Shown piece after piece: positions 1-64,000 of a stretch of 64,000 bases of DNA; position 1 is the stretch's first letter; every line of letters starts with the position of its first letter. Source of the stretch: an uncultured Lutibacter sp. (GTDB taxonomy: Bacteria > Bacteroidota > Bacteroidia > Flavobacteriales > Flavobacteriaceae); assembly GCF_947493565.1 (NCBI RefSeq), contig NZ_CANLRG010000001.1, positions 356,265-420,264 of the forward strand, read 5' to 3'. A program made the position numbers and the translations under genes. The notes under the pieces are model-generated. The model made no database searches. It was not told the DNA's origin and saw only the letters and a list, made by a program, of their open reading frames with translations.

Positions 1-37
1 TACAGTTGTTTACAATTCATAATTATAATATTTTATA

Positions 38-2191
38 CTATTTTAAAGGTTTTGTAGCAACTGATGTTAGTTTAAAAAGTTTAGCTTGCTCAAGAATTTG
101 TAAAGTTACTTCAGCAATATTAAATAGTAAAATATATTGAATTTGTGTGATTTCTTTGTTCGTATTTAGCAATTGATTACTAATTTTTTCTAAAGTATCT
201 TCAATGTTTTCAATTTTGTTATTGCTTTGGGTTATCAACCAATGATGCGATTCTTCTAATGCTTTTAAAATGTGAATTTCAAAGACTTGATGGGATAGTT
301 TTTCTTGTTGGTTTTGATTTCTATGTGCACCCAATGCAGAAACATAAGAAAGTAAAGCATGATTTAAATAAGTTAATTTAAATGCTACTTTTTTTAATTG
401 TTGTTGTTTTTGAGGATCTAACTGCATATTTTGCCAGGCAGTAACTAACGCATTGTCAGCTCTATGTGCTTCTCTTCTAGCAATTCTATATTCTAAATCA
501 TCAGTTGTTGGTTTTTTATATTCTTCTAAAATTGCCTTAAAGTAAGTTGTATTTTTAAGAATGGCTTCACTCAACAAGTTTGGTAATTTTTTATATTGCC
601 ACTCCGGCCATAAAAATCGAACTACCACAAATGAAATAATTGCTCCAATAATTGTATCTATTAAACGAGGAGCCATTACATCAACTCCTTTATTAGCAAT
701 AATATTAAAGGCACAAAGCACAAAAATTGTAACATAAATAACACTGATAGAATAGCGTCGCTTCATCCAAATTAAAAATAAATAAGAGGAAGCTAACATT
801 AAAACTATTTGTCCTGAAAATGAAAATAGTTGTATAATTAAGACACCAATTATCACACCAGCCAATGTACCAACAGTTCTTTGAAATAGCCTTCTTCTTG
901 TTTCACTATAGCTAGGTTGTAAAACAAATAAAATGGTAAGCACAATCCATTCTCCTTTAGCAATATGAAAATATTCTGACAAGGTAAAACCAATTAAAAA
1001 AGAAACACTTAACCTTAAAGCATGCCGCATTCTTGGATGATTTATATTTAACTGTGCTTTTAAACGTTCAAAATAAGTGCGTGAATCTTTTTCTAATCTT
1101 GGAAGTAAATTAGACAGGTTATTTTGATGAATATTTTTTAAAGTGATATGAGATTTACTTAAATTAAGGATGAGCAATTTAATAGGTTGAGATATTGTTA
1201 ATTTATTATTTTGTAATAAACTATTGGTAGTTTTCACCAACCAATCTAACGCAATTGGATGTTTGTAAGAAATGCCAGTAAGTAAACTTTTAGAAAAATT
1301 TTGGGTGGCATGAGCCAATTCATGTAATAATTGACGAATTCCACCAATTAATTCATTATTTAGAGGATTTGCACTTAATAAATTGTAAGGGTCATGGCTT
1401 GATGCAGCCCGTTCATGCAAGCTTTGTAATACCATAAAATAATGTAGGTATGGTTGAAGCGGTTGCTGATTAGAAAGTGACTCTCCATAACTATTCAATA
1501 CTGCTTTACATTTATCTAAGGCTTCAACAGTTTGTACATTTAGTAAGGCTAACTTGGCACGTATTTCTTTTTCTGTAGGTTCATCACTTGGAAATAATTT
1601 AGATTTTTCGTTCAAATACAACGAAAGAGCTGTAAAGCCTCTTGCTAATTGCTCTTCAATTAAACTGTATGGCTTTAAGCTTAATAAAATATAGGATAAA
1701 ACACCATAAATAAATGCTCCAGTGGTTAATAAAATAGGCTGAACATACCAATTAGGACTTATGTCAGCTCCAATCATGGTATAGATACCTATAAGTAGCG
1801 CTCCAAAAGTTACACCTCTAAATCGTTCACTAATTCCGCCTATTAAAATAAATATAATGGTAGAAAATGAGAGTCCTATAGCTAGTAATATTGGATAAGG
1901 TTGTAATAACTCTACAGAAAAACTTGAAATGGCAAAACTTAAAACTTTTAGTACCATTGATTTTAAACGTCCATTAGGGTGGTCATCAGTTTCAGATAAA
2001 GTACCAGCCAGAGCACCTAAACCCAAACTTACTCCATAAAACGGATAGCCAAAAATCACCATTAAAATAACAAGTGAGCCAATAACAAAGGTAGCTTTAA
2101 AAGCCAACAATCTATCTGGATCGCTTAAAAACGTATTTCTAAAAGATTTGTACCATGATGATATATTAAGATAGTTGAAAAGTTGATTCAT
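38..2191 (-). CDS. yccS: FUSC-family (YccS-like) inner-membrane protein
   Basis: A 717-residue integral membrane protein of the YccS/FUSC family (putative aromatic-acid or small-molecule exporters). Two hydrophobic blocks of about six helices each (roughly residues 30-170 and 390-530) are separated by a helical cytoplasmic domain, and a second soluble domain follows. The second block carries the family's RTxGTxxG signature (RTVGTLAG) after a conserved RRRLFQ. The N-terminal GYPFYGVSLGLGALAGTLSETDD stretch, shown here in part as GYPFYGVSLGLGALAG, matches the YccS type. Length is normal for the family. It is divergent from the MFS gene at 2458. The substrate cannot be deduced. Confidence 0.85.
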   Translation of the reverse strand: MNQLFNYLNISSWYKSFRNTFLSDPDRLLAFKATFVIGSLVILMVIFGYPFYGVSLGLGALAGTLSETDDHPNGRLKSMVLKVLSFAISSFSVELLQPYPILLAIGLSFSTIIFILIGGISERFRGVTFGALLIGIYTMIGADISPNWYVQPILLTTGAFIYGVLSYILLSLKPYSLIEEQLARGFTALSLYLNEKSKLFPSDEPTEKEIRAKLALLNVQTVEALDKCKAVLNSYGESLSNQQPLQPYLHYFMVLQSLHERAASSHDPYNLLSANPLNNELIGGIRQLLHELAHATQNFSKSLLTGISYKHPIALDWLVKTTNSLLQNNKLTISQPIKLLILNLSKSHITLKNIHQNNLSNLLPRLEKDSRTYFERLKAQLNINHPRMRHALRLSVSFLIGFTLSEYFHIAKGEWIVLTILFVLQPSYSETRRRLFQRTVGTLAGVIIGVLIIQLFSFSGQIVLMLASSYLFLIWMKRRYSISVIYVTIFVLCAFNIIANKGVDVMAPRLIDTIIGAIISFVVVRFLWPEWQYKKLPNLLSEAILKNTTYFKAILEEYKKPTTDDLEYRIARREAHRADNALVTAWQNMQLDPQKQQQLKKVAFKLTYLNHALLSYVSALGAHRNQNQQEKLSHQVFEIHILKALEESHHWLITQSNNKIENIEDTLEKISNQLLNTNKEITQIQYILLFNIAEVTLQILEQAKLFKLTSVATKPLK

Positions 2192-2445
2192 TTTTTATGG
2201 ATGCTTTGCTATTTTAATTGCCTTGCAAAAGTAATCAATACATTTGGTAGCAATTTAAATAATATGATAATATTATAAATGCTTTACACTTTTAGAATTT
2301 AGATTGGTGTCATATATGGTTTTAATTGAGGAAGTACAAATAAAAGATACAACAATAATAAATATTGACATTTGTACTATAATTTATATTATGTTAAATA
2401 GTGAATTTTAAATTCCACTCTATACATCCCAATAATAAATTATAG

Positions 2446-2453
2446 TACATTTG
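2446..2453 (+). promoter_or_regulatory. -7 box of the MFS gene, leaderless spacing
   Basis: TACATTTG matches the Bacteroidota -7 consensus TAnnTTTG. Its final G is five bases before the ATG at 2458, so transcription should begin at or next to the A of the start codon. No clear -33 TTG was seen at standard spacing. Confidence 0.55.
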
Positions 2454-2457
2454 CTGA

Positions 2458-3657
2458 ATGCTACAAAAAAAATCATCACAGTTTGAATTTATAGCTTTAA
2501 TGGCTTCACTTATGTCTATAGTTGCTTTAGCTATAGATGCCTTATTACCAGCACTTGATTTTATAGGAATTTCTATAGGAACTACACAAACGGTTGATAA
2601 TCAACTGCTAATTACAATGATATTTTTGGGACTGGGTTTAGGTCCTTTATTTTTTGGACCTATTTCTGATAGTTTAGGCAGAAAACCAATTGTATATATG
2701 GGTTTTGGTTTGTTTATTATTGCAAGTTTAATTTGTGTGTATTCTGAAAGTTTAGAAATGATGGTTTTTGGCAGAATTTTACAAGGTATTGGACTTTCAG
2801 CACCAAGAACCATTAGTATAGCAATGGTTAGAGATACTTATAGTGGTGATTATATGGCTAGAATTATGTCGTTCATAACTGTTGTTTTTATCTTAGTACC
2901 AATTGTTGCACCAGCCATGGGAAAATTTGTGTTAGATCACTATAATTGGCAAGCCATTTTTTATATTCAATTGTTATTTAGCGTGTTAGTTAGTGGATGG
3001 TTTTGGTTAAGACAACCAGAAACTTTAGCTATTGAAAAGCGTGTTAAATTTTCAAGTCATATTTTTATTGATGGTTTAAAAGAAATTAAAAAATCTAAAC
3101 GCACTATTGGTTTTACGGTAATTTCAGGATTTGTAACTGGATCATTTATGGTATATTTGAGTACAGCGCAACAAATATTTCAGTTTCAATACGATTTAAA
3201 AGAAGAATTTCCTTTTATATTTGCTGGGTTGGCCATTGCCATTGGTTCAGCAACGTTTTTAAATGGTGCATTGGTTTTAAAATTTGGAATGGAAAAATTA
3301 GTAACTACTTCACTCCTAACATTTTTTAGTGTTTCATTACTTTATATTATGTTGTTTAATGGTAATACCAATCCACCTATTGAAATTTTATTGGTATTTT
3401 TTGGTTTGCAATTTTTTGCCATTGGATTTTTATTTGGAAATTTAAGAGCCTTAGCAATGGAACCTGTAGGACATATTGCTGGAATTGGTGCTGCGATTAC
3501 TGGATTTATTTCTACAATTATGGCAGTCCCTATTAGCACTTTTATTGGTCGCTTTGTAACTTCTACAGCACTTCCTCTATTTATTGGGTTTTTAGTTTGT
3601 AGTTTGTCTTCTATCTTAATTTTAATGTATTTAAAAAGAAATTCATTAAAAAATTAA
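2458..3657 (+). CDS. Bcr/CflA-type multidrug MFS exporter
   Basis: A 399-residue major facilitator with about 12 membrane segments. It has the MFS motif A between helices 2 and 3 (GPISDSLGRKP) and the DHA1-type motif around GRILQGIGLSAPR. The AIDALLPAL stretch in helix 1 is typical of Bcr/CflA drug:proton antiporters (bicyclomycin, chloramphenicol and others). The ATG at 2458 follows a -7 box directly, which supports this start and a leaderless message. It is divergent from the YccS-like gene. The subfamily is confident; the drug specificity is unknown. Confidence 0.85.
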   Translation: MLQKKSSQFEFIALMASLMSIVALAIDALLPALDFIGISIGTTQTVDNQLLITMIFLGLGLGPLFFGPISDSLGRKPIVYMGFGLFIIASLICVYSESLEMMVFGRILQGIGLSAPRTISIAMVRDTYSGDYMARIMSFITVVFILVPIVAPAMGKFVLDHYNWQAIFYIQLLFSVLVSGWFWLRQPETLAIEKRVKFSSHIFIDGLKEIKKSKRTIGFTVISGFVTGSFMVYLSTAQQIFQFQYDLKEEFPFIFAGLAIAIGSATFLNGALVLKFGMEKLVTTSLLTFFSVSLLYIMLFNGNTNPPIEILLVFFGLQFFAIGFLFGNLRALAMEPVGHIAGIGAAITGFISTIMAVPISTFIGRFVTSTALPLFIGFLVCSLSSILILMYLKRNSLKN

Positions 3658-3718
3658 AACATATAAAGAATAGAATATCAATATGTTAATTTGGTTTATT
3701 TAAACTTTCTATTCATTA

Positions 3719-3889
3719 TTATTGATTTTGAACAAAACAAGGTTTGTTTTTTTCAAAAGTGACATGAATTTCAATAGGGTTACAGCAGGTTTCACAGTCT
3801 TCAATATAAATTTGATCAACAATTGAACTATCTAACAACATAGAAATTGTTTCCCAACAATATGGACATTGAAAAAAATGTTCTAACAT
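3719..3889 (-). CDS. CPXCG-motif cysteine-rich small protein
   Basis: A 56-residue protein read directly from the minus strand (ATG at 3889-3887, stop at 3719). It begins MLEHFFQCPYCWETIS and continues with an EDCETCCNPIEI segment. This is the layout of the CPXCG-motif family: CPYC near the N-terminus, then E-D-C-x-x-C-C, a probable metal-binding knuckle. The usual glycine of CPxCG is a tryptophan here (CPYCWE). The function is unknown in the literature I recall. It lies 12 bp downstream of the TauE-like gene on the same strand, so the two are probably co-transcribed. Confidence 0.85.
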   Translation of the reverse strand: MLEHFFQCPYCWETISMLLDSSIVDQIYIEDCETCCNPIEIHVTFEKNKPCFVQNQ

Positions 3890-3901
3890 TTAGTATAATT
3901 T

Positions 3902-4672
3902 TTACTTAAATAAAATTAACAAAGCTCCTACAGCAGTTACTAAAATAATAAACTTTCTGTACAATTGATTATTTATGAGTTTTACCAACTTAATTCCAGT
4001 ATAAAATCCGAAGATAATTATGGGTAATAAAATTAGATTAATTGAAATACTTTGAATTGATATGGTTTTCCAAACAATCATATGAAAAGGAAGTTTAAAT
4101 ACATTTATAATAAAAAACAACCAAGCTGCAGTGCCAATAAATTCATTTTTAGGTAAGCGCATTGCTAAAAAGTAGATATTTGAAAAAGAGCCTGCTAAAT
4201 TTCCAATCATAGAGGTAAATCCAGATAATAATCCCATACTGTTGGAAAAAACGCTATTTTGAGGAATATGAGTAGATGTATGTTTGTCCATTACAATCAT
4301 AATAACTACAATCACAAGAATTAAAGCTCCCATTAAACGTCTAAAAAGTTCGTCGGAAATATCGTTTCCCAACCACACTCCTATCAATACTCCAATTATC
4401 ATGGTTGGTAAAAGCTTTCCTAAATATTTCCATTGAGTATGTCTATGATAATAAATAACGGCTAAAATATCTGCAAAAACCATCATAGGTATTAGTACTC
4501 CCGTTGAAGATTTCCCTCCAAAAACAATGGCCATTAAAGTTACAATAACAACTCCTATTCCTTTAATTCCAGCTTTTCCAACCCCTAACAAAAAGGCACC
4601 AAGAATTGCAAAAAACCAGTTTAACATTGTTAGTTTTGGTAGTATGGTAAAATCTTGTAGGTAATTCACCAT
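3902..4672 (-). CDS. TSUP-family (TauE/SafE) membrane permease
   Basis: A 256-residue polytopic protein with about eight hydrophobic segments in the two-repeat layout of the TauE/SafE (TSUP) family, which export sulfite, sulfoacetate or related organosulfur anions. Visible family features are the glycine-rich first repeat (FLLGVGKAGIKGIG) and the matching GFTSMIGNLAGSFSNIY in the second repeat. No substrate can be assigned. It follows the terminator at 4694-4722 and precedes the CPXCG gene on the same strand. Confidence 0.8.
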   Translation of the reverse strand: MVNYLQDFTILPKLTMLNWFFAILGAFLLGVGKAGIKGIGVVIVTLMAIVFGGKSSTGVLIPMMVFADILAVIYYHRHTQWKYLGKLLPTMIIGVLIGVWLGNDISDELFRRLMGALILVIVVIMIVMDKHTSTHIPQNSVFSNSMGLLSGFTSMIGNLAGSFSNIYFLAMRLPKNEFIGTAAWLFFIINVFKLPFHMIVWKTISIQSISINLILLPIIIFGFYTGIKLVKLINNQLYRKFIILVTAVGALLILFK

Positions 4673-4693
4673 TAAATTTTAATTTTTTTTATA

Positions 4694-4722
4694 AAAAAAG
4701 ACTGTCTTAAGACAGTCTTTTT
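4694..4722 (-). terminator. Intrinsic terminator after the OmpA lipoprotein gene
   Basis: AAGACTGTC-TTAA-GACAGTCTT is a perfect 9-bp stem with A and T tracts on both sides. It lies 18 bp past the stop of the OmpA gene. Confidence 0.85.
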
Positions 4723-4740
4723 AAAATGATCTTTTATTTT

Positions 4741-5451
4741 TTAATTTTCTGCTTCTTTCTTTGCATCTTCTTTCATTTTATCGTTAGGAACAATCGCAAT
4801 ATTTACTCTACGATTTTTTGATCGCCCTTCTACGGTAGTATTATCAGCAACAGGTTGTTCTTCACCAAACCAATTTGTAGTAAATCGCGAAGAATTCAAC
4901 CCTTTATTGTGAATGAAAAAATTAGTTACTGCATAGGCTCTGTTTTTTGATAAGGTCATATTATAAGCATCAGCACCTGTACTATCTGTATGTCCAACAA
5001 TTAAAACATTGGTATCTGGATATTCTTTTAAAATATTCGCTAATTTATTTAATAAAGCATCCGAAGCATCATTAATATTGTATTTATTAGTATCAAAATA
5101 AACTCCGCTGTTTTCATCAAAGGTTACTACAATACCATCATCAATGCGTTCTACCACAGCTCCAGGAATTTCTTCTTCAATTTGTTGTGCTTGTTTGTCC
5201 ATTTTTTTACCAATAAGAACTCCAGCAGTCCCGCCTACTACTCCACCAATTACAGCTCCTAGCTCACCACCATCACCTTTTTTACCAACATTATTACCAA
5301 TAATGGCTCCTAAAATAGCTCCACCAGCAGCACCAATTGCTCCTCCCTTTTGAGTATTACTAGCGTTTTTTGTTGCTTCACAGCTACTTAGGTTAACTAC
5401 TAAAATAGTTGAAAATATTGTTATCGTTATTTTTTTTATAAGTGTTTTCAT
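4741..5451 (-). CDS. OmpA-family lipoprotein with glycine-zipper domain
   Basis: A 236-residue lipoprotein. A signal peptide ends in a lipobox (LSSC, Cys24). A glycine-zipper segment (about 36-85, GAIGAAGGAILGAIIG and a second copy) follows, then an OmpA C-terminal peptidoglycan-binding domain (about 105-225) with VGHTDSTG and the GRSKNRRVNI signature. It probably tethers the outer membrane to peptidoglycan. Its ATG overlaps the stop of the upstream lipocalin gene by one base, so the two are translationally coupled. A terminator follows. Confidence 0.9.
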   Translation of the reverse strand: MKTLIKKITITIFSTILVVNLSSCEATKNASNTQKGGAIGAAGGAILGAIIGNNVGKKGDGGELGAVIGGVVGGTAGVLIGKKMDKQAQQIEEEIPGAVVERIDDGIVVTFDENSGVYFDTNKYNINDASDALLNKLANILKEYPDTNVLIVGHTDSTGADAYNMTLSKNRAYAVTNFFIHNKGLNSSRFTTNWFGEEQPVADNTTVEGRSKNRRVNIAIVPNDKMKEDAKKEAEN

Positions 5452-5930
5452 TATTCATTGATTTTTGAAAAGTTCATATTAATTTTTAAAGGTTGTCCAC
5501 CTAATAATACCGTTTGTTGCCATTGCATGGTAGATTCTGATAATTGAGTTAAATTCAATCTAAAACCTTTATTATCTTCTGATTTCTCCTTCTCATTAGT
5601 AGGTTTTAATAAGAAATCATACAAACCAGTATTAGGATCAATTTCTTGAATGGTAAAAATAAAATATCTTTCTCCTAGCACACAATTTTGATTATTAATG
5701 GTGTAATTACCAGTATTATTGTTAGGTATAAACCTCCAAGTACTTCCTTCAAAACAAGTTGCTAAAGCGTCATTTAGAAGTAGCGTTTTAAAATCACCCG
5801 ATTCACTATAAGTAACCATATCTAAGTTCCAATAGCCTTTGATTACTTTTTTGGACTGAATCACTGTTTTGGGAGTTCCACAAGAAATTATGGTAAAAAT
5901 TACCACAGCAAACATGCATAGTTTTTTCAT
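5451..5930 (-). CDS. Lipocalin-like lipoprotein
   Basis: A 159-residue lipoprotein with signal peptide and lipobox (IISC, Cys17). The mature part begins a lipocalin-like domain (GYWNLDMVTYSES) that continues with GSTWRFIPNNNTGNY and NQNCVLG, a pattern typical of small Bacteroidota lipocalin-family lipoproteins. The ligand is unknown. It is the first gene of a two-gene unit with the OmpA lipoprotein, overlapping it by one base. That pairing is common in flavobacteria and suggests a joint envelope function. Confidence 0.8.
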   Translation of the reverse strand: MKKLCMFAVVIFTIISCGTPKTVIQSKKVIKGYWNLDMVTYSESGDFKTLLLNDALATCFEGSTWRFIPNNNTGNYTINNQNCVLGERYFIFTIQEIDPNTGLYDFLLKPTNEKEKSEDNKGFRLNLTQLSESTMQWQQTVLLGGQPLKINMNFSKINE

Positions 5931-6085
5931 TTTCTTTTAAGCTTTAAGTTATTTAATTGATTTTAGCTGTAAGTATTAAATATAATTATTTTTTTATTCA
6001 AAGATATAAAAAAGACCTACTAATTTTATAAAGATTAGCAATTAAATTATTTAGAGTTTACTTTAACCTAGAATAATAAAAAAAG

Positions 6086-6093
6086 TATATTTG
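6086..6093 (+). promoter_or_regulatory. -7 box of truC, leaderless spacing
   Basis: TATATTTG fits TAnnTTTG. The ATG of truC begins five bases after the final G, the same spacing as at the MFS gene and the thr leader. Confidence 0.55.
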
Positions 6094-6097
6094 CGGC

Positions 6098-6796
6098 ATG
6101 AAAATTGAGATTCTTTTTGAAGATAATTACATTATTGTTGTTAATAAACCCAATAAGATTTTAATTCATAATTCATACTATGCTAGAAATATAAAAGAAG
6201 CTACTTTACTTGATTTATTAAAGGAAGAGTTTCAAGAAAATTACTATCCAATTCATAGGTTAGATCGCAAAACTTCTGGTGTATTGGTTTTGGCCAAACA
6301 AAAGAGATATGTAGCTATTTTTCAAGAATTATTTAATTCTAATAGCATTCAAAAAAAATATTTAGGCATTGTTCGAGGTTTTATTGAAACTCCCTGTACA
6401 ATTAAGTCTCCTGTAAAACACCCTGATACTAAACTTTATAAAGATGCAGAAACTTTATGTGAACCAATACTTAACAAACAATTAGATATTGCTGTTCATC
6501 CTTACCAAACATCAAGATATAGTTTAGTTAGATTAAAGCCAGCAACAGGAAGAATGCATCAGCTTAGAATTCATATGAATAAAATTAGTCATCCTATTGT
6601 GGGTGATTATAAATACGGAGATCGGTTTCATAATAGGATGTTTGAAAATGAATTGAATTGTGATAATTTATTTTTGCATGCACACTCCATACATTTTGAG
6701 CACCCATTAACAAAAGAAAAATTAGATTTATATGCTGATTTACCACTTAATTGGCAAAAAATATTTGAAAAATTTAGTTGGCAATTTGAATTTTAA
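6098..6796 (+). CDS. truC: tRNA pseudouridine(65) synthase-like, RluA family
   Basis: A 232-residue RluA-family pseudouridine synthase. It has the catalytic HRLDRKTSG motif (Asp56), the early VVNKPNKILIH motif and the conserved RMHQLRIHM and HPIVGDYKYGD blocks. There is no S4 domain, and the short length and the GDRFHNRMF tail fit the TruC subgroup, which modifies U65 in tRNA. The substrate is inferred from subgroup resemblance. Start chosen at 6098, right behind the -7 box. Confidence 0.8.
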   Translation: MKIEILFEDNYIIVVNKPNKILIHNSYYARNIKEATLLDLLKEEFQENYYPIHRLDRKTSGVLVLAKQKRYVAIFQELFNSNSIQKKYLGIVRGFIETPCTIKSPVKHPDTKLYKDAETLCEPILNKQLDIAVHPYQTSRYSLVRLKPATGRMHQLRIHMNKISHPIVGDYKYGDRFHNRMFENELNCDNLFLHAHSIHFEHPLTKEKLDLYADLPLNWQKIFEKFSWQFEF

Positions 6797-6799
6797 AAA

Positions 6800-7049
6800 C
6801 ACCGTTTTCGAATTATAGTTAAGCTATTTTTTGCTGAATTTAAATATTTATATGATGATAAATACGATTTGGTTAAATAAAAACCACTTTCACCTCAAAA
6901 TAAATAGTTTTTATTAAAACTTTTTCTTTTACAATTGAGCAACCTCCCATTTAAATTGTCACGTCCACAATATTTTATTTGTAATGGTTGATCAATTACA
7001 ATTTATGATATCATACAAAATATGAAAGAACTATAATTCGAAAACGGTG
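6800..7049. repeat. 250-bp element bounded by 21-bp perfect inverted repeats
   Basis: The arms at 6800-6820 (starting CACCGTTTTCGAATTATAG) and 7029-7049 (ending CGAAAACGGTG) are exact reverse complements over 21 bp. They enclose about 208 bp of non-coding AT-rich DNA. The left arm begins four bases after the truC stop. This is the form of a miniature inverted-repeat element, or of a large cruciform-forming site. No convincing target duplication is visible because the flanks are A-rich. With the following 136 bp it makes up the 389-bp gene-free stretch after truC. I see nothing else in it. Confidence 0.7.
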
Positions 7050-7185
7050 AAATAATTGAACTTTTTAGTTATATATAAAACAAATACCTAATTAATCTTT
7101 TAAAATTTATTATAAATATATTTAATTTGCTAAGCATTTTACCCCCAATAAAACAACTTAATTCTGTATATAAATTTAGATTTAT

Positions 7186-7635
7186 TTAAATATTTATAAC
7201 TAATCTTTTTTGCTTTTCATTTTTCAAAATAGTTAATACCAGTTCAAATATTTCTAGTTTTATATATTTAAAATTTTCAAAATAATTTTGTACTTCTTTT
7301 TTTAATATTTCATGTGTTTTTCTAAAAACACCTTCTTTTTTTAGATAAATATTTTCTAATAATAAGGCTAAATTTATTTTATGTTCTTTAATATCATTAA
7401 TCAATTCTTCTCTAAGAACAGTTTCATGACTTATTCCGTTAAACAGTAATTTTGCTTTACTATAATGTTTTTCTGAACAAAACTCAATAATGTGTTCAGC
7501 TAACAACTCTTTTAAGAATTCCTCTTCTACTTTTATAAACTGAAATTCGGAAATCCATTTTAGGGTGTTTTTATGTAAATGCTCAATACTGCAATTAGGC
7601 TTTAATTTATTTTGTTTTGGGATTAATCTTTTCAC
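7186..7635 (-). CDS. Hypothetical helical protein
   Basis: A 149-residue, lysine- and glutamate-rich, probably all-helical soluble protein that I do not recognise. It has no signal peptide or membrane segment. The start is a GTG at 7635-7633, and no ATG gives a longer product. It lies downstream of the two-component genes on the same strand. The 247-bp gap between them contains two FNR-like palindromes, so its expression may respond to the neighbouring Crp/Fnr-type regulator. That is an inference from position. Confidence 0.55.
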   Translation of the reverse strand: MKRLIPKQNKLKPNCSIEHLHKNTLKWISEFQFIKVEEEFLKELLAEHIIEFCSEKHYSKAKLLFNGISHETVLREELINDIKEHKINLALLLENIYLKKEGVFRKTHEILKKEVQNYFENFKYIKLEIFELVLTILKNEKQKRLVINI

Positions 7636-7835
7636 TTTATTAGATTTTATTTTAATAAAAAAGATTTTTTAATTTTTGTTTTCAAACATTTTTTAATTCT
7701 TAAAAAATCTTTTTAAAGTTTTCTTTAGCATAAACCTTTTTTAGGCTCACTTATAATAGCATCACTTCTTTTTCTTTTATATAAAAGTGGCTTTAATTAT
7801 TTAATCAAAATTACGGGTGGATAGTTCAAATTGCA

Positions 7836-7849
7836 ATGATGCACATCAA
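7836..7849. promoter_or_regulatory. FNR-like palindrome 1
   Basis: ATGAT-GCAC-ATCAA matches the FNR/Crp half-site pattern TTGATnnnnATCAA at nine of ten positions. It sits upstream of the hypothetical gene ending at 7186, just past the stop of the Crp-type regulator gene. Confidence 0.55.
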
Positions 7850-7857
7850 TATAAAAA

Positions 7858-7871
7858 ATGATTTTCATCAA
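7858..7871. promoter_or_regulatory. FNR-like palindrome 2
   Basis: ATGAT-TTTC-ATCAA is a second nine-of-ten match to TTGATnnnnATCAA. Its centre is 22 bp, about two helical turns, from the first, so two dimers could sit on the same face of the DNA. Confidence 0.55.
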
Positions 7872-7882
7872 TATAAATTTGA

Positions 7883-8935
7883 TTAATTTACTTTAAGAAG
7901 CTTAGGAATATCAATAATGGTAATACTTTTTGTAGTTACTTTTATTAGTTTTTCTTCTTTAAAATCATGCAAAGTTCTTATCAATGATTCTTTTGCTATA
8001 CCAATAGAATTGGCCAAATTAATTCGACTTATACTAATTTCATTAGTACTTTTTGTAGGATATTTATCTAATAATTTAATTAAGGTTAAAGCTGTTCTTC
8101 TTCTTACAGAGCTATAAGCAGTTGTAATTAACTGTTTTTTTATATCAATTAAATCACTAGCTAACAAATCAATAAAATTGTAAAGTATATGGTTGTTGTC
8201 ATTTATTACAGCAATAATTTCTTCTTTACTAATTTTATATAATTGAGTATTTACAATGGCTTTAGAATTTTCAAAATGAGGAGTGTGCTTTACAAATGAT
8301 GCGTAGCCAAAATACTGCATATTTGTATAATAACTTGTAATAAATTCTTTTCCTAGTTCATTAGATTTATAGGTTTTAACCAAACCATTTTTAATTAAAT
8401 ATAAATGATTGCTTTGGATTCCTTGACAATAAATAGTTTCGTTTTTTTTATATGTATATACTTTTTTCTTAGCTAAGTAATGTTCAATGTTTTTAATATT
8501 CCCTAAACTTTTATATTTTGTGTTATTTGTTGAAAACTTAAACTTTTTTTTAACTTCAAAGGCTTCAACTCTTTTTAATCTACTGTCTATGGCTCTTAAA
8601 AGTTCAGATTCTTCAAAAGGTTTTTTTATATAATCATCAGCGCCTAACTCCATGCCTTTCCTTAAATCTTCATGGTTTGTTTTTGCAGTTAAAAAAATAA
8701 AAGGAATATGTTCTAAAACTGGTGTTTTAGATAGTATTTGTAACACTCCAAACCCATCCAATTCAGGCATCAAAATATCGCAAATTATAATATCTGGAAT
8801 AAAAGATTTAGCGACTGTGACTCCTTCCCTACCATTGTTAGCCGTTTGGACTGAAAAATTAGCTAATTCTAATATTTCTGCTGTATTTTCTCTAACAGCA
8901 GGATCGTCTTCAATTAATAATACTTTTTTATTCAT
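7883..8935 (-). CDS. Response regulator fused to Crp/Fnr-type DNA-binding module
   Basis: A 350-residue regulator with three parts. The receiver domain (about 1-120) has acidic residues E9/D10/D11, phospho-acceptor Asp53 (IIICDILMPELDG), Thr in FLTAK and the KKPF lysine. A cyclic-nucleotide-binding-like beta-roll (about 150-240) and a Crp-type helix-turn-helix (about 290-335, INLANSIGIAKESLIRTLHDF) follow. No N-terminal Cys cluster typical of iron-sulfur FNR is seen. The start overlaps the stop of the kinase gene by four bases (ATGA), so the two form a dedicated pair. FNR-like palindromes flank the pair. A redox or anaerobiosis role is plausible but inferred. Confidence 0.88.
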   Translation of the reverse strand: MNKKVLLIEDDPAVRENTAEILELANFSVQTANNGREGVTVAKSFIPDIIICDILMPELDGFGVLQILSKTPVLEHIPFIFLTAKTNHEDLRKGMELGADDYIKKPFEESELLRAIDSRLKRVEAFEVKKKFKFSTNNTKYKSLGNIKNIEHYLAKKKVYTYKKNETIYCQGIQSNHLYLIKNGLVKTYKSNELGKEFITSYYTNMQYFGYASFVKHTPHFENSKAIVNTQLYKISKEEIIAVINDNNHILYNFIDLLASDLIDIKKQLITTAYSSVRRRTALTLIKLLDKYPTKSTNEISISRINLANSIGIAKESLIRTLHDFKEEKLIKVTTKSITIIDIPKLLKVN

Positions 8936-10092
8936 TGAATCGTAATTTTTGGTAATTGAATTTTAAAGCTAGTTCCTTTATTTTCTTTACTTACAAATGA
9001 AATAGTACCTTTCAAACTTGTAACATATCCTTTTACAATATTGAGCCCTATCCCAGTTCCTGGATAATACAACACGTTTTTAGCTCTAAAAAAACGATTA
9101 AATATTAAATTTTGTTCTGCTTCAGGGATTCCTATACCATAGTCTTTTACACTGAAATAAATGTTATTTTTATTTTGACTAATTTTTACATGAATTTCAC
9201 TTTCTTCATCAGAATATTTAATGGCATTGTACAATAAGTTTGTTAAAATAATTTTCAATAATTTTGGGTCTTGATATATTTCTTCATCAATTTGATTTTC
9301 AAAAATCAAAACCTGTCCCTTTTTTAATGAAGGTTTGGTAAATTTGGTAATTTCTTTAATTAACTTATTTAAATTTAGGGGAGTGTAACAAGGTTTTATA
9401 TTTCCTGATTCTATATTTTCTAAAGTTAAAAAATCATCTAACATTCCATTTAAATGATGGATCATACTTTTAACCTTAGCTACATGAGTATCTCGTTTAT
9501 GATACTTTTCTAATTCTGTATATTTAACAATTAATTCTGTAGATGACAAAATAGCACTTAACGGCGTTTTAAATTCATGTGAAGCCAGCGCAATAAATTT
9601 AGTTTTTAGATGATTTAGTTCAATTTCTTTGTTTAAAGATTTTTTTAGTTGCTCTACAACTTTTTCAAGCTCATTGTTACGATTTTTAACCTCCTCTTCT
9701 AATTGATAGTTTAAGGTGGTTATTTTTTTTTCTTTTTCTTTTCGTTCACTAATATCTGAAATCAAAGCTTTATAATAAAACTGATTTTCATATTCTAATT
9801 TTCCAAAAGTAAGTTCTATAGGAATTTCTTGACCATTCTTTTTAACTCCTATTGATTCAATTGGAACTTTATATTTCTGATTTTTAGGATGTTGTATAAA
9901 ATCATTAAACAACGCAATGTCTTTAAGTATATCGGTAGTACTTAATCCATGTAGTTCATTATTTTGATAGCCGAAAATACTATTTAAAGGGTTGTTTTCT
10001 AGTACAATTTCTTTTTGCTCATTACAAACAAGTATCCCAACTTGCATGGTATCGAAACAAACTTTATAAAATTCTTTTTTTTCTTTTAACAT
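8932..10092 (-). CDS. PAS-domain sensor histidine kinase
   Basis: A 386-residue kinase without transmembrane segments. It has a PAS domain (about 10-115), a coiled coil (120-165), a HisKA dimerisation domain with phospho-acceptor His172 (SHEFKTPLSAI) and an HATPase_c domain with N box (LLYNAIKYSD), G1 (DYGIGIP) and G2 (GTGIGLNIV). It is cytoplasmic and therefore likely senses an internal signal. It overlaps the response-regulator gene by four bases. An FNR-like palindrome at 10131-10142 lies just upstream. Confidence 0.9.
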   Translation of the reverse strand: MLKEKKEFYKVCFDTMQVGILVCNEQKEIVLENNPLNSIFGYQNNELHGLSTTDILKDIALFNDFIQHPKNQKYKVPIESIGVKKNGQEIPIELTFGKLEYENQFYYKALISDISERKEKEKKITTLNYQLEEEVKNRNNELEKVVEQLKKSLNKEIELNHLKTKFIALASHEFKTPLSAILSSTELIVKYTELEKYHKRDTHVAKVKSMIHHLNGMLDDFLTLENIESGNIKPCYTPLNLNKLIKEITKFTKPSLKKGQVLIFENQIDEEIYQDPKLLKIILTNLLYNAIKYSDEESEIHVKISQNKNNIYFSVKDYGIGIPEAEQNLIFNRFFRAKNVLYYPGTGIGLNIVKGYVTSLKGTISFVSKENKGTSFKIQLPKITIQ

Positions 10093-10130
10093 CTTATGTT
10101 AAAATTAAAACTTCTCCATTATGTTTTATA

Positions 10131-10142
10131 TGATTTTAATCA
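10131..10142. promoter_or_regulatory. FNR-like palindrome upstream of the kinase gene
   Basis: TGAT-TTTA-ATCA is a perfect inverted repeat of the TGAT core. It lies 39 bp before the kinase start, between the kinase and the E1 gene. It is a possible autoregulatory site for the Crp-type response regulator. Confidence 0.45.
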
Positions 10143-10160
10143 GCCTAAAAAAATAAAAGT

Positions 10161-12161
10161 TTAATAATTCAATAAATCTAAAATTTCAGTGTAAAGTTTG
10201 CTTTTAGCTAAATATAAATTCTCTAAGTTTTTAGCAAATGGAATGGGAGTTTCAATACTGCCAACGCGTTTAACTGGGGCGTCTAAAAATTGGAAACAAT
10301 TTTCAGTTATTAAAGCAGAGATATCTGAAGCTATACCTCCAAATACAGTGTCTTCTTGTAAAACTAATACTTTACCTGTTTTTTTTACAGAAGTATAAAT
10401 CGTTTCTGTATCTAAAGGCTGTAGGGTTCTTAAGTCAATAATATCTGCAGAAATATGGTGTTTGCTAACTTCATCAAGTGCCCAATGAACTCCTGCTCCA
10501 TAAGTAATAATTGTTAAATCGAGACCTTTTTCTATAATTGCAGCTTTACCAAATGGAATGGTATAATAATCTTCAGGAACTTCTTGATATATAGATCTGT
10601 ACAAGGCTTTATGCTCAAAAAATAACACCGGATTAGGATCTTCAATTGCAGTTGTTAATAAACCTTTTGCATCGTATGGAAACGCTGGGTATACAACTTT
10701 TAACCCTGGAGTTTTAGTAAACCAAGCTTCATTGGTTTGACTATGGAATGGCCCTGCTCCTACACCTGCTCCACAAGGCATTCTTAAAACGGTATCAGAA
10801 TTTTGACCCCAACGGTAATAAGATTTTGCCAATAAATTAATAACAGGATTAAACCCAGAAGTTATAAAATCTGAAAATTGTAATTCTACAACCGATTTAT
10901 AGCCGTTGATTGACAATCCAAATGCGGTTTCAATTATGGTAGATTCACAAATGGGAGTATTTCTAACTCTTTCTTTTCCAAATGCTTCTAAAAAGCCATC
11001 AGTAATTTTAAAAACCCCACCATATTCAGCAATATCTTGTCCCATAACCACCAAGTTATTGAAACGCTCCATAGACTGTTTAAGTCCTTGAGAAACGGCA
11101 TCAACAAATCTAATATTTGAAGTTTTATTTGAAGGAGTAATTTCTATAAAGTTCGTATGCGTGTAAACATCAGCAAGTTCTTCTTCAATTGTTGAATGTA
11201 TTTCAGGCTCTGAAAAGGCTTCTTTTAAATTCTCGCTAATCTCTAGAAGCAATTCTTCTTTAATAATTACGTCTAATTTTTCAGAAAGTATCTGCTCATC
11301 TTTTAAAAAGGCATGGTAATTTTCAATAGGATCTTTTGAAGCCCAAAAATCTAACATTTCTTTTGGAACGTATTTAGTACCACTTGCTTCTTCATGCCCA
11401 CGCATTCTAAAGGTTTTAAACTCTAAAAGTACGGGTCTAGGACTTTTGCGAACACTTTTAGCTATTTCATTTACTTTTGAATAAACTTCTAAAATATTGT
11501 TTCCTTCAATAATATGGCTTTCCATGCCATAGCCTATCCCTTTATCTGCAATGTTTTTACATTTAAATTGATCGTTTGAAGGGGTAGAAAGACCGTAACC
11601 ATTGTTTTCAATACAAAAAAGAACGGGTAAACTCCAAACTGCTGCAACATTTAGTGCTTCATGAAAATCACCCTCACTAGTACCTCCTTCACCAGAAAAA
11701 ACGGCACATATTTTTTTTTCATTACGTAATAAATTGGCTAAAGAAATTCCATTAGCAATACCTAATTGAGGCCCTAAATGAGAAATCATTCCAATAATTT
11801 TGTGTTTTTGCGTTCCAAAGTGAAAAGAACGATCTCTTCCTTTGGTAAACCCACCCTTTTTACCTTGCCACTGTGAAAAAAGTTGATGCAATGGAATATT
11901 TCGAGTTGTAAAAACACCCAAATTTCGATGCATTGGTAAAATATATTCATCAAAATTTAAGGCTTTAGTTATACCAACAGAAATTGCTTCTTGACCAATG
12001 CCTGAAAACCATTTGGAAATTTTACCTTGTCTTAAAAGAATCAACATCTTTTCCTCAATTAATCGAGGTTTTAAAATTGCTTTATAGAGGTCTATTAGCT
12101 GCTTATCTGTGTATCCCTTTCTATTGAAAACCAATGAAGGGTTATTTTGGGTTGATTTCAT
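10161..12161 (-). CDS. 2-oxoacid dehydrogenase E1 component, fused alpha and beta subunits
   Basis: A 666-residue single-chain E1 thiamine-diphosphate enzyme. The alpha-type half (about 20-330) has the ThDP motif GEGGTSEGDF...ENN. The beta-type half (about 345-666) has GGVFKITDGF, the E-F-I-T/S region and the C-terminal transketolase-like domain. In Bacteroidota this fused architecture is the branched-chain 2-oxoacid (isovalerate) dehydrogenase E1, which decarboxylates branched oxoacids and passes the acyl group to an E2. Pyruvate cannot be excluded as substrate. No E2 or E3 gene is in the window. An Lrp-type regulator gene lies just upstream, which fits branched-chain amino-acid control. Confidence 0.85.
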   Translation of the reverse strand: MKSTQNNPSLVFNRKGYTDKQLIDLYKAILKPRLIEEKMLILLRQGKISKWFSGIGQEAISVGITKALNFDEYILPMHRNLGVFTTRNIPLHQLFSQWQGKKGGFTKGRDRSFHFGTQKHKIIGMISHLGPQLGIANGISLANLLRNEKKICAVFSGEGGTSEGDFHEALNVAAVWSLPVLFCIENNGYGLSTPSNDQFKCKNIADKGIGYGMESHIIEGNNILEVYSKVNEIAKSVRKSPRPVLLEFKTFRMRGHEEASGTKYVPKEMLDFWASKDPIENYHAFLKDEQILSEKLDVIIKEELLLEISENLKEAFSEPEIHSTIEEELADVYTHTNFIEITPSNKTSNIRFVDAVSQGLKQSMERFNNLVVMGQDIAEYGGVFKITDGFLEAFGKERVRNTPICESTIIETAFGLSINGYKSVVELQFSDFITSGFNPVINLLAKSYYRWGQNSDTVLRMPCGAGVGAGPFHSQTNEAWFTKTPGLKVVYPAFPYDAKGLLTTAIEDPNPVLFFEHKALYRSIYQEVPEDYYTIPFGKAAIIEKGLDLTIITYGAGVHWALDEVSKHHISADIIDLRTLQPLDTETIYTSVKKTGKVLVLQEDTVFGGIASDISALITENCFQFLDAPVKRVGSIETPIPFAKNLENLYLAKSKLYTEILDLLNY

Positions 12162-12206
12162 AGATTTTAAATAAACTCAAATGTACTAATAAAGCGTTAA
12201 AACAAA

Positions 12207-12237
12207 AATACCTTATCATAAAAAATGATAAGGTATT
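12207..12237 (-). terminator. Terminator after the Lrp-type gene
   Basis: AAATACCTTATCAT-AAAAA-ATGATAAGGTATTT is a 14-bp perfect stem followed by a T-run on the minus strand. It separates the Lrp gene from the E1 gene. Confidence 0.85.
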
Positions 12238-12258
12238 TAATCGTTAAAAATAAGATGC

Positions 12259-12738
12259 TTAGATTTCTCTAAAAATGGAATGCATTAAACGTGTTTTATC
12301 ATTAATACTTTCTTCTAATGAAATCATTGTTTCTGTTCTTGAAACTCCATCAATGTCATCTATTTCAAAAATTATTTCTTTTGCATGATTGGTGTCTTTT
12401 GCTCTTATTTTACAAAATATATTGTATTTACCTGCGGTAATATAAGCAATTGTAATGTTTGGAATTTTCTTCAAATCTCTTACAACTTGCTTAGTTTTGG
12501 ATGTTTTAGCTAAATAAATTCCAACATGAGATATAAAGGAATATCCCATTTTTTCATAATCAAGAGTTAAAGTGGAGCCTTTTATAATTCCCTCATCTTC
12601 CATTTTTTTAACTCTAACATGGATGGTTCCAGCTGATACTACTAATTTTTTTGCAATGTCTGTAAAAGGTGTTCTTGCGTTTTCTATAAGAATATCTAGT
12701 ATTTGATGATCTATTTCATCTAGTACAAATTTTTTCAT
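12259..12738 (-). CDS. Lrp/AsnC-family transcriptional regulator
   Basis: A 159-residue Lrp/AsnC regulator. The N-terminal winged HTH (about 5-60, LDEIDHQILDILIENARTPF then IAKKLVVSAGTIHVRVKKM) is followed by a RAM/AsnC ligand-binding domain (about 70-150) with YITAGKYNIFCKIRAKD. The length is normal. It probably responds to an amino acid. It sits upstream of the branched-chain-type E1 gene but is separated from it by a strong terminator, so they are independent transcription units. Confidence 0.9.
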   Translation of the reverse strand: MKKFVLDEIDHQILDILIENARTPFTDIAKKLVVSAGTIHVRVKKMEDEGIIKGSTLTLDYEKMGYSFISHVGIYLAKTSKTKQVVRDLKKIPNITIAYITAGKYNIFCKIRAKDTNHAKEIIFEIDDIDGVSRTETMISLEESINDKTRLMHSIFREI

Positions 12739-12810
12739 GATGTGTTTTTATTAAAAATAAAAATATAATATGCAAATTTATTAAAAAAATTTGAAAAAAG
12801 AATAAAATAT

Positions 12811-13923
12811 TTACGAATTTGACAATTTTAATTCCTTAAAATTTATATTATCCGCAGTTATAGTATTATAAGTGAAATAATTTGATAAATCTCCCTTTAT
12901 TTCGATGCATTTATAAATGTCAAATTTACCATTTATCACTTTGAATTTAAGCTGAATACCAATATCCACTCTTTTCTTTTTATTATTTTCGACTATTTCA
13001 ATATTTTTATAAATGATATCTAAAAACTTTTTGTCATTATTTGGAATTTTAAAATAAGGTTGATAGTTCTCAAATTTTTCAGACTTGGCAATAAAGTATA
13101 AACCTTGTAATATCGCATAAAAATTATACTTTCTTGTTATTTCTCTATCGTAATCATTTTTATAATGACCAGCTTCAATTAAAATAGTGTTATGTCCTAA
13201 TTTTTGAAAATTATCTCCTGTTGCAGTAGGATAAAATTCATCGGTGTACCTACCTATCTGGTTAGGAATGTATTTTTGAAGTAATTCATTCATGCTTACA
13301 ATAACACTCATAGTTTCTTTCCTTCCCTCTGTTAAAGTTCGCTCTTTATCTTCTGAAGGAGCTAAAAATGAAATGGTTGCAGGATTTTTGGTTCCTTCTA
13401 CATTAAAAATTGATCGTTGGTCATGTAAATTAAAACAAAATTTAGGGTTGAAATTATCTAAGGTATTCCTTAAAATTTTACTTTCCGTAGCTTTTAAAGC
13501 GACAGCATCCCTATTTAAATCAATATTTTCAGCATTTTCTCTTGTAAATTTAATGGCTCCATCAGGGTTTAGCATTACAATGAATTGTAAGGTACAGTTG
13601 TTAAGTATTTCACTTTTTATATGGTTAAACTGAACACTTGGGTTTGTTAAAAAATTAAAGAGGTCGAACAAAGCTTTGGTTCCAGTGCTTTCATTTCCAT
13701 GCATTTGCGACCAAGTAAGTATTTTTTTAGAACCTTTTCCAATGGTAAGTTTATAAATTGGAATATTATTGGTAGAGTATCCAATTACTTCTTTTTTTAA
13801 AATGGGTGCAACTTTTTTTATCAACGGCTCAATATCTTCAAATAAAATCCTTCTACCTTTTAAGCGTGATTCAAAATTAGAAGCGTACCAATTTTCTAAA
13901 TGTGCAATGTTTATTTCTTCCAT
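12811..13923 (-). CDS. M14-family zinc carboxypeptidase-like protein
   Basis: A 370-residue peptidase of the M14 fold. Zinc ligands His75 and Glu78 (MHGNESTG) and His167 (NLHDQR) are visible, as is a candidate catalytic Glu250 (ILIEAGHY). No signal peptide is evident, so it is probably cytoplasmic, unlike digestive carboxypeptidases. The C-terminal 80 residues are an additional beta-type segment. Two TTACANNTGTAA operators (13980-14015) lie between its start and the divergent CI-type repressor gene, so the repressor may control it. Confidence 0.85.
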   Translation of the reverse strand: MEEINIAHLENWYASNFESRLKGRRILFEDIEPLIKKVAPILKKEVIGYSTNNIPIYKLTIGKGSKKILTWSQMHGNESTGTKALFDLFNFLTNPSVQFNHIKSEILNNCTLQFIVMLNPDGAIKFTRENAENIDLNRDAVALKATESKILRNTLDNFNPKFCFNLHDQRSIFNVEGTKNPATISFLAPSEDKERTLTEGRKETMSVIVSMNELLQKYIPNQIGRYTDEFYPTATGDNFQKLGHNTILIEAGHYKNDYDREITRKYNFYAILQGLYFIAKSEKFENYQPYFKIPNNDKKFLDIIYKNIEIVENNKKKRVDIGIQLKFKVINGKFDIYKCIEIKGDLSNYFTYNTITADNINFKELKLSNS

Positions 13924-13979
13924 AGAACAAAAATACAGATATATTTAAACTACTTTAAGTATTTAGTATTTTTTTAAAG

Positions 13980-13991
13980 TTACAAATGTAA
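13980..13991. promoter_or_regulatory. Operator copy 1, TTACA-AA-TGTAA
   Basis: Perfect TTACANNTGTAA palindrome, the first of five in the gap between the M14 gene and the repressor gene. It lies 56 bp upstream of the M14 start. Confidence 0.6.
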
Positions 13992-14003
13992 ATCTAGTGC
14001 TTT

Positions 14004-14015
14004 TTACAAATGTAA
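14004..14015. promoter_or_regulatory. Operator copy 2, TTACA-AA-TGTAA
   Basis: Identical to copy 1 and 24 bp from it centre to centre, just over two helical turns. Confidence 0.6.
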
Positions 14016-14038
14016 ACAATGAGTAAGCTTCAATTAGA

Positions 14039-14050
14039 TTACAGCTGTAA
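14039..14050. promoter_or_regulatory. Operator copy 3, TTACA-GC-TGTAA
   Basis: Same arms with a different central dinucleotide (GC). This shows that the arms, not the centre, are conserved. Confidence 0.55.
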
Positions 14051-14236
14051 ACTAAGTTGTAAATTGTATAATGGAGATGTTATGAATAACTAATCAATTA
14101 TAAACAATACTTATGTATAATATTTAAATTGCTTTATTTCAATAGTTTAAAATAAATTATCTAAATTAATAATTTAATTAAATCACATCTAATGAATGTA
14201 TAAACAACTTTAAGTTGTACATGTGAATCCTATTTT

Positions 14237-14248
14237 TTACATTTGTAA
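14237..14248. promoter_or_regulatory. Operator copy 4, TTACA-TT-TGTAA
   Basis: Fourth copy, 29 bp before the repressor ATG and in the likely promoter region. Confidence 0.6.
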
Positions 14249-14261
14249 ATATATAGATAAT

Positions 14262-14273
14262 TTACAAATGTAA
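14262..14273. promoter_or_regulatory. Operator copy 5, overlapping the repressor RBS
   Basis: TTACA-AA-TGTAA ends three bases before the ATG at 14277. A bound repressor would cover the start region of its own gene, which indicates autoregulation. The remaining 14051-14236 stretch of this 353-bp gap shows nothing else. Confidence 0.6.
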
Positions 14274-14276
14274 ACT

Positions 14277-14672
14277 ATGGTTAATATTGAAGATTTTATA
14301 GCAAGACTGAATATTATTATGAATTATTATCAATTATCAGCTGCATTATTAGCTGATAAAATTAATGTTCAAAGATCGAGCATTTCTCACCTATTGTCTG
14401 GTAGAAATAAACCAAGTTTAGATTTTGTATTAAAAATATTAAAAGCTTTTCCTGAAGTTGATCTTTATTGGTTGTTAAATGGAAGTGGAAAATTTCCGAA
14501 AGTATCAGTCAAAAAGGATGAATATACACCCTCTTCGCTGTTTTCTAAAGAAGAAATAATGAATCCTACTGAAAGTAAGTTAATAGAACCTTTACAGAAT
14601 AAAGAAGATTTAGAAATTGAAAGAATAATTATTTTCTTTAAAAATGGAAGCTTTAAAAACTACATAGCATAA
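14277..14672 (+). CDS. Cro/CI-type HTH transcriptional regulator
   Basis: A 131-residue DNA-binding protein. The N-terminal XRE-type helix-turn-helix (about 5-70, LADKINVQRSSISHLLSGRNKPSLDFV, shown in part as LADKINVQRSSISHLLSGR) is followed by the WLLNGSGKFP motif typical of flavobacterial CI-like regulators. A variable acidic tail follows. There is no peptidase domain, so no LexA-like self-cleavage. Five identical palindromes between this gene and the M14 gene are its probable operators. It is a stand-alone chromosomal regulator with no phage genes nearby. Confidence 0.85.
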   Translation: MVNIEDFIARLNIIMNYYQLSAALLADKINVQRSSISHLLSGRNKPSLDFVLKILKAFPEVDLYWLLNGSGKFPKVSVKKDEYTPSSLFSKEEIMNPTESKLIEPLQNKEDLEIERIIIFFKNGSFKNYIA

Positions 14673-14702
14673 AAAAGCCTCTATTTTAAATAGAGGCTTA
14701 AA
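14671..14702 (-). terminator. Terminator after the M1 aminopeptidase gene
   Basis: AAGCCTCTATTT pairs with AAATAGAGGCTT. A six-base T tract follows on the minus strand, so it mainly terminates pepN. It lies directly behind the repressor stop. Confidence 0.8.
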
Positions 14703-14724
14703 AGATATTTATTTATAAGTTATT

Positions 14725-17163
14725 TTATTCAATCAGCTTCGCCATTGATGTTTTTAAAATTAAAATTAACTCTTCTTTATTAGTATTATTAGCTTGTTGT
14801 TGCATATAAACCATTTGATTTAACATATTGACAGCCATTTTATCAAAATTGTATTTTTTGTATTGTAACCCTAATTTTACAAAATCGTTTGATAAATTTT
14901 CTATAGCTTCTTTATTATCGCTTTCGGCTATCCACTTAAAAGCTTCACCGTACATTTGTTGTGTACGCTGATTTTGAGTTAAAAACATCCCTTTTAGTAC
15001 ATTTTTTGCTATATAAGGTAGTTTTGTTTTATCTTTTTCGTTGATATAAATAGTAGTAACAGCATCGGGCAAGTTATTTTTAACCTCATCACTAATTTTT
15101 TCTAAGTTTGTTAATGCTGCATTTTTATCAATTTGGTATAATGAAATTAAAGAGCTTCCTTTAACTGCAAATGATTCACTTTCTAACCCTCTTTCAAATA
15201 ATGGTTTGTATATGGGATCAACAAGCTTACCTAAAACCTTTAGAGCTTCAGCTTTTACTAATGTTTTAGGATCATTCTGAGCTAAATTTTCAATTTTTGC
15301 TATGGCTTCTCTTTTATTATATTTTTGAAATAAATCGATATTTTCTAAGGCTAAAACCCTTATTTCATAATAGGGATCATTTAATGCTTTAATAACAGTA
15401 TTTAAAGCTTCTTTTTCAGTTTGTTGATGTTTAATAACCGCTTCTAGAGCTTGTCTTCTATCTAAATAATGAGGGGCATTGTTAAATTGAAATATGTAAT
15501 TTTCGAGAGATTTTTTGTCGTTAATTTCGGCTAACAAAACATGTTTGGCATCAATATTAATTAATTTTGGTATTTGATTGATTGGAAATGTGTACGAATT
15601 TTGTGTAGCATCTACCCATACTTGATGTCTAACTTTAGTTTTATCCTCATAAATATCAATTGCCAATGGAAATTTAAATACTTTTTCTTTTTGATGAATA
15701 TTTACTGTAACTGTTTTATTAATGGTATTGTAATCATAAGTTACATCCATTTTTATATGACCGTTTCCATAATACCATTGGTTAAAGAACCAATTTAAAT
15801 CTTTTCCGCTCACCTTTTCTAATGCTAAACGCAAATCATGGGCTTCTGCAGTTCCAAATTTATGTGTTGTTAAGTACAAGTTCAAGCTTTCAAAAAAAGC
15901 ATCATCGCCTAATACATCTCTTAACATATGTAAAATAGCATTTCCTTTATGGTAACTTACAGTGTCAAACATGTCTTCTTTATCGTGGTAATGAAAACGG
16001 ACTAAAATTTTATCTTCACTTCCACTTTGCATATATGTTTGTATATCGTTATACATATGTGCGGCAGCTTTATCAGCTCCATATTTATATTCGTACCATA
16101 AGTACACACTATAGGTAGCAAAAGATTCGTTTACAGTTAAATTTGCCCAACTTTCTGTGGTCACTAAATCTCCAAACCAATGATGAAATAGTTCATGAGC
16201 AATTGTACCTTCCCACTCATTAGCATCTATTAATTGTCCTTTTTTTTGTTGAGCATCTTCACCATGAACTACAGCTGTGGTATTTTCCATCGCTCCACTA
16301 ACATAATCTCTTACAACAATTTGACTGTATTTATCCCAAGGATATGGAATGCCTGTTAGGTTTGAAAAGAAGGTCATCATTTCGGGAGTTGTTCCAAAAA
16401 TATCTTTAGCAACATCTTTGTATGCAGGTTCTACATAATAATCAACATTTAAACCATTCCAAGTGTCTTTTACAATACTAAAATCACCAACCCCCATAAA
16501 AAATAAGTATGGAGCATGTTTTTCATCCATAGCCCAATAATCAGTACGTGTACCATCTTTATTATCTGTTTGATTTATTAAAGTTCCATTAGATAGGGTT
16601 ACGTACTTGGAGGGTACTGTCATATAAATTTCTTGTGAAGTTTTTTGGTTTGGTGCATCAATGGTGGGAAACCAACAGCTACTAGCTTCTGTTTCTCCTT
16701 GAGTCCAAATTTGTGTAGGTTTTTCTGGATCTTCTTCTTTAGGATCAATAAAATATAACCCTTTAGCATCTGTTATATTTTCACTACCTTTTTGGATAAC
16801 TTCTTCAGGTTTGGCTATATAATTAACATATATTAAGTACTCTTCCCCTCGTTTATAAGTTTTATCTAACTCAATAGTTAATTCGTTATTTGAATAATTA
16901 TATGCGGCTTTTTTATGGTTTACTTTTACCTCATTAATTTTAAAAGATTTGGCATCTAACACCAATTTATTTGTTGGATAAAAATGGGGTGTTAAAGTAA
17001 TCCAAGCTTCTCCATTTAATTGACTTTTTTCAAAATTAAAATCGACCTTTAACTTGGTGTGAATAAGATTGTTAATTTTTTCTCTTTCTGGGTGATAAGT
17101 TTTTACTTGTGCGTTTATTGAAAAAGTGACAAATAATGCAATTAAAATAACTATTTTTTTCAT
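14725..17163 (-). CDS. M1-family aminopeptidase, secreted
   Basis: An 812-residue zinc metallopeptidase of family M1. A Sec signal peptide (about 1-19, ending INAQ) indicates export to the periplasm or surface. The substrate-anchoring GAMEN motif is at about 290-294. The zinc site HELFH (His323, His327) with the third ligand Glu346 (NES) gives a perfect HExxH-x18-E. A C-terminal HEAT-like helical region (about 560-812) follows. It removes N-terminal amino acids from peptides. A single-gene unit between terminators. Confidence 0.93.
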   Translation of the reverse strand: MKKIVILIALFVTFSINAQVKTYHPEREKINNLIHTKLKVDFNFEKSQLNGEAWITLTPHFYPTNKLVLDAKSFKINEVKVNHKKAAYNYSNNELTIELDKTYKRGEEYLIYVNYIAKPEEVIQKGSENITDAKGLYFIDPKEEDPEKPTQIWTQGETEASSCWFPTIDAPNQKTSQEIYMTVPSKYVTLSNGTLINQTDNKDGTRTDYWAMDEKHAPYLFFMGVGDFSIVKDTWNGLNVDYYVEPAYKDVAKDIFGTTPEMMTFFSNLTGIPYPWDKYSQIVVRDYVSGAMENTTAVVHGEDAQQKKGQLIDANEWEGTIAHELFHHWFGDLVTTESWANLTVNESFATYSVYLWYEYKYGADKAAAHMYNDIQTYMQSGSEDKILVRFHYHDKEDMFDTVSYHKGNAILHMLRDVLGDDAFFESLNLYLTTHKFGTAEAHDLRLALEKVSGKDLNWFFNQWYYGNGHIKMDVTYDYNTINKTVTVNIHQKEKVFKFPLAIDIYEDKTKVRHQVWVDATQNSYTFPINQIPKLINIDAKHVLLAEINDKKSLENYIFQFNNAPHYLDRRQALEAVIKHQQTEKEALNTVIKALNDPYYEIRVLALENIDLFQKYNKREAIAKIENLAQNDPKTLVKAEALKVLGKLVDPIYKPLFERGLESESFAVKGSSLISLYQIDKNAALTNLEKISDEVKNNLPDAVTTIYINEKDKTKLPYIAKNVLKGMFLTQNQRTQQMYGEAFKWIAESDNKEAIENLSNDFVKLGLQYKKYNFDKMAVNMLNQMVYMQQQANNTNKEELILILKTSMAKLIE

Positions 17164-17230
17164 TGATACTTATTAATATTTAGGCTTCAAAAATACTATT
17201 TTAATTAATTCATGTAGTTAATAGATAGTT

Positions 17231-17264
17231 AAAAAGCCATACCTGTTAAGATATGGCTTTTTTT
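17231..17264 (-). terminator. Terminator of the DUF4252 operon
   Basis: AAAAGCCATA pairs with TATGGCTTTT around a 10-base loop, with T-runs on both strands. It lies 17 bp past the second DUF4252 gene. Confidence 0.8.
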
Positions 17265-17280
17265 ATATATGTGTTAGAGT

Positions 17281-17829
17281 TTATTTTAAGCTTTTAAAAA
17301 GTCCTTCAAGTTGTTGCATTTGATTAGAATCTCCATCTAATTTAATTTCATTAGTTAACTTCATAATATCAGAAGGATTCATATTTTCTCCAATAACTCT
17401 AACAACTGCAAATCCTTTGTCGTTATCTGCTCCAAAAATTACCACTTCGTCAATTGCTTCCTCTTCACCTAGGTAATTAACACTTACATTGGCTTTTCCC
17501 ATATTCATACGCATAAGTTGTTTGTACTTTGGATTTTTAAGAATTGCAAAAACTTTTTCTTTTTCAGAATTGTACAACTCTTTATTTGTTTCCGTTAATT
17601 GCAACGCTAAAAAATTAACTTTTTTTATAGTTTCTAGTGTATTTTTAATATCTTCAGAAACTTCAGTATCTTTTAACTGAATGATACTTGAAGGTAAATC
17701 AACTGAAATAAATTCACTGTTTTCTTTACTATCTACATAGTATTTTTGTAAAGAAGGATTGTTGTTACAAGCTATTAGCAAGAAAACTGTTGCAAAAGTG
17801 AATCCTATAATTTTTATGAATGATTTCAT
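17281..17829 (-). CDS. DUF4252-family lipoprotein
   Basis: A 182-residue lipoprotein with signal peptide and lipobox (LIAC, Cys21). The mature domain resembles the neighbouring DUF4252 protein: an acidic region, a central K/E-rich helix and a C-terminal LTNEIKLDGDSNQMQQLEGL segment that parallels LTGDIDLNKISELTE in the partner. It is the last gene of a sigma/anti-sigma/DUF4252/DUF4252 operon, one base downstream of the previous stop. The function is unknown, but the linkage to an ECF sigma factor suggests an envelope-stress role. Confidence 0.8.
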   Translation of the reverse strand: MKSFIKIIGFTFATVFLLIACNNNPSLQKYYVDSKENSEFISVDLPSSIIQLKDTEVSEDIKNTLETIKKVNFLALQLTETNKELYNSEKEKVFAILKNPKYKQLMRMNMGKANVSVNYLGEEEAIDEVVIFGADNDKGFAVVRVIGENMNPSDIMKLTNEIKLDGDSNQMQQLEGLFKSLK

Positions 17830-17830
17830 A

Positions 17831-18370
17831 TTATTTGTTTTTTAGTTGTTTTCCACTATTAGGAATATGAGCTTCAGTAAGTTCAGATATTTTATTTAAA
17901 TCTATGTCTCCAGTTAATGAAAGTATTACGGACTCTGCTTTGATAGGGCTTCCTGAATCTTTCATATATTTTCCAGTACCTCCAACGTACATTAATAATT
18001 CACTTACGTGGTCTTCATCTTTTCCTTGACGTACATATATTTTTACATTTGATTCCTTGTCTTTAACACGCATTAATTCAACTAACTTGTTTGATTTAAG
18101 GTATTTTGTAACAACATTATCCATCTCTTCTGCAATTGCAATACTTTCAGTGGTAAATACTCTAAAGGAGGTTAACCCTTTAACCATATCAAAATATTCT
18201 TTCCCTTCTTCTCCAGCTCCTTTAAATTTTGAAATTAGTCTGAATGCTTCTGGTGTAAAAACTACAGTTGAAACATCGTCCATATTTTCAAACTTATCAA
18301 AGATAGAGTTTTGCGCATAACTGGTAACTGATAAAAGCGCTATTGCTATAATTATAATTAATTTTTTCAT
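17831..18370 (-). CDS. DUF4252-family exported protein
   Basis: A 179-residue protein with a Sec signal peptide (about 1-19, ending SYAQ, no lipobox) and a DUF4252 domain (FDKFENMDDVSTVVFTPEAFRLI is the family opening, partly given here as FENMDDVSTVVFTPEAF). It is a paralogue of the downstream lipoprotein. It is third in the sigma-factor operon, 11 bp after the anti-sigma-like gene. Confidence 0.85.
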   Translation of the reverse strand: MKKLIIIIAIALLSVTSYAQNSIFDKFENMDDVSTVVFTPEAFRLISKFKGAGEEGKEYFDMVKGLTSFRVFTTESIAIAEEMDNVVTKYLKSNKLVELMRVKDKESNVKIYVRQGKDEDHVSELLMYVGGTGKYMKDSGSPIKAESVILSLTGDIDLNKISELTEAHIPNSGKQLKNK

Positions 18371-18381
18371 TTTTTTTACTT

Positions 18382-18801
18382 TTAAGGTTGTTTAAAAATT
18401 TTGTTTTTTGTGTCTTCGAAATGCTGCAATTGAGCAATGGCAACAGTTCCTTTGTTTAAATTGGTTGAAAGTAAATCTAATGCCTGTTTAGTTTCGGCAT
18501 AAACTTTTTCAGCCTCTTTTTGTTGGTTTTTTTGATAACCTGTATAAACACTTACCAGTAGGACTAATGAAGCTGCTACGGACAACCATTTCCAATTCCG
18601 CTTTTGACTTTTTAATTGAATGGTTTTTGTAAAACGCTCATTTTTACTGGTTGAAAAATATCCGAACATCGCTTGATATTCTACTAAATGTGGGGCTACA
18701 AAATCACTTGAGAAATATGCTTTTAGTTTTTTTTCTTCTGCAATAGTAGTTTCTGCATTTAGGTATTTTTCCAACAACTTTTCTATGTTAGCTAACTCCA
18801 T
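18382..18801 (-). CDS. Probable single-pass anti-sigma factor
   Basis: A 139-residue protein with an N-terminal cytoplasmic helical part containing LLEKYLNAETTIAEEKKLKAYF, which resembles the zinc-less anti-sigma N-domain of Bacteroidota. One transmembrane helix lies at about 73-90 (WLSVAASLVLLVSVYTGY), followed by a short periplasmic tail. Its start overlaps the sigma gene by 14 bp. The role is inferred from topology and position. Confidence 0.7.
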   Translation of the reverse strand: MELANIEKLLEKYLNAETTIAEEKKLKAYFSSDFVAPHLVEYQAMFGYFSTSKNERFTKTIQLKSQKRNWKWLSVAASLVLLVSVYTGYQKNQQKEAEKVYAETKQALDLLSTNLNKGTVAIAQLQHFEDTKNKIFKQP

Positions 18802-19297
18802 AATTGTGTTGTTTTGTTAATTGTTCTCTAATTGTTTTCCTAGCTCTAGATAATGTTACTCTTACGGCTGTTGGTTGTAAATTCAATAATTCCGCAATTT
18901 CATCAAACTCGTATTCTTCAACATCTCTAAGCTGTATTACTAATTTTTGCTGCTCTGGTAAGTTTTCAATTAATTTATGAACTAAACTTACACTGTCATT
19001 AAGTTCCATTCGCCTTTGTAAGGGCGTATCTTTTTCTTGATAATTGCTATGAACTAAACTTAAATTACTGGCTTGTTTCGATTTTAATCTGTCAAAACAA
19101 TAATTTTTGGTCATCGTCATTGCAAAAGCTTCAATACTTTTATAGTCTTTTAATTTAGACTTGTTTCTCCATAACTTAAAATACAATTCCTGAGTTGCAT
19201 CTTCAGCTTCTTCAGTAGATACTAGTAATCTTTTTGCTAAACGAAATACTTTATCTTTAAAGGGCATTACAGTTTTTAAAAACTCAGATTGCTTCAT
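18788..19297 (-). CDS. ECF-type RNA polymerase sigma factor
   Basis: A 169-residue sigma-70-family protein with region 2 (about 15-85, RLLVSTEEAEDATQELYFKLW and MTKNYCFDRLK) and region 4 (about 110-165, LPEQQKLVIQLRDVEEYEFDEIAELL with an HTH ending in VRVTLSRARKTIREQL). It is the first gene of the operon with an anti-sigma-like protein and two DUF4252 proteins, so those are likely members of its own regulon. Confidence 0.92.
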   Translation of the reverse strand: MKQSEFLKTVMPFKDKVFRLAKRLLVSTEEAEDATQELYFKLWRNKSKLKDYKSIEAFAMTMTKNYCFDRLKSKQASNLSLVHSNYQEKDTPLQRRMELNDSVSLVHKLIENLPEQQKLVIQLRDVEEYEFDEIAELLNLQPTAVRVTLSRARKTIREQLTKQHNYGVS

Positions 19298-19437
19298 TTT
19301 AAGTTTGGTTTTACAACTTTTTAGGTCGCTTTCACAATTATGACGAGCAAGTTACGTTTTTGTAACACCTACTATTATTTTTTTGTAAAATAAATTAATA
19401 TCTTGCGGCAAAATAAAAGAAAATAAATGAATAGAAA

Positions 19438-20919
19438 ATGAAAAAAATAAATTATTGGTTAGCCTTTTATATAATATTTAGTCTCGTTTTTATTAGTTGT
19501 AGTAAAAATGATGACGAACCAGTTATTACAACAGAGTTAAATAACCCTATAAATAAATTTGTTTGGAAAGGAATGAATTCTTGGTACAATTGGCAGCCCA
19601 ATGTTGCTAACTTAGCCGATACTAAAGATAATGATACCGATGCTTTTTATACTTATTTAAACGGCTTTTCAGATCCAGAAGATTTATTTGAAAGTTTATT
19701 ATATAATAAAGGAAACACTGATAGGTTTTCTTGGATTGTTGATGATTATGTTGAATTAAATAATTCTTTCCAAGGAATTTCTAAATCGTTTGGTTTTAGA
19801 CTACAAGCTGTAAAAATTAACAATAATGGAGATATTATATTCTATGTTCGTTATGTATCGCCTGAATCTCCAGCAGCAAATGCAGGAATAAAAAGAGGTG
19901 ATATTTTTAATGCAATTGATGGGGTTGTAGTTAATGAAGCTAATTACAGTACAACTGCTGGAAAGCTTTCAAATGAAACAGTTACATTAACCATGGTTAA
20001 TGAAAATGGAGGTGTTTTAAATCCAATTGAAGATAAAACAATTACTTCAGTAGTTTTGGCTGAAAACCCTATACATTTTTCAAAAGTATTTAATGATATC
20101 AATGGTAAAAAAGTAGGTTATTTAGTTTATAATGGATTTAAGTCTTCTTATAATGATGAATTGAATGCTGTTTTTGCAACATTTAAAGCTGAAGGAATTG
20201 ATGAGTTGATTTTAGATTTAAGATTGAATGGTGGTGGTTCTGTTGCAACTTCTGCTTATTTGGCTAGTATGATATCTCAAAGTGCTGGAAGTGATATTTT
20301 TGCAGAGTTAAAATTTAACGATAAGCACACCAATCAAAATGGTGCATATACTTTTCAAAATACTCAAAAAAATTATGATTCCAGTGGAGAGGAAATTGGA
20401 ACTGAAGCCATAAATAGATTAAACAATATCAATCAATTGTATGTATTAACATCTGGAAGCACAGCTTCAGCTAGCGAAATGATAATTAATGGGTTGAGAC
20501 CTTTTATGCCCGTAAAAGTAATTGGAACTACTACTTATGGAAAAAATGTAGGTTCAGTTACCCTATATGATTCTCCCTCTTCTAATTACTTAAATGAGTC
20601 CTCTGCCAACCCTTCTCATTTATATGCGATGCAACCTATTGTATTTCAAATTTACAATAAATTAGGGCAAAGTGATTATATACAAGGTTTTGCGCCAGAT
20701 ATTGAGGTTATTGAATACAATTATTGGAATAACATATTGCCTTTTGGTGATGAAAATGAAGTGGTTTTAAAAGCTGCTTTAGACGATATAAAAGGAATTT
20801 CTTCAAGAATGACTCCTTCAAAATCTATCGATTTTGTTGATGTGGTAGAATTAGATATTTCAGTAATGGAAAATAAATTTAGTAAAGAAATGTATATAGA
20901 TGGTACTTTTTTAAAATAG
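19438..20919 (+). CDS. S41-family (C-terminal processing type) peptidase lipoprotein
   Basis: A 493-residue lipoprotein (lipobox ISC, Cys21). It has an N-terminal helical lid region, a PDZ domain (about 125-185, PAANAGIKRGDIFNAIDG) and an S41 catalytic domain (about 215-430) with LDLRLNGGG and the Ser-containing TSGSTASASEM block. It probably degrades or trims envelope proteins. It is divergent from the sigma-factor operon. S41 lipoproteins often neighbour DUF4252 operons in flavobacteria (recalled, not checked). Confidence 0.88.
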   Translation: MKKINYWLAFYIIFSLVFISCSKNDDEPVITTELNNPINKFVWKGMNSWYNWQPNVANLADTKDNDTDAFYTYLNGFSDPEDLFESLLYNKGNTDRFSWIVDDYVELNNSFQGISKSFGFRLQAVKINNNGDIIFYVRYVSPESPAANAGIKRGDIFNAIDGVVVNEANYSTTAGKLSNETVTLTMVNENGGVLNPIEDKTITSVVLAENPIHFSKVFNDINGKKVGYLVYNGFKSSYNDELNAVFATFKAEGIDELILDLRLNGGGSVATSAYLASMISQSAGSDIFAELKFNDKHTNQNGAYTFQNTQKNYDSSGEEIGTEAINRLNNINQLYVLTSGSTASASEMIINGLRPFMPVKVIGTTTYGKNVGSVTLYDSPSSNYLNESSANPSHLYAMQPIVFQIYNKLGQSDYIQGFAPDIEVIEYNYWNNILPFGDENEVVLKAALDDIKGISSRMTPSKSIDFVDVVELDISVMENKFSKEMYIDGTFLK

Positions 20920-20942
20920 TACTATTATTTTAGATAAAATAA

Positions 20943-20974
20943 AAAAAGACAAACTTTTCTAGTTTGTCTTTTTT
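20943..20974 (+). terminator. Terminator after the S41 peptidase gene
   Basis: AAAGACAAACT-TTTCT-AGTTTGTCTTT with flanking A and T runs, about 25 bp after the stop. Confidence 0.85.
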
Positions 20975-21028
20975 TATTGATAATTTTATTGCTGGATTTC
21001 CTAAAAAGTAATTTTTTTTGCCTTTGCT

Positions 21029-21949
21029 CTAGTTTAAAACATCAGCTCTAAATTCACTCATAGATTCATTATCTTTGTTTTGTGCGTATTGAAAACCAGC
21101 TTTCCACCATTCTGTCATTAGTTTTTTATCAAATATTAACGAATTAGTTGTTAAAACGGTAGGTGTATAAAATAAATTAAGTTTTACATCATTGTGTTTT
21201 GCCGATAGTTTTCCAATTGTAATATTATGGCGTTCTACATGTTCAAGCATAAAATCAAATACATCAAATAATAATGAAAAAGCATTTTTAGATGGTATTC
21301 TATTAATTTGAGTTACTTCCGTTTCTAAAATAATGGCATCAATTTCCTTGGCGCCACGTAAAACAGCTTCTTTAATTGGTACTAAACATCCAAACCCACC
21401 ATCAGCATATTGGCAGCCATTTTTTATTAATAAACTCATAAAAGGAACATAATTGCAAGAAGCCCAAACCCAATCGCAAAAATCATTGTAATTACATTCT
21501 TTTAAAGATTTATACTCTACTTGATTTAATGATAAATTTGAAACTGTTACAATAGTATCTACTTTACTATTAAGTAGCTGCTCAAACATTTCTTTACTAA
21601 TATTTTTAGTGATAAGATTTCTTAAATTTTTACTTTCACCAAAAGTTTTTCTTCCGTTAATAAAATTCCATAAAGTATTTAAGTGATTGATACCTATTAT
21701 TTTTTCACCATGTACTTTTTTAATACTAAAGGGACAATTACTAAAAATTGAATTTTGGTTGACGTTTGTATAAATTTTTTTTAATTCATCAACTTTCCCT
21801 AAAGCCAAATGAGAAATCATTAAACTACCTGTTGAAGATCCAACAAATAAATCGTATTTCTTTTTTTTAGTATTTATTAAGTATTGTGCAACTCCTCCTG
21901 CAAATGCACCTTTGCTACCTCCACCAGATATTACTAATGCTTTTTTCAT
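21029..21949 (-). CDS. Patatin-like phospholipase
   Basis: A 306-residue patatin-domain protein. It has the oxyanion glycine motif GGGSKGAF (about 8-15), the nucleophile elbow GSSTG with Ser at about 40, and the catalytic Asp in DGG (YADGGFG). The catalytic dyad is complete. It lacks a signal peptide and the C-terminal barrel of PlpD-type proteins, so it is probably cytoplasmic or membrane-peripheral. Lipid acyl hydrolase activity is expected; the substrate is unknown. Confidence 0.88.
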   Translation of the reverse strand: MKKALVISGGGSKGAFAGGVAQYLINTKKKKYDLFVGSSTGSLMISHLALGKVDELKKIYTNVNQNSIFSNCPFSIKKVHGEKIIGINHLNTLWNFINGRKTFGESKNLRNLITKNISKEMFEQLLNSKVDTIVTVSNLSLNQVEYKSLKECNYNDFCDWVWASCNYVPFMSLLIKNGCQYADGGFGCLVPIKEAVLRGAKEIDAIILETEVTQINRIPSKNAFSLLFDVFDFMLEHVERHNITIGKLSAKHNDVKLNLFYTPTVLTTNSLIFDKKLMTEWWKAGFQYAQNKDNESMSEFRADVLN

Positions 21950-21995
21950 GAAAATAGGAATGTTTTAATTAATTTAGACCCTTAAAAATATTAAA

Positions 21996-23033
21996 ATGAT
22001 AAGAACAATATCTTTTTTTGCAATCTTTATTGTTTTTGGTGCTTGTAAAAAAAATTACCATCCACGTGAAACAATAACAATTTCAATAGAAAAATTTAAA
22101 CTGGACAGTACTAGTATTCGAGCTATAGAAATTGTCAATGATTCTTCGTTGGTATATGCAGGTTCAAATGGTGATATTGGTATCATTACAAGTTCAGGAA
22201 AATTAAGAGCTACAAAAAAAATTATAACCGACACTATTATTCCACATTTTAGAGCATTGGCTTTTAATAAAGAAGCTTTTTATGCATTATCTGTTGGGAA
22301 TCCAGCACTACTCTATCAGTACAAAAATAATCAAATAAACATTGTCTATAAAGAAACACATGAAAAAGTATTTTATGACTCCATGAAATTTTTTGACGAA
22401 CTGAATGGAATAGCCATGGGAGATCCAACAGGTAATTGCTTATCTATATTACTTACACGAGATGGTGGTAAAACTTGGGGAAAAATACCTTGTGAAAATT
22501 TACCAAAAATTAGTGATGGAGAAGCTGCTTTTGCTGCAAGTAATACCAATATTGCAATTGTTGGTAAAAATGCATGGATAGTTACTGGTGGAATTAAAGC
22601 TAGAATTTTTCATACAGCCGATATGGGGTTAACTTGGAGCGTTTACCAAACTCCTATCATTCAAGGAAAAAACACAACAGGAATATATTCTGTAGATTTT
22701 TTTAATGAAAACAAAGGAATAATTTGTGGTGGAGATTATTTGGATAAATTTGGAAATTCTGCAAACAAAGCAATTACAACAGATGGTGGTAAAACCTGGA
22801 AAGTAGTAGCAGAAAATAAAGCTCCAAAATATGTAAGCTGTGTGCAATATATTCCTAATACAGATGGAAAAGAAGTTTTGGCAGTATCTACAAACGGAGT
22901 ATTTTATTCTAATAATTCAGGTGAAACATGGCAAAAAGTAAGTGATGAAGGATTTTATACCATTCGTGTAGTTTCAAAAAACACTGCGTGGCTTTCAGGA
23001 AACGAAACTATTGCAAAAATGACTATTAATTAA
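21996..23033 (+). CDS. YCF48/Hcf136-like beta-propeller lipoprotein
   Basis: A 345-residue lipoprotein (lipobox GAC, Cys17). It has at least four BNR/Asp-box-like repeats: TRDGGKTWGKIP, TADMGLTWSVY, TTDGGKTWKVV and NNSGETWQKV. These mark a seven-bladed propeller of the YCF48/photosystem-assembly-factor-like group, which in non-photosynthetic Bacteroidota has no defined role. It is followed at 7 bp by another lipoprotein gene on the same strand, forming a short operon. Confidence 0.83.
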   Translation: MIRTISFFAIFIVFGACKKNYHPRETITISIEKFKLDSTSIRAIEIVNDSSLVYAGSNGDIGIITSSGKLRATKKIITDTIIPHFRALAFNKEAFYALSVGNPALLYQYKNNQINIVYKETHEKVFYDSMKFFDELNGIAMGDPTGNCLSILLTRDGGKTWGKIPCENLPKISDGEAAFAASNTNIAIVGKNAWIVTGGIKARIFHTADMGLTWSVYQTPIIQGKNTTGIYSVDFFNENKGIICGGDYLDKFGNSANKAITTDGGKTWKVVAENKAPKYVSCVQYIPNTDGKEVLAVSTNGVFYSNNSGETWQKVSDEGFYTIRVVSKNTAWLSGNETIAKMTIN

Positions 23034-23040
23034 ATGTGTA

Positions 23041-23598
23041 ATGAGATATCTGATCTTTTTTATTATAATATTGCTTTTATTTTCTAGTTGTAAAAAACAA
23101 TCCGAATTAAGCAGTATTTTTAAATGTAACTCTACAGATTTTGATAACTTAACAGTTTATAAAGATTTCAACAAAAACTTTAAATTAAAAATTCCAAAAA
23201 ACTGGAAAACAGAATTGTATTACAATGAAAGTCAATCTGAAATTTTCAGTGCAGACACTACAAAGCAATTAAGTGAAACTTTTATTTTAGATGTTACTTA
23301 TAACTATGGAGAACTCAACTTTGAAGATTCATTTTTTAAAAAAACAGACTCATTAATTGCAATAAAAAATTTGGAAACTGTAAAAAAGAACACTCTTGAA
23401 TTCAAAAAAAAACCTGCATTTTGGTATGTAGTGAAAGGTACTAAAAAAGGCTTTAAATACCATCAATTCAACTTATTAGTAAAAATCAACCCAAACTCCT
23501 ATTTATCTGCTACTTCTGAAATTTATGGAGCAAATGCTATTGAGGAAAGAATATGCAGTTCAATTAAGCTTATTGAAAAAATTGAACTTTTACAATAA
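23041..23598 (+). CDS. Hypothetical lipoprotein, possibly PsbP/DUF1795-like
   Basis: A 185-residue lipoprotein (SSC, Cys17). The mature part (FKLKIPKNWKTELYYNES ... ILDVTYNYGEL) has the look of a small PsbP-like or DUF1795-like fold, with a conserved IPKNW stretch. The assignment is weak. It is the second gene of a two-gene unit with the YCF48-like lipoprotein. A function together in the envelope is likely but unproven. Confidence 0.6.
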   Translation: MRYLIFFIIILLLFSSCKKQSELSSIFKCNSTDFDNLTVYKDFNKNFKLKIPKNWKTELYYNESQSEIFSADTTKQLSETFILDVTYNYGELNFEDSFFKKTDSLIAIKNLETVKKNTLEFKKKPAFWYVVKGTKKGFKYHQFNLLVKINPNSYLSATSEIYGANAIEERICSSIKLIEKIELLQ

Positions 23599-23661
23599 TT
23601 TATGACTTTTAGATTGTAAAAAGATAATTGAATACTTATTTTTGATGAAAATTTTAATAAA

Positions 23662-24894
23662 ATGCAAAAAATAATAGATCGTTTCGTTAAGTATATCACT
23701 GTTGATACACAGTCAGACCCAAATAATCCAGCTTTTCCAAGTACAGAAAAACAATGGGATTTAGCGCATATTTTGGTTGATGAATTAAAAGAAATTGGTA
23801 TGGATGATGTTACCTTAGATGATAATTGTTATATCATGGCTACACTCCCTTCAAATGTAGATTACAAAGTACCTACTATAGGTTTTGTAGCTCATATTGA
23901 TACTAGTCCAGATTATACGGGAACAAACGTCAAGCCTCAATTTCATCCTAATTATAATGGAGAAGACATTGTTTTAAATAAAGAAGAAAACATTGTATTA
24001 TCCCCAAGCTATTTTGATGATTTGTTATTATATAAAGGTCAAACTTTGATCACTACAGATGGAACAACTCTTTTAGGTGCCGATGATAAAGCAGGAGTTA
24101 CCGAAATAGTTTCCGCTATGGAATATTTAATCAATCATCCTGAAATTAAACATGGTAAAATAAGAATTTGTTTTACCCCTGATGAAGAAGTTGGTAAAGG
24201 AGCTCATATGTTTGATGTTGAAAAGTTTGGAGCAGAATGGGCTTACACTATGGACGGTAGCCAAGTTGGAGAATTAGAATATGAAAACTTTAATGCTGCT
24301 GGTGCAAAAGTGGTTATTAACGGAAAAATTGTACATCCTGGATATGCCAAAGGAAAAATGATCAATTCCATGTTAATTGCTAGTGATTTTATTGCTGCTT
24401 TACCTAAAAATGAAATCCCTCAAGAAACAGAAGGATATGAAGGTTTTTATCATTTACACTCTATGAACGGAGAGGTTGAAAAAACTGAATTGGAATATAT
24501 TATTAGAGATCATGATATGAAATTATTTCAAAACCGTAAAGCACAGTTTCAAAAAGTAGCAGATGACTTAAACGCAAAATTGGGAAATAAATTAATTGAA
24601 GTTGAAATTAAAGATCAATACTTTAATATGCGTGAGAAAATTGAGCCAGTAATGCATATTGTGGATATTGCTGAAGAAGCAATGAAACAGTTAAATATAA
24701 AGCCAATAATTAAAGCTATTAGAGGAGGTACTGATGGATCCCAATTATCATACAAAGGATTACCTTGTCCAAATATTTTTGCTGGAGGGCATAATTTCCA
24801 TGGAAGATATGAATATGTTGCAGCAGAATCTTTACAATTAGCAACAGATGTTATTGTAAAAATTGCTAAAATTACTGCGGAACGTGCGAAATAA
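23662..24894 (+). CDS. pepT: Peptidase T, tripeptide aminopeptidase
   Basis: A 410-residue M20B metallopeptidase that releases N-terminal residues from tripeptides in the cytoplasm. Visible zinc-site elements are [22 protein letters not shown], the catalytic/bridging TPDEEVGKG and the C-terminal GGHNFHG. The dimerisation lid domain lies between them (about 205-310). The length equals that of E. coli PepT. A TAnnTTTG-type box (TATTTTTG) lies about 20 bp before the start. Confidence 0.93.
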
Positions 24895-24921
24895 ATAAAC
24901 AAATTAAATATTAATTAAGTA

Positions 24922-24953
24922 GAACACCCTTCAAATTAGAGGGGTGTTTTTTT
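24922..24953 (+). terminator. Terminator after pepT
   Basis: GAACACCCTTC...GAGGGGTGTT stem with a seven-base T tract. Confidence 0.82.
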
Positions 24954-25042
24954 ATCATTATGTACTGAGTCAATAAAATTTAACAACTTGTTAAATAGTG
25001 TTATTTTTTAAAAATATATTATAAAATAATAAATAGGTTGTT

Positions 25043-25050
25043 TACTTTTG
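25043..25050 (+). promoter_or_regulatory. -7 box upstream of lysA
   Basis: TACTTTTG fits TAnnTTTG, 19 bp before the lysA ATG. No clear -33 element. Confidence 0.4.
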
Positions 25051-25069
25051 AAATTCTAAAAAATATTAA

Positions 25070-26278
25070 ATGAATAATCAACTACTAACGTCATTATCTG
25101 AAAAGTATGGAAGTCCGCTATACGTTTATGATTCAGAAAAAATTATTTCTCAATATAATCGTATTACCAATGCTTTTTCAACTGTAGAAAATTTAAAATT
25201 GAATTATGCTGTAAAAGCAAATTCAAATATTAGCATTTTAAAATTATTTAAAAAATTAAGTTCAGGTATTGATACGGTATCTATACAAGAGGTACAATTA
25301 GGCTTAGAAGCTGGTTTTGAACCTGAAAATATTATTTTTACACCTAATGGTGTTTCGCTACAAGAAATTGAGCAAGTTGCTAATTTAGGAGTACAAATAA
25401 ATATTGACAATATTTCTATATTAGAACAATTTGGTCAACACTACCCTAACATCCCAGTTTGCATACGTATCAATCCACATATTATGGCTGGTGGAAATCA
25501 TAAAATATCTGTTGGGCATATCGATTCTAAATTTGGGATTTCTATTCATCAAGTTCCACATATTAAAAGAGTTGTTAAAAACACCAAGATGAAAGTTAAC
25601 GGTATCCATATGCATACGGGTTCTGATATTTTAGATATTGATGTATTTTTAGCAGCTACAGAAATTTTGTTTAAAACAGCTAATGAATTTAAAGATTTAG
25701 AGTTTATTGATTTTGGTAGCGGATTTAAGGTACCGTATAAAGAAGGAGATATTTCAACAAATATTGAAGAATTAGGTAAAAAACTTTCTAAAAGATTTAA
25801 ACAATTTTGTAAAGAATATGGCAAGGAATTAACATTGATGTTTGAACCTGGGAAATTTTTGGTAAGTGAAGCTGGTTATTTTTTAGCACATGTAAATGTG
25901 GTAAAGCATACCACCTCTACTGTTTTTGCTAGCATTGACTCAGGGTTTAACCACCTAATTCGTCCTATGATGTATGATGCCTATCATCATATTCATAACA
26001 TTTCAAATCCGCAAGGACGAGAGCGTTATTATTCTGTAGTTGGTTATATTTGTGAAACAGACACTTTTGGATCTAATAGAAGAATTAGTGAAATTAGAGA
26101 AGGAGATATATTATGTTTTAATAATGCTGGGGCTTACTGTTTCTCCATGGCATCAAATTATAATTCGCGTTATAGACCAGCTGAAGTTTTAGTTTATAAA
26201 GGAAAAGATTACCTCATAAGAAAAGAAGAAACCTTTGACGATTTATTAAAAAATCAAGTTATTATAGATATCGATTAG
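25070..26278 (+). CDS. lysA: Diaminopimelate decarboxylase
   Basis: A 402-residue fold-III PLP enzyme that converts meso-diaminopimelate to lysine. PLP lysine Lys49 lies in NYAVKANSN. HTGSDI and GSGFKVPY bind phosphate and substrate, and CETDTFG carries the active-site cysteine of the partner subunit. It stands just before the threonine operon, so aspartate-family amino-acid genes cluster here, but its own terminator separates it. Confidence 0.95.
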   Translation: MNNQLLTSLSEKYGSPLYVYDSEKIISQYNRITNAFSTVENLKLNYAVKANSNISILKLFKKLSSGIDTVSIQEVQLGLEAGFEPENIIFTPNGVSLQEIEQVANLGVQINIDNISILEQFGQHYPNIPVCIRINPHIMAGGNHKISVGHIDSKFGISIHQVPHIKRVVKNTKMKVNGIHMHTGSDILDIDVFLAATEILFKTANEFKDLEFIDFGSGFKVPYKEGDISTNIEELGKKLSKRFKQFCKEYGKELTLMFEPGKFLVSEAGYFLAHVNVVKHTTSTVFASIDSGFNHLIRPMMYDAYHHIHNISNPQGRERYYSVVGYICETDTFGSNRRISEIREGDILCFNNAGAYCFSMASNYNSRYRPAEVLVYKGKDYLIRKEETFDDLLKNQVIIDID

Positions 26279-26310
26279 CAAAAACTCCGGAATTTATTTC
26301 GGAGTTTTTT
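26279..26310 (+). terminator. Terminator after lysA
   Basis: AAAACTCCG...CGGAGTTTT stem with a T-run, starting directly at the lysA stop. Confidence 0.85.
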
Positions 26311-26398
26311 ATTAATAACAATATTATATGCTATTTTTTACAAATTAATCAATTGATTACCTCTAAAATAAATATTTAATTAAAAATACCTTTAAATA

Positions 26399-26428
26399 TT
26401 TGTAGTTAATCAAAAATATGTACATTTG
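26399..26428 (+). promoter_or_regulatory. Threonine operon promoter
   Basis: A TTTG (26399-26402) and a TACATTTG (26421-26428) are separated by 18 bp, a good match to the Bacteroidota TTTG/TAnnTTTG promoter. The leader-peptide ATG begins five bases after the -7 box, so the transcript is expected to start at or beside that ATG. Confidence 0.65.
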
Positions 26429-26432
26429 CCCT

Positions 26433-26525
26433 ATGCAATTAGTAAAAACATATTTATTTACTCAAACGGCGAATATCATTCGCAGTTTTACGATTGCTAT
26501 TACTACTACTATTATTACCCTTTAA
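26433..26525 (+). CDS. thrL: Threonine operon leader peptide
   Basis: A 30-codon frame starting ATG at 26433 and ending TAA at 26523-26525. Its second half reads TIAITTTIITL, a dense run of threonine and isoleucine codons exactly like the regulatory run of enterobacterial ThrL (ITTTITIT). It lies between a promoter and thrA. Nine of its last eleven residues are Thr or Ile. Ribosome stalling at these codons when threonyl- or isoleucyl-tRNA is scarce would control thrABC. Confidence 0.85.
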   Translation: MQLVKTYLFTQTANIIRSFTIAITTTIITL

Positions 26526-26582
26526 GGGTTATTTTCTATTCATATCATCCGTTGTATATATTCGATTTCAAAAGATTTGAAA
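26469..26582 (+). promoter_or_regulatory. Possible attenuator of the thr operon
   Basis: Within and after the leader frame are GCGAAT-ATC-ATTCGC (26469-26483), ACCC-TTTAA-GGGT (26517-26529, spanning the leader stop) and TTTCAAA-AGA-TTTGAAA (26566-26582). CGAATAT at 26470-26476 can alternatively pair with ATATTCG at 26558-26564, which would be exclusive with the first hairpin. No classical GC-rich terminator with a U-run is visible, so the exact mechanism is unclear. Confidence 0.4.
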
Positions 26583-26629
26583 CAAGGAATATTTTAAAAT
26601 TAAACTAAAAATATTATAAAATAATACCA

Positions 26630-29074
26630 ATGAAAGTATTGAAATTTGGAGGTTCTTCTGTAGCTTCCTCAGAAAACATTCACAAAGTAATTAGCATAGT
26701 TAAAGAAAGCTCCTATAAAAATAAAGTCGCTGTAGTTGTTTCTGCTTTAGGGGGCGTAACAGATTTATTATTAGAAGCGGGTTCTTTAGCCTGTGAAAGT
26801 AACAATGTCTATATCAATAAATTTAAAGAAATTGAAAGCAGACATATCAATGTTATACGTGAATTAATCCCTGTGAGTAACCAAAGTAGTGTTTTAGGGG
26901 AAGTAAAAAAAGTGCTTAATAAACTAGAAAACACTTTAGAAGGAGTTTTTTTAATTAATGAATTATCAAATAAAACCTCAGATAAAATTGTTAGTTTTGG
27001 TGAACTTTTATCATCCTTTATTATAGCAAAGGCTATGAAATATAACGGATTAGACTCTACGCTTAAAAATTCTCAAGAATTAATTGTAACCAATGAAACT
27101 TTTTCTAATGCTTCTGTAAAATTTAGTAAAACTAATGCTGCAATTGAAAAATACTTTAATCAAAATAAACACACTATAGTTGTTTTACCTGGTTTTGTTG
27201 CTAAAACAGAAAAAGGAGAAGTTGCTACTTTAGGGCGTGGAGGGTCCGATTATACAGCGGCAATTATTGCAGCAGCATTAAACGCTTCAATTTTGGAAAT
27301 ATGGACAGATGTAAGTGGAATGTACACTTCAAACCCTAAGTTTGTTAAGCAAGCATTTCCAATAAAAAATATTTCTTATCAAGAAGCTATGGAACTTTCA
27401 CATTTTGGTGCTAAAGTATTGTATCCACCAACCATTCAACCTGTTTTAGAAAAAGAAATCCCAATTTGCATCAAAAATACATTTGATGCCAAAGCGGATG
27501 GTACATTAATTACAAAAGTTTCTTCTAATACCAACCCAATTAAAGGAATCAGCCATATTGAAAATATGACATTAATTACATTGGAAGGAAGTGGTATGAT
27601 TGGAATTCCTGGTTTTTCTAAGCGTTTGTTTGAATCTTTAGCACATCATCAAATTAATGTAGCTTTAATTACTCAGGCTTCATCAGAACATTCCATTTGT
27701 ATTGCAATAAGTAATCAGGATGCTGAAAAAGCTAAAAAAGCAATTGATACCACCTTTTCTTATGAAATTGAGCAGCGTAAAGTAGAACCATTAACCGTAG
27801 AAAAAGACAATGCTATTATTGCACTTGTTGGTGATAATATGAAAAGTCATCAGGGTATTAGTGGAAAAATGTTTAGTACTTTAGGTAAAAATAATGTAAA
27901 CATTAGAGCGATAGCTCAAGGCGCCTCCGAAAAAAATATTTCAGCAGTTATTGCTCATAAAGATATTAAAAAAGCATTAAACACATTACACTCTGAGTTT
28001 TTTGAGAATCAAACAAAACAATTAAATTTATTTATAGTTGGCGTAGGTAATGTAGGTGGCAAACTATTAGCTCAAATTAAGCAACAGCAACAATATCTAT
28101 TAGATAATTTAAAACTTCAGGTTAGAGTAATAGCTCTTACAAATTCTAAAAAAATGCTATTTAATGAAGATGGTATTGAATTAGAAAATTGGAAAATTTT
28201 ATTAGATAAAGGAGAACCACTTGATATGGATCTTTTTCATGAAAAGGTAACCAAACTAAATTATAGAAATAGCATTTTTGTAGACAATACTGCCAATGAA
28301 AAAGTTTCAAGTTTATATGCTAGTTATTTAAAAGAAAGTGTTGCTGTAGTTACGTGTAATAAAATTGCTTGTTCTTCAAACTATACAAATTATTTAAACT
28401 TAAAACGCTTATCTAGAGAATACAATGCTCCGTTTTTATTTGAGACCAATGTTGGTGCTGGTTTACCAATTATAGATACCTTAAAAAACTTAGTAGCTTC
28501 GGGTGATAAAGTTACCAAAATACAAGCTGTTTTATCTGGAAGCTTAAACTTTGTTTTCAATAATTTTAATGAGAAGAATTCATTTTATGAAATTGTAAAT
28601 GAAGCAGGTGTACAAGGATACACCGAACCTGATCCAAGAATTGATTTAAGTGGTATTGATGTTATGCGAAAAATACTCATTTTAGCGCGTGAAAGTGGAA
28701 CAAAACTAGAATTATCAGACATAGAAAATAATTCTTTTTTACCTGAAATTTCCCTAAAATCAGCTTCTGTAGATGATTTTTTAGCAACTTTAAAAACTGA
28801 AGCCAACCATTTTAATAAAATTCAACAAAATGCAGCAAACAATAAGTGTAGATTAAAATATGTAGCAGAATTTGATGATGGGAAGGCAAAAGTTGGTTTA
28901 CAAGAAATTTCTTCAAACCACCCTTTTTATAATTTAGATGGTAGTGATAATATTGTTTTGTTTTTCACTGAAAGATACAGCCAACAACCTTTAATTATCA
29001 AAGGAGCAGGTGCAGGAGCTGATGTGACAGCTTCGGGTTTATTTGCGGATATTATTAGAATTGGAAATAATTAA
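26630..29074 (+). CDS. thrA: Bifunctional aspartokinase / homoserine dehydrogenase
   Basis: An 814-residue fusion. The aspartokinase domain (about 1-285) has KFGGSSVAS and GRGGSDYTAA. Two ACT-type regulatory segments (about 300-450) follow, then a homoserine dehydrogenase domain (about 465-814) with VGVGNVGGK (NAD-binding), FETNVGAGLPII and the EPDPRIDLSGIDVMRK catalytic region (given as EPDPRIDLSGID). It catalyses the first and third steps from aspartate to threonine. It is the first structural gene behind the leader peptide; thrB begins three bases after its stop. Confidence 0.95.
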   Translation: MKVLKFGGSSVASSENIHKVISIVKESSYKNKVAVVVSALGGVTDLLLEAGSLACESNNVYINKFKEIESRHINVIRELIPVSNQSSVLGEVKKVLNKLENTLEGVFLINELSNKTSDKIVSFGELLSSFIIAKAMKYNGLDSTLKNSQELIVTNETFSNASVKFSKTNAAIEKYFNQNKHTIVVLPGFVAKTEKGEVATLGRGGSDYTAAIIAAALNASILEIWTDVSGMYTSNPKFVKQAFPIKNISYQEAMELSHFGAKVLYPPTIQPVLEKEIPICIKNTFDAKADGTLITKVSSNTNPIKGISHIENMTLITLEGSGMIGIPGFSKRLFESLAHHQINVALITQASSEHSICIAISNQDAEKAKKAIDTTFSYEIEQRKVEPLTVEKDNAIIALVGDNMKSHQGISGKMFSTLGKNNVNIRAIAQGASEKNISAVIAHKDIKKALNTLHSEFFENQTKQLNLFIVGVGNVGGKLLAQIKQQQQYLLDNLKLQVRVIALTNSKKMLFNEDGIELENWKILLDKGEPLDMDLFHEKVTKLNYRNSIFVDNTANEKVSSLYASYLKESVAVVTCNKIACSSNYTNYLNLKRLSREYNAPFLFETNVGAGLPIIDTLKNLVASGDKVTKIQAVLSGSLNFVFNNFNEKNSFYEIVNEAGVQGYTEPDPRIDLSGIDVMRKILILARESGTKLELSDIENNSFLPEISLKSASVDDFLATLKTEANHFNKIQQNAANNKCRLKYVAEFDDGKAKVGLQEISSNHPFYNLDGSDNIVLFFTERYSQQPLIIKGAGAGADVTASGLFADIIRIGNN

Positions 29075-29077
29075 ATT

Positions 29078-29998
29078 ATGGAACAACTAAAAATATTTAC
29101 ACCAGCTACCATTGCAAATATATCGTGTGGCTTTGATGTGCTAGGATTAGCTTTAGACACTGTAGGTGATGAAATGCTGATTAAAAAAGTTGCTAAGAAA
29201 GGAGTAACTATTACTAAAATAATTGGGCAAGATTTACCACTAGACACACATAAAAATGTGGCAGGAGTGGCAGCTTTGGCTTTATTAGCTGAAACGGACT
29301 GTGAATTTGGTTTCGAGATTGAAATTAATAAACAAATAAAGCCTGGTAGCGGCATTGGAAGTAGTGCGGCGAGTTCAGCTGGAGCTGTTTGGGCAATTAA
29401 CGAAATGCTTGGAAAACCTTTTTCAAATTTAGAATTAGTACGTTTTGCAATGGAAGGTGAACGGCTTGCTACAGGGGTGCCTCATGCAGACAATGTTGCC
29501 CCTGCTCTTTTTGGTGGATTTACTTTAGTTAGAAGTTATCAACCTTTAGACATTGTTAAAATCAATACCCCTAGTCAGTTATTTGCCAGCGTGATTCATC
29601 CTCAAATTGAAGTTAAAACTTCTGATGCACGAGAGATTTTAAAAACCTCTGTTCCACTCAAAGAAGCCATCAAACAGTGGGGAAATGTTGGAGGATTAAT
29701 CAGTGGTTTATATACTGAAGATTATGATTTAATTGGTCGTTCTCTAGAAGATTTTATTATTGAACCTATCCGTTCAATATTGATTCCTGCTTTTGATGCA
29801 GTTAAGCAAAACTGTATAAACACAGGAGCTTTAGGTTGTGGTATTTCAGGTTCTGGCCCTTCAATTTTTGCATTAAGTAAAGGTGAAGAAACAGCCATAA
29901 AAGTTGGAGAAGCTATGAAAGCTGTATATGATAAAGTCGGAATTCCATACGATATACATATTTCCAAAATTAACAAACAAGGAATAAAAAAAATATAA
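29078..29998 (+). CDS. thrB: Homoserine kinase
   Basis: A 306-residue GHMP kinase that phosphorylates homoserine. The P-loop-like GHMP motif PGSGIGSSAASSAGAV, the N-terminal PATIANISCGFDVLG and the C-terminal GCGISGSGPSIFAL are all present. The length is standard. It lies between thrA (3 bp) and thrC (11 bp) in one operon. Confidence 0.96.
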   Translation: MEQLKIFTPATIANISCGFDVLGLALDTVGDEMLIKKVAKKGVTITKIIGQDLPLDTHKNVAGVAALALLAETDCEFGFEIEINKQIKPGSGIGSSAASSAGAVWAINEMLGKPFSNLELVRFAMEGERLATGVPHADNVAPALFGGFTLVRSYQPLDIVKINTPSQLFASVIHPQIEVKTSDAREILKTSVPLKEAIKQWGNVGGLISGLYTEDYDLIGRSLEDFIIEPIRSILIPAFDAVKQNCINTGALGCGISGSGPSIFALSKGEETAIKVGEAMKAVYDKVGIPYDIHISKINKQGIKKI

Positions 29999-30009
29999 TA
30001 AATACTACT

Positions 30010-31305
30010 ATGAATTTTTATAGTTTAAATAAAAAAGCACCAGATGTATCTTTTAAAGATGCTGTGATAAAAGGATTGGCTCCAGATAGAGGATTGTATT
30101 TTCCTAAATCAATAAAACCCTTAACTAAAGGTTTTTTTAAAAATATTGAATATTTTTCAAATGAAGAAATAGCTTATGAAGTAATTAAACAATTTGTAGC
30201 CGATGAAATTCCAGAAAGAATCTTAAAAGAAATCATAAAAGAAACAATTAATTTTGATTTTCCAGTTGTTGCTGTTGAAGACAATATTGCAACTCTTGAA
30301 CTTTTTCATGGGCCTACCATGGCATTTAAAGATGTTGGTGCTCGTTTTATGGCGAGGTGTTTAGGATATTTTAATCAAATAAATAACACTGCTAAGGTTA
30401 CGGTTTTAGTCGCAACTTCTGGAGATACAGGAGGTGCTGTAGCTAGTGGTTTTTTAGGAGTTGAAGGTGTTGATGTGGTTATTTTATACCCAAGTGGAAA
30501 GGTAAGTGAAGTGCAAGAAAAGCAGCTTACTACTTTAGGTAAAAACATTACAGCAATAGAAGTAAATGGCACTTTTGATGATTGCCAAACAATGGTAAAA
30601 AATGCTTTTTTAGATACAGATTTATTAGGTTCTAAAAATTTAACATCTGCAAATTCTATAAATGTTGCTCGTTGGTTACCTCAAATGTTTTATTTCTTTT
30701 TTGCATATAAACAATTAAAAAACAAACACAAACAAATAGTTTTTTCTGTCCCAAGTGGTAATTTTGGAAATATTTGTGCTGGACTTATGGCGCAACAATT
30801 GGGGTTGCCTGTAAAACAATTTATTGCCTCAACAAATATAAATGACATTATTCCTAATTATATGAATACTGGAGTTTACCAACCCAAACCTTCAAAACAA
30901 ACCATTTCTAATGCTATGGATGTTGGTGATCCAAGTAATTTTGTAAGAATATTAGAAATTTTTAAAAATAATTCTTCAAAGTTGAAAGATACCTTATCTT
31001 CTTATTCATTTACTGATAATGAAACCAAAGAGGTGATGAAATTTCTTTATGAAAAATGTAATTATATTACTGACCCACATGGAGCTGTTGGCTATTTAGG
31101 GTTGAAAAAATATGGAATTGACAAAGAAACTCAAGGAATTTTCTTAGAAACAGCTCATCCTGTTAAATTTTTAGATGTCGTAAGTCCAATAATTACTAAA
31201 CAAATTGAGTTGCCTAAACAAATTTTGAAAGTTATTCATAAAGAAAAAAGAGCTATAAATATTTCTACTTATGAAGAGTTAAAAGCTTACTTATTAAAAT
31301 CTTAA
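30010..31305 (+). CDS. thrC: Threonine synthase
   Basis: A 431-residue fold-II PLP enzyme that converts phosphohomoserine to threonine. The PLP lysine lies in HGPTMAFKDVGARF. The ATSGDTGGAV phosphate-binding loop and SVPSGNFGN are present. The N-terminal RGLYFP motif is typical of the short ThrC class. It is the last core gene of the thr operon. Confidence 0.96.
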   Translation: MNFYSLNKKAPDVSFKDAVIKGLAPDRGLYFPKSIKPLTKGFFKNIEYFSNEEIAYEVIKQFVADEIPERILKEIIKETINFDFPVVAVEDNIATLELFHGPTMAFKDVGARFMARCLGYFNQINNTAKVTVLVATSGDTGGAVASGFLGVEGVDVVILYPSGKVSEVQEKQLTTLGKNITAIEVNGTFDDCQTMVKNAFLDTDLLGSKNLTSANSINVARWLPQMFYFFFAYKQLKNKHKQIVFSVPSGNFGNICAGLMAQQLGLPVKQFIASTNINDIIPNYMNTGVYQPKPSKQTISNAMDVGDPSNFVRILEIFKNNSSKLKDTLSSYSFTDNETKEVMKFLYEKCNYITDPHGAVGYLGLKKYGIDKETQGIFLETAHPVKFLDVVSPIITKQIELPKQILKVIHKEKRAINISTYEELKAYLLKS

Positions 31306-31353
31306 TGACTATATTTTAAAATAATTATAGTAGATTAGCTAGATAAATTTTTT

Positions 31354-31854
31354 GTGATGAAAAAATATCTAGCTTTTCTTTTTTGCCTTATCATATCCAT
31401 ATCAATTGCTCAAAATACGTTAAAGTATACTCCAGTTAATAAATCACCTAAAGCAACTCTGAAACAAGTTTCTTGGATTGCTGGGTATTGGCAAGGAAAA
31501 GCTTTAGGGGGTTTAACTGAAGAAGTTTGGACTGCTCCAATGGGAGATTCTATGATGGGATCATTTAAACTAGTAGTTGATAATAAAGTTAAGTTTTATG
31601 AGTTATGTACCATTTCTGAATTAAATGAAACCTTAATCCTAAGAATTAAACATTTTGATAATGATTTAAAAGGCTGGGAAGAAAAAGAGGTGTCTGAAAA
31701 TTTTAGATTAGTTAAAATTGAAAACAATAAAGTTTATTTTGACGGATTGACTTTTGAAAAAGTAGGTGAAAATAAATTAAACATCTACGTAGTTTTTGAA
31801 AAAAGTAATGGTTTAAAAGAAGAAATAAAATTTTCATATACCTTAAAAAATTGA
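31354..31854 (+). CDS. DUF6265-type exported protein
   Basis: A 166-residue protein with a signal peptide (about 1-20, ending SIAQ). The conserved opening WIAGYWQGKALGGLTEEVW followed by PMGDSMMGSF marks the DUF6265 family of small beta-rich exported proteins of unknown function. It is 48 bp after thrC and overlaps the region of the following lyase start. Whether it shares the thr operon transcript is unclear. Confidence 0.8.
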   Translation: MMKKYLAFLFCLIISISIAQNTLKYTPVNKSPKATLKQVSWIAGYWQGKALGGLTEEVWTAPMGDSMMGSFKLVVDNKVKFYELCTISELNETLILRIKHFDNDLKGWEEKEVSENFRLVKIENNKVYFDGLTFEKVGENKLNIYVVFEKSNGLKEEIKFSYTLKN

Positions 31855-31862
31855 AGAAAATA

Positions 31863-32987
31863 ATGCAAAAACCAAAATTTGAAACGCTTGCAATAAAAAG
31901 TATTGAAAATAAAATGATGGATGTGGAACCAGTTAGCATTCCAATTTATTTAGCAAGTACCTACAAACGAAATACTGATGGTTCTTACAATAACGATTTT
32001 ATTTATTCTAGAAATGGAAACCCTAACAGAACTATTGTTGAACAAAGTATTGCACAATTGGAGCAAGGGCAGTTTGCTTTTGCTTTTTCTTCTGGAATGG
32101 CTGCTATTAGTACAATTTTACAAAGTTTAAAATCTGGTGATCATATTATTTTACCGAATGATATTTATTATGCTATTAAAAAATTAATGGAAGATGTTTT
32201 TCAACGTTGGAATTTAAGCTATAGCTTGGTAAATATGAGTAATTTACTTGAAGTTGAGAAAGCTATAAAACCATCAACAGCAATAATTTGGATTGAAAGC
32301 CCTTCGAACCCACAATTAAAAATAAGTAACATTAAGGCTATTGCAAAAATTGCGCATAAAGGCAATGCATTATGTGTGGTTGACAATACTTGGTTAACTC
32401 CTGTTTTTCAAAATCCTTTAAAATTAGGAGCAGATATGGTAGTGCATTCAACCACAAAATACTTTGGGGGTCATAGCGATGTTTTGGGAGGTTGCATTGT
32501 TTTAAATAATAATGATTTAGCTGATAAAATTAGGAACATACAATCATTATCAGGAGCTGTACCTGCACCTTTTGATTGTTGGTTAATTGCTAGAGGAATT
32601 CAAACATTATTTTTAAGAATCTCTAAACAAACTGAAAATGCACATAAATTAGCTACTTTTTTAGAAAGTCACCCTAAAATTGATAAAGTTTTTTACCCTG
32701 GATTAAAAAGTCATCCTCAGCATCTTCTCGCTAAAAGTCAGCAAACAGGATTTGGAGCTATGCTATCAGTTTTAATTAAAGGTACCGAGAAAAATGCATT
32801 TCAAATTTCAACACAATTAAAATATTTTACAACTGCAACTAGCTTAGGCGGAGTTGAAAGTTTAGTAGAACACAGGAAGTCTGTTGAAGGAGAAAATAGT
32901 CCTACTCCATCAAACTTACTTAGAGTTTCTGTTGGTATAGAGCATATTGATGATTTAATTGCTGATTGGCAACAAGCTTTATCTTAA
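31863..32987 (+). CDS. Cystathionine gamma-synthase/lyase-family PLP enzyme
   Basis: A trans-sulfuration-family enzyme (374 residues from the ATG at 31863). An in-frame TTG at 31851 overlaps the previous stop and is a poorer start. PLP lysine is in HSTTKYFGGHSDVLGG. YSRNGNPNR, FSSGMAAIST and SLGGVESLVEHR are conserved. It may act as cystathionine gamma-lyase, beta-lyase or gamma-synthase; sequence alone does not decide. Its position after thrABC links it to homoserine-derived sulfur metabolism. Confidence 0.88.
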   Translation: MQKPKFETLAIKSIENKMMDVEPVSIPIYLASTYKRNTDGSYNNDFIYSRNGNPNRTIVEQSIAQLEQGQFAFAFSSGMAAISTILQSLKSGDHIILPNDIYYAIKKLMEDVFQRWNLSYSLVNMSNLLEVEKAIKPSTAIIWIESPSNPQLKISNIKAIAKIAHKGNALCVVDNTWLTPVFQNPLKLGADMVVHSTTKYFGGHSDVLGGCIVLNNNDLADKIRNIQSLSGAVPAPFDCWLIARGIQTLFLRISKQTENAHKLATFLESHPKIDKVFYPGLKSHPQHLLAKSQQTGFGAMLSVLIKGTEKNAFQISTQLKYFTTATSLGGVESLVEHRKSVEGENSPTPSNLLRVSVGIEHIDDLIADWQQALS

Positions 32988-32994
32988 AAAATAA

Positions 32995-34458
32995 CTAGTC
33001 TAATTTAGGCAATTTAAAATTATCCAAAACACTTGGTAATTTCATAGCTGCTTCAATTGCTTCTGATGTTCTAGGTGCCATAGCGGATAGGTTTACAGGT
33101 CCATTTTTAGTAATTAAAATGTCATCTTCAATACGAATTCCTATTCCCCACCATTTTTCATCACAAGGACTTCCTTCTGGAATGTAAATTCCAGGTTCCA
33201 TGGTAACCACCATATGTTCTTCAAATTTGTTATAATTCCCTGGGTCGTGTACATCTAACCCAATATGATGTGAAGTTCCATGTGGAAAATAATTATGCCT
33301 ATCTTTTTCTGATGCAATTATTCCTAAATCTGCCAATCCTTTATTTATAATTTTACGAGCTATAGCATTAGGTTCAGACATTTTAGTTCCAATTTTATAA
33401 GCAGCTATTCCAGCCTCTTGTGCTTTATATACCAAATCATAAATTAATTTTTGTTCTGCAGTAAATTTTCCATTAGCAGGAATTGTTCTAGTAACGTCAG
33501 CTGTATAGCCATGATATTCTGCTCCTAAATCCATTAAAATTAAATTAGAATCTCCAATATGTGTTTTATTATTATCTACATAATGTAAAATACAACCATT
33601 GTTACCAGCTCCAACAATAGATGGGTATCCTTCATACTCTGCTCCGTATTTTTTATAAACAAATTCATGAACTCCTTGTGCTTCAGTTTCAGACATGTTT
33701 GGGTGCATCGCTTTCATCATTTCTAATTGCCCGACTGCAGAAATTTCAACCGCTTTTTTTAATAAAACTAATTCTTCTTTGGTTTTTATTTCACGTAAAG
33801 AAGCCATAATACCCTGTAACATATCAGTATCAATTCTTTTTTTAGTTTCATTGTACATTTTATCATTTGATGGATTTTTTAAGTGAATCAAATCAAACGA
33901 TACTTTTTCTTTAAATGTTTTAATTAAATCATATAAATCAGCATTATTTCTTGTATCTCTAACGTCATTTTTAAAATTTTCAAACAAAATTTTATCAAAC
34001 TTTGAAAAATCTATGTCATAACTTCTAAAATCGCTACCATTAAATGCAACTCTAAAACCTAAATCATCTTGTGCACCAATAACTCCTAGCCTTTTACCTG
34101 TCCACATTTCAGCTCTTTCATTACGTTCTTGTACAAAAATTACTTCATTAAAATTGACATTATCTATGGTTTGATTTTCTTTAAAAATTAAAACCATAGC
34201 ATGTGGCTCTTTATACCCTGTTAAATAGAAAAAATTAGGATCTTGATGGTAAACATAATCCACATCGTTGGCTCTATTTCTAACTGGGTTAGCAAAAAAA
34301 ACAGCCACACTATTTTTAGGAAGTTTTTTTCTTAATTGCTCTCTTCTTTCCTTATGAAAATCTTTAGTTAAATAATCTTCTGGTAAAAATTTATTTTGTG
34401 CTATAGTGCTTGTTATTACAAAATAGCAAAGTCCAAGAATTACATTTTTTAGCTTCAT
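32995..34458 (-). CDS. M24-family Xaa-Pro aminopeptidase, exported
   Basis: About 487 residues from the ATG at 34458; a TTG six codons upstream is less likely. A signal peptide (ending STIAQ) is followed by an AMP_N (aminopeptidase P N-terminal) domain (about 30-180) and the M24 pita-bread domain. The five metal ligands are visible: two Asp (MDLGAEYHGYTADVTR), His (HGTSHHIGLDVHD), Glu (MEPGIYIP) and Glu (IRIEDDIL). It removes residues N-terminal to proline. Its 3' end is convergent with the lyase gene. Confidence 0.92.
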   Translation of the reverse strand: MKLKNVILGLCYFVITSTIAQNKFLPEDYLTKDFHKERREQLRKKLPKNSVAVFFANPVRNRANDVDYVYHQDPNFFYLTGYKEPHAMVLIFKENQTIDNVNFNEVIFVQERNERAEMWTGKRLGVIGAQDDLGFRVAFNGSDFRSYDIDFSKFDKILFENFKNDVRDTRNNADLYDLIKTFKEKVSFDLIHLKNPSNDKMYNETKKRIDTDMLQGIMASLREIKTKEELVLLKKAVEISAVGQLEMMKAMHPNMSETEAQGVHEFVYKKYGAEYEGYPSIVGAGNNGCILHYVDNNKTHIGDSNLILMDLGAEYHGYTADVTRTIPANGKFTAEQKLIYDLVYKAQEAGIAAYKIGTKMSEPNAIARKIINKGLADLGIIASEKDRHNYFPHGTSHHIGLDVHDPGNYNKFEEHMVVTMEPGIYIPEGSPCDEKWWGIGIRIEDDILITKNGPVNLSAMAPRTSEAIEAAMKLPSVLDNFKLPKLD

Positions 34459-34638
34459 AAGTAGTTTTTTTATCAAAAAATTTAATTCAAATATAAAAAA
34501 AGAAATATTGACACCTACAAATTCTAAAATATTAACAAATAAATATAATTTCTACATGTTTATCATAATAATAAGTTAATTTAATACCGATACATTTTAT
34601 GATTATTTAGTACTTTAGCGACACAAAAATAAAACTAA

Positions 34639-35721
34639 ATGAAAAATACTGCTTTAACTCACATTCACGAGGAATTAGGTGCTAAAATGGTGCCATTTGC
34701 AGGCTATAATATGCCAGTACAATATGAAGGTGTAAACATAGAACATGAAACTGTAAGGAACAGTGTAGGTGTTTTTGATGTTTCGCACATGGGAGAATTT
34801 TATTTAAAAGGAAAGAATGCTTTAGCATTGATTCAAAAAGTGACTTCTAATGATGCTTCTTTACTTCATAATGGAAAAGTTCAATACAGTTGTTTACCAA
34901 ATAATGATGGTGGAATTGTTGATGATTTATTAGTTTATAGAATTTCCGAAGAAGAATATATGTTGGTTGTAAATGCTTCAAATATTGAAAAAGACTGGAA
35001 TTGGATTTCTCAACACAACGATCTTGGAGTTGAGATGACCAATAGTTCTGACGAAATTTCTTTATTGGCGATACAAGGACCAGATGCAGCTGAAGCACTT
35101 CAATCTCTTACTGAAATTAACTTGTTTGATATGCAATATTACACTTTTGAAATAGGAACTTTTGCAGGTGTAAATGATGTGGTTGTTTCAGCAACAGGTT
35201 ATACAGGATCTGGAGGATTTGAAATTTATTTTAAAAACAAAGATGCCGAGCATATTTGGAAGGAAGTATTTAAAGCAGGAGAAAAATTTGGTATTAAACC
35301 TATTGGATTAGCTGCAAGAGACACTTTACGTTTGGAAATGGGATTCTGTTTATATGGAAATGATATTAATGACACTACCTCACCTATTGAAGCTAGTTTA
35401 GGTTGGATTACAAAATTCTCTAAAGATTTTGTAAATTCTGAAGCATTAAAAAAACAAAAAGAAGAAGGCGTTGCTAAAAAGTTAGTTGCTTTTGAATTAA
35501 CTGATAAAGGAATTGCTCGCCACGGTTATGAAATTGTTGATGCACAAGGGGAAATTATTGGGGAAGTAACTTCTGGTACTATGAGTCCTACATTAAAAAA
35601 AGCGATTGGTTTGGGCTATGTTAAAACAGCTTTTGCTAAACGAGATACAGAAATTTTTATTCAAGTACGTAAAAAAGCAATTCCAGCAAAAGTGGTACGT
35701 TTACCATTTTACAAGGGTTAA
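34639..35721 (+). CDS. gcvT: Aminomethyltransferase, glycine cleavage T-protein
   Basis: A 360-residue T-protein of the glycine cleavage system that transfers the aminomethyl carbon from H-protein lipoamide to tetrahydrofolate. Visible family blocks are [23 protein letters not shown], the folate-site Asp in [25 protein letters not shown] and the C-terminal [10 protein letters not shown]. Its partners gcvH and gcvP are not here. Its 3' end overlaps the convergent acyltransferase gene by four bases. glyA, also a one-carbon enzyme, is 2 kb away. Confidence 0.95.
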
Positions 35722-36257
35722 CTGTATTCAGGTATTTTACCTTCAACCTCTTTAAAATAAGTATAAAACAAGTCAAAATCTTTTTCCATATCGTTCGTTA
35801 AATAATAAGGATCTGAGATTTTGACTTGCTTATTTTTAAAATCTAAGGTAGCCATCACAATAGGTACGTTTGCTCCTTTTGCAATATAATAAAAACCTGT
35901 TTTCCATTTTTCAACTTTTTTTCTAGTGCCTTCAGGTGATAAAGCCAAAATAAATTTCTCATTCTTATTAAATACATCAACAATAGCTTGCACTTTGTTA
36001 GTGCTTTTGCTTCTATTTACTGGGGCACCTCCAAGCCATCTAAAAATAAAACCAAAAGGTGGTTTAAATAACGAAGCTTTTCCAATATAATTTATTGGAG
36101 CAGCTTCTGCCCATTTAACCAATATTCCTAAGGGAAAATCAATCCAATGTGTATGAGGAGCAGCTATGATTACATATTTTTTCAATTCTTTAGGAAAACT
36201 TCCAATAATTTTCCATTTTAAAATTTTAAACAATATAAATCGAGCAAGTAGTTTCAT
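35718..36257 (-). CDS. Acyltransferase of the PlsC/lysophospholipid type
   Basis: A 179-residue 1-acylglycerol-3-phosphate acyltransferase-like protein. It has the catalytic HxxxxD motif (HTHWID) near the N-terminus, [13 protein letters not shown] (motif II) and LSPEGTRKK (motif III). It is shorter than PlsC and lacks a clear N-terminal membrane helix, so the acceptor may not be lysophosphatidate. Single gene. Confidence 0.85.
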
Positions 36258-36349
36258 AAGGTTGTTAATAACTCTGCTTTTATTTTTTTAGCAGTTAGTT
36301 TAGCAACAAATATAAAAATCTTACTTTTATAAACTAATATTTAAAGATA

Positions 36350-37672
36350 ATGAATGCTATTTTTTTTTATGTTTTAATAGGAATTATTTTCTTAATTCTA
36401 GGTTTTGTTATAGGTAAACTATTTACCAAAAACAAGCTTGATAAAACAATTTCTGAGTTAGAAACAAGAAATAAACTTTTACTTGAAGAAAAAGATGTTA
36501 ATTTAAATATTGTTACTAAGTTAAATGAAGAAAAATCTATTTTAAATAATGAAAAACACCTAATAGATTTGCGCTTAACTGAAAAGGTATCTGAACTTAA
36601 AAATTTAGAAGGAAAGCTACAAGAAAATAAAGCGGATGTTGAAAAGCTACAAGAAAAATTTTCTAAAGATTTTGAAATTTTAGCCAATAAAATACTCGAA
36701 GAAAAATCTACAAAATTTACGGAGCAAAATAGAGAAAATATAAAAAATATCTTAAATCCTTTACAAGAAAAAATTCAAACTTTTGAAAAAAAGGTAGAAG
36801 ATACCCATAAAGAAAGCATTGATTATCACGCAGCTTTACGTCAGCAAATATTTGGGTTAAAAGAGTTGAATGAACAAATGAGCAAGGAAGCCATTAACCT
36901 TACAAAAGCATTGAAGGGAGATAGTAAAACTCAAGGAAATTGGGGAGAATTGGTTTTGGAACGTGTATTGGAAAAGTCAGGCTTAGAAAAAGATAGAGAG
37001 TATTTTGTTCAACAAAGTTTTACCAATGCAGAGGGTAAAAGAATATTGCCCGATGTAGTTATACATTTACCAAATAATAAAAAAATGGTAATTGATTCTA
37101 AAGTTTCTTTAACCGCTTATGAACATTATATAAATACAGATGAAGAAACTGAAAAAGAACGTTCCATAAAAGAGCATGTCAATTCACTAAAAAGACATAT
37201 TGAGCAATTAAGCGATAAAAAGTATGGAGATATTTATGAAATGGAATCTCCAGATTTTGTACTATTATTTGTTCCTATAGAACCTGCTTTTGCCATTGCT
37301 TTAAATTACGATAATCAATTATACAATAAAGCATTTGAAAAAAATATAGTAATTGTAACGCCTACTACCCTACTTGCTACGCTTAGAACTATAGATAGTA
37401 TGTGGAATAATGAAAAACAACAACGCAATGCCATTGAGATAGCTTTACAAGCAGGTAGACTCTATGACCAGTTTGTTAACCTTACTGAGGATTTAATTAA
37501 AATTGGTAATCAATTAAAAACAGTACAAGGTTCTTATGATTCTTCTATGAAAAAACTAACCGGAAAGGGAAATTTAATTAAACGAGTAGAAGCTATTAAA
37601 AAATTAGGAGCTAAAGGAAGTAAAACATTTAACGATAAGTTATTAGAACGTGCCAATGAAAATGATGAATAA
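36350..37672 (+). CDS. rmuC: RmuC-family DNA recombination protein
   Basis: A 440-residue protein with an N-terminal membrane anchor (about 2-22), a long coiled coil (about 30-170) and the RmuC nuclease-like domain (about 180-400: QGNWGELVLERVLEKSGL, PDVVIHLPNNKKMVIDSKVSL, FVPIEPAFAIAL; given in pieces of under 20 residues). E. coli RmuC limits inversions at short inverted repeats. That may be relevant in a genome carrying folded cassette sites, but this is only a remark. Confidence 0.93.
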   Translation: MNAIFFYVLIGIIFLILGFVIGKLFTKNKLDKTISELETRNKLLLEEKDVNLNIVTKLNEEKSILNNEKHLIDLRLTEKVSELKNLEGKLQENKADVEKLQEKFSKDFEILANKILEEKSTKFTEQNRENIKNILNPLQEKIQTFEKKVEDTHKESIDYHAALRQQIFGLKELNEQMSKEAINLTKALKGDSKTQGNWGELVLERVLEKSGLEKDREYFVQQSFTNAEGKRILPDVVIHLPNNKKMVIDSKVSLTAYEHYINTDEETEKERSIKEHVNSLKRHIEQLSDKKYGDIYEMESPDFVLLFVPIEPAFAIALNYDNQLYNKAFEKNIVIVTPTTLLATLRTIDSMWNNEKQQRNAIEIALQAGRLYDQFVNLTEDLIKIGNQLKTVQGSYDSSMKKLTGKGNLIKRVEAIKKLGAKGSKTFNDKLLERANENDE

Positions 37673-37705
37673 ATTAATTTATAATATATTTAAAAATATA
37701 CGTAT

Positions 37706-37738
37706 AAAAAAAGCCCTGTAAAATCAGGGCTTTTTTTA
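37706..37738. terminator. Bidirectional terminator between rmuC and glyA
   Basis: AAAGCCCTG-TAAAAT-CAGGGCTTT with A/T tracts on both sides, between two convergent genes. Confidence 0.88.
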
Positions 37739-37749
37739 TATCTAAATTA

Positions 37750-39024
37750 TTACCATTTAAATAGGGGTCTTTCAGACATCATTTCATTTACTTTTTCAGC
37801 GATACTTTCAAGTTTAGCTTCATCTTCAAAATTCATAAGTACTTCATCTATTAACTCTACCACCGCAACCATATCATCTTCTTTTAAGCCTCTTGTTGTA
37901 ACCGCTGCAGTACCAATTCTAATACCAGAAGTTACAAATGGTGACTTATCATCAAATGGAACCATGTTTTTATTTACGGTAATATCAGCTTTTACTAAAG
38001 CGTTTTCAGCTTCTTTTCCACTAATATTTTTGTTTCTTAAATCAATTAACATACAGTGGTTATCTGTCCCTCCAGAGATAATTTTATATCCTTTAGCAAC
38101 AAATGCATCTGCCATAGCAGCGGCATTTTTTTTAACTTGTATTTGGTAATGTAAAAACTCATCTGTTAACGCTTCTCCAAAAGCAACTGCTTTAGCAGCA
38201 ATTACATGTTCTAACGGACCTCCCTGATTTCCAGGAAATACGGAAGCATTAATTAAAGTTGACATTTTTTTAAGATTTCCGTTTTTTAATTTCAATCCAA
38301 AAGGATTGTCAAAATCTTTTCCAATCATAATAATACCACCTCTAGGGCCTCTCAATGTTTTATGAGTGGTAGTAGTTACAAAATGACAGTGAGGAATTGG
38401 ATCATTTAAAATTCCTTTTGCTATAAGTCCAGCAGGATGAGAAATATCTGCCATTAATAAAGCTCCTACAGAATCTGCAATTTTTCTGAATTTTTCAAAA
38501 TCTATATCTCTTGAATACGCTGAAGCTCCAGCAATAATCAATTTTGGTTTTTCAACTTCTGCAATTTCTTGAATTTTATCGTAATTTAAAACGCCGGTTT
38601 CTTGATCAACTCCATAAAATGAAGTTTGATACAATTTCCCAGAAAAATTAACTGGTGACCCATGTGTTAAATGTCCTCCATGAGACAAATCAAATCCTAA
38701 AATTTTATCTCCAGGATTTAATACCGCATGGTAAACAGCTGCATTTGCTTGTGAGCCTGAGTGAGGCTGTACATTCACATATTCAGCACCAAAAAGTTCT
38801 TTTGCTCTGTCTATAGCAATTTGCTCAACAATATCAACTACCTCACAACCACCGTAATAACGTTTGTTGGGGTATCCTTCAGCATATTTATTTGTTAAAA
38901 CTGAGCCCATAGCTTCCATAACTTGATCACTTACAAAGTTTTCTGAAGCAATTAATTCTAAACCGTTTGTTTGTCTTTCTCTTTCGTCTTCTATTAGATC
39001 GAAAATAATTTGGTCGCGTTGCAT
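37750..39024 (-). CDS. glyA: Serine hydroxymethyltransferase
   Basis: A 424-residue PLP enzyme interconverting serine and glycine with tetrahydrofolate. The PLP lysine is in [33 protein letters not shown] and [16 protein letters not shown] are conserved. Full length. Upstream on the minus strand TAAATTTG (39065-39058) fits a -7 box. Together with gcvT it supplies one-carbon units. Confidence 0.97.
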
Positions 39025-39144
39025 TATTTGATACTTTTTTAAAAGTTAAATTAATGGCAAATTTAGCAAATTCATTTTGCAATTAAGAAGAAACTTATAT
39101 ATTTGATAATAATATTTAATAATAGAACAATATAGTTTATATAT

Positions 39145-40437
39145 ATGCAAATAACAGCAAATGATCCTAGCAGAAAATCTTGGTTAAACGTTGAAAAAGG
39201 GTGCGATTTTCCAATTCAAAATATTCCTTTCGGTGTTTTTATTACTAAAGATGATATTATTACAATTGGTACTAGAATTGGAGAGTATGCAATTGATTTA
39301 GGAGCTTTTCATCAATTAGGTTATTTTGATGGAATTCCATTAACGGATGATATGTTTATGCAAGATTCGTTAAACGATTTTATTTCAGATGGAAGAAAAA
39401 CTTGGAGATTAGTTAGAAATAGAATTGCAGATGTTTTTGACACTGAAAATTCAACTTTAAGAGATAATCAAAAACATAGAGATGTCATTATTTTTGATGT
39501 AAATGAAGTGGAAATGCTTTTGCCAATAAACGTAGGTGATTATACCGATTTTTATTCAAGTAAAGAACATGCTACAAACGTAGGTGTAATGTTTAGAGGA
39601 AAAGAAAATGCTTTAATGCCCAATTGGTTACATGTACCGGTAGGTTATCATGGTCGTTCTTCTTCAATTATTGTTTCAGGAACACCAATTAGAAGACCAC
39701 ATGGACAACTACTTCCAATGGGTGAAACACAACCTATTTTTGGTCCTTCAGAAAAATTAGATATGGAGCTTGAAACAGCTTTTGTAACTACCGATGTTAA
39801 TAATTTGGGAGAACCTATTGGTATAGATGAAGCGGCAGACTACATTTTTGGTATGGTATTATTTAACGATTGGAGTGCTCGTGATATTCAAAAATGGGAA
39901 TATGTTCCTTTAGGCCCTTTTTTAGGTAAAAACTTTGCTTCTACAATTTCTCCTTGGATAGTTACTATGGATGCCTTGGAGCCTTTTAGATGTGAGAGCC
40001 CAAAACAGGAAATTACACCGTTACCTTATTTACAACAAAAAAGAACAGATAATAGTTTTGATGTTAAATTACAAGCTTCTTTAGAAACCGAAAATGGAGA
40101 TCTTAATATTTTAAGCGAATCCAACTTTAAATATATGTATTGGACAATGAATCAACAGCTTACGCATCATACAGTTAATGGATGTAACGTTAGAGCTGGA
40201 GATTTAATGGGAAGTGGAACTATTTCTGGACCTACAAAAAATAGTTATGGCTCTATGCTTGAGCTTACTTGGGGAGGAAAAGAACCAATTACATTAAAGG
40301 ATGGAACTACAAGAACTTTTTTTAATGATGGCGACAATGTAATTTTAAGAGGCTATTGTGAAAATGAAAAAGTGAGAATTGGATTTGGAAAATGTACTGG
40401 AAAAATTCTACCTCCTAAATATAATCACTCAAAATAA
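39145..40437 (+). CDS. fahA: Fumarylacetoacetase
   Basis: A 430-residue fumarylacetoacetate hydrolase, the last step of tyrosine degradation to fumarate and acetoacetate. It has the SH3-like N-domain (about 1-115) and the FAH catalytic domain with HVPVGYHGRSSSIIVSGT, the metal-binding E-x-E region (MELETAFV), FNDWSARDIQKWEYVPLGPF (given in part) and GDLMGSGTISGP. Its 3' end overlaps the convergent ytxJ gene by 23 bp. Homogentisate dioxygenase is not in the window. Confidence 0.95.
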   Translation: MQITANDPSRKSWLNVEKGCDFPIQNIPFGVFITKDDIITIGTRIGEYAIDLGAFHQLGYFDGIPLTDDMFMQDSLNDFISDGRKTWRLVRNRIADVFDTENSTLRDNQKHRDVIIFDVNEVEMLLPINVGDYTDFYSSKEHATNVGVMFRGKENALMPNWLHVPVGYHGRSSSIIVSGTPIRRPHGQLLPMGETQPIFGPSEKLDMELETAFVTTDVNNLGEPIGIDEAADYIFGMVLFNDWSARDIQKWEYVPLGPFLGKNFASTISPWIVTMDALEPFRCESPKQEITPLPYLQQKRTDNSFDVKLQASLETENGDLNILSESNFKYMYWTMNQQLTHHTVNGCNVRAGDLMGSGTISGPTKNSYGSMLELTWGGKEPITLKDGTTRTFFNDGDNVILRGYCENEKVRIGFGKCTGKILPPKYNHSK

Positions 40438-40750
40438 AAGACGAAATAATATCGTAATGAGAAAAGTTTGCCACTGCTTTACCTTTGTTAATTAATAAAA
40501 GTTGAGGAGATTGATGAAAAACATCAAACTTGGTTGCAATCTCATTAGAAATCGTTCTAAACTTCAATAAATCTAAATAATAAAAAGCAACATGTTCTTC
40601 TAAAGAATTTGTTGCTTTTTCAAATTGAGTCAATACCCCTCTACTAATTCCACAGCGGGTACTGTGTTTAAAAATAACAATAGGTTTAGAATTAGATATA
40701 TCAATAAGTTCATCTAATTGTTGTGTTTCAGTCAAAGGAATCCAGTTCAT
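40415..40750 (-). CDS. ytxJ: Bacillithiol-system redox protein YtxJ-like
   Basis: A 111-residue monothiol thioredoxin-fold protein. It has the KHSTRCGISRG active-site motif with a single Cys, and the cis-Pro region HQSPQLLLI. The family is described as a putative monothiol bacilliredoxin in Firmicutes and Bacteroidota. It overlaps the 3' end of fahA by 23 bp, tail to tail. Confidence 0.88.
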   Translation of the reverse strand: MNWIPLTETQQLDELIDISNSKPIVIFKHSTRCGISRGVLTQFEKATNSLEEHVAFYYLDLLKFRTISNEIATKFDVFHQSPQLLLINKGKAVANFSHYDIISSFILSDYI

Positions 40751-40883
40751 AACTTCTATTTAAATTAAAGACAATTTGTCGTAAACCCTTAAAAAATAAG
40801 ACAAAATGACTTAAATTAGTACTTATTCTTTATTGGAATGTTATTTGAAGTTACAAATATAAATACAAAAAAAATTAAACGTT

Positions 40884-43472
40884 ATGAACTTTAATAATTT
40901 TACAATAAAATCGCAAGAAGCTATTCAACAAGCGCAACAAATAGCGCAAAGTTTAGAGCATCAGCAAATAGAAAATTCACATATTTTAAAAGCTATTTTT
41001 GAAGTTGATGAAAATGTAACTCCATATATATTTAATAAACTAGGTGTTAATATTGATTTACTTAAAAATTTATTAGATAAAACATTAGAAAGTTATGCAA
41101 AAGTTTCTGGAGGAGAACTGTCTTTGTCTAGAAATGCATCAAAAATGTTAAATTCTGCAACTATTGAAGCTAAAAATTTAAAAGATGAGTATGTTTCAAT
41201 TGAGCATTTACTTTTAGGAATTTTCAATACTAAAGACACGACTTCACAAATATTAAAAGATCAGGGTGTAACAGATAAAGAGTTAAAAGCTGCCATAATT
41301 GAATTAAGAAAAGGAAGCAAAGTAACTTCACAAAGTGCTGAAGATACCTACAATTCATTAAACAAATATGCGCGTCATTTAAATCAGTTAGCAAAAGATG
41401 GAAAATTAGATCCAGTAATTGGTCGTGATGAAGAAATTAGACGTATTCTTCAAATTTTATCGCGTAGAACCAAAAACAACCCAATGTTGGTTGGTGAGCC
41501 AGGTACAGGTAAAACAGCAATTGCTGAAGGTTTAGCCCATCGTATTATCAAAGGAGATATTCCAGAAAATCTTAAAGATAAACAAATCTATTCCTTAGAT
41601 ATGGGAGCGCTTATTGCTGGAGCAAAATACAAAGGCGAATTTGAAGAACGCTTAAAATCTGTAGTCAAAGAAGTACAAGCTTCTAATGGAGAAATCGTGT
41701 TGTTTATTGATGAAATTCATACCTTAGTTGGTGCTGGTGGTGGACAGGGAGCTATGGATGCTGCAAACATATTAAAACCTGCATTAGCGCGTGGCGAGTT
41801 AAGAGCCATTGGTGCCACTACTCTAGACGAATATCAAAAATATTTTGAAAAAGATAAAGCGTTGGAGCGTAGGTTTCAAAAAGTACAGGTAAATGAACCT
41901 GATACTGAAAGTGCCATTTCTATTTTACGTGGTATTAAAGAAAAATATGAAAACCACCATAAAGTTCAAATTAAAGATGAAGCAATTATTGCAGCTGTTG
42001 AACTATCGCAACGTTATATTTCGAATAGATTTTTACCAGATAAAGCCATTGATTTAATGGATGAATCTGCCGCAAAACTACGTATGGAAATCAATTCAAA
42101 ACCAGAAGAACTTGATGTTTTGGATAGAAAAATAATGCAGTTAGAAATTGAGATTGAAGCCATTAAAAGAGAAAAGGATGAGAAAAAATTAACTTCTTTA
42201 AAGCAGGAACTTGCTAATTTAAAAGAGGAACGAAATGAAATAAATGCAAAATGGTCTTCTGAAAAAGAATTGGTTGATAATGTACAGGCGAGTAAAGAGG
42301 CTATAGAAAACTATAAATTGGAAGCCGAACAAGCCGAACGCGATGGAGATTATGGTAAAGTAGCAGAAATACGTTATGGTAAAATTAAGCAAGAACAAGA
42401 TATTTTGGAGAAACTTCAAAAAGAATTAGCTGAAAATCAAAGTTCAGCCTTAATTAAAGAAGAAGTAACACGTGATGATATCGCCGAAGTAGTTGCCAAA
42501 TGGACAGGAATTCCTGTTACCAAAATGCTACAAAGCGAACGTGAAAAATTATTGCATTTAGAAACCGAATTGCATAAAAGAATTGTGGGACAAGAAGAAG
42601 CAATTCAAGCAGTTTCAGATGCTGTAAGACGTTCTAGAGCAGGTTTACAAGATGTTAAAAAACCTATTGGTACTTTCTTATTTTTGGGTACCACAGGCGT
42701 TGGTAAAACAGAATTAGCAAAAGCCTTAGCAGAGTATTTATTTGATGATGAAAACTCTATCACTCGTATTGATATGAGTGAATATCAAGAGCGTCATGCA
42801 GTTAGTAGATTGGTAGGTGCACCTCCAGGCTATGTAGGGTATGATGAAGGCGGACAATTGACAGAAGCTGTTAGACGCAAACCATATTCAGTTATTTTAT
42901 TGGATGAAATTGAAAAAGCACATCCAGATACATTCAATATTTTATTGCAAGTATTAGATGAAGGTAGATTGACCGATAATAAAGGAAGAGTTGCTGACTT
43001 TAGAAACACCATAGTAATAATGACCTCAAATATGGGAGCCCATATCATTCAAGAAAAATTTGAAGATATGGATATGGAAAAGAGAGACATAGTTACAGAA
43101 GCTACGAAGGTGGAAGTAATTGGGTTATTGAGACAAACCATTAGACCCGAGTTTTTAAATAGAATTGATGAAATAATTATGTTTACACCTTTAAACTTAG
43201 CTGAAATTCATCAAATTATTAAATTACAGCTAAATAGTTTAATTAAATTATTAAAAAAACAAGAGATACATATTGAATACACTGAAGATGTTGTAAATGC
43301 CTTGTCAAATAAAGGATTCGATCCTCAATTTGGTGCACGACCTGTAAAAAGAGTGATTCAAAAAGATATTTTAAATGAATTGTCTAAAGAAATTTTATCA
43401 GGGAAGGTCACTGCGGATAGTCATATATTATTAGATGCTTTCGATGACAAAATTGTATTTAGAAACAAGTAA
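40884..43472 (+). CDS. clpB: ATP-dependent disaggregase ClpB
   Basis: An 862-residue Hsp100 chaperone. The Clp N-domain repeats cover about 1-145. NBD1 has Walker [10 protein letters not shown] and Walker B VLFIDEIH. The coiled-coil middle domain spans about 400-520 and distinguishes ClpB from ClpA. NBD2 has Walker [10 protein letters not shown], the pore loop in [12 protein letters not shown] and a C-terminal D2-small domain. It rescues aggregated proteins with DnaK. Full length. Confidence 0.97.
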
Positions 43473-43493
43473 TTTTTTAAAGAAACTAATTAT

Positions 43494-43527
43494 AAAACTC
43501 CTTAGTTAAATTAACTAAGGAGTTTTT
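43494..43527 (+). terminator. Terminator after clpB
   Basis: AAACTCCTTAGTTAA pairs perfectly with TTAACTAAGGAGTTT, 15 bp, with a T-run. Confidence 0.88.
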
Positions 43528-43560
43528 TTATGTATCTTGCTTCAAATTAAACCATGTTTT

Positions 43561-44073
43561 ATGAGAAAAATTATATTTTTTATACTTGCAATTTCATTAA
43601 TTAATATTCAAAACGTAAAGGGACAAAAAGATCAAACTACAACGTATTATTTAATAAGACATGCTGAAAAAGACAGAACAAATAAAACCAATACAAATCC
43701 AAACTTAACTGAAATTGGTTTACAAAGAGCCCAAAATTGGGCAAAGGTTTTTAAAAATGTGACTTTTGATTTTATTTATACTACAAATTATAAAAGAACC
43801 ATACAAACAGCACAACCAACAGCTTTAAGTGCTAATTTAGAAATATTGTTTTACAATCCTCGAGATTTATATAATGAGGAATTTAAAGAAAAAACAACAG
43901 GTAAAACAGTTTTAATTGTTGGACATAGTAACACTACACCTCAGTTTGCAAACAAAATTTTAGGCATTCAAAAATATTCAGATATTGATGATACCAATAA
44001 TGCAAATCTTTATATAATCACTCTTACAAATGGTTTAAAAAATGATATTTTATTAGAAATCAACAGCCATTAA
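43561..44073 (+). CDS. Exported histidine-phosphatase-family protein
   Basis: About 170 residues from the ATG at 43561. A TTG at 43537 lies close behind the clpB terminator and is unlikely. A signal peptide (MRKIIFFILAISL ... VKG) precedes a histidine phosphatase (PGAM/SixA-type) domain with the phospho-acceptor motif LIRHAEKDR and the second His in VGHSNTT. Its extracytoplasmic location argues against a glycolytic mutase; it is probably a small phosphatase. Single gene. Confidence 0.85.
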   Translation: MRKIIFFILAISLINIQNVKGQKDQTTTYYLIRHAEKDRTNKTNTNPNLTEIGLQRAQNWAKVFKNVTFDFIYTTNYKRTIQTAQPTALSANLEILFYNPRDLYNEEFKEKTTGKTVLIVGHSNTTPQFANKILGIQKYSDIDDTNNANLYIITLTNGLKNDILLEINSH

Positions 44074-44236
44074 TACAACTATTCATAAAACTTTGATATA
44101 ATATCCCTCTATCACTTTTTTCAAATTTTAATTAAACCTTTAGAAATATTTGAGGTCTAAATTTTAATAGTTCGCAAAAGCAGCTTTAAAAAGCAAAGTT
44201 TGCGAATAATTAAATAAATATTTAAAGGTTTATATT

Positions 44237-44923
44237 ATGAAAAAAATAGTCAATATTTTAATTTTTATAGTTTTAGGAACTATTGGATTAGTAGCACAAA
44301 ACAAAGATCAAGATAAAAATCGAGACCAAACAAGATTCATGTTGGTTGATGGGGAAGTACTTCAAATAAGAGATCGTGATCAAATTCGTTTAAAAGATAA
44401 AATAACTTTAAACGATGGTACCATCGTAAATCCGGATGGAACTTACCAAACTAGAGATCGAATCAAATTACGTTTAAAAGATGGCTCATGTTTAGATAGT
44501 GATGGAATTTTATATAGAAATGAATATCAATACCGATATAAAATTCAACAAGAAAATAAAGGGTTATCAGAAGCTCAAATTCAAGTTAGAAATCAAAATA
44601 GATTTCAGATTATAAATATTGATGGTCAGATGTATCAAATAAGAAACCAAGAGCAAAATAAGATTCAAGAACAGCTTAATTTAGGAAATGGAACTGTTGT
44701 AAATCCTGATGGAACTTTTCAAACAAAAGCACGTCAACAGTTACGTTTAAAAGATGGTGAATGCATAAACTTAAATGGAGAAATGTATAAAAACACCTAT
44801 ATGCATAGAAAAATGGTTGTTCAAAAAAATAAGAAAGCTACCAAAACTATGACTAAAAAAAAGCTACAAATGAAGCCAAAATCACAAAAAAAAGGAATGA
44901 AAAAGGGTTCCGGACAGATGTAA
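44237..44923 (+). CDS. Exported two-repeat DUF6799 protein with basic tail
   Basis: A 228-residue secreted protein (signal peptide ending GLVAQ). It has two tandem copies of a DUF6799-type module, about residues 30-90 and 115-180. Each module contains a D/NG-x-(V/M)-x-QIR start, a G-T-(I/V)-VNPDGT(Y/F)QT core and a RLKDG(S/E)C end. The last about 40 residues are strongly basic (KKATKTMTKKKLQ and K-rich continuation). It is 19 bp upstream of a barrel-protein gene, so both are envelope proteins of one unit. The function is unknown. Confidence 0.8.
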   Translation: MKKIVNILIFIVLGTIGLVAQNKDQDKNRDQTRFMLVDGEVLQIRDRDQIRLKDKITLNDGTIVNPDGTYQTRDRIKLRLKDGSCLDSDGILYRNEYQYRYKIQQENKGLSEAQIQVRNQNRFQIINIDGQMYQIRNQEQNKIQEQLNLGNGTVVNPDGTFQTKARQQLRLKDGECINLNGEMYKNTYMHRKMVVQKNKKATKTMTKKKLQMKPKSQKKGMKKGSGQM

Positions 44924-44942
44924 AAATTTTAAATAAATTAAA

Positions 44943-45851
44943 ATGGACACCTATAAATTTAAATTTCTTTTTATTGCGCTTTTTGTCATATTTGGTACAA
45001 CAGTAGCTGCTCAAACTAAAAACAACAATCCTGAAAGTATCAATACCAAAGACTCGTATTTCTCAATGGATATAAATTATATTAGCGATGCCATATTTAT
45101 GGGTAGAAAAGATTCCATTGAATCTCCTTACCTTTACCCTTCACTTATGTATCATCACAAATCTGGTTTCTATACTAAAGCTTCTTTTTCATACTTAACA
45201 AAAAAAAATGAAAGTAGAATTGACGTATTTTTAATCTCTGCAGGTTACGATTTTAATATCGGTAATTTTTACGGTGATATATCAGCTACTAAATACTTTT
45301 TTAATGAGGATAGTTACAATGTAATTTCTGAAGTAATAGCAGATTTCACTACTAATTTTTTATATGATTTTACTATTGTAGATCTTTCATTATCAGCTAG
45401 TGCATATTTTAATACTAGTGATAATTCGGATTTATTTCTATCCTCTGAAATAAGTCATGATTTTATAACAAACAACTATAAATTTCAAATTTCTCCAACC
45501 ATAGGAGTTTATTTTGGTTCACAAAACTTTTACCAAGAATATTTTGTAAATAACAGATTTACTAGAGGAAGTGGCTCTGGCGGTAGTGGTCATGGGAATG
45601 GAAGTGGAATGAATAACATATCAGAAACTATTATAACGACTGTTGAAGTCCAAGAAAGTGAACAATTTAGCTTTATGGCTTTAGAATTTGGTGTACCCAT
45701 GTGGTATCGTCAAAATTCATTTACATTTTCATTTTTACCAACCTTAGTTTTACCTCAAAATGAATCTAATTTATTGGTGGATTCAACATTGGTAAAAGAA
45801 AATTTAGAAACCTCATTTTATTGGGTTTTAGGAATTGCTTATAATTTTTAA
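44943..45851 (+). CDS. Outer-membrane beta-barrel-like protein
   Basis: A 302-residue protein with a signal peptide (ending TVAAQ) and alternating aromatic/polar strands up to a C-terminal Phe (LGIAYNF), as in outer-membrane barrels. A glycine/serine-rich insertion (RGSGSGGSGHGNGSGMNN) forms a probable surface loop at about residue 205. Its stop codon TAA supplies the last two T bases (opposite strand) of the GTT that borders the minus-strand cassette, so the cassette abuts this gene with no spare base. Confidence 0.75.
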   Translation: MDTYKFKFLFIALFVIFGTTVAAQTKNNNPESINTKDSYFSMDINYISDAIFMGRKDSIESPYLYPSLMYHHKSGFYTKASFSYLTKKNESRIDVFLISAGYDFNIGNFYGDISATKYFFNEDSYNVISEVIADFTTNFLYDFTIVDLSLSASAYFNTSDNSDLFLSSEISHDFITNNYKFQISPTIGVYFGSQNFYQEYFVNNRFTRGSGSGGSGHGNGSGMNNISETIITTVEVQESEQFSFMALEFGVPMWYRQNSFTFSFLPTLVLPQNESNLLVDSTLVKENLETSFYWVLGIAYNF

Positions 45852-45981
45852 CGGTATTTTATAAGATTTGTACAACTGGAAAATCAGAGATTTTTCGGTT
45901 GTTACAAATTGTTAGTTGAATGTTTGTTGTTTGATTAGTTTAAATTTAAACATAAATTTTATGAGGTGTTGTGTATAGTTA
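45850..45981 (-). repeat. Solitary cassette-end site (attC-like, type II)
   Basis: A 132-bp imperfect palindrome read on the minus strand. It runs from the end box complementary to GTTGTGTATAGTTA (45968-45981) to ACCGTT (45855-45850). A central hairpin GAAAAATC-TCT-GATTTTC is flanked by ATTTGTAACAAC / GTTGTACAAAT, which pair apart from one extra A. It is closely similar in sequence to the last array site at 63873, where long stretches such as ACAAACATTCAACTAAC are shared. It follows the serine hydrolase stop by 37 bp. Confidence 0.75.
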
Positions 45982-47134
45982 TTTTATGAATAAAAAAAGA
46001 CATTGATTAAGTTTTATGTTAGTCTAAAAACTCTAATATTTCTTCTATAAATCTTTCAGGGAAAGCACCTTTTAAGTTTGTTAAGACAATAATTGTAACT
46101 TCTTTATCTAAGAATGTAAGTGCAGCTGATCTACCACCTCCAATTGAGGCTATAATTTTTGATTTATTTGGTTTAATCATAATTGGAGTCCCAATGGCAT
46201 AACCGTTAAGAGTTCCACCAAATCCTTTCGTTTCTCCATTATTCAAAATTGCTGGAGTCCAAAGTGTTGAAAGGTTTTTTGGTTTTTTTAGAAAAGTGCC
46301 ATTTTGTAGAGCAAGATGCCAATTAGCCAACTCTATTGCAGTTGAACTCATACCTGCAGCTGTTCTAAACTCTTCAGGGAACTCTTCATAAGCATGAGTT
46401 AAAGATCCATTGATGAAGTAAGTATAACCTCTAGCTGAGTGCGGAATTACGCTTTGGTAATGCCCAAAACCCGATTCCATAGTTCTATCTGCAGAAATCA
46501 ATTTTAGTTGACGTTCTTTAATAAATTCCTGAAAAGTTGAACCACTAATCTTGTTGATGATTTTACCAATAATCACATAATTTGTCTGATTGTATTGAAA
46601 ATTACTATTTGGTTCAAATACCATGGGAAGTTTCTGAACTTCTTCCCAACTAGCAATAATTTTTGCATTATAGTCCATCATATTAGGGAGTCCAGAAGTA
46701 TGGGTAAGCATTTGCTTAATAGTTATACTTTTCCAGTTATCGGGTAAACTATCAATATAGTTGGAAATAGGATCTTCTAAAGCAATTTTTCCTTCCTCAA
46801 CTAATTGCATAACTGCAACTCCTGTAAATGCTTTAGTCATAGAATTAATGGCAAAAGTTGTCTCTGAATCTACTCTTATAGAATCCTCAATATTAGCTAT
46901 TCCGTAGGCGCCGGTTTTGATAATCTTGTTGTTTTTTACGATTGCTAATTGCAGTCCAGGAATACTTTTTTCCTGCATTTTTGATTTAATGTATTTGTCT
47001 ATGTTATCAGATTGACAAAAAACATTTAAAGAAGCAATTAATGTTAATATTGAAAGAAATATTTTTTTCATGAATGTTTAGGTTTATTTTACAGACGATA
47101 AGAATTCTTCTTTGTTACATTTAACCACGCACAA
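45852..47134 (-). mobile_element. Solitary integron-like gene cassette carrying a serine hydrolase
   Basis: Minus-strand unit of about 1283 bp. It starts just after the G of GTTGTGCGTGGTTA (47135-47122), contains one gene, and ends with the type II site at 45981-45850. The starting 14-mer and the end box pair at 11 of 14 positions (GTTGTG and GTTA matched; transitions at positions 7, 8 and 10). Reading across the borders, precise removal would restore ...ATTTTTAACATTAAAA... with the upstream stop codon intact. It lies between housekeeping genes, far from the array. Confidence 0.7.
46019..47071 (-). CDS. Exported serine hydrolase of the class C beta-lactamase superfamily
   Basis: A 350-residue protein with a signal peptide (ending VFCQ). 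The SxxK catalytic motif (Ser77-M-T-Lys80, INSMTK) and the third-box glycine-rich region GGGRSAAL are visible. The usual second motif Y-x-N reads Y160-N-Q162 (FQYNQTNYVIIG), a variant that argues for a peptidase or esterase rather than a drug-degrading beta-lactamase. It is the only gene of the solitary minus-strand cassette. Its ATG is 64 bp inside the cassette start. Confidence 0.87.
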   Translation of the reverse strand: MKKIFLSILTLIASLNVFCQSDNIDKYIKSKMQEKSIPGLQLAIVKNNKIIKTGAYGIANIEDSIRVDSETTFAINSMTKAFTGVAVMQLVEEGKIALEDPISNYIDSLPDNWKSITIKQMLTHTSGLPNMMDYNAKIIASWEEVQKLPMVFEPNSNFQYNQTNYVIIGKIINKISGSTFQEFIKERQLKLISADRTMESGFGHYQSVIPHSARGYTYFINGSLTHAYEEFPEEFRTAAGMSSTAIELANWHLALQNGTFLKKPKNLSTLWTPAILNNGETKGFGGTLNGYAIGTPIMIKPNKSKIIASIGGGRSAALTFLDKEVTIIVLTNLKGAFPERFIEEILEFLD

Positions 47135-47171
47135 CATTAAAAAAACTAATAATTTTATTTATATTTTGTAG

Positions 47172-47179
47172 TACATTTG
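47172..47179 (+). promoter_or_regulatory. -7 box of smpB
   Basis: TACATTTG, eight bases before the smpB ATG. It lies just outside the cassette border at 47135, so the cassette did not disrupt it. Confidence 0.5.
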
Positions 47180-47186
47180 CATTTAT

Positions 47187-47648
47187 ATGCAGAAGAAAAT
47201 CAATATAAAAAATAAAAAAGCTCGCTTTGAATACGAAATACTAGACAAGTATATTGCAGGTATTCAATTAACAGGTACTGAAATAAAATCTATTAGAGAA
47301 AGCAAGGCTAGAATTACCGAAAGCTTTTGTGAGTTTAATGAAAAAGGCGAATTGTTTGTTGTAAATATGTTTATTGAAGAGTATTTATACGGTCATGCAT
47401 TTAATCATAAACCAAAAAGCGAACGCAAATTGTTGTTAAATAAAAATGAGTTAAAAAAACTTCAAAAAGAAGTACAAAACGTAGGACTTACCATTGTTCC
47501 TTTGCGCTTATTTTTAACAGAAAAAGGATGGGCAAAACTTGAAATAGCACTATGTAAAGGAAAAAAGACTTATGATAAACGTGAAACTATAAAAAATAGA
47601 GAAAATAAAGTTAATTTAGACCGACTTAAAAAAAGTTTCAATCAGTAA
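47187..47648 (+). CDS. smpB: SsrA-binding protein SmpB
   Basis: A 153-residue tmRNA partner for ribosome rescue. NKKARFEYEILDKYIAGIQL, GTEIKSIRESKARITESFC, ERKLLLNK and the C-terminal KGKKTYDKRETIK are diagnostic. Its stop overlaps the start of the UbiA gene by one base (TAATG), so the two are coupled. Confidence 0.96.
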   Translation: MQKKINIKNKKARFEYEILDKYIAGIQLTGTEIKSIRESKARITESFCEFNEKGELFVVNMFIEEYLYGHAFNHKPKSERKLLLNKNELKKLQKEVQNVGLTIVPLRLFLTEKGWAKLEIALCKGKKTYDKRETIKNRENKVNLDRLKKSFNQ

Positions 47649-48547
47649 TGATCAAAATTAGTGCATTTTTAAATTTAGTTAGATGGAAAAATTTAGCACT
47701 GATTATTTACATTCAAATAGTCTTAAAATATGTGTTTTTTAATGCATTTAAGGTACCAACACAATTAAACACCGTACAATTTAGTGTTTTAATAGCAGCT
47801 ATAGTTTTTATTACTATGGCAGGTTATATTATTAACGATATTTTTGACCTTAAATCTGATCAAATTAATAAACCTCATAAAGTTATTGTAGATAAACATT
47901 TTTCAACTATAGTTGCGAAGAAATTTTATCTTTTCTGCAATGTTTTAGGAATCATTTTAGGAGTTGCTATAAGTCTAAATGTTCAACAACCTTCACTAAC
48001 CTTTATCTTTTTAAGTACCTCACTTCTCCTCTACTTTTACTCAAAAAATTTAAAATCAAAACCACTTATTGGAAATCTTATTGTTTCATTTTTAATTGTA
48101 TTAAGCATTTTAACGTTAGCGATATTTGATCTTAAAAGCTTACAAATAACGTTTCCTTTTACCGTTATTTTAACGCTATGTCTTTTTGCTTTTTTCTTAA
48201 ATTTAGCAAGAGAAATTATTAAAGATATTGAAGATATAAATGGTGATTACAAATTAAATATGAACACTTTGCCTATACTTTTAGGAAGTAAAAGGGCTAG
48301 ATATATAGCTGCTTTTTTATGCGCTCTACCTCTAGGATTACTACTTTTTTTAGTTATAAATTTTAATGAATCACATCTGTTTACAAAAAGCTATTTAGTT
48401 GTTTTTGTAATATTACCATTATTGTTTGTTATCCTAAAATTATTAAAAGTAACATCTAAAAAAAGCTTAAACAACATAAGTGCAATGCTAAAAATCATTA
48501 TGTTCTTAGGAATCAGTTCACTCATTATATTTTCATTAAATAAGTAA
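47648..48547 (+). CDS. UbiA-family prenyltransferase
   Basis: A 299-residue membrane protein with about eight or nine helices. It has the two Asp-rich UbiA motifs: NDIFDLKSDQINKP (NDxxDxxxD) and DIEDINGDYKLN. Flavobacterial members in this smpB-maf context are often annotated as geranylgeranylglycerol-phosphate geranylgeranyltransferase-like, but the acceptor cannot be read from the sequence. It is coupled to smpB by a one-base overlap, and maf starts two bases after its stop. Confidence 0.85.
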   Translation: MIKISAFLNLVRWKNLALIIYIQIVLKYVFFNAFKVPTQLNTVQFSVLIAAIVFITMAGYIINDIFDLKSDQINKPHKVIVDKHFSTIVAKKFYLFCNVLGIILGVAISLNVQQPSLTFIFLSTSLLLYFYSKNLKSKPLIGNLIVSFLIVLSILTLAIFDLKSLQITFPFTVILTLCLFAFFLNLAREIIKDIEDINGDYKLNMNTLPILLGSKRARYIAAFLCALPLGLLLFLVINFNESHLFTKSYLVVFVILPLLFVILKLLKVTSKKSLNNISAMLKIIMFLGISSLIIFSLNK

Positions 48548-48549
48548 TT

Positions 48550-49131
48550 ATGCTTTTAGAAAAATTTAAAAACTATCATATTATTTTAGCTTCAGGATCA
48601 CCTAGAAGACAAGAATTATTTAAAGAATTAGGGTTAGATTACACTATAAAAGTAAACACTGTTGAAGAAAAATATCCATTTGATTTAAAAGCGGAGGAAA
48701 TTACTAATTTTTTAGCGCTTCTAAAAGCAAAATCTTTTGAAAATGAATTGAAAAATAACGAGTTAGTAATTACGTCTGATACCATTGTTTGGCTTAAAAA
48801 CAAAGCCTTAGAGAAACCAAAAAACAAACAAGAAGCTATTGATATGCTTCTTGAATTATCAAATAAAAATCATAAAGTTATTACCTCTATCTGTTTAAAA
48901 ACTAACCACATGGAAAAAGTTTTTCACGATGAAACTATCGTTCATTTTAAAGAGTTATCTTTAGAGGAAATAACCTATTATGTTGACAATTACCACCCTT
49001 TTGATAAAGCAGGAGCTTATGGAATACAAGAATGGATAGGTTTTATAGGAGTTACTCGTATAGAAGGTAGTTACTTTAATGTAATGGGCTTACCTGTTCA
49101 TAAACTCTATGAAGAATTATTAAATTTTTAG
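48550..49131 (+). CDS. maf: Maf-family nucleoside triphosphate pyrophosphatase
   Basis: A 193-residue Maf protein that hydrolyses non-canonical or pyrimidine NTPs. It has the N-terminal [35 protein letters not shown] and [11 protein letters not shown] (the metal/catalytic Asp region), with the C-terminal [10 protein letters not shown]. The DTIV and GAYGIQEW residues match the dTTP/UTP pyrophosphatase (YhdE) type. Third gene of the smpB operon. Confidence 0.93.
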
Positions 49132-49183
49132 CACCATATCACTAAATATCCTTATTTTTGACCGATTTTTAATAAACAACACA

Positions 49184-50137
49184 ATGAAAAAATACACCTT
49201 TACAGAAAAAAAAGATACACGATCAGGTTTTGGAGCTGGTTTGGCTGAATTAGGAGACAAAAACGAAAATGTAGTAGCACTTTGTGCGGATTTAATTGGT
49301 TCCTTAAAAATGGATAAATTTATTGAAAATCACCCAGAGCGTTTTTTTCAAGTTGGAATAGCTGAAGCAAATATGATGGGAATTGCTGCCGGTTTAACCA
49401 TTGGCGGAAAAATTCCATTTGCAGGTACTTTTGCTAATTTTGCTACAGGAAGGGTTTATGATCAAATTCGTCAATCCATTGCTTATTCTGGAAAAAATGT
49501 AAAGATTTGTGCTTCTCATGCTGGTTTAACCTTAGGTGAAGATGGTGCAACACATCAAATTTTAGAAGATATCGGGCTTATGAAAATGCTTCCAGGTATG
49601 ACTGTAATCAATACTTGTGATTACAATCAAACAAAAGCAGCTACTATTGCTATTGCAGATCACGTAGGTCCTGTGTATTTACGCTTTGGTCGTCCATCAG
49701 TTCCTGTATTTATGCCAGAAAATGAAAAATTTGAAATAGGAAAAGCAATTCAATTAACAGAAGGTACTGATGTTACTATAGTTGCAACTGGACATTTAGT
49801 TTGGGAAGCTTTACAAGCATCAGAACAATTAGAAGCAAAAGGGGTTAGCGCAGAAGTAATCAATATTCATACGATTAAACCTTTAGATAATGAAGCTATT
49901 TTAAAGTCTGTAGCAAAAACAGGGTGTATTGTTACTGCTGAAGAACATAATATTTTAGGGGGATTAGGAGAAAGTGTTGCACGAGTTTTAAGTTTAAACA
50001 ATCCTGTTCCACAAGAGTTTATTGCCGTAAATGATAGCTTTGGAGAATCTGGTACTCCAGCTCAATTAATGGAAAAATATGGTTTAAATAGTGCCGCGAT
50101 AGTTTCGGCTGTAGAAAAAGTAATCAAAAGAAAATAA
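49184..50137 (+). CDS. Transketolase C-terminal half
   Basis: A 317-residue protein with the pyrimidine-binding domain (about 1-170, [19 protein letters not shown] with the catalytic Glu, and [12 protein letters not shown]) and the transketolase C-terminal domain (about 185-317). In Bacteroidota and archaea transketolase is often split into N and C polypeptides encoded next to each other. Here no thiamine-pyrophosphate N-half is adjacent or anywhere in the window; maf lies upstream and a barrel gene downstream. TATTTTTG at 49153-49160 fits its own -7 box. Confidence 0.9.
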
Positions 50138-50189
50138 CTTTTTAGAATCTCCGTTTAACTAGTATTATAAACTCTAAAATTTAAAATTT

Positions 50190-50822
50190 ATGAAAAAAAG
50201 AATTCTAGTATGCTCTTTAGCTTTTATTGCAACGGTTTTCACTATAAATGCACAAAGTTCTTTTGGTATAAAAGGTGGGCTAAGTTATAATTCAAACGGT
50301 GAGCTAAAAGAATATTTTAATAATATAGAAACGGTTATAGATAACAAAGGGAAAGGAAAATCAGGATATAATTTAGGTTTTTATGGTAAATTAGACTTAG
50401 GTCCTATTTTTCTTCGACCAGAATTAGTTTATACTAAAACTACAAGTGAATACGAATTAAACTCAGGAGCAACTGAAGATTATAAAATTTCTAAATTAGA
50501 CATGCCAGTTTTAGTTGGATTTAAATTGATTGGTCCTTTAAATGTTTTTGCAGGACCTGCTTTTCAGTACTATTTAGATAACGACTTACATGGTTTAAAT
50601 TTTAAAGATATTGAAAATGAATTTTCAGTAGGTTTAAATATTGGTGCTTCTATTGAGTTAGGTAGAATTGGCTTAGATGTTAGATATGAAAGAGGTTTAA
50701 GTGAAAATGAAGCTAATTTTGTAAATGATAATATTGTAGATACCTCATATCGTTTAGATTCTAGACCAGAACAAATTATTTTCAGTTTGTCTTATCGGTT
50801 ATCTAACAGCAACAAATATTAA
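50190..50822 (+). CDS. Small outer-membrane beta-barrel protein
   Basis: A 210-residue porin-family (OMP_b-brl type) protein with a signal peptide (ending INAQ) and the GIKGGLSYNS start common to these eight-strand barrels. It has LRPELVYTK and VGFKLIGPLNVFAGPAF (a typical strand-turn-strand) and ends in a strand LSYRLS. Paralogous to the next gene. Function unknown. Confidence 0.82.
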   Translation: MKKRILVCSLAFIATVFTINAQSSFGIKGGLSYNSNGELKEYFNNIETVIDNKGKGKSGYNLGFYGKLDLGPIFLRPELVYTKTTSEYELNSGATEDYKISKLDMPVLVGFKLIGPLNVFAGPAFQYYLDNDLHGLNFKDIENEFSVGLNIGASIELGRIGLDVRYERGLSENEANFVNDNIVDTSYRLDSRPEQIIFSLSYRLSNSNKY

Positions 50823-50845
50823 GTATAAAATTAACAAATAACAAC

Positions 50846-50875
50846 AAAAAGACTCCACATTAAGGAGTCTTTTTT
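50846..50875 (+). terminator. Terminator between the two barrel genes
   Basis: AAAGACTCC...GGAGTCTTT with a T-run. Confidence 0.83.
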
Positions 50876-50957
50876 AATAGTAAATATGTCTAATTACTAC
50901 TTAGTATCATTTTATTTTATATATTTATTTTTTATTAAAACAAAACCCTAATCAAAA

Positions 50958-51674
50958 ATGAGAAAGAAAACCCTACTATTTATTTTTTCAATTTTAACTA
51001 TTTATACTGTTAAAAGTCAAGAAATTAATATTGGAATTAAAGGTGGATTGAATTATAATACTATTGGTGATTTATTGCATTTAGGAACATCTACTGGAGG
51101 TGGTATTGGTGTAACACCTTCTGGAGACTATTACTATAGTGCAGATGGTAAAACTGGTATAACATTTGGAATCTTTGCAAAAATTAATTTTAATAGGTTT
51201 TATATTCAAACAGAAGTTAATAGTACAACATTAAATAATAGTTATCCTTTAGCTTTTAAAACTTCTAATTGGGAAGCCAAAACAGTTGAAATTCCACTGC
51301 TTTTTGGATATAGACTTTTTGGTCCAGCTTCCATATACTTAGGAGGAAATTATAGAATAAATAATGAAGTAACTTTAGAAGGTGTTGAGTATCCTATTCT
51401 TTACGAAAAATCAGTACTAGGTGTAAACGCTGGAATTCAATTAGATTTTAATTTAGCAATTATAGATTTAAGATATACTTATGGAATTACCCAAGAAGAA
51501 TCTCAACGCATAGACATTGTTAGATCAACTTATGGTACTAATGTTGCTTACTTGAGCTCCTACAACCCAAGTCAAATCGCAGTAACTGTAAGTATCCCAT
51601 TAATTTCTTTTAATAAAGCCGAAGGTACAGGAAGATCTAAAACCAAGTGGCGTGGACAAAATTGTTTAGACTAA
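50958..51674 (+). CDS. Small outer-membrane beta-barrel protein, paralogue
   Basis: A 238-residue barrel with a signal peptide (ending VKSQ), the same NIGIKGGLNYNT opening and a VEIPLLFGYRLFGPASIYLGG strand pair as the preceding gene (given in part). A Gly-rich insertion (STGGGIGVTPSGDYYY) forms an early loop. The tail GRSKTKWRGQNCLD extends beyond the last strand. It has separate transcription, since a terminator lies between it and its paralogue. Confidence 0.8.
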   Translation: MRKKTLLFIFSILTIYTVKSQEINIGIKGGLNYNTIGDLLHLGTSTGGGIGVTPSGDYYYSADGKTGITFGIFAKINFNRFYIQTEVNSTTLNNSYPLAFKTSNWEAKTVEIPLLFGYRLFGPASIYLGGNYRINNEVTLEGVEYPILYEKSVLGVNAGIQLDFNLAIIDLRYTYGITQEESQRIDIVRSTYGTNVAYLSSYNPSQIAVTVSIPLISFNKAEGTGRSKTKWRGQNCLD

Positions 51675-51709
51675 AAAAAAGCTTCTCAACTGAGAAGCTT
51701 TTTTTTTAA
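51675..51709. terminator. Bidirectional terminator
   Basis: AAAAGCTTCTC-AACT-GAGAAGCTTTT with long A/T tracts. It overlaps the last codons of the convergent FKBP gene. Confidence 0.88.
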
Positions 51710-52533
51710 TTATCTGTATCTAAATAATCTGGAATACCGTCACCGTCTGTATCATCATTTCGAGGATCTCCATCATTATTTGCATCTTCATCTTTGGTTA
51801 AAATTCCATCGTTATCATCATCTACATCTAAATAATTTGGAATAGTATCTCCGTCGGTATCATCATTTTTCACATTTCCATCATTATCTAAATCTTCATA
51901 TTTAGACAAAATACCATCGTTGTCATCATCAGCTTCATTTACATCATTTAATGTAATTTGAAAAACTAAAGGAGAGTCTTGAGGTATTGATAATTGAGTA
52001 ACATTTCTATAAGCTAAACCTGAAGGAATAAATAAGATTCCTTTTCCAGAATTTTCATAGTAAAATGATTCATCAGCATTCACTACCTTAGTACCAGCTT
52101 TAAAATTGGTAAATCCGTAAGACCAACCATCTATTACGCCACTTAAAGAAAACCAAATATTGGTAGATCTAGCGTCAAAAACTGTGCTATCTAATAACAT
52201 TCCAGTGTAAGTAACTAATACAGAATCAGCTCTTGATGGTGAAGAAGTAGTCCCTTCCTCCTGCTTTAAATAGTATAATTTATAGGAAACATCATCTTGA
52301 GTTATATGTTGAGTTTCAACTTGATCCATTAAAGGGGTTTCTCCATTAGTAATCGTCCATATTCCACCATCATCTTCATTTAAATAATGTGTTTGTAAGT
52401 ACTCTATTAAAGTAACATCATCTTTTAATGATTGCCCTGCTGCATCATAATCTTCAACAGTATTATTATCATCACCACAAGAAAACAACAGCATACTAAC
52501 AGCTAATAAAGCTAGTAAATTTTTAAATTTCAT
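51706..52533 (-). CDS. FKBP-type peptidyl-prolyl isomerase lipoprotein with Ca-binding tail
   Basis: A 275-residue lipoprotein (lipobox FSC, Cys19). An FKBP-like domain (about 85-195: [45 protein letters not shown]) precedes an Asp-rich tail (about 200-275) with repeated DDDNDGI / [10 protein letters not shown] / [10 protein letters not shown] units. These are thrombospondin-type-3-like calcium-binding repeats. It assists folding of exported proteins. The tail is unusually long for an FKBP. Confidence 0.88.
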
Positions 52534-52570
52534 TTATTTCAAATTTTAAGTGCGCAAGATAGTATTTTCA

Positions 52571-52578
52571 TATCTTTG
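52571..52578 (+). promoter_or_regulatory. -7 box upstream of hslR
   Basis: TATCTTTG fits TAnnTTTG, about 37 bp before the hslR start. Confidence 0.4.
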
Positions 52579-52614
52579 TTGAAAGAGAAATGCTGAAATT
52601 TAACGATATTTTAT

Positions 52615-52986
52615 ATGCGGATTGATAAGTATTTATGGTGTATTAGATTTTATAAAACAAGAAGTATTGCTACAGATGCTTGTAAGAAAGGACATATTAA
52701 AATTAATGGTGATGCTTTAAAACCTTCTAAAATGATTTTTCCAGGAGAAATTTTAACTATTAGAAAGCATCAGGTAAACTATAAAATTGAAGTTTTAGAC
52801 TTGCCTAAAAGTAGATTGGGAGCTAAATTACTTGACTTGTATAGAAAAGATATGACGCCTGCAGAAGAGTTTGAAAAAATGGAATTGTTGAAATATTCAA
52901 AAGATTATTACAGAAAAAAAGGAACAGGAAGACCTACAAAAAAAGATAGAAGAGATTTAGATGAAATTTATGAAGAAGACTATTAA
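52615..52986 (+). CDS. hslR: S4-domain ribosome-associated protein Hsp15-like
   Basis: A 123-residue protein with an N-terminal S4 RNA-binding domain (about 1-60: MRIDKYLWCIRFYKTRSIAT, CKKGHIKINGD) and a basic tail (RKKGTGRPTKKDRR), as in Hsp15, which binds free 50S subunits carrying nascent chains. Its 3' end overlaps the methyltransferase start by about 17-26 bp. Confidence 0.88.
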   Translation: MRIDKYLWCIRFYKTRSIATDACKKGHIKINGDALKPSKMIFPGEILTIRKHQVNYKIEVLDLPKSRLGAKLLDLYRKDMTPAEEFEKMELLKYSKDYYRKKGTGRPTKKDRRDLDEIYEEDY

Positions 52987-53563
52987 ATTGGATAAATTAT
53001 ATTGGGAAGCTAAATATGAACAACAAAAAACAGGTTGGGATATTGGTTATATTTCAACACCTATAAAAGAATATATAGATCAATTAAAAGATAAAACTAT
53101 AAAAATATTAATTCCAGGAGGAGGAAATGGTTATGAGGCGGAATATTTATTAAAAAGCGGTTTCAAAAATGTTAATGTATTAGATATTGCGGCACAACCT
53201 TTAAAAAATTTACAAAAACGAAGTCCTAATTTCTCAAAAAATCAGCTAATACAACAAGATTTTTTTGAACATTCAAAAACCTACGACCTAATTATTGAAC
53301 AAACATTTTTTTGCGCTTTAGACCCTGTATTAAGAGAAAAGTATGCTAATAAAATGTTTGATTTATTAAATCCAAAGGGCAAACTAATTGGAGTGCTATT
53401 TGATTTTGAATTAACTAATGAAGGCCCACCATTTGGAGGAAGTCTTATTGAATATATTCAATTATTTTACGCTAAATTCGAAATTAAAATTTTAGAAAAA
53501 TGTTACAATTCTATCAAACCAAGAAAAGGAAAGGAATTGTTTTTTATCTTTGAAAAAAAATAA
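52961..53563 (+). CDS. SAM-dependent methyltransferase, TPMT-like
   Basis: A 200-residue class I methyltransferase. The LYWEAKYEQQKTGWDIGYIS opening resembles thiopurine methyltransferase, as do motif I (LIPGGGNGYEAEYLL) and the EQTFFCALDP segment. Start at ATG 52961 or ATG 52970; both lie inside hslR. The substrate is probably a small thiol, selenium or tellurium compound, but this is not proven. It is followed after 5 bp by a phosphoribosyltransferase gene. Confidence 0.83.
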   Translation: MKFMKKTIKLDKLYWEAKYEQQKTGWDIGYISTPIKEYIDQLKDKTIKILIPGGGNGYEAEYLLKSGFKNVNVLDIAAQPLKNLQKRSPNFSKNQLIQQDFFEHSKTYDLIIEQTFFCALDPVLREKYANKMFDLLNPKGKLIGVLFDFELTNEGPPFGGSLIEYIQLFYAKFEIKILEKCYNSIKPRKGKELFFIFEKK

Positions 53564-53568
53564 CCATC

Positions 53569-54066
53569 ATGGAGCTTTCAACTATTTTAACGAACGAGCA
53601 AATTCAAAATAAAACAAGAAGAATTGCGTATCAAATTTATGAAACCAATTGTAATGAAAAAGAAATTATTATTGCTGGTATCAATGGCAATGGTTTTATT
53701 TTTGCAAAAAATATCACAAAAATATTAAACGATATTTCAGATTTGAAAGTGGTATTATGTGAGGTTCAAATGGATAAAAAAAATCCGCTTAAAAGTATTA
53801 CTACCGATATTGAGGCAAAAGTTTACAAAAATAAATCGTTAGTTTTAGTAGATGATGTATTAAGCTCTGGAACTACTTTAATGTATGGAATAAAACATTT
53901 TTTAGAAGTTCCTTTAAAACGATTTAAAACCGCAGTACTTATCAATCGAAATCATAAAAAGTACCCTGTTAAAGCAGATTTCAAAGGAATTTCACTATCT
54001 ACTTCTATGAGAGAACATATTGCGGTAGTTTTTGAAAAAAATAAAGCGTACGCTACGTTAGAGTAA
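53569..54066 (+). CDS. PyrR-like phosphoribosyltransferase
   Basis: A 165-residue type I PRTase with the PRPP-binding motif VLVDDVLSSGTTL and an N-terminal AYQIYETN and GINGNGF hood region typical of PyrR/HPRT-like proteins. It may be a uracil phosphoribosyltransferase or an orphan homologue; RNA-binding PyrR function cannot be claimed. Its 3' end overlaps the convergent aroK by nine bases. Confidence 0.8.
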   Translation: MELSTILTNEQIQNKTRRIAYQIYETNCNEKEIIIAGINGNGFIFAKNITKILNDISDLKVVLCEVQMDKKNPLKSITTDIEAKVYKNKSLVLVDDVLSSGTTLMYGIKHFLEVPLKRFKTAVLINRNHKKYPVKADFKGISLSTSMREHIAVVFEKNKAYATLE

Positions 54067-54567
54067 GGCAACAACTTCTTCTTCAATAGTTTCAATAGTT
54101 TTGTGATCTACACTAATGGTGTAGTTAGATTTTTCGTAGAATTCATTTCTCTCGAATAAATGTTTGGCAATGTATTCTTTTAAATTTTCAACACCAATAG
54201 TAGCCACTAAAGGTCGTTCTGAAGTTTCATTTTTTAATCGCTCAAAAATGGTATTCATGGAAGCTTTTAAATAAAATGATATGCTATATTTTTTTATAAT
54301 TTCTAGATTATTTCCATAACAAGGTGTGCCTCCACCACAAGAAATAACAATGTTTGTATTTTTTTCTAAAATTTCTTTTAAATATTCTCCCTCTTTAATT
54401 CTAAAGTAAATTTCACCCTTGGTTTGAAATAATTCAGAAATCGTTACACCTTCGTTTTCTTCAATAAACACATCTAAATCAATAAATTGTAAATTCAATT
54501 TTTTAGCTAATACTTTGCCTATTGCAGATTTTCCACTTGCCATATACCCCATTAAAACGATATTCAT
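54058..54567 (-). CDS. aroK: Shikimate kinase
   Basis: About 169 residues from the ATG at 54567; a TTG three codons upstream is less likely. Walker A is GYMASGKSAIGK. The substrate site includes FIDLDVFIEENEG and the ISCGGGTPCY motif, and the LID Arg lies in ERPL. It phosphorylates shikimate in aromatic amino-acid synthesis. Single gene, convergent with the PRTase. Confidence 0.93.
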   Translation of the reverse strand: MNIVLMGYMASGKSAIGKVLAKKLNLQFIDLDVFIEENEGVTISELFQTKGEIYFRIKEGEYLKEILEKNTNIVISCGGGTPCYGNNLEIIKKYSISFYLKASMNTIFERLKNETSERPLVATIGVENLKEYIAKHLFERNEFYEKSNYTISVDHKTIETIEEEVVALL

Positions 54568-54688
54568 TGCTCTCAATTTTTCTGTTCATTAAATAAAAAA
54601 CAAATATCGTTTAAAATTCTACATAAAAAAACTTGTATTTTTAACTTTAGATAGTATCTTTGCACTCGAATTGCTGAAAAGGATAATT

Positions 54689-54761
54689 GACCTGGTAGCT
54701 CAGTTGGTAGAGCACCTCCCTTTTAAGGAGGTGGTCCTGGGTTCGAGCCCCAGCCCGGTCA
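54689..54761 (+). tRNA. tRNA-Lys (TTT)
   Basis: A 73-base cloverleaf. D arm GCTC...GAGC, anticodon stem CCTCC/GGAGG around CTTTTAA (anticodon TTT), T arm CTGGG-TTCGAGC-CCCAG. The acceptor stem GACCTGG/CCCGGTC has one T/C mismatch at pair 5/68. The CCA end is not encoded. Confidence 0.95.
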
Positions 54762-54762
54762 C

Positions 54763-54793
54763 AAAAAGTTAAGCTATGTGCTTAACTTTTTTT
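54763..54793 (+). terminator. Terminator between the two tRNA genes
   Basis: AAAAAGTTAAG-CTATGTG-CTTAACTTTTT, 11-bp stem followed by more T. It indicates that tRNA-Lys and tRNA-Leu are transcribed separately or processed at this hairpin. Confidence 0.75.
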
Positions 54794-54800
54794 GTTTATA

Positions 54801-54885
54801 GCGCGTATGGCGGAATTGGTAGACGCGCCAGCTTGAGGGGCTGGTGTTCGCTTAGAACGTGCTGGTTCGAATCCAGTTACGCGCA
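54801..54885 (+). tRNA. tRNA-Leu (GAG)
   Basis: An 85-base class II tRNA with a long variable arm (TGTTCGCTTAGAACG). Acceptor GCGCGTA/TACGCGC is perfect, anticodon stem CCAGC/GCTGG surrounds TTGAGGG (anticodon GAG), and the T loop is TTCGAAT. CCA is not encoded. The 255 bp that follow, up to the next gene, show no further feature. Confidence 0.95.
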
Positions 54886-55140
54886 CTTTTTTAAACAACT
54901 TAAAAAGATTTTTTTGAGTTGCTTACCATAAAAAAATCTTATCCTATACATTTACTACCTGTAAATTAATCAAATAAATTTAGCTATAATTTTACCTTTG
55001 AATTAAAGAAACTGGGAGATTCATAATAAAAAGGCAGCTAAAATAACCCATATAAGTTATACATTTGCTAATATTAAAAATAAGAAGGTTGTACAGGGTA
55101 TTAAAAACAACTTTACAACTAATTATAAAATTCATAATAA

Positions 55141-55923
55141 TTGAAAAATACAATTTCTATACTTGGTTGCGGCTGGTTAGGGTTGCCTTTGGCAAAACTA
55201 CTATTAAATAATGGTTTTTTTATAAAAGGAAGTACAACTTCATTAAAAAAAACAAGTTATTTTAAAACTTTAAGTATTGAGCCTTATTTAATTGATTTAG
55301 AGAATGTAAGGAAACTTGATACCACCTTTTTAAATAGTGGTATTTTAATTATTGCCATTCCTTCAAAAAATATTGAAGGCTTTAAAATTTTAGTTGATTT
55401 TATTAGAGAATCTTCAATAAAAAAAGTGATTTTTATTAGCTCAACTTCTGTATATCCTTCATCAAATAGTATGGTGAATGAAACTTCAAAATTGGTTGAT
55501 TCTCCTTTAGTAAGTATTGAAAATTTAATTAAAAACAATTCTAACTTTAGTACAACAATTGTTCGATTTGCAGGCTTGTTTGGATATGATAGAAAACCTG
55601 GTAACTTTTTTAAAAATGGAAGAAAAATTTCGAACCCTAACGGATTTGTAAATATGATTCATCAAGATGACTGCGTTCAAATACTGTTAAAAATTATTGA
55701 AGGCAACCACTGGGGAATTACTTTAAATGCTTGTGCCGATACGCATCCAACTCGTAAAGAATTTTATACCAAAACAACTTTAGACATAGGAAATCCCCTC
55801 CCTCTATTTGTTGAAAATAAGAACGATACGTATAAAATTATTAACAATAAAAAATTAAAAAAAACATTGAATTATACTTTTAAATATGCTGATTTAATGA
55901 AATTAGATTATCGTAAGTTATAA
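55141..55923 (+). CDS. NAD(P)-binding epimerase/dehydratase-like protein
   Basis: A 260-residue extended-SDR-like protein. The Rossmann motif ILGCGWLGLPLAKLL begins at residue 6, so the TTG at 55141 is the credible start; no ATG precedes it. VIFISSTSVYPSS carries the Ser/Tyr region, and TIVRFAGLFGYDRKPGNFF follows. It resembles YeeZ-type NAD-dependent epimerase-like proteins of unknown substrate. Confidence 0.8.
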   Translation: MKNTISILGCGWLGLPLAKLLLNNGFFIKGSTTSLKKTSYFKTLSIEPYLIDLENVRKLDTTFLNSGILIIAIPSKNIEGFKILVDFIRESSIKKVIFISSTSVYPSSNSMVNETSKLVDSPLVSIENLIKNNSNFSTTIVRFAGLFGYDRKPGNFFKNGRKISNPNGFVNMIHQDDCVQILLKIIEGNHWGITLNACADTHPTRKEFYTKTTLDIGNPLPLFVENKNDTYKIINNKKLKKTLNYTFKYADLMKLDYRKL

Positions 55924-55932
55924 AATAATATT

Positions 55933-57486
55933 TTACAAACCAACGCTAGCAGCTTCTGCACAACGTTCACCATCCATTGCTGCTGAAACAATTCCTCCAG
56001 CATACCCACCACCTTCTCCACAAGGGTACAAACCTTTAATTTGTGGGTGTTCTAAGGTTTTATTTCTAGGAATTTTTACAGGAGAAGATGTTCTAGACTC
56101 TACTCCAATAATAGTAGCTTCATTGGTATGATAGCCTTTCATTTTTTGTCCGAAAGCTTTAAAACCGCCTCTAAGCCTCCCTCCTATATTTTTTGGCAAT
56201 AATGAATGTAAAGGCGCTGACTTTATTCCTGGTTGATAAGAAGTACTATTTAAAGTGGCAGATAATTTACCATCTACAAAATCAACTAAACGCTGTGCAG
56301 GTGCAGTTTGACTTCTTCCACCGGCTTGATACGCTAATTTTTCCAATTCTTTTTGAAACTCCAATCCTTTTAACACTCCAAAACTTTCGTAGTTGTACAA
56401 ATCTTTTTCAGCATTAATTTCAACTACAATTCCAGAATTTGCATACAAGTTATTACGTTTGGAAGGGGACATTCCGTTAACAACCACTTCACGATTTGCA
56501 GTAGCTGCAGGAACAATAAAACCACCAGGACACATACAAAATGAATAGACTCCCCTATTTTTTACCTGATGTACCAAGCTATAGGAGGCTGCAGGTAACA
56601 AAACATCTCGTTCTCCTTTACAATGGTATTGAATGCTATCAATAATATGTTGAGGATGTTCCACACGAACTCCCATTGCAAATGATTTAGCTTCTAATGC
56701 AATTTGTTTGTTGTGTAATAAGTAAAAAATATCTCTTGCTGAATGTCCGGTTGCTAAAATAACACGCTCTACAGGTAACTCTTTGTTATTTTGTAAAGTA
56801 ATAGACTTGATAGCGCCTTGTTTGATAGAAAAATCAGTAACACGCGTTTCAAAATAAATTTCACCTCCAAATTTTAAAATGGTTTCCCGAATATTTTTTA
56901 CCACTTTAGGTAATTTGTTTGTTCCAATATGTGGATGTGCATCCACTAAAATTTGATCGGTAGCTCCATGATATACTAAATTTTCAAAAATACGACGTAC
57001 ATCACCACGTTTTAAACTTCTTGTATATAATTTTCCGTCAGAATATGTTCCAGCACCACCTTCACCAAAACAATAATTAGAATCTTCGTTTACTTTATGA
57101 AATTGATTAATAGCACGCAAATCACGCCTTCTATCACGTACGTTTTTACCACGTTCTAAAACAATGGGCTTAAAACCTAACTCAATACATCGCAAAGCTG
57201 CATACATTCCAGCTGGACCAAATCCGATAATATGTATTTCTTTTGCGTTAGAAACATCTTTATAGTCGAAAAAATAGGTGGTAGTTTTTGGAGTTTCATT
57301 TATAAAAACATCTACCTTGTAATTAAAAACTATAAGTGCTTTACGAGCATCAATAGATTTACGAATTACTTTTATTGCTGTAATTTCATTTTCTAAAATA
57401 CCCAATTGTTGAGCCGCTTTTTTTTGTAAAAAGCCACCTTGTTTTTCTTCAACAATAGTAACTCTAAGTTGTATGCTTTGTATCAT
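55933..57486 (-). CDS. FAD-dependent oxidoreductase of the COG2509 type
   Basis: A 517-residue flavoprotein. The N-terminal about 90-residue domain is followed by the dinucleotide fold IIGFGPAGMYAALRCIELG, then FGEGGAGTYSDGKLYTR, VILATGHSARDIFYLL and the C-terminal GLYPCGEGGGYAGGI FAD motif. It belongs to the uncharacterised FAD-dependent dehydrogenase group (COG2509). It sits immediately upstream of, and divergent from, the recombinase gene and marks the last housekeeping gene before the accessory region. Confidence 0.88.
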   Translation of the reverse strand: MIQSIQLRVTIVEEKQGGFLQKKAAQQLGILENEITAIKVIRKSIDARKALIVFNYKVDVFINETPKTTTYFFDYKDVSNAKEIHIIGFGPAGMYAALRCIELGFKPIVLERGKNVRDRRRDLRAINQFHKVNEDSNYCFGEGGAGTYSDGKLYTRSLKRGDVRRIFENLVYHGATDQILVDAHPHIGTNKLPKVVKNIRETILKFGGEIYFETRVTDFSIKQGAIKSITLQNNKELPVERVILATGHSARDIFYLLHNKQIALEAKSFAMGVRVEHPQHIIDSIQYHCKGERDVLLPAASYSLVHQVKNRGVYSFCMCPGGFIVPAATANREVVVNGMSPSKRNNLYANSGIVVEINAEKDLYNYESFGVLKGLEFQKELEKLAYQAGGRSQTAPAQRLVDFVDGKLSATLNSTSYQPGIKSAPLHSLLPKNIGGRLRGGFKAFGQKMKGYHTNEATIIGVESRTSSPVKIPRNKTLEHPQIKGLYPCGEGGGYAGGIVSAAMDGERCAEAASVGL

Positions 57487-57596
57487 TGCTGCAAAAATAC
57501 TTAAAATCGCATGATTTTATTCAATTATTTTAAGTTGTAATCATCTAATAATCAATTTTATTTCTCCATAAAAAAGTTTATTTGTGTATTTTTTTG

Positions 57597-57604
57597 TATT
57601 TTTG
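57597..57604 (+). promoter_or_regulatory. -7 box of the recombinase gene
   Basis: TATTTTTG fits TAnnTTTG, ending eight bases before the ATG at 57612. A short leader is expected. Confidence 0.45.
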
Positions 57605-57611
57605 AATTGCT

Positions 57612-58799
57612 ATGAACAATTCTTCTGTTAAAAAAACTGTTATCCTTTTAAAAAAAGTTGTACATCGAAATGAGGTTCAATTAGTTCTTATTTTTGAGTT
57701 TGATTTAACGTTAAAAGATAAAATAAAGGAATTAAATGGGTATAAATGGAGTAAAACCTTACGAGGTTGGTATACCATATTTACGCCAAAAAATGTAGCA
57801 ATTTTAAAAGAAAAACTTAAAAATGTAGCAGATTTTAAACTACACACCTCTATTTACCAAACCATTACGGTAAAACCAAAAAGGCCACAAAGGAATATTT
57901 CTGCTAAAAACTTAGTTATTTTAAATTTATATATAAAGTATTTAAAAGGTAAACGTTATAGTGATAGTACCATTAAAACCTATGCAACTTTTATCGCTGA
58001 TTTTTTTGATTATTTAAAAGATACCGATTTAGTAACCATAACCAATAAACAGGTAGAATTATTTATTGAAGATGTGTTTGTACCTCGAAATTATAGTATC
58101 AGTTCTCAACGTCAATTTATCAGTGCTATTAAGTTATTTAAAGCCTTTTATCCTGAGTGTAACATAGAAGAAATTCAATTAAAAAGACCTAAACGAAGTA
58201 AATTATTACCTTTAGTATTAAGTAAGGAAGAAATTGTTGACTTATTACGCTGTACTAAAAATTTAAAGCACAGAGCCGCTTTGGCAATGATTTATTCAGC
58301 AGGATTGCGTATAAGTGAATTGCTTCATTTACAATTACATCATATTGATATAGATAGAAGACAAATTATTGTAAAAAACAGTAAAGGACGTAGAGATAGG
58401 AATGTAATTTTAGCTGAAAGTTTTATACCATTGCTATTAAATTATTTAAACAGTTACCAGCCTACCCTGTTTTTTATTGAAGGCAAGCCAGGAGAAAAAT
58501 ACAGTCCAGAAAGTGTTCGAAGTTTTTTAAAACGTTCATGTGAATATGCCAAAATTACCAAAAGAGTTACCCCACATACTTTACGGCATAGTTATGCTAC
58601 CCATTTATTAGAAAACGGTATTGATTTGCGGTACATTCAAGAACTACTTGGGCACGCAAAGCCCGAAACTACAATGATTTATACCCATGTAACAAAAAAA
58701 GATTTATTAAAAATTGAAAGTCCGCTAGATTTGGCAGTGAAAAATTTAAGCGAAAAATCATCCGCTGCCAATAAGTTAAGATTGTCTGATAATTATTAA
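57612..58799 (+). CDS. Tyrosine recombinase with integron-integrase-like C-terminus
   Basis: A 395-residue tyrosine recombinase with a complete active site: Arg233 (SAGLRISELL), Lys258 (NSKGRRDR), His322 and Arg325 (PHTLRHSYATHLL), His348 (ELLGHAKPETT) and nucleophile Tyr357 (MIYTHV). The SAM-like core-binding domain is at about 100-185. An extra N-terminal domain (about 1-90, with GYKWSKTLRGWYTIF) is seen in many Bacteroidota recombinases. The C-terminus TMIYTHV...IESPLD resembles IntI (TMIYTHV...RSPLD) more than XerC/D, but the IntI-specific insertion between Lys258 and His322 is absent. It is about 940 bp from the first cassette and is the natural candidate for moving the array, though that link is inferred. 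Confidence 0.9.
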   Translation: MNNSSVKKTVILLKKVVHRNEVQLVLIFEFDLTLKDKIKELNGYKWSKTLRGWYTIFTPKNVAILKEKLKNVADFKLHTSIYQTITVKPKRPQRNISAKNLVILNLYIKYLKGKRYSDSTIKTYATFIADFFDYLKDTDLVTITNKQVELFIEDVFVPRNYSISSQRQFISAIKLFKAFYPECNIEEIQLKRPKRSKLLPLVLSKEEIVDLLRCTKNLKHRAALAMIYSAGLRISELLHLQLHHIDIDRRQIIVKNSKGRRDRNVILAESFIPLLLNYLNSYQPTLFFIEGKPGEKYSPESVRSFLKRSCEYAKITKRVTPHTLRHSYATHLLENGIDLRYIQELLGHAKPETTMIYTHVTKKDLLKIESPLDLAVKNLSEKSSAANKLRLSDNY

Positions 58800-58805
58800 A
58801 AATAA

Positions 58806-59207
58806 TTACTTACTTCTACTTCCTTCTTTATAAGTAGTTATTCCCCTTTTGAGCCAACGTTTTAAAACAACTGAAGGTTGGAAATTTAGATGATATTTTT
58901 GGATATTACGCTTAGGTGTTAAATTAGCTGGATTAGGGTCAGCTTTACATTTAAACCCTATTTTAAACTTTCCAATATTTTCTAAATCAACAATTTTACC
59001 ATCTTCTAAATGAAATTGTAATTTTTCACCCAAAGCATACAGTACCATTTTTACATCAACTTTACTTAAAGTACACTCGTTACTAATTTGGTAACTTATT
59101 TGATCTAGATCAACAACACCAGTACTAACTGCCTGCATAATATATTGAGGGGCTTTATTATTAGCAATGGTATTGCTTCTTTTAGTAATTCGATAACGTA
59201 TAGGCAT
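58806..59207 (-). CDS. HU-like DNA-binding protein
   Basis: A 133-residue HU/IHF-superfamily protein of the Bacteroidota HU-like type. It has an N-terminal helical part (APQYIMQAVSTGVVDLDQIS), the beta-arm-like IVDLENIGKFKIGFKCK and a basic C-terminal tail. HU/IHF proteins bend DNA. Here the gene is tail to tail with the recombinase gene, six bases apart, and reads away from the cassette array. It might assist recombination or be an ordinary nucleoid protein. Confidence 0.8.
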   Translation of the reverse strand: MPIRYRITKRSNTIANNKAPQYIMQAVSTGVVDLDQISYQISNECTLSKVDVKMVLYALGEKLQFHLEDGKIVDLENIGKFKIGFKCKADPNPANLTPKRNIQKYHLNFQPSVVLKRWLKRGITTYKEGSRSK

Positions 59208-59741
59208 ACTATTTAGGTATTTTGTTAATAAAAAATAGCCATACTACTTTTAAACAAGTAGTATTTACTTTAACTTTGAATTCTCTAATTAAAAGTAAAC
59301 TTCACAGAATTACAAATTTATTGTACTATTTTTTTAAATATTTTGTAGTATTTTTATTAAATTAAACTAATATTTTTTATAATTTATACTAGTATTTTTA
59401 ATAAAAAACTCTTTAACTTTAACAAAGTTTTACCGCTAAAGTGACAAAAATAATACGTATAAATGACAAATTTACTATACACTAAATTATACTTTAACTA
59501 TGGTTTTTTTATAGTTATTTATAATTAAATTTATTTTACTTAGATTTTACTTTAGTTTTAATTAATCTATTCAATTATTTTTTTTAAATTTGATACAACA
59601 TATAAAAATTGCGTTTACACTTATAATATTACTAAAATTACCACAAAAAGTTTTGTTTTTTTAATTATTAAAAAGTAATAAAAACTACGGTTATCCGGAA
59701 ACTATAAGTTATAAACGTTAATAAATAGAATGATATAACAA
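59208..59741. promoter_or_regulatory. AT-rich 534-bp region before the first cassette, candidate attI-like zone
   Basis: No coding capacity. An inverted repeat ATACTACTT-TTAAAC-AAGTAGTAT (59241-59264) is followed by further copies of its TAGTATTT motif at 59346-59353 and 59390-59397, and a variant GTACTATTT at 59323-59331. A TAAATTTG box at 59585-59592 could be a -7 element reading into the array. These are candidate recombinase-binding arms and a cassette promoter. None is proven. Confidence 0.4.
59585..59592 (+). promoter_or_regulatory. Possible promoter reading into the cassette array
   Basis: TAAATTTG fits TAnnTTTG and points toward the cassettes, 150 bp before the first cassette border. 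No good -33 element; low confidence. Confidence 0.3.
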
Positions 59742-59755
59742 GTTGTGGGTAATGT
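59742..59755 (+). repeat. Start box of cassette A
   Basis: GTTGTGGGTAATGT. Complementary to the end box at 60891-60904 (ACACTACCCACAAC) at 13 of 14 positions; the only mispair is A against C at position 11. Confidence 0.75.
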
Positions 59756-59776
59756 AACCAAACCATATAGAAAGAA

Positions 59777-60889
59777 ATGAATGTAGAAAGTTTACTTAAT
59801 AAGATTAAGATATTTACAGAATTGGTAATTGACTCTGGATTTAAAAGAGATGTGATTGACTACAAACAATCAATAGCCCAAGCTCAAAACCAGAATTTAG
59901 TCTTTATGAAAGGACTTTCTGAAAGTATAAAAGAGAATCTGTTTTACTTTGAAAACAATTCCCTTGACAGCGAATTAAATAGTGTTCTAAGAGAGAATGA
60001 ACCATTTACGTCCTTAAACACATTGAAGGAATTGGAAGAATTGGATTCAGACAAAGAAATTGATGGTCAGCAATATTTTCAAAAATTCAATCAAATTCTA
60101 AATCGACTTCAAAAAGCAATACAAACAAACGAATCTGAACTAAATACGGTCAAAACCACTTTTGACAAATATGTTTCAGAAGAAGATGACTTTGACGATG
60201 ATGGAGAACAAGCAGTAATGTCTCTTATATTTAAAGACCTTGAATCCACAGGAAGTTTAAAGGAGTTTTCGAGAGTATTGCATCGATGGAATAGAACTTT
60301 ACTTATTTACCATACTCTATTAAAATCTGAATCACCAAAGGAAATTTCGCTTGTTGAAATTCAGAATGGTTCAATAGATGTAATCTTTAATATAGATTTT
60401 GATGTTGCCATAGATTTGACCGAATTAATCAAAACAGGATTAAAGGTTTATGGAGCATATTTATTGTATAAATCCAAAACTGCTAAAGAAATTATTGCCT
60501 CATATATGGGTAATAAAAAACTAATTGCAACGGAAAAAGAAAGAGAAAAATTAATGTTAGATAACATTAAGGATTCGATAAAATTAAAAGCTCTTGAACA
60601 GCACAAGGAAAATTTAAAATCTGATTCGCCACCAACAAAAGCTGGTGCAACTAAAAAAGCAGATGAAGTTGCGAAAGTTATTACTGACCATATCGTAAAA
60701 GGCAATGAGGTCAAGTTATTGACACCACCTGAACCAGAAGAAGAAGACAAACCAGATATGTCGACCGAATTAAGAACAGAAACTGCGAATGTGAGGGAAA
60801 GGTGGAAAAAACTGGACGAAAAAGAAAAGCAATTACTGCTTGACAAATACACGATTAAAGAGGAAGAAGAGGAAAAAAAAGATAAATAA
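59777..60889 (+). CDS. Cassette A gene, 370-residue protein of unknown function
   Basis: A soluble-looking protein with no signal peptide. It has an N-terminal helical region (1-180), then a mixed alpha/beta core with EISLVEIQNGSIDVIFNIDF followed by a hydrophobic, possibly amphipathic or membrane-associated helix (LIKTGLKVYGAYLLYKSK, about 225-245). The charged, low-complexity C-terminal third ends in a KEEEEEKKDK tail. I do not recognise the family. It is the only gene of cassette A, with its ATG 35 bp after the cassette border and its stop two bases before the end box. The codon mix is less extreme in A/T than that of the housekeeping neighbours in places, which fits transfer. Confidence 0.75.
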   Translation: MNVESLLNKIKIFTELVIDSGFKRDVIDYKQSIAQAQNQNLVFMKGLSESIKENLFYFENNSLDSELNSVLRENEPFTSLNTLKELEELDSDKEIDGQQYFQKFNQILNRLQKAIQTNESELNTVKTTFDKYVSEEDDFDDDGEQAVMSLIFKDLESTGSLKEFSRVLHRWNRTLLIYHTLLKSESPKEISLVEIQNGSIDVIFNIDFDVAIDLTELIKTGLKVYGAYLLYKSKTAKEIIASYMGNKKLIATEKEREKLMLDNIKDSIKLKALEQHKENLKSDSPPTKAGATKKADEVAKVITDHIVKGNEVKLLTPPEPEEEDKPDMSTELRTETANVRERWKKLDEKEKQLLLDKYTIKEEEEEKKDK

Positions 60890-60890
60890 A

Positions 60891-61024
60891 ACACTACCCA
60901 CAACAATGGCTATAAGTAATTGCTTGCTCTCGCCTACTTCTGAAAATCCTCGCGGATTTTCAGTCTGGTGCGTACTTGCAAAGTTAAGTGCTAAACCACG
61001 CAACTACTCATAGCCGAGACCGTT
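60891..61024 (+). repeat. Cassette-end site 1 (attC-like, type I)
   Basis: 134 bp from the end box of cassette A to ACCGTT. The outer stem pairs GGCTATAAGTAATTGC (60908-60923) with GCAACTACTCATAGCC (61000-61015): 14 pairs plus A/C at stem positions 7 and 12. The central perfect hairpin is GAAAATCC-TCGC-GGATTTTC (60942-60961). On the bottom strand both A/C mispairs become T/G wobbles. Confidence 0.78.
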
Positions 61025-61035
61025 AGCATACATTT
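61022..61035 (+). repeat. Start box of cassette B
   Basis: GTTAGCATACATTT, complementary to the end box at 61838-61851 (AAACGTATGCTAAC) except A against C at position 11. Confidence 0.75.
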
Positions 61036-61059
61036 ACCACTCAAAATCTGAATTAAACA

Positions 61060-61836
61060 ATGGAAGTCATTTTAGGTCTATTTTTTTTCTTAATATGTTT
61101 AAGCTCACTCGTTATAACTTTTGTGGCAATAATTCAAATAGCCAGCAATGATTTTAAAGAATCTAAAATACAATGGATTATAATTTCAATGATTGCCTTT
61201 ATCGGACCAATATTATGGCTGACTAAAGGTCGTAAACTCATAATTAAAAATGGCGAAACCGAAAGAAATGACAATAAAGAAAAAACAAGCCTGACTGAAC
61301 ATTACACTCAACTAATAAAGGATATTGGAACACCATTAAAAATCCTGACTCTAATAGCATTCGCTCTTATTTTTTATGGATATTTAGCCAGAGCATTTGA
61401 TATTTTTTTCTTTTGGGAAAGTAAATCAATCGGATTTGGATTATTACTTATAGTAATTGCGAAATTTTTGCTTGACGATATCAATTTAAGGCGTGAAAAT
61501 AAAATGCATCGTATTGTTTTCTATTTAGTATTCGGAATTCTATGCTTATCTATTTTCATAAAAGGCATAATTGCTATTATCATACCAAATTCTGACGCTT
61601 ACAATACAGCTACTGAACTTTTAAAAACAGATTCTGAATTAATAGCCGAAGTTGGAGGAATTAGCTCTTTTTCTTATTTGCCTTCTGGCAGTATGGGAAC
61701 ACATAAAGACAAATATGGAACAACTGGTAATGCAAATTTGACTTTAATAATAAAAGGAAATAAAAAATATATTGAGAAGAATGTAGTCTTGGTAAAAGAA
61801 TTAGAAGAAGATTGGAAAATAATATCTCTGAATTAA
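61060..61836 (+). CDS. Cassette B gene, membrane protein with Coa1-like C-terminal domain
   Basis: A 258-residue protein. The first two helices (about 1-22 and 38-58) with IQWIIISMIAFIGPILWLTKGRK resemble the PLDc_N two-helix module (IGPILWLTKGRK shown). Three more hydrophobic segments follow (about 95-112, 118-140, 150-173). The C-terminal soluble domain (about 185-258) contains IAEVGGISSFSYLPSGSMG, GNANLTLIIKG and LEEDWKIISLN, like the Coa1 (cytochrome oxidase assembly factor 1-like) small domain. The function in bacteria is unknown. It lies alone in cassette B, ATG 38 bp after the border, stop just before the end box. Confidence 0.72.
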   Translation: MEVILGLFFFLICLSSLVITFVAIIQIASNDFKESKIQWIIISMIAFIGPILWLTKGRKLIIKNGETERNDNKEKTSLTEHYTQLIKDIGTPLKILTLIAFALIFYGYLARAFDIFFFWESKSIGFGLLLIVIAKFLLDDINLRRENKMHRIVFYLVFGILCLSIFIKGIIAIIIPNSDAYNTATELLKTDSELIAEVGGISSFSYLPSGSMGTHKDKYGTTGNANLTLIIKGNKKYIEKNVVLVKELEEDWKIISLN

Positions 61837-61837
61837 A

Positions 61838-61972
61838 AAACGTATGCTAACACCGTGTATAATCAATTGCTAGTTCTAGCTTACTTACGAATATTCCTGC
61901 GGAATATTCTATCTGTGTTTTATTTGCTAAATTAGTTGCTTAAACACGCAACTAATCATACACAAAACCGTT
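61838..61972 (+). repeat. Cassette-end site 2 (attC-like, type I)
   Basis: 135 bp. The outer stem pairs GTGTATAATCAATTGC (61855-61870) with GCAACTAATCATACAC (61948-61963): 13 pairs plus A/C at positions 7 and 12 and C/A at 10. The central hairpin GAATATTCC-TGC-GGAATATTC (61889-61909) has the same place but a different, still perfectly paired sequence compared with sites 1 and 3. Ends ACCGTT. Confidence 0.78.
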
Positions 61973-61983
61973 AGGGTTAATAC
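61970..61983 (+). repeat. Start box of cassette C
   Basis: GTTAGGGTTAATAC, complementary to the end box at 63297-63310 (GTACTAACCCTAAC) except A against C at position 11. Confidence 0.75.
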
Positions 61984-62011
61984 CAGTGAAAAACCGAAAA
62001 AAAATATAAAT

Positions 62012-62575
62012 ATGGGAAAAACATCAGATTCGTTTAAAAGACAAATTGGAAGAGATGCTGGAAAAGTAGTGTCGAATTTTCTATTCAAAGATAAACACGC
62101 AACACCTTTTAGAAGAGCGAATAGTTTAGAAAAAAAACAATCGAAAAATCAACAAATAGCACATAAATTAAAGGAAAAACAAAACTTGAACGCAATTGAC
62201 AATGCTGTGATTGGAGCGATTGACCAAGTAATTTCTCTTCAAATACCACAAGATGAAAATCAAATAGTAAATATATTGAATGGTTTTGATGTTCAATTAA
62301 AGGCAAGTAAATGGCAGGAATCTGATGGAAATGAAAACGAAGAAGAAATAAAAATACGTAATAAATATCCAGATGCTGTTTTAGAAAAGTATAAACAATG
62401 TGTACAAGAATTAGAGTTCATTAACGCAAATCAAAAAAGAATTGAGTTCTATAAAAAGAAATTAAAAAAACACAAAAGAATTCGTTTTATATCTAAAAAT
62501 AAAACTTACGTTATAATTTTTGGTCTTCTTATAGCAATCTTTATTATAGGTGGTATTGCATCAATATTTGAATAA
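62012..62575 (+). CDS. Cassette C gene 1, tail-anchored protein of unknown function
   Basis: A 187-residue, basic, helical protein without signal peptide. A single C-terminal transmembrane helix (about 163-184, YVIIFGLLIAIFIIGGIASIF) is preceded by a lysine-rich stretch (YKKKLKKHKRIRF), the layout of a tail-anchored or C-terminally anchored protein. I do not recognise the family. It is nine bases upstream of the second gene, so the cassette carries a two-gene unit, unusual for cassettes, which normally hold one gene. Confidence 0.7.
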   Translation: MGKTSDSFKRQIGRDAGKVVSNFLFKDKHATPFRRANSLEKKQSKNQQIAHKLKEKQNLNAIDNAVIGAIDQVISLQIPQDENQIVNILNGFDVQLKASKWQESDGNENEEEIKIRNKYPDAVLEKYKQCVQELEFINANQKRIEFYKKKLKKHKRIRFISKNKTYVIIFGLLIAIFIIGGIASIFE

Positions 62576-62584
62576 ACCAAAAGT

Positions 62585-63325
62585 ATGTATTGTAAACATT
62601 TCGAGACATTTGTAAATAATTGTATTATAGAAAAACAATTCGTTGGAACAGGAAATCCTAATTCCAACATTTTATTTGTAGGTAAAGAATCAGCAATTAA
62701 TCAAAATGATATAATCTCAATGAATTGGTATTTATCAAATGCCGACGAATGGAAAACTCGTATTTTAAATAAAAAATCAGACACCTACGAATATTTAGTT
62801 GATGAAAATCATAAACTACGTAAAAATTGGGGAAAAAATACTTGGAGTAAATATCAAAAATTAACTGACGAAATTTATCAAACAAAAACACAACCGTATT
62901 ATGTGGATTTTTTAAAAAATGTTTTTACAACAGAAATGAATGATTCACCTTCTGAAAAAACAGCTTTTGCGAATAAAGATAGTATTAATGACAGAAAACT
63001 TCTTTTTAAAAATTCGTCTTTTATTCAAAGTTTTAAAGTTGTTGTTTTAGCTTGTTCGGATTATTTCACAAATAACGATTCAATTAGAGAAATTGATGAT
63101 ACTTTTGGAGTTAGCTATATTGGAGATAAAAAAGGAAAATATTATTACTCAAAAGGTAATTGGTTTTTTATTCACAAAAATTTAGAGAAGTCGAAAATTG
63201 TAATTCACACAAGACAATTAAGCACTAATGTTAATAACCAATTACTTCAAGATATGGGAAATGTAATTAATGAATTTATAAACGGAACAAAGAAAAGTAC
63301 TAACCCTAACACCGTGTATAATTAA
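62585..63325 (+). CDS. Cassette C gene 2, possible uracil-DNA-glycosylase-fold protein
   Basis: A 246-residue soluble protein. Near the N-terminus GNPNSNILFVGKESA resembles the first motif of UDG-superfamily proteins (G-x-P-x-x-x-ImfVGe-x-P). SFKVVVLACSDYF could be the following central strand, and KIVIHTRQLS the late His motif. The match is remote; no activity is claimed. The last residues (NPNTVYN) are encoded inside the cassette-end site, and the stop lies in its outer stem, so the protein tail depends on the recombination site. Confidence 0.6.
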   Translation: MYCKHFETFVNNCIIEKQFVGTGNPNSNILFVGKESAINQNDIISMNWYLSNADEWKTRILNKKSDTYEYLVDENHKLRKNWGKNTWSKYQKLTDEIYQTKTQPYYVDFLKNVFTTEMNDSPSEKTAFANKDSINDRKLLFKNSSFIQSFKVVVLACSDYFTNNDSIREIDDTFGVSYIGDKKGKYYYSKGNWFFIHKNLEKSKIVIHTRQLSTNVNNQLLQDMGNVINEFINGTKKSTNPNTVYN

Positions 63326-63430
63326 TGGCTAGTTCTTGCCTACTTACGAAAATCCTCGCGGATTTTCTATTCGGTTTTTATTTGCTAAATTAGGTGTTTA
63401 AACACGCCACTAATCATACACAAAACCGTT
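63297..63430 (+). repeat. Cassette-end site 3 (attC-like, type I)
   Basis: 134 bp. The outer stem pairs GTGTATAATTAATGGC (63314-63329) with GCCACTAATCATACAC (63406-63421): 14 pairs plus A/C at positions 7 and 12. Relative to site 2, T-A at stem position 14 is G-C here, a compensatory change. Central hairpin GAAAATCC-TCGC-GGATTTTC (63348-63367). Ends ACCGTT. Confidence 0.78.
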
Positions 63431-63441
63431 GTAAATAATAG
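63428..63441 (+). repeat. Start box of cassette D
   Basis: GTTGTAAATAATAG, complementary to the end box at 63873-63886 (CTACTATTTACAAC) except A against C at position 11. Confidence 0.72.
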
Positions 63442-63455
63442 TAAAAAAAAAAGAT

Positions 63456-63758
63456 ATGAAAAAATTAGAAATTAAAATACCTGTAATTCACATTATTCTG
63501 ATAATCGTATTTATGATAATCGTAAATATGATAGTTGAAAAAGAAACTCAAGGACAGAGTGAAATTTATGGAATCATTTACAGTTTGAGTTTTTTTATCA
63601 CGCACGATTTTTATTCCATTATTCTAGGACTAATATTGATTATTCCATTACCTCTTTTAATTCTTTCAATTATTAGAAAAAAAAAAGATTTAATTAAAGG
63701 TTTTTCAGTTTCAACGTTGATTAGTATTATCCTAATAATTATTATAAGTAATTCTTGA
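63456..63758 (+). CDS. Cassette D gene, small membrane protein
   Basis: A 100-residue protein with three hydrophobic segments (about 9-27, 38-68, 78-98) and little else. No family recognised. It starts 28 bp after the cassette border behind an A-rich leader. The 114 bp between its stop and the end box hold no further gene. It is a small, unknown cassette product. Confidence 0.65.
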   Translation: MKKLEIKIPVIHIILIIVFMIIVNMIVEKETQGQSEIYGIIYSLSFFITHDFYSIILGLILIIPLPLLILSIIRKKKDLIKGFSVSTLISIILIIIISNS

Positions 63759-63872
63759 TTTATTAAAATTAGATTAATCATCTGAATTGACTTTCTTTTC
63801 AGATTTTGTTACTCAAAAAAGAATTACCCAAATTTGATTAAAAAATAGAGGAATATAAAACTGATTGAAAAA

Positions 63873-64000
63873 CTACTATTTACAACAATTCATATAATTT
63901 ATGCTTAAATTTGAACTAGTACAAACGACAAACATTCAACTAACGATTTGCTACAACCGAAAAATCTCCGATTTTCCAGTCGCACAAATCTTATAAAAGC
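63873..64000 (+). repeat. Cassette-end site 4 (attC-like, type II), cut by the window end
   Basis: End box CTACTATTTACAAC, then a site closely similar to the solitary site at 45850-45981 and unlike sites 1-3. Central hairpin GAAAAATC-TCC-GATTTTC (63959-63976), flanked by GATTTG / CAAATC. By comparison with the solitary site the ACCGTT end should fall within about 10 bp beyond the window. Confidence 0.7.

Follow-up and report, generated by a model that had tools for sequence, protein, structure and literature searches.

An integron-like cassette array beside a tyrosine recombinase without the IntI insert in Lutibacter and its relatives

The end of the window, by which we mean the whole 64,000-nucleotide stretch of an uncultured Lutibacter sp. 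analyzed here, carries consecutive units with mutually complementary ends, and this raises the question whether these units are mobile cassettes and, if so, whether they belong to an integron. The initial annotation had read them as a Bacteroidota cassette system with its own site grammar. This held up: the ends are matched cassette by cassette, and the sites form a family of their own. We consider, at a probability of roughly 0.85, that a recombinase without the IntI insert excises these matched-end, hairpin-site units and inserts them as cassettes at G^TT, in an integron-like manner. Among the titles and abstract openings of the open-licence PMC literature, a scope that leaves preprints outside, no prior description of such a system was found.

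Matched ends and folded sites

The window ends within a cassette array. The five sites that had been counted there are real, but they are not all alike: one is an attI-like junction, three are complete palindromic sites and the last one is cut by the contig end (Table 1). As had also been claimed, the two ends of each of the four consecutive units are reverse complementary, exactly and over 10 of 10 bases in all four (59742, GTTGTGGGTA; 61022, GTTAGCATAC; 61970, GTTAGGGTTA; 63428, GTTGTAAATA). With GTT and AAC being fixed, seven bases in each 10-base end are free to vary.

Table 1. Coordinates of the recombinase gene, the junction and the array units in the window
Feature	Position	Strand	Remarks
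Cassette integrase, tyrosine recombinase, 395 aa	57612..58799	+	Phage_integrase and SAM_4 core; lies upstream of the array in the same orientation
Small HU-like DNA-binding protein gene	58806..59207	-	Between integrase and attI
attI-like junction	59690..59744	+	Core GATATAACAAG^TT; putative cut between 59742 and 59743
Cassette 1	59743..61022	+	ORF 59777-60889, 370 aa, no Pfam family
attC-like site 1	60895..61031	+	AAC 60902 to GTT 61024
Cassette 2	61023..61970	+	ORF 61060-61836, 258 aa, hydrophobic, probable membrane protein; all Pfam matches weak
attC-like site 2	61842..61979	+	AAC 61849 to GTT 61972
Cassette 3	61971..63428	+	ORFs 62012-62575 and 62585-63325
attC-like site 3	63301..63437	+	AAC 63308 to GTT 63430
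Cassette 4, cut by contig end	63429..64000	+	ORF 63456-63758
attC-like site 4, cut by contig end	63877..64000	+	Model positions 1-128 of 140

The host genome comprises 3.1 Mb in 37 contigs, and the window is the end of contig C1. A pattern search of this genome revealed further array loci on contigs C12, C13, C14 and C16. Since C14 and C16 start inside sites, just as C1 ends inside one, the assembler has probably split the array at its repeat sequences. In a heuristic scan, nine stretches yielded 71 hits, of which 55 were kept and 16 were dropped by eye because they lacked a CGTT end, had a length outside 118-124 or did not lie on the array strand. The covariance model built from the 55 kept sites (R1) found 62 sites in the same genome, 55 of them expected by construction as training sites; they belonged to six array loci on five contigs, were all on the array strand, and three were cut by contig ends. 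Ends matching by at least five contiguous bases beyond GTT were found within the unit in 41 of 49 adjacent pairs, compared to only 1 of 55 between the two ends of one site, which bears out the proposal that matching is a property of the unit.

Concerning the cargo, an ORF of at least 60 aa was present in 45 of 50 units, and the longest ORF was co-oriented in 40 of these 45. The cassette proteins scanned against Pfam (42 of 45) were diverse, each family having one or two members among the first 25 of 49 families; the matches listed include Hsp20, NUDIX, cation efflux, beta-lactamase-fold hydrolase, GmrSD, ParE and others. In PADLOC, matches of the Orf5, HEC-06 and SspE types had one member each (among the first 25 of 47).

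The sites consist of NNNNNNNAAC and, after a spacer of 3 bases, an arm of 16 bases, followed by a variable middle, the second arm, a 6-base spacer with C as its last base and finally GTTRNNNN. In the kept sites, the distance between AAC and GTT is 118 to 124 bases. Covariation along the stem was 0.424, compared to 0.109 in shuffled and at most 0.086 in slid alignments, and both sides had changed in 14 of 19 pairs, indicating that an attC-like palindromic structure is under selection. By alignment, the 55 sites showed no bulged extrahelical base in the stem but instead conserved A.C mispairs on the top strand (columns 20/124 in 50 of 55 sites and columns 25/118 in all 55), corresponding to G.T on the bottom strand. 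Column 20, where the new sites carry the first mispair, was unpaired in 30 classical sites from the phylum, again by alignment.

Two other features proved to be less informative. The bottom strand folds more stably in 51 of 55 sites, but among 39 classical attC sites from this phylum only 17 showed such a preference; folding energy is thus a poor marker, and we did not rely on it. Similarly, the initial annotation was right that the boxes do not fit the classical RYYYAAC/GTTRRRY pattern (6 and 4 of 55 sites, respectively, do), but this misfit is not diagnostic since in arrays of the phylum that lie beside a true IntI gene only 7 of 39 sites fit GTTRRRY. The real difference from classical arrays is a recombinase without the IntI insert, together with a mispair in place of the unpaired base.

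A recombinase related to IntI but lacking its insert

The recombinase gene is intact and carries an extra N-terminal domain of about 90 aa. Six residues, which we take to be the catalytic ones, were invariant in 24 of 24 aligned rows, that of the window included. The best NCBIfam score was obtained with the XerA-type family NF040815 (214.2 bits, below the curated cut-off of 220), and the IntI family TIGR02249 aligned in two pieces with 199.4 bits, below its cut-off of 265. By sequence as well as by fold rank, the PDB chains nearest to the core were of the XerA type, and IntI1 was 32% identical over 77% of the query. None of 30 aligned cassette integrases had the IntI insert of about 40 residues (patch III/I2), and all of 30 aligned IntI proteins had it, L098 (which has a stop) and L183 (a fused frame) having been left out of this alignment; the insert region measured 46 to 51 residues in 38 cassette integrases and 88 in 11 IntI proteins. 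In a tree computed without the insert columns, IntI formed one clade and the sampled Xer proteins another (100/100 each), and the insert-less integrases grouped with IntI and not with the sampled Xer (100/100), the program warning of one long Xer branch. This tree gives no settled branching order for insert-less integrases and IntI.

We then compared the sites with a classical set of 39 attC sites, chosen by matched ends beside true IntI genes of the phylum after three hits had been dropped. Complementarity of R'' and R' within the cassette was found in the new arrays and in the classical ones, although the latter had been chosen for it. A classical model (R2) built from 30 of these sites gave a single weak match (E 0.07) on 19 loci with new-type arrays, in line with the earlier warning that models tuned to classical attC may miss these sites. 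Conversely, R1 had no match on 13 IntI loci, from which L216, an IntI locus with three R1 sites 4-7 kb from its IntI gene, was left out.

An ordinary integron, in which IntI has decayed or diverged and the attC sites are divergent, would account for the identity with IntI1, for the joining of both groups against Xer and for the parallel anatomy of the sites. Nevertheless, we judge this explanation quite unlikely in view of the length of the insert region, the TIGR02249 score, the separate IntI clade and the failure of R1 and R2 to detect more than barely each other's sites. We do not assign the recombinase to IntI because the insert is absent, the enzyme falls outside the IntI clade and conserved A.C mispairs replace the unpaired base. 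The array system works like an integron, but as the defining insert is absent we do not file it as an integron in the strict sense.

Compared to known systems, the array resembles chromosomal integrons (IntI, attI and attC, as in the IntegronFinder models) in its integrase beside attI, its one-way orientation, the R'/R'' match of each cassette, the palindromic sites with one short and one long spacer and the edge at G^TT. Unlike in these integrons, the integrase lacks the IntI-specific insert, has the extra N-terminal domain and is, in the family, co-oriented with the array; the R box is GTTRNNNN, and a conserved A.C mispair takes the place of the base that is left unpaired in the phylum's classical sites. 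XerA/XerD-type recombinases (NF040815, 4a8e, 5hxy) share the core fold, the catalytic residues and the lack of an insert, but the window recombinase scores under the NF040815 cut-off, groups with IntI and is tied to cassette arrays. The CTX phage and XerC offer a case of an insert-less recombinase using a one-strand hairpin, although there the substrate is described as a phage dif mimic, with no cassettes (PMC7790495). Arrays outside the usual hosts were also described in Archaea, but the archaeal IntIs retain the patch III domain, and IntI detection in that study requires the IntI-specific domain (PMC9668308). In the IntegronFinder 2.0 report, a single complete integron is given for Bacteroidetes proper, in Salinibacter (PMC9024848).

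Insertion point, mobility and a proposed mechanism

As in an integron, a recombinase gene lies beside the array, with an attI-like insertion point next to it. The start of the first unit, picked in 24 genomes solely by its match to the R'' box of the first site, fell on ATATAA..GTT in 15 of them; two genomes had no downstream site, and in seven the best match fell elsewhere. G118, one of these seven, does show an attI motif. The junction lay 33-54 bases behind the integrase in 10 genomes, which leaves no room for the HU-like gene, 119-2028 bases in five, and 945 bases in the window. Alignment of 33 motif-selected junctions (G047 and L256 being the same record) gave ATATAACNAG^TT, and a motif fitting TATAA..GTT was present within 400 bases at 39 of the first 46 named loci. 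The -7 promoter element of Bacteroidetes is given as TANNTTTG in PMC6847099; searched as TAnnTTTG with a possible cassette promoter (Pc) in mind, it occurred in 11 of 35 attI, compared to 0.4 expected from random windows, and was absent from the attI of the window.

As evidence for mobility, we looked for near-identical duplicated cassettes within genomes, taking one genome per species. Among 53 same-genome pairs (at least 300 bases, at least 98% identity), there were five, from four genomes, in which each of the four edges lay no more than 6 bases from a cut; these five were 99.6-100% identical, with their edges at the CGTT cut, and the attI-proximal cassettes of G100 and G118 were among them. 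The other 48 pairs did not have all edges at a detected cut, some being repeated genes and some lying at sites that the scan had missed. In these two genomes, for which the position of the attI cut was set manually according to the motif, the cassette at attI was 100% identical to an interior cassette. An attI-proximal duplication of the same kind, extending over 800 bases, was seen at the Polaribacter locus L294, where no site was detected upstream of the second copy. In the window's genome, one cassette occurred in three copies that were 93-96% identical; in two of the pairwise comparisons the similarity stopped at the cut on either side, and in the third it extended one site further. Between genomes, 17 of 39 alignment ends were located within 12 bases of a cut, compared to 1.3% of random positions, and cassettes common to different genera have their edges at cuts.

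These edges would also be expected if the same recombinase moved double-stranded circles in the manner of Xer, with CGTT as the overlap and a hairpin that only positions the binding boxes or blocks transcription. CGTT is invariant in all 55 aligned sites, so an exchange inside it would leave the same edges; moreover, XerA-type chains rank nearest to the core, and the enzyme has no counterpart of the insert that keeps IntI from a second strand exchange, a step that an insert-less recombinase is expected to risk (PMC7790495). On the other hand, up to seven variable bases at either end have a single pairing partner, their own, located about 120 bases away in the circle, and the arm pairs covary, indicating that structure rather than sequence is conserved. 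Furthermore, in most aligned cases attI has GTT, and not CGTT, in common with the sites. Taken together, we regard a Xer-like exchange as improbable.

We return to the integron-like reading. Where the arrays were read, most of them follow the recombinase in one direction, they often start at ATATAACNAG^TT, and a few genomes, two of them at attI, hold duplicates cut at CGTT; it is because of these observations that we describe the system as working like an integron. By analogy with integrons collecting antibiotic-resistance genes, the adjacent integrase likely collects the cassettes. In the mechanism that we infer, from the assignment of the enzyme and the circular intermediate to strand use and cut position, this recombinase would be the cassette enzyme; cassettes would enter as circles, with the folded bottom strand serving as substrate, a single strand would be exchanged at G^TT, and replication would then resolve the product. 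The A.C mispairs, which read G.T on the bottom strand, and the N-terminal domain may stand in for the extrahelical base and the I2 helix of IntI.

We tentatively suggest, at somewhat less than even odds, that the arrays represent a second, phylum-wide integron lineage capturing folded single strands without an I2 helix. This could be a pre-insert stage ancestral to IntI, or an independent solution in which stem mispairs and an XPB/HARP-like N-terminal domain replace the bulge and the insert. If the integron-like reading holds, it would directly test the view, stated in PMC7790495, that the acquired I2 helix is what gave IntI its single-strand recombination, as a related group would have cassettes and hairpin sites but no such insert. 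Much of the phylum would then harbor cassette arrays, some with 60-80 or more sites; a search based on the IntI domain would not call the integrase and a classical model, judged by R2, would largely miss the sites.

Occurrence in the family and the phylum

The initial annotation had proposed to search Bacteroidota with a covariance model and to ask whether the hits come in same-orientation arrays with matched ends. At E 0.001, and with no more than 21 candidates being scored in any genome, R1 detected sites in 131 of the 149 family genomes; in the phylum, with a maximum of nine candidates per genome, 107 of 345 genomes had sites. At 40 further array loci, 357 sites were on the majority strand of their locus and only four on the other one, with two in shuffled sequence, and ends were matched in 213 of 314 units, compared to 16 of 357 within sites. 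On 29 of these loci, R1 found 433 sites (300 among the matches listed).

The integrase was found in 104 of the 149 family genomes (E 1e-30), namely in 99 of 131 with sites and 5 of 18 without (Fisher p 1e-4), as counted by eye with 25 no-match genomes not named in the match lists. Among the 80 named loci (the best 80 of 588), 124 sites were downstream on the integrase strand, two were upstream and 12 were on the other strand, and 56 of 84 units were matched. A downstream site was present at 40 of these 80 loci, many contigs stopping just behind the integrase. Their genera include Lutibacter, Winogradskyella, Maribacter, Polaribacter, Gillisia, Flavobacterium, Algoriphagus and Pedobacter.

Of 296 genomes from the phylum, 84 had a classical IntI above the cut-off; the window's family was not represented among these 84, and no IntI was matched in the window's genome at E 1e-40. 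Of the 67 site-bearing genomes that belong to classes other than the window's, at least 24 also hold IntI above the cut-off. Because of this, and because L216 carries R1 sites, IntI may act on such sites there. One might go further and view the sites as dispersed palindromic repeats, moved by homologous recombination, a Y1 transposase or IntI in trans, with the recombinase as a coincidental neighbor. Besides the genomes with IntI, the 32 of 131 site-bearing family genomes that have no integrase match at E 1e-30 speak for this explanation. However, the single orientation, the matched ends of each unit, the edges at the cut, the attI motif that recurs behind the integrase across many genera and the lack of IntI matches in the window's genome and the sampled family make it very improbable.

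An integrase of the window type and three R1 sites (E 2.5e-5 to 4.6e-4) are also present on a plasmid of Chryseobacterium sp. SNU WT5. Finally, in two genomes of another class (G184 and G192), an insert-less integrase lies beside matched arrays and points away from them, as classical intI does.

Second attI-like motif and the gene beside the integrase

The window's genome harbors a second attI-like motif, which heads an array stretch on another contig. An integrase of the window's kind, i.e., a tyrosine recombinase without the IntI insert, was not found within the 1,300 bases upstream of this motif; a recombinase unlike the window's integrase is located about 3.6 kb upstream. The first unit behind the motif carries a DNA methyltransferase gene, and the gene accompanying it looks, by eye, like an endonuclease. 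In the window, an HU-like gene is placed between the integrase and attI; relatives with attI directly behind the integrase leave no space for it.

Coordinates of the features
Feature	Location	Replicon or genome	Motif
Second attI-like motif and array stretch	L037:6230-9092	contig C13, same genome as the window	GAATATAACAAG^TT
HU-like gene	58806-59207	window	
Insert-less integrase and two attC-like sites	G479:C6:80556-85822 (L335)	G479	
Short hairpin element, 3 copies	L173:13220, 15315, 17696	Chryseobacterium plasmid NZ_CP041688.1	
Array with repeated unit starts	L342 / G184:C33:380000-387000	G184	

Departing site and unit patterns

The hairpin element of the Chryseobacterium plasmid spans 74 bases, from AAC to GTT, and its copies are interspersed among the cassettes, alongside longer sites of the R1 type (R1 being the covariance model built from 55 attC-like sites of the window's genome). 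Several consecutive units of the G184 array share the start GTTGAAGAAGA. R1 sites take turns there with a second kind of site, about 91 bases long; this genome also has a classical IntI elsewhere. A further array (L133-L136, genome G113) consists of a short repeated unit, with many sites spaced at about 440 bases, on which R1 scores lower.

IntI and its relatives in the phylum sample

The insert-less integrase of G479 groups with IntI in the tree, and the two matched attC-like sites downstream of it are of yet another sequence type. IntI scored above the curated TIGR02249 cut-off in 84 of 296 genomes, more than expected from the rarity of integrons in Bacteroidetes described in PMC9024848. Most of these genomes fall outside the window's class, indicating that the phylum as drawn here is wider than that of the publication.
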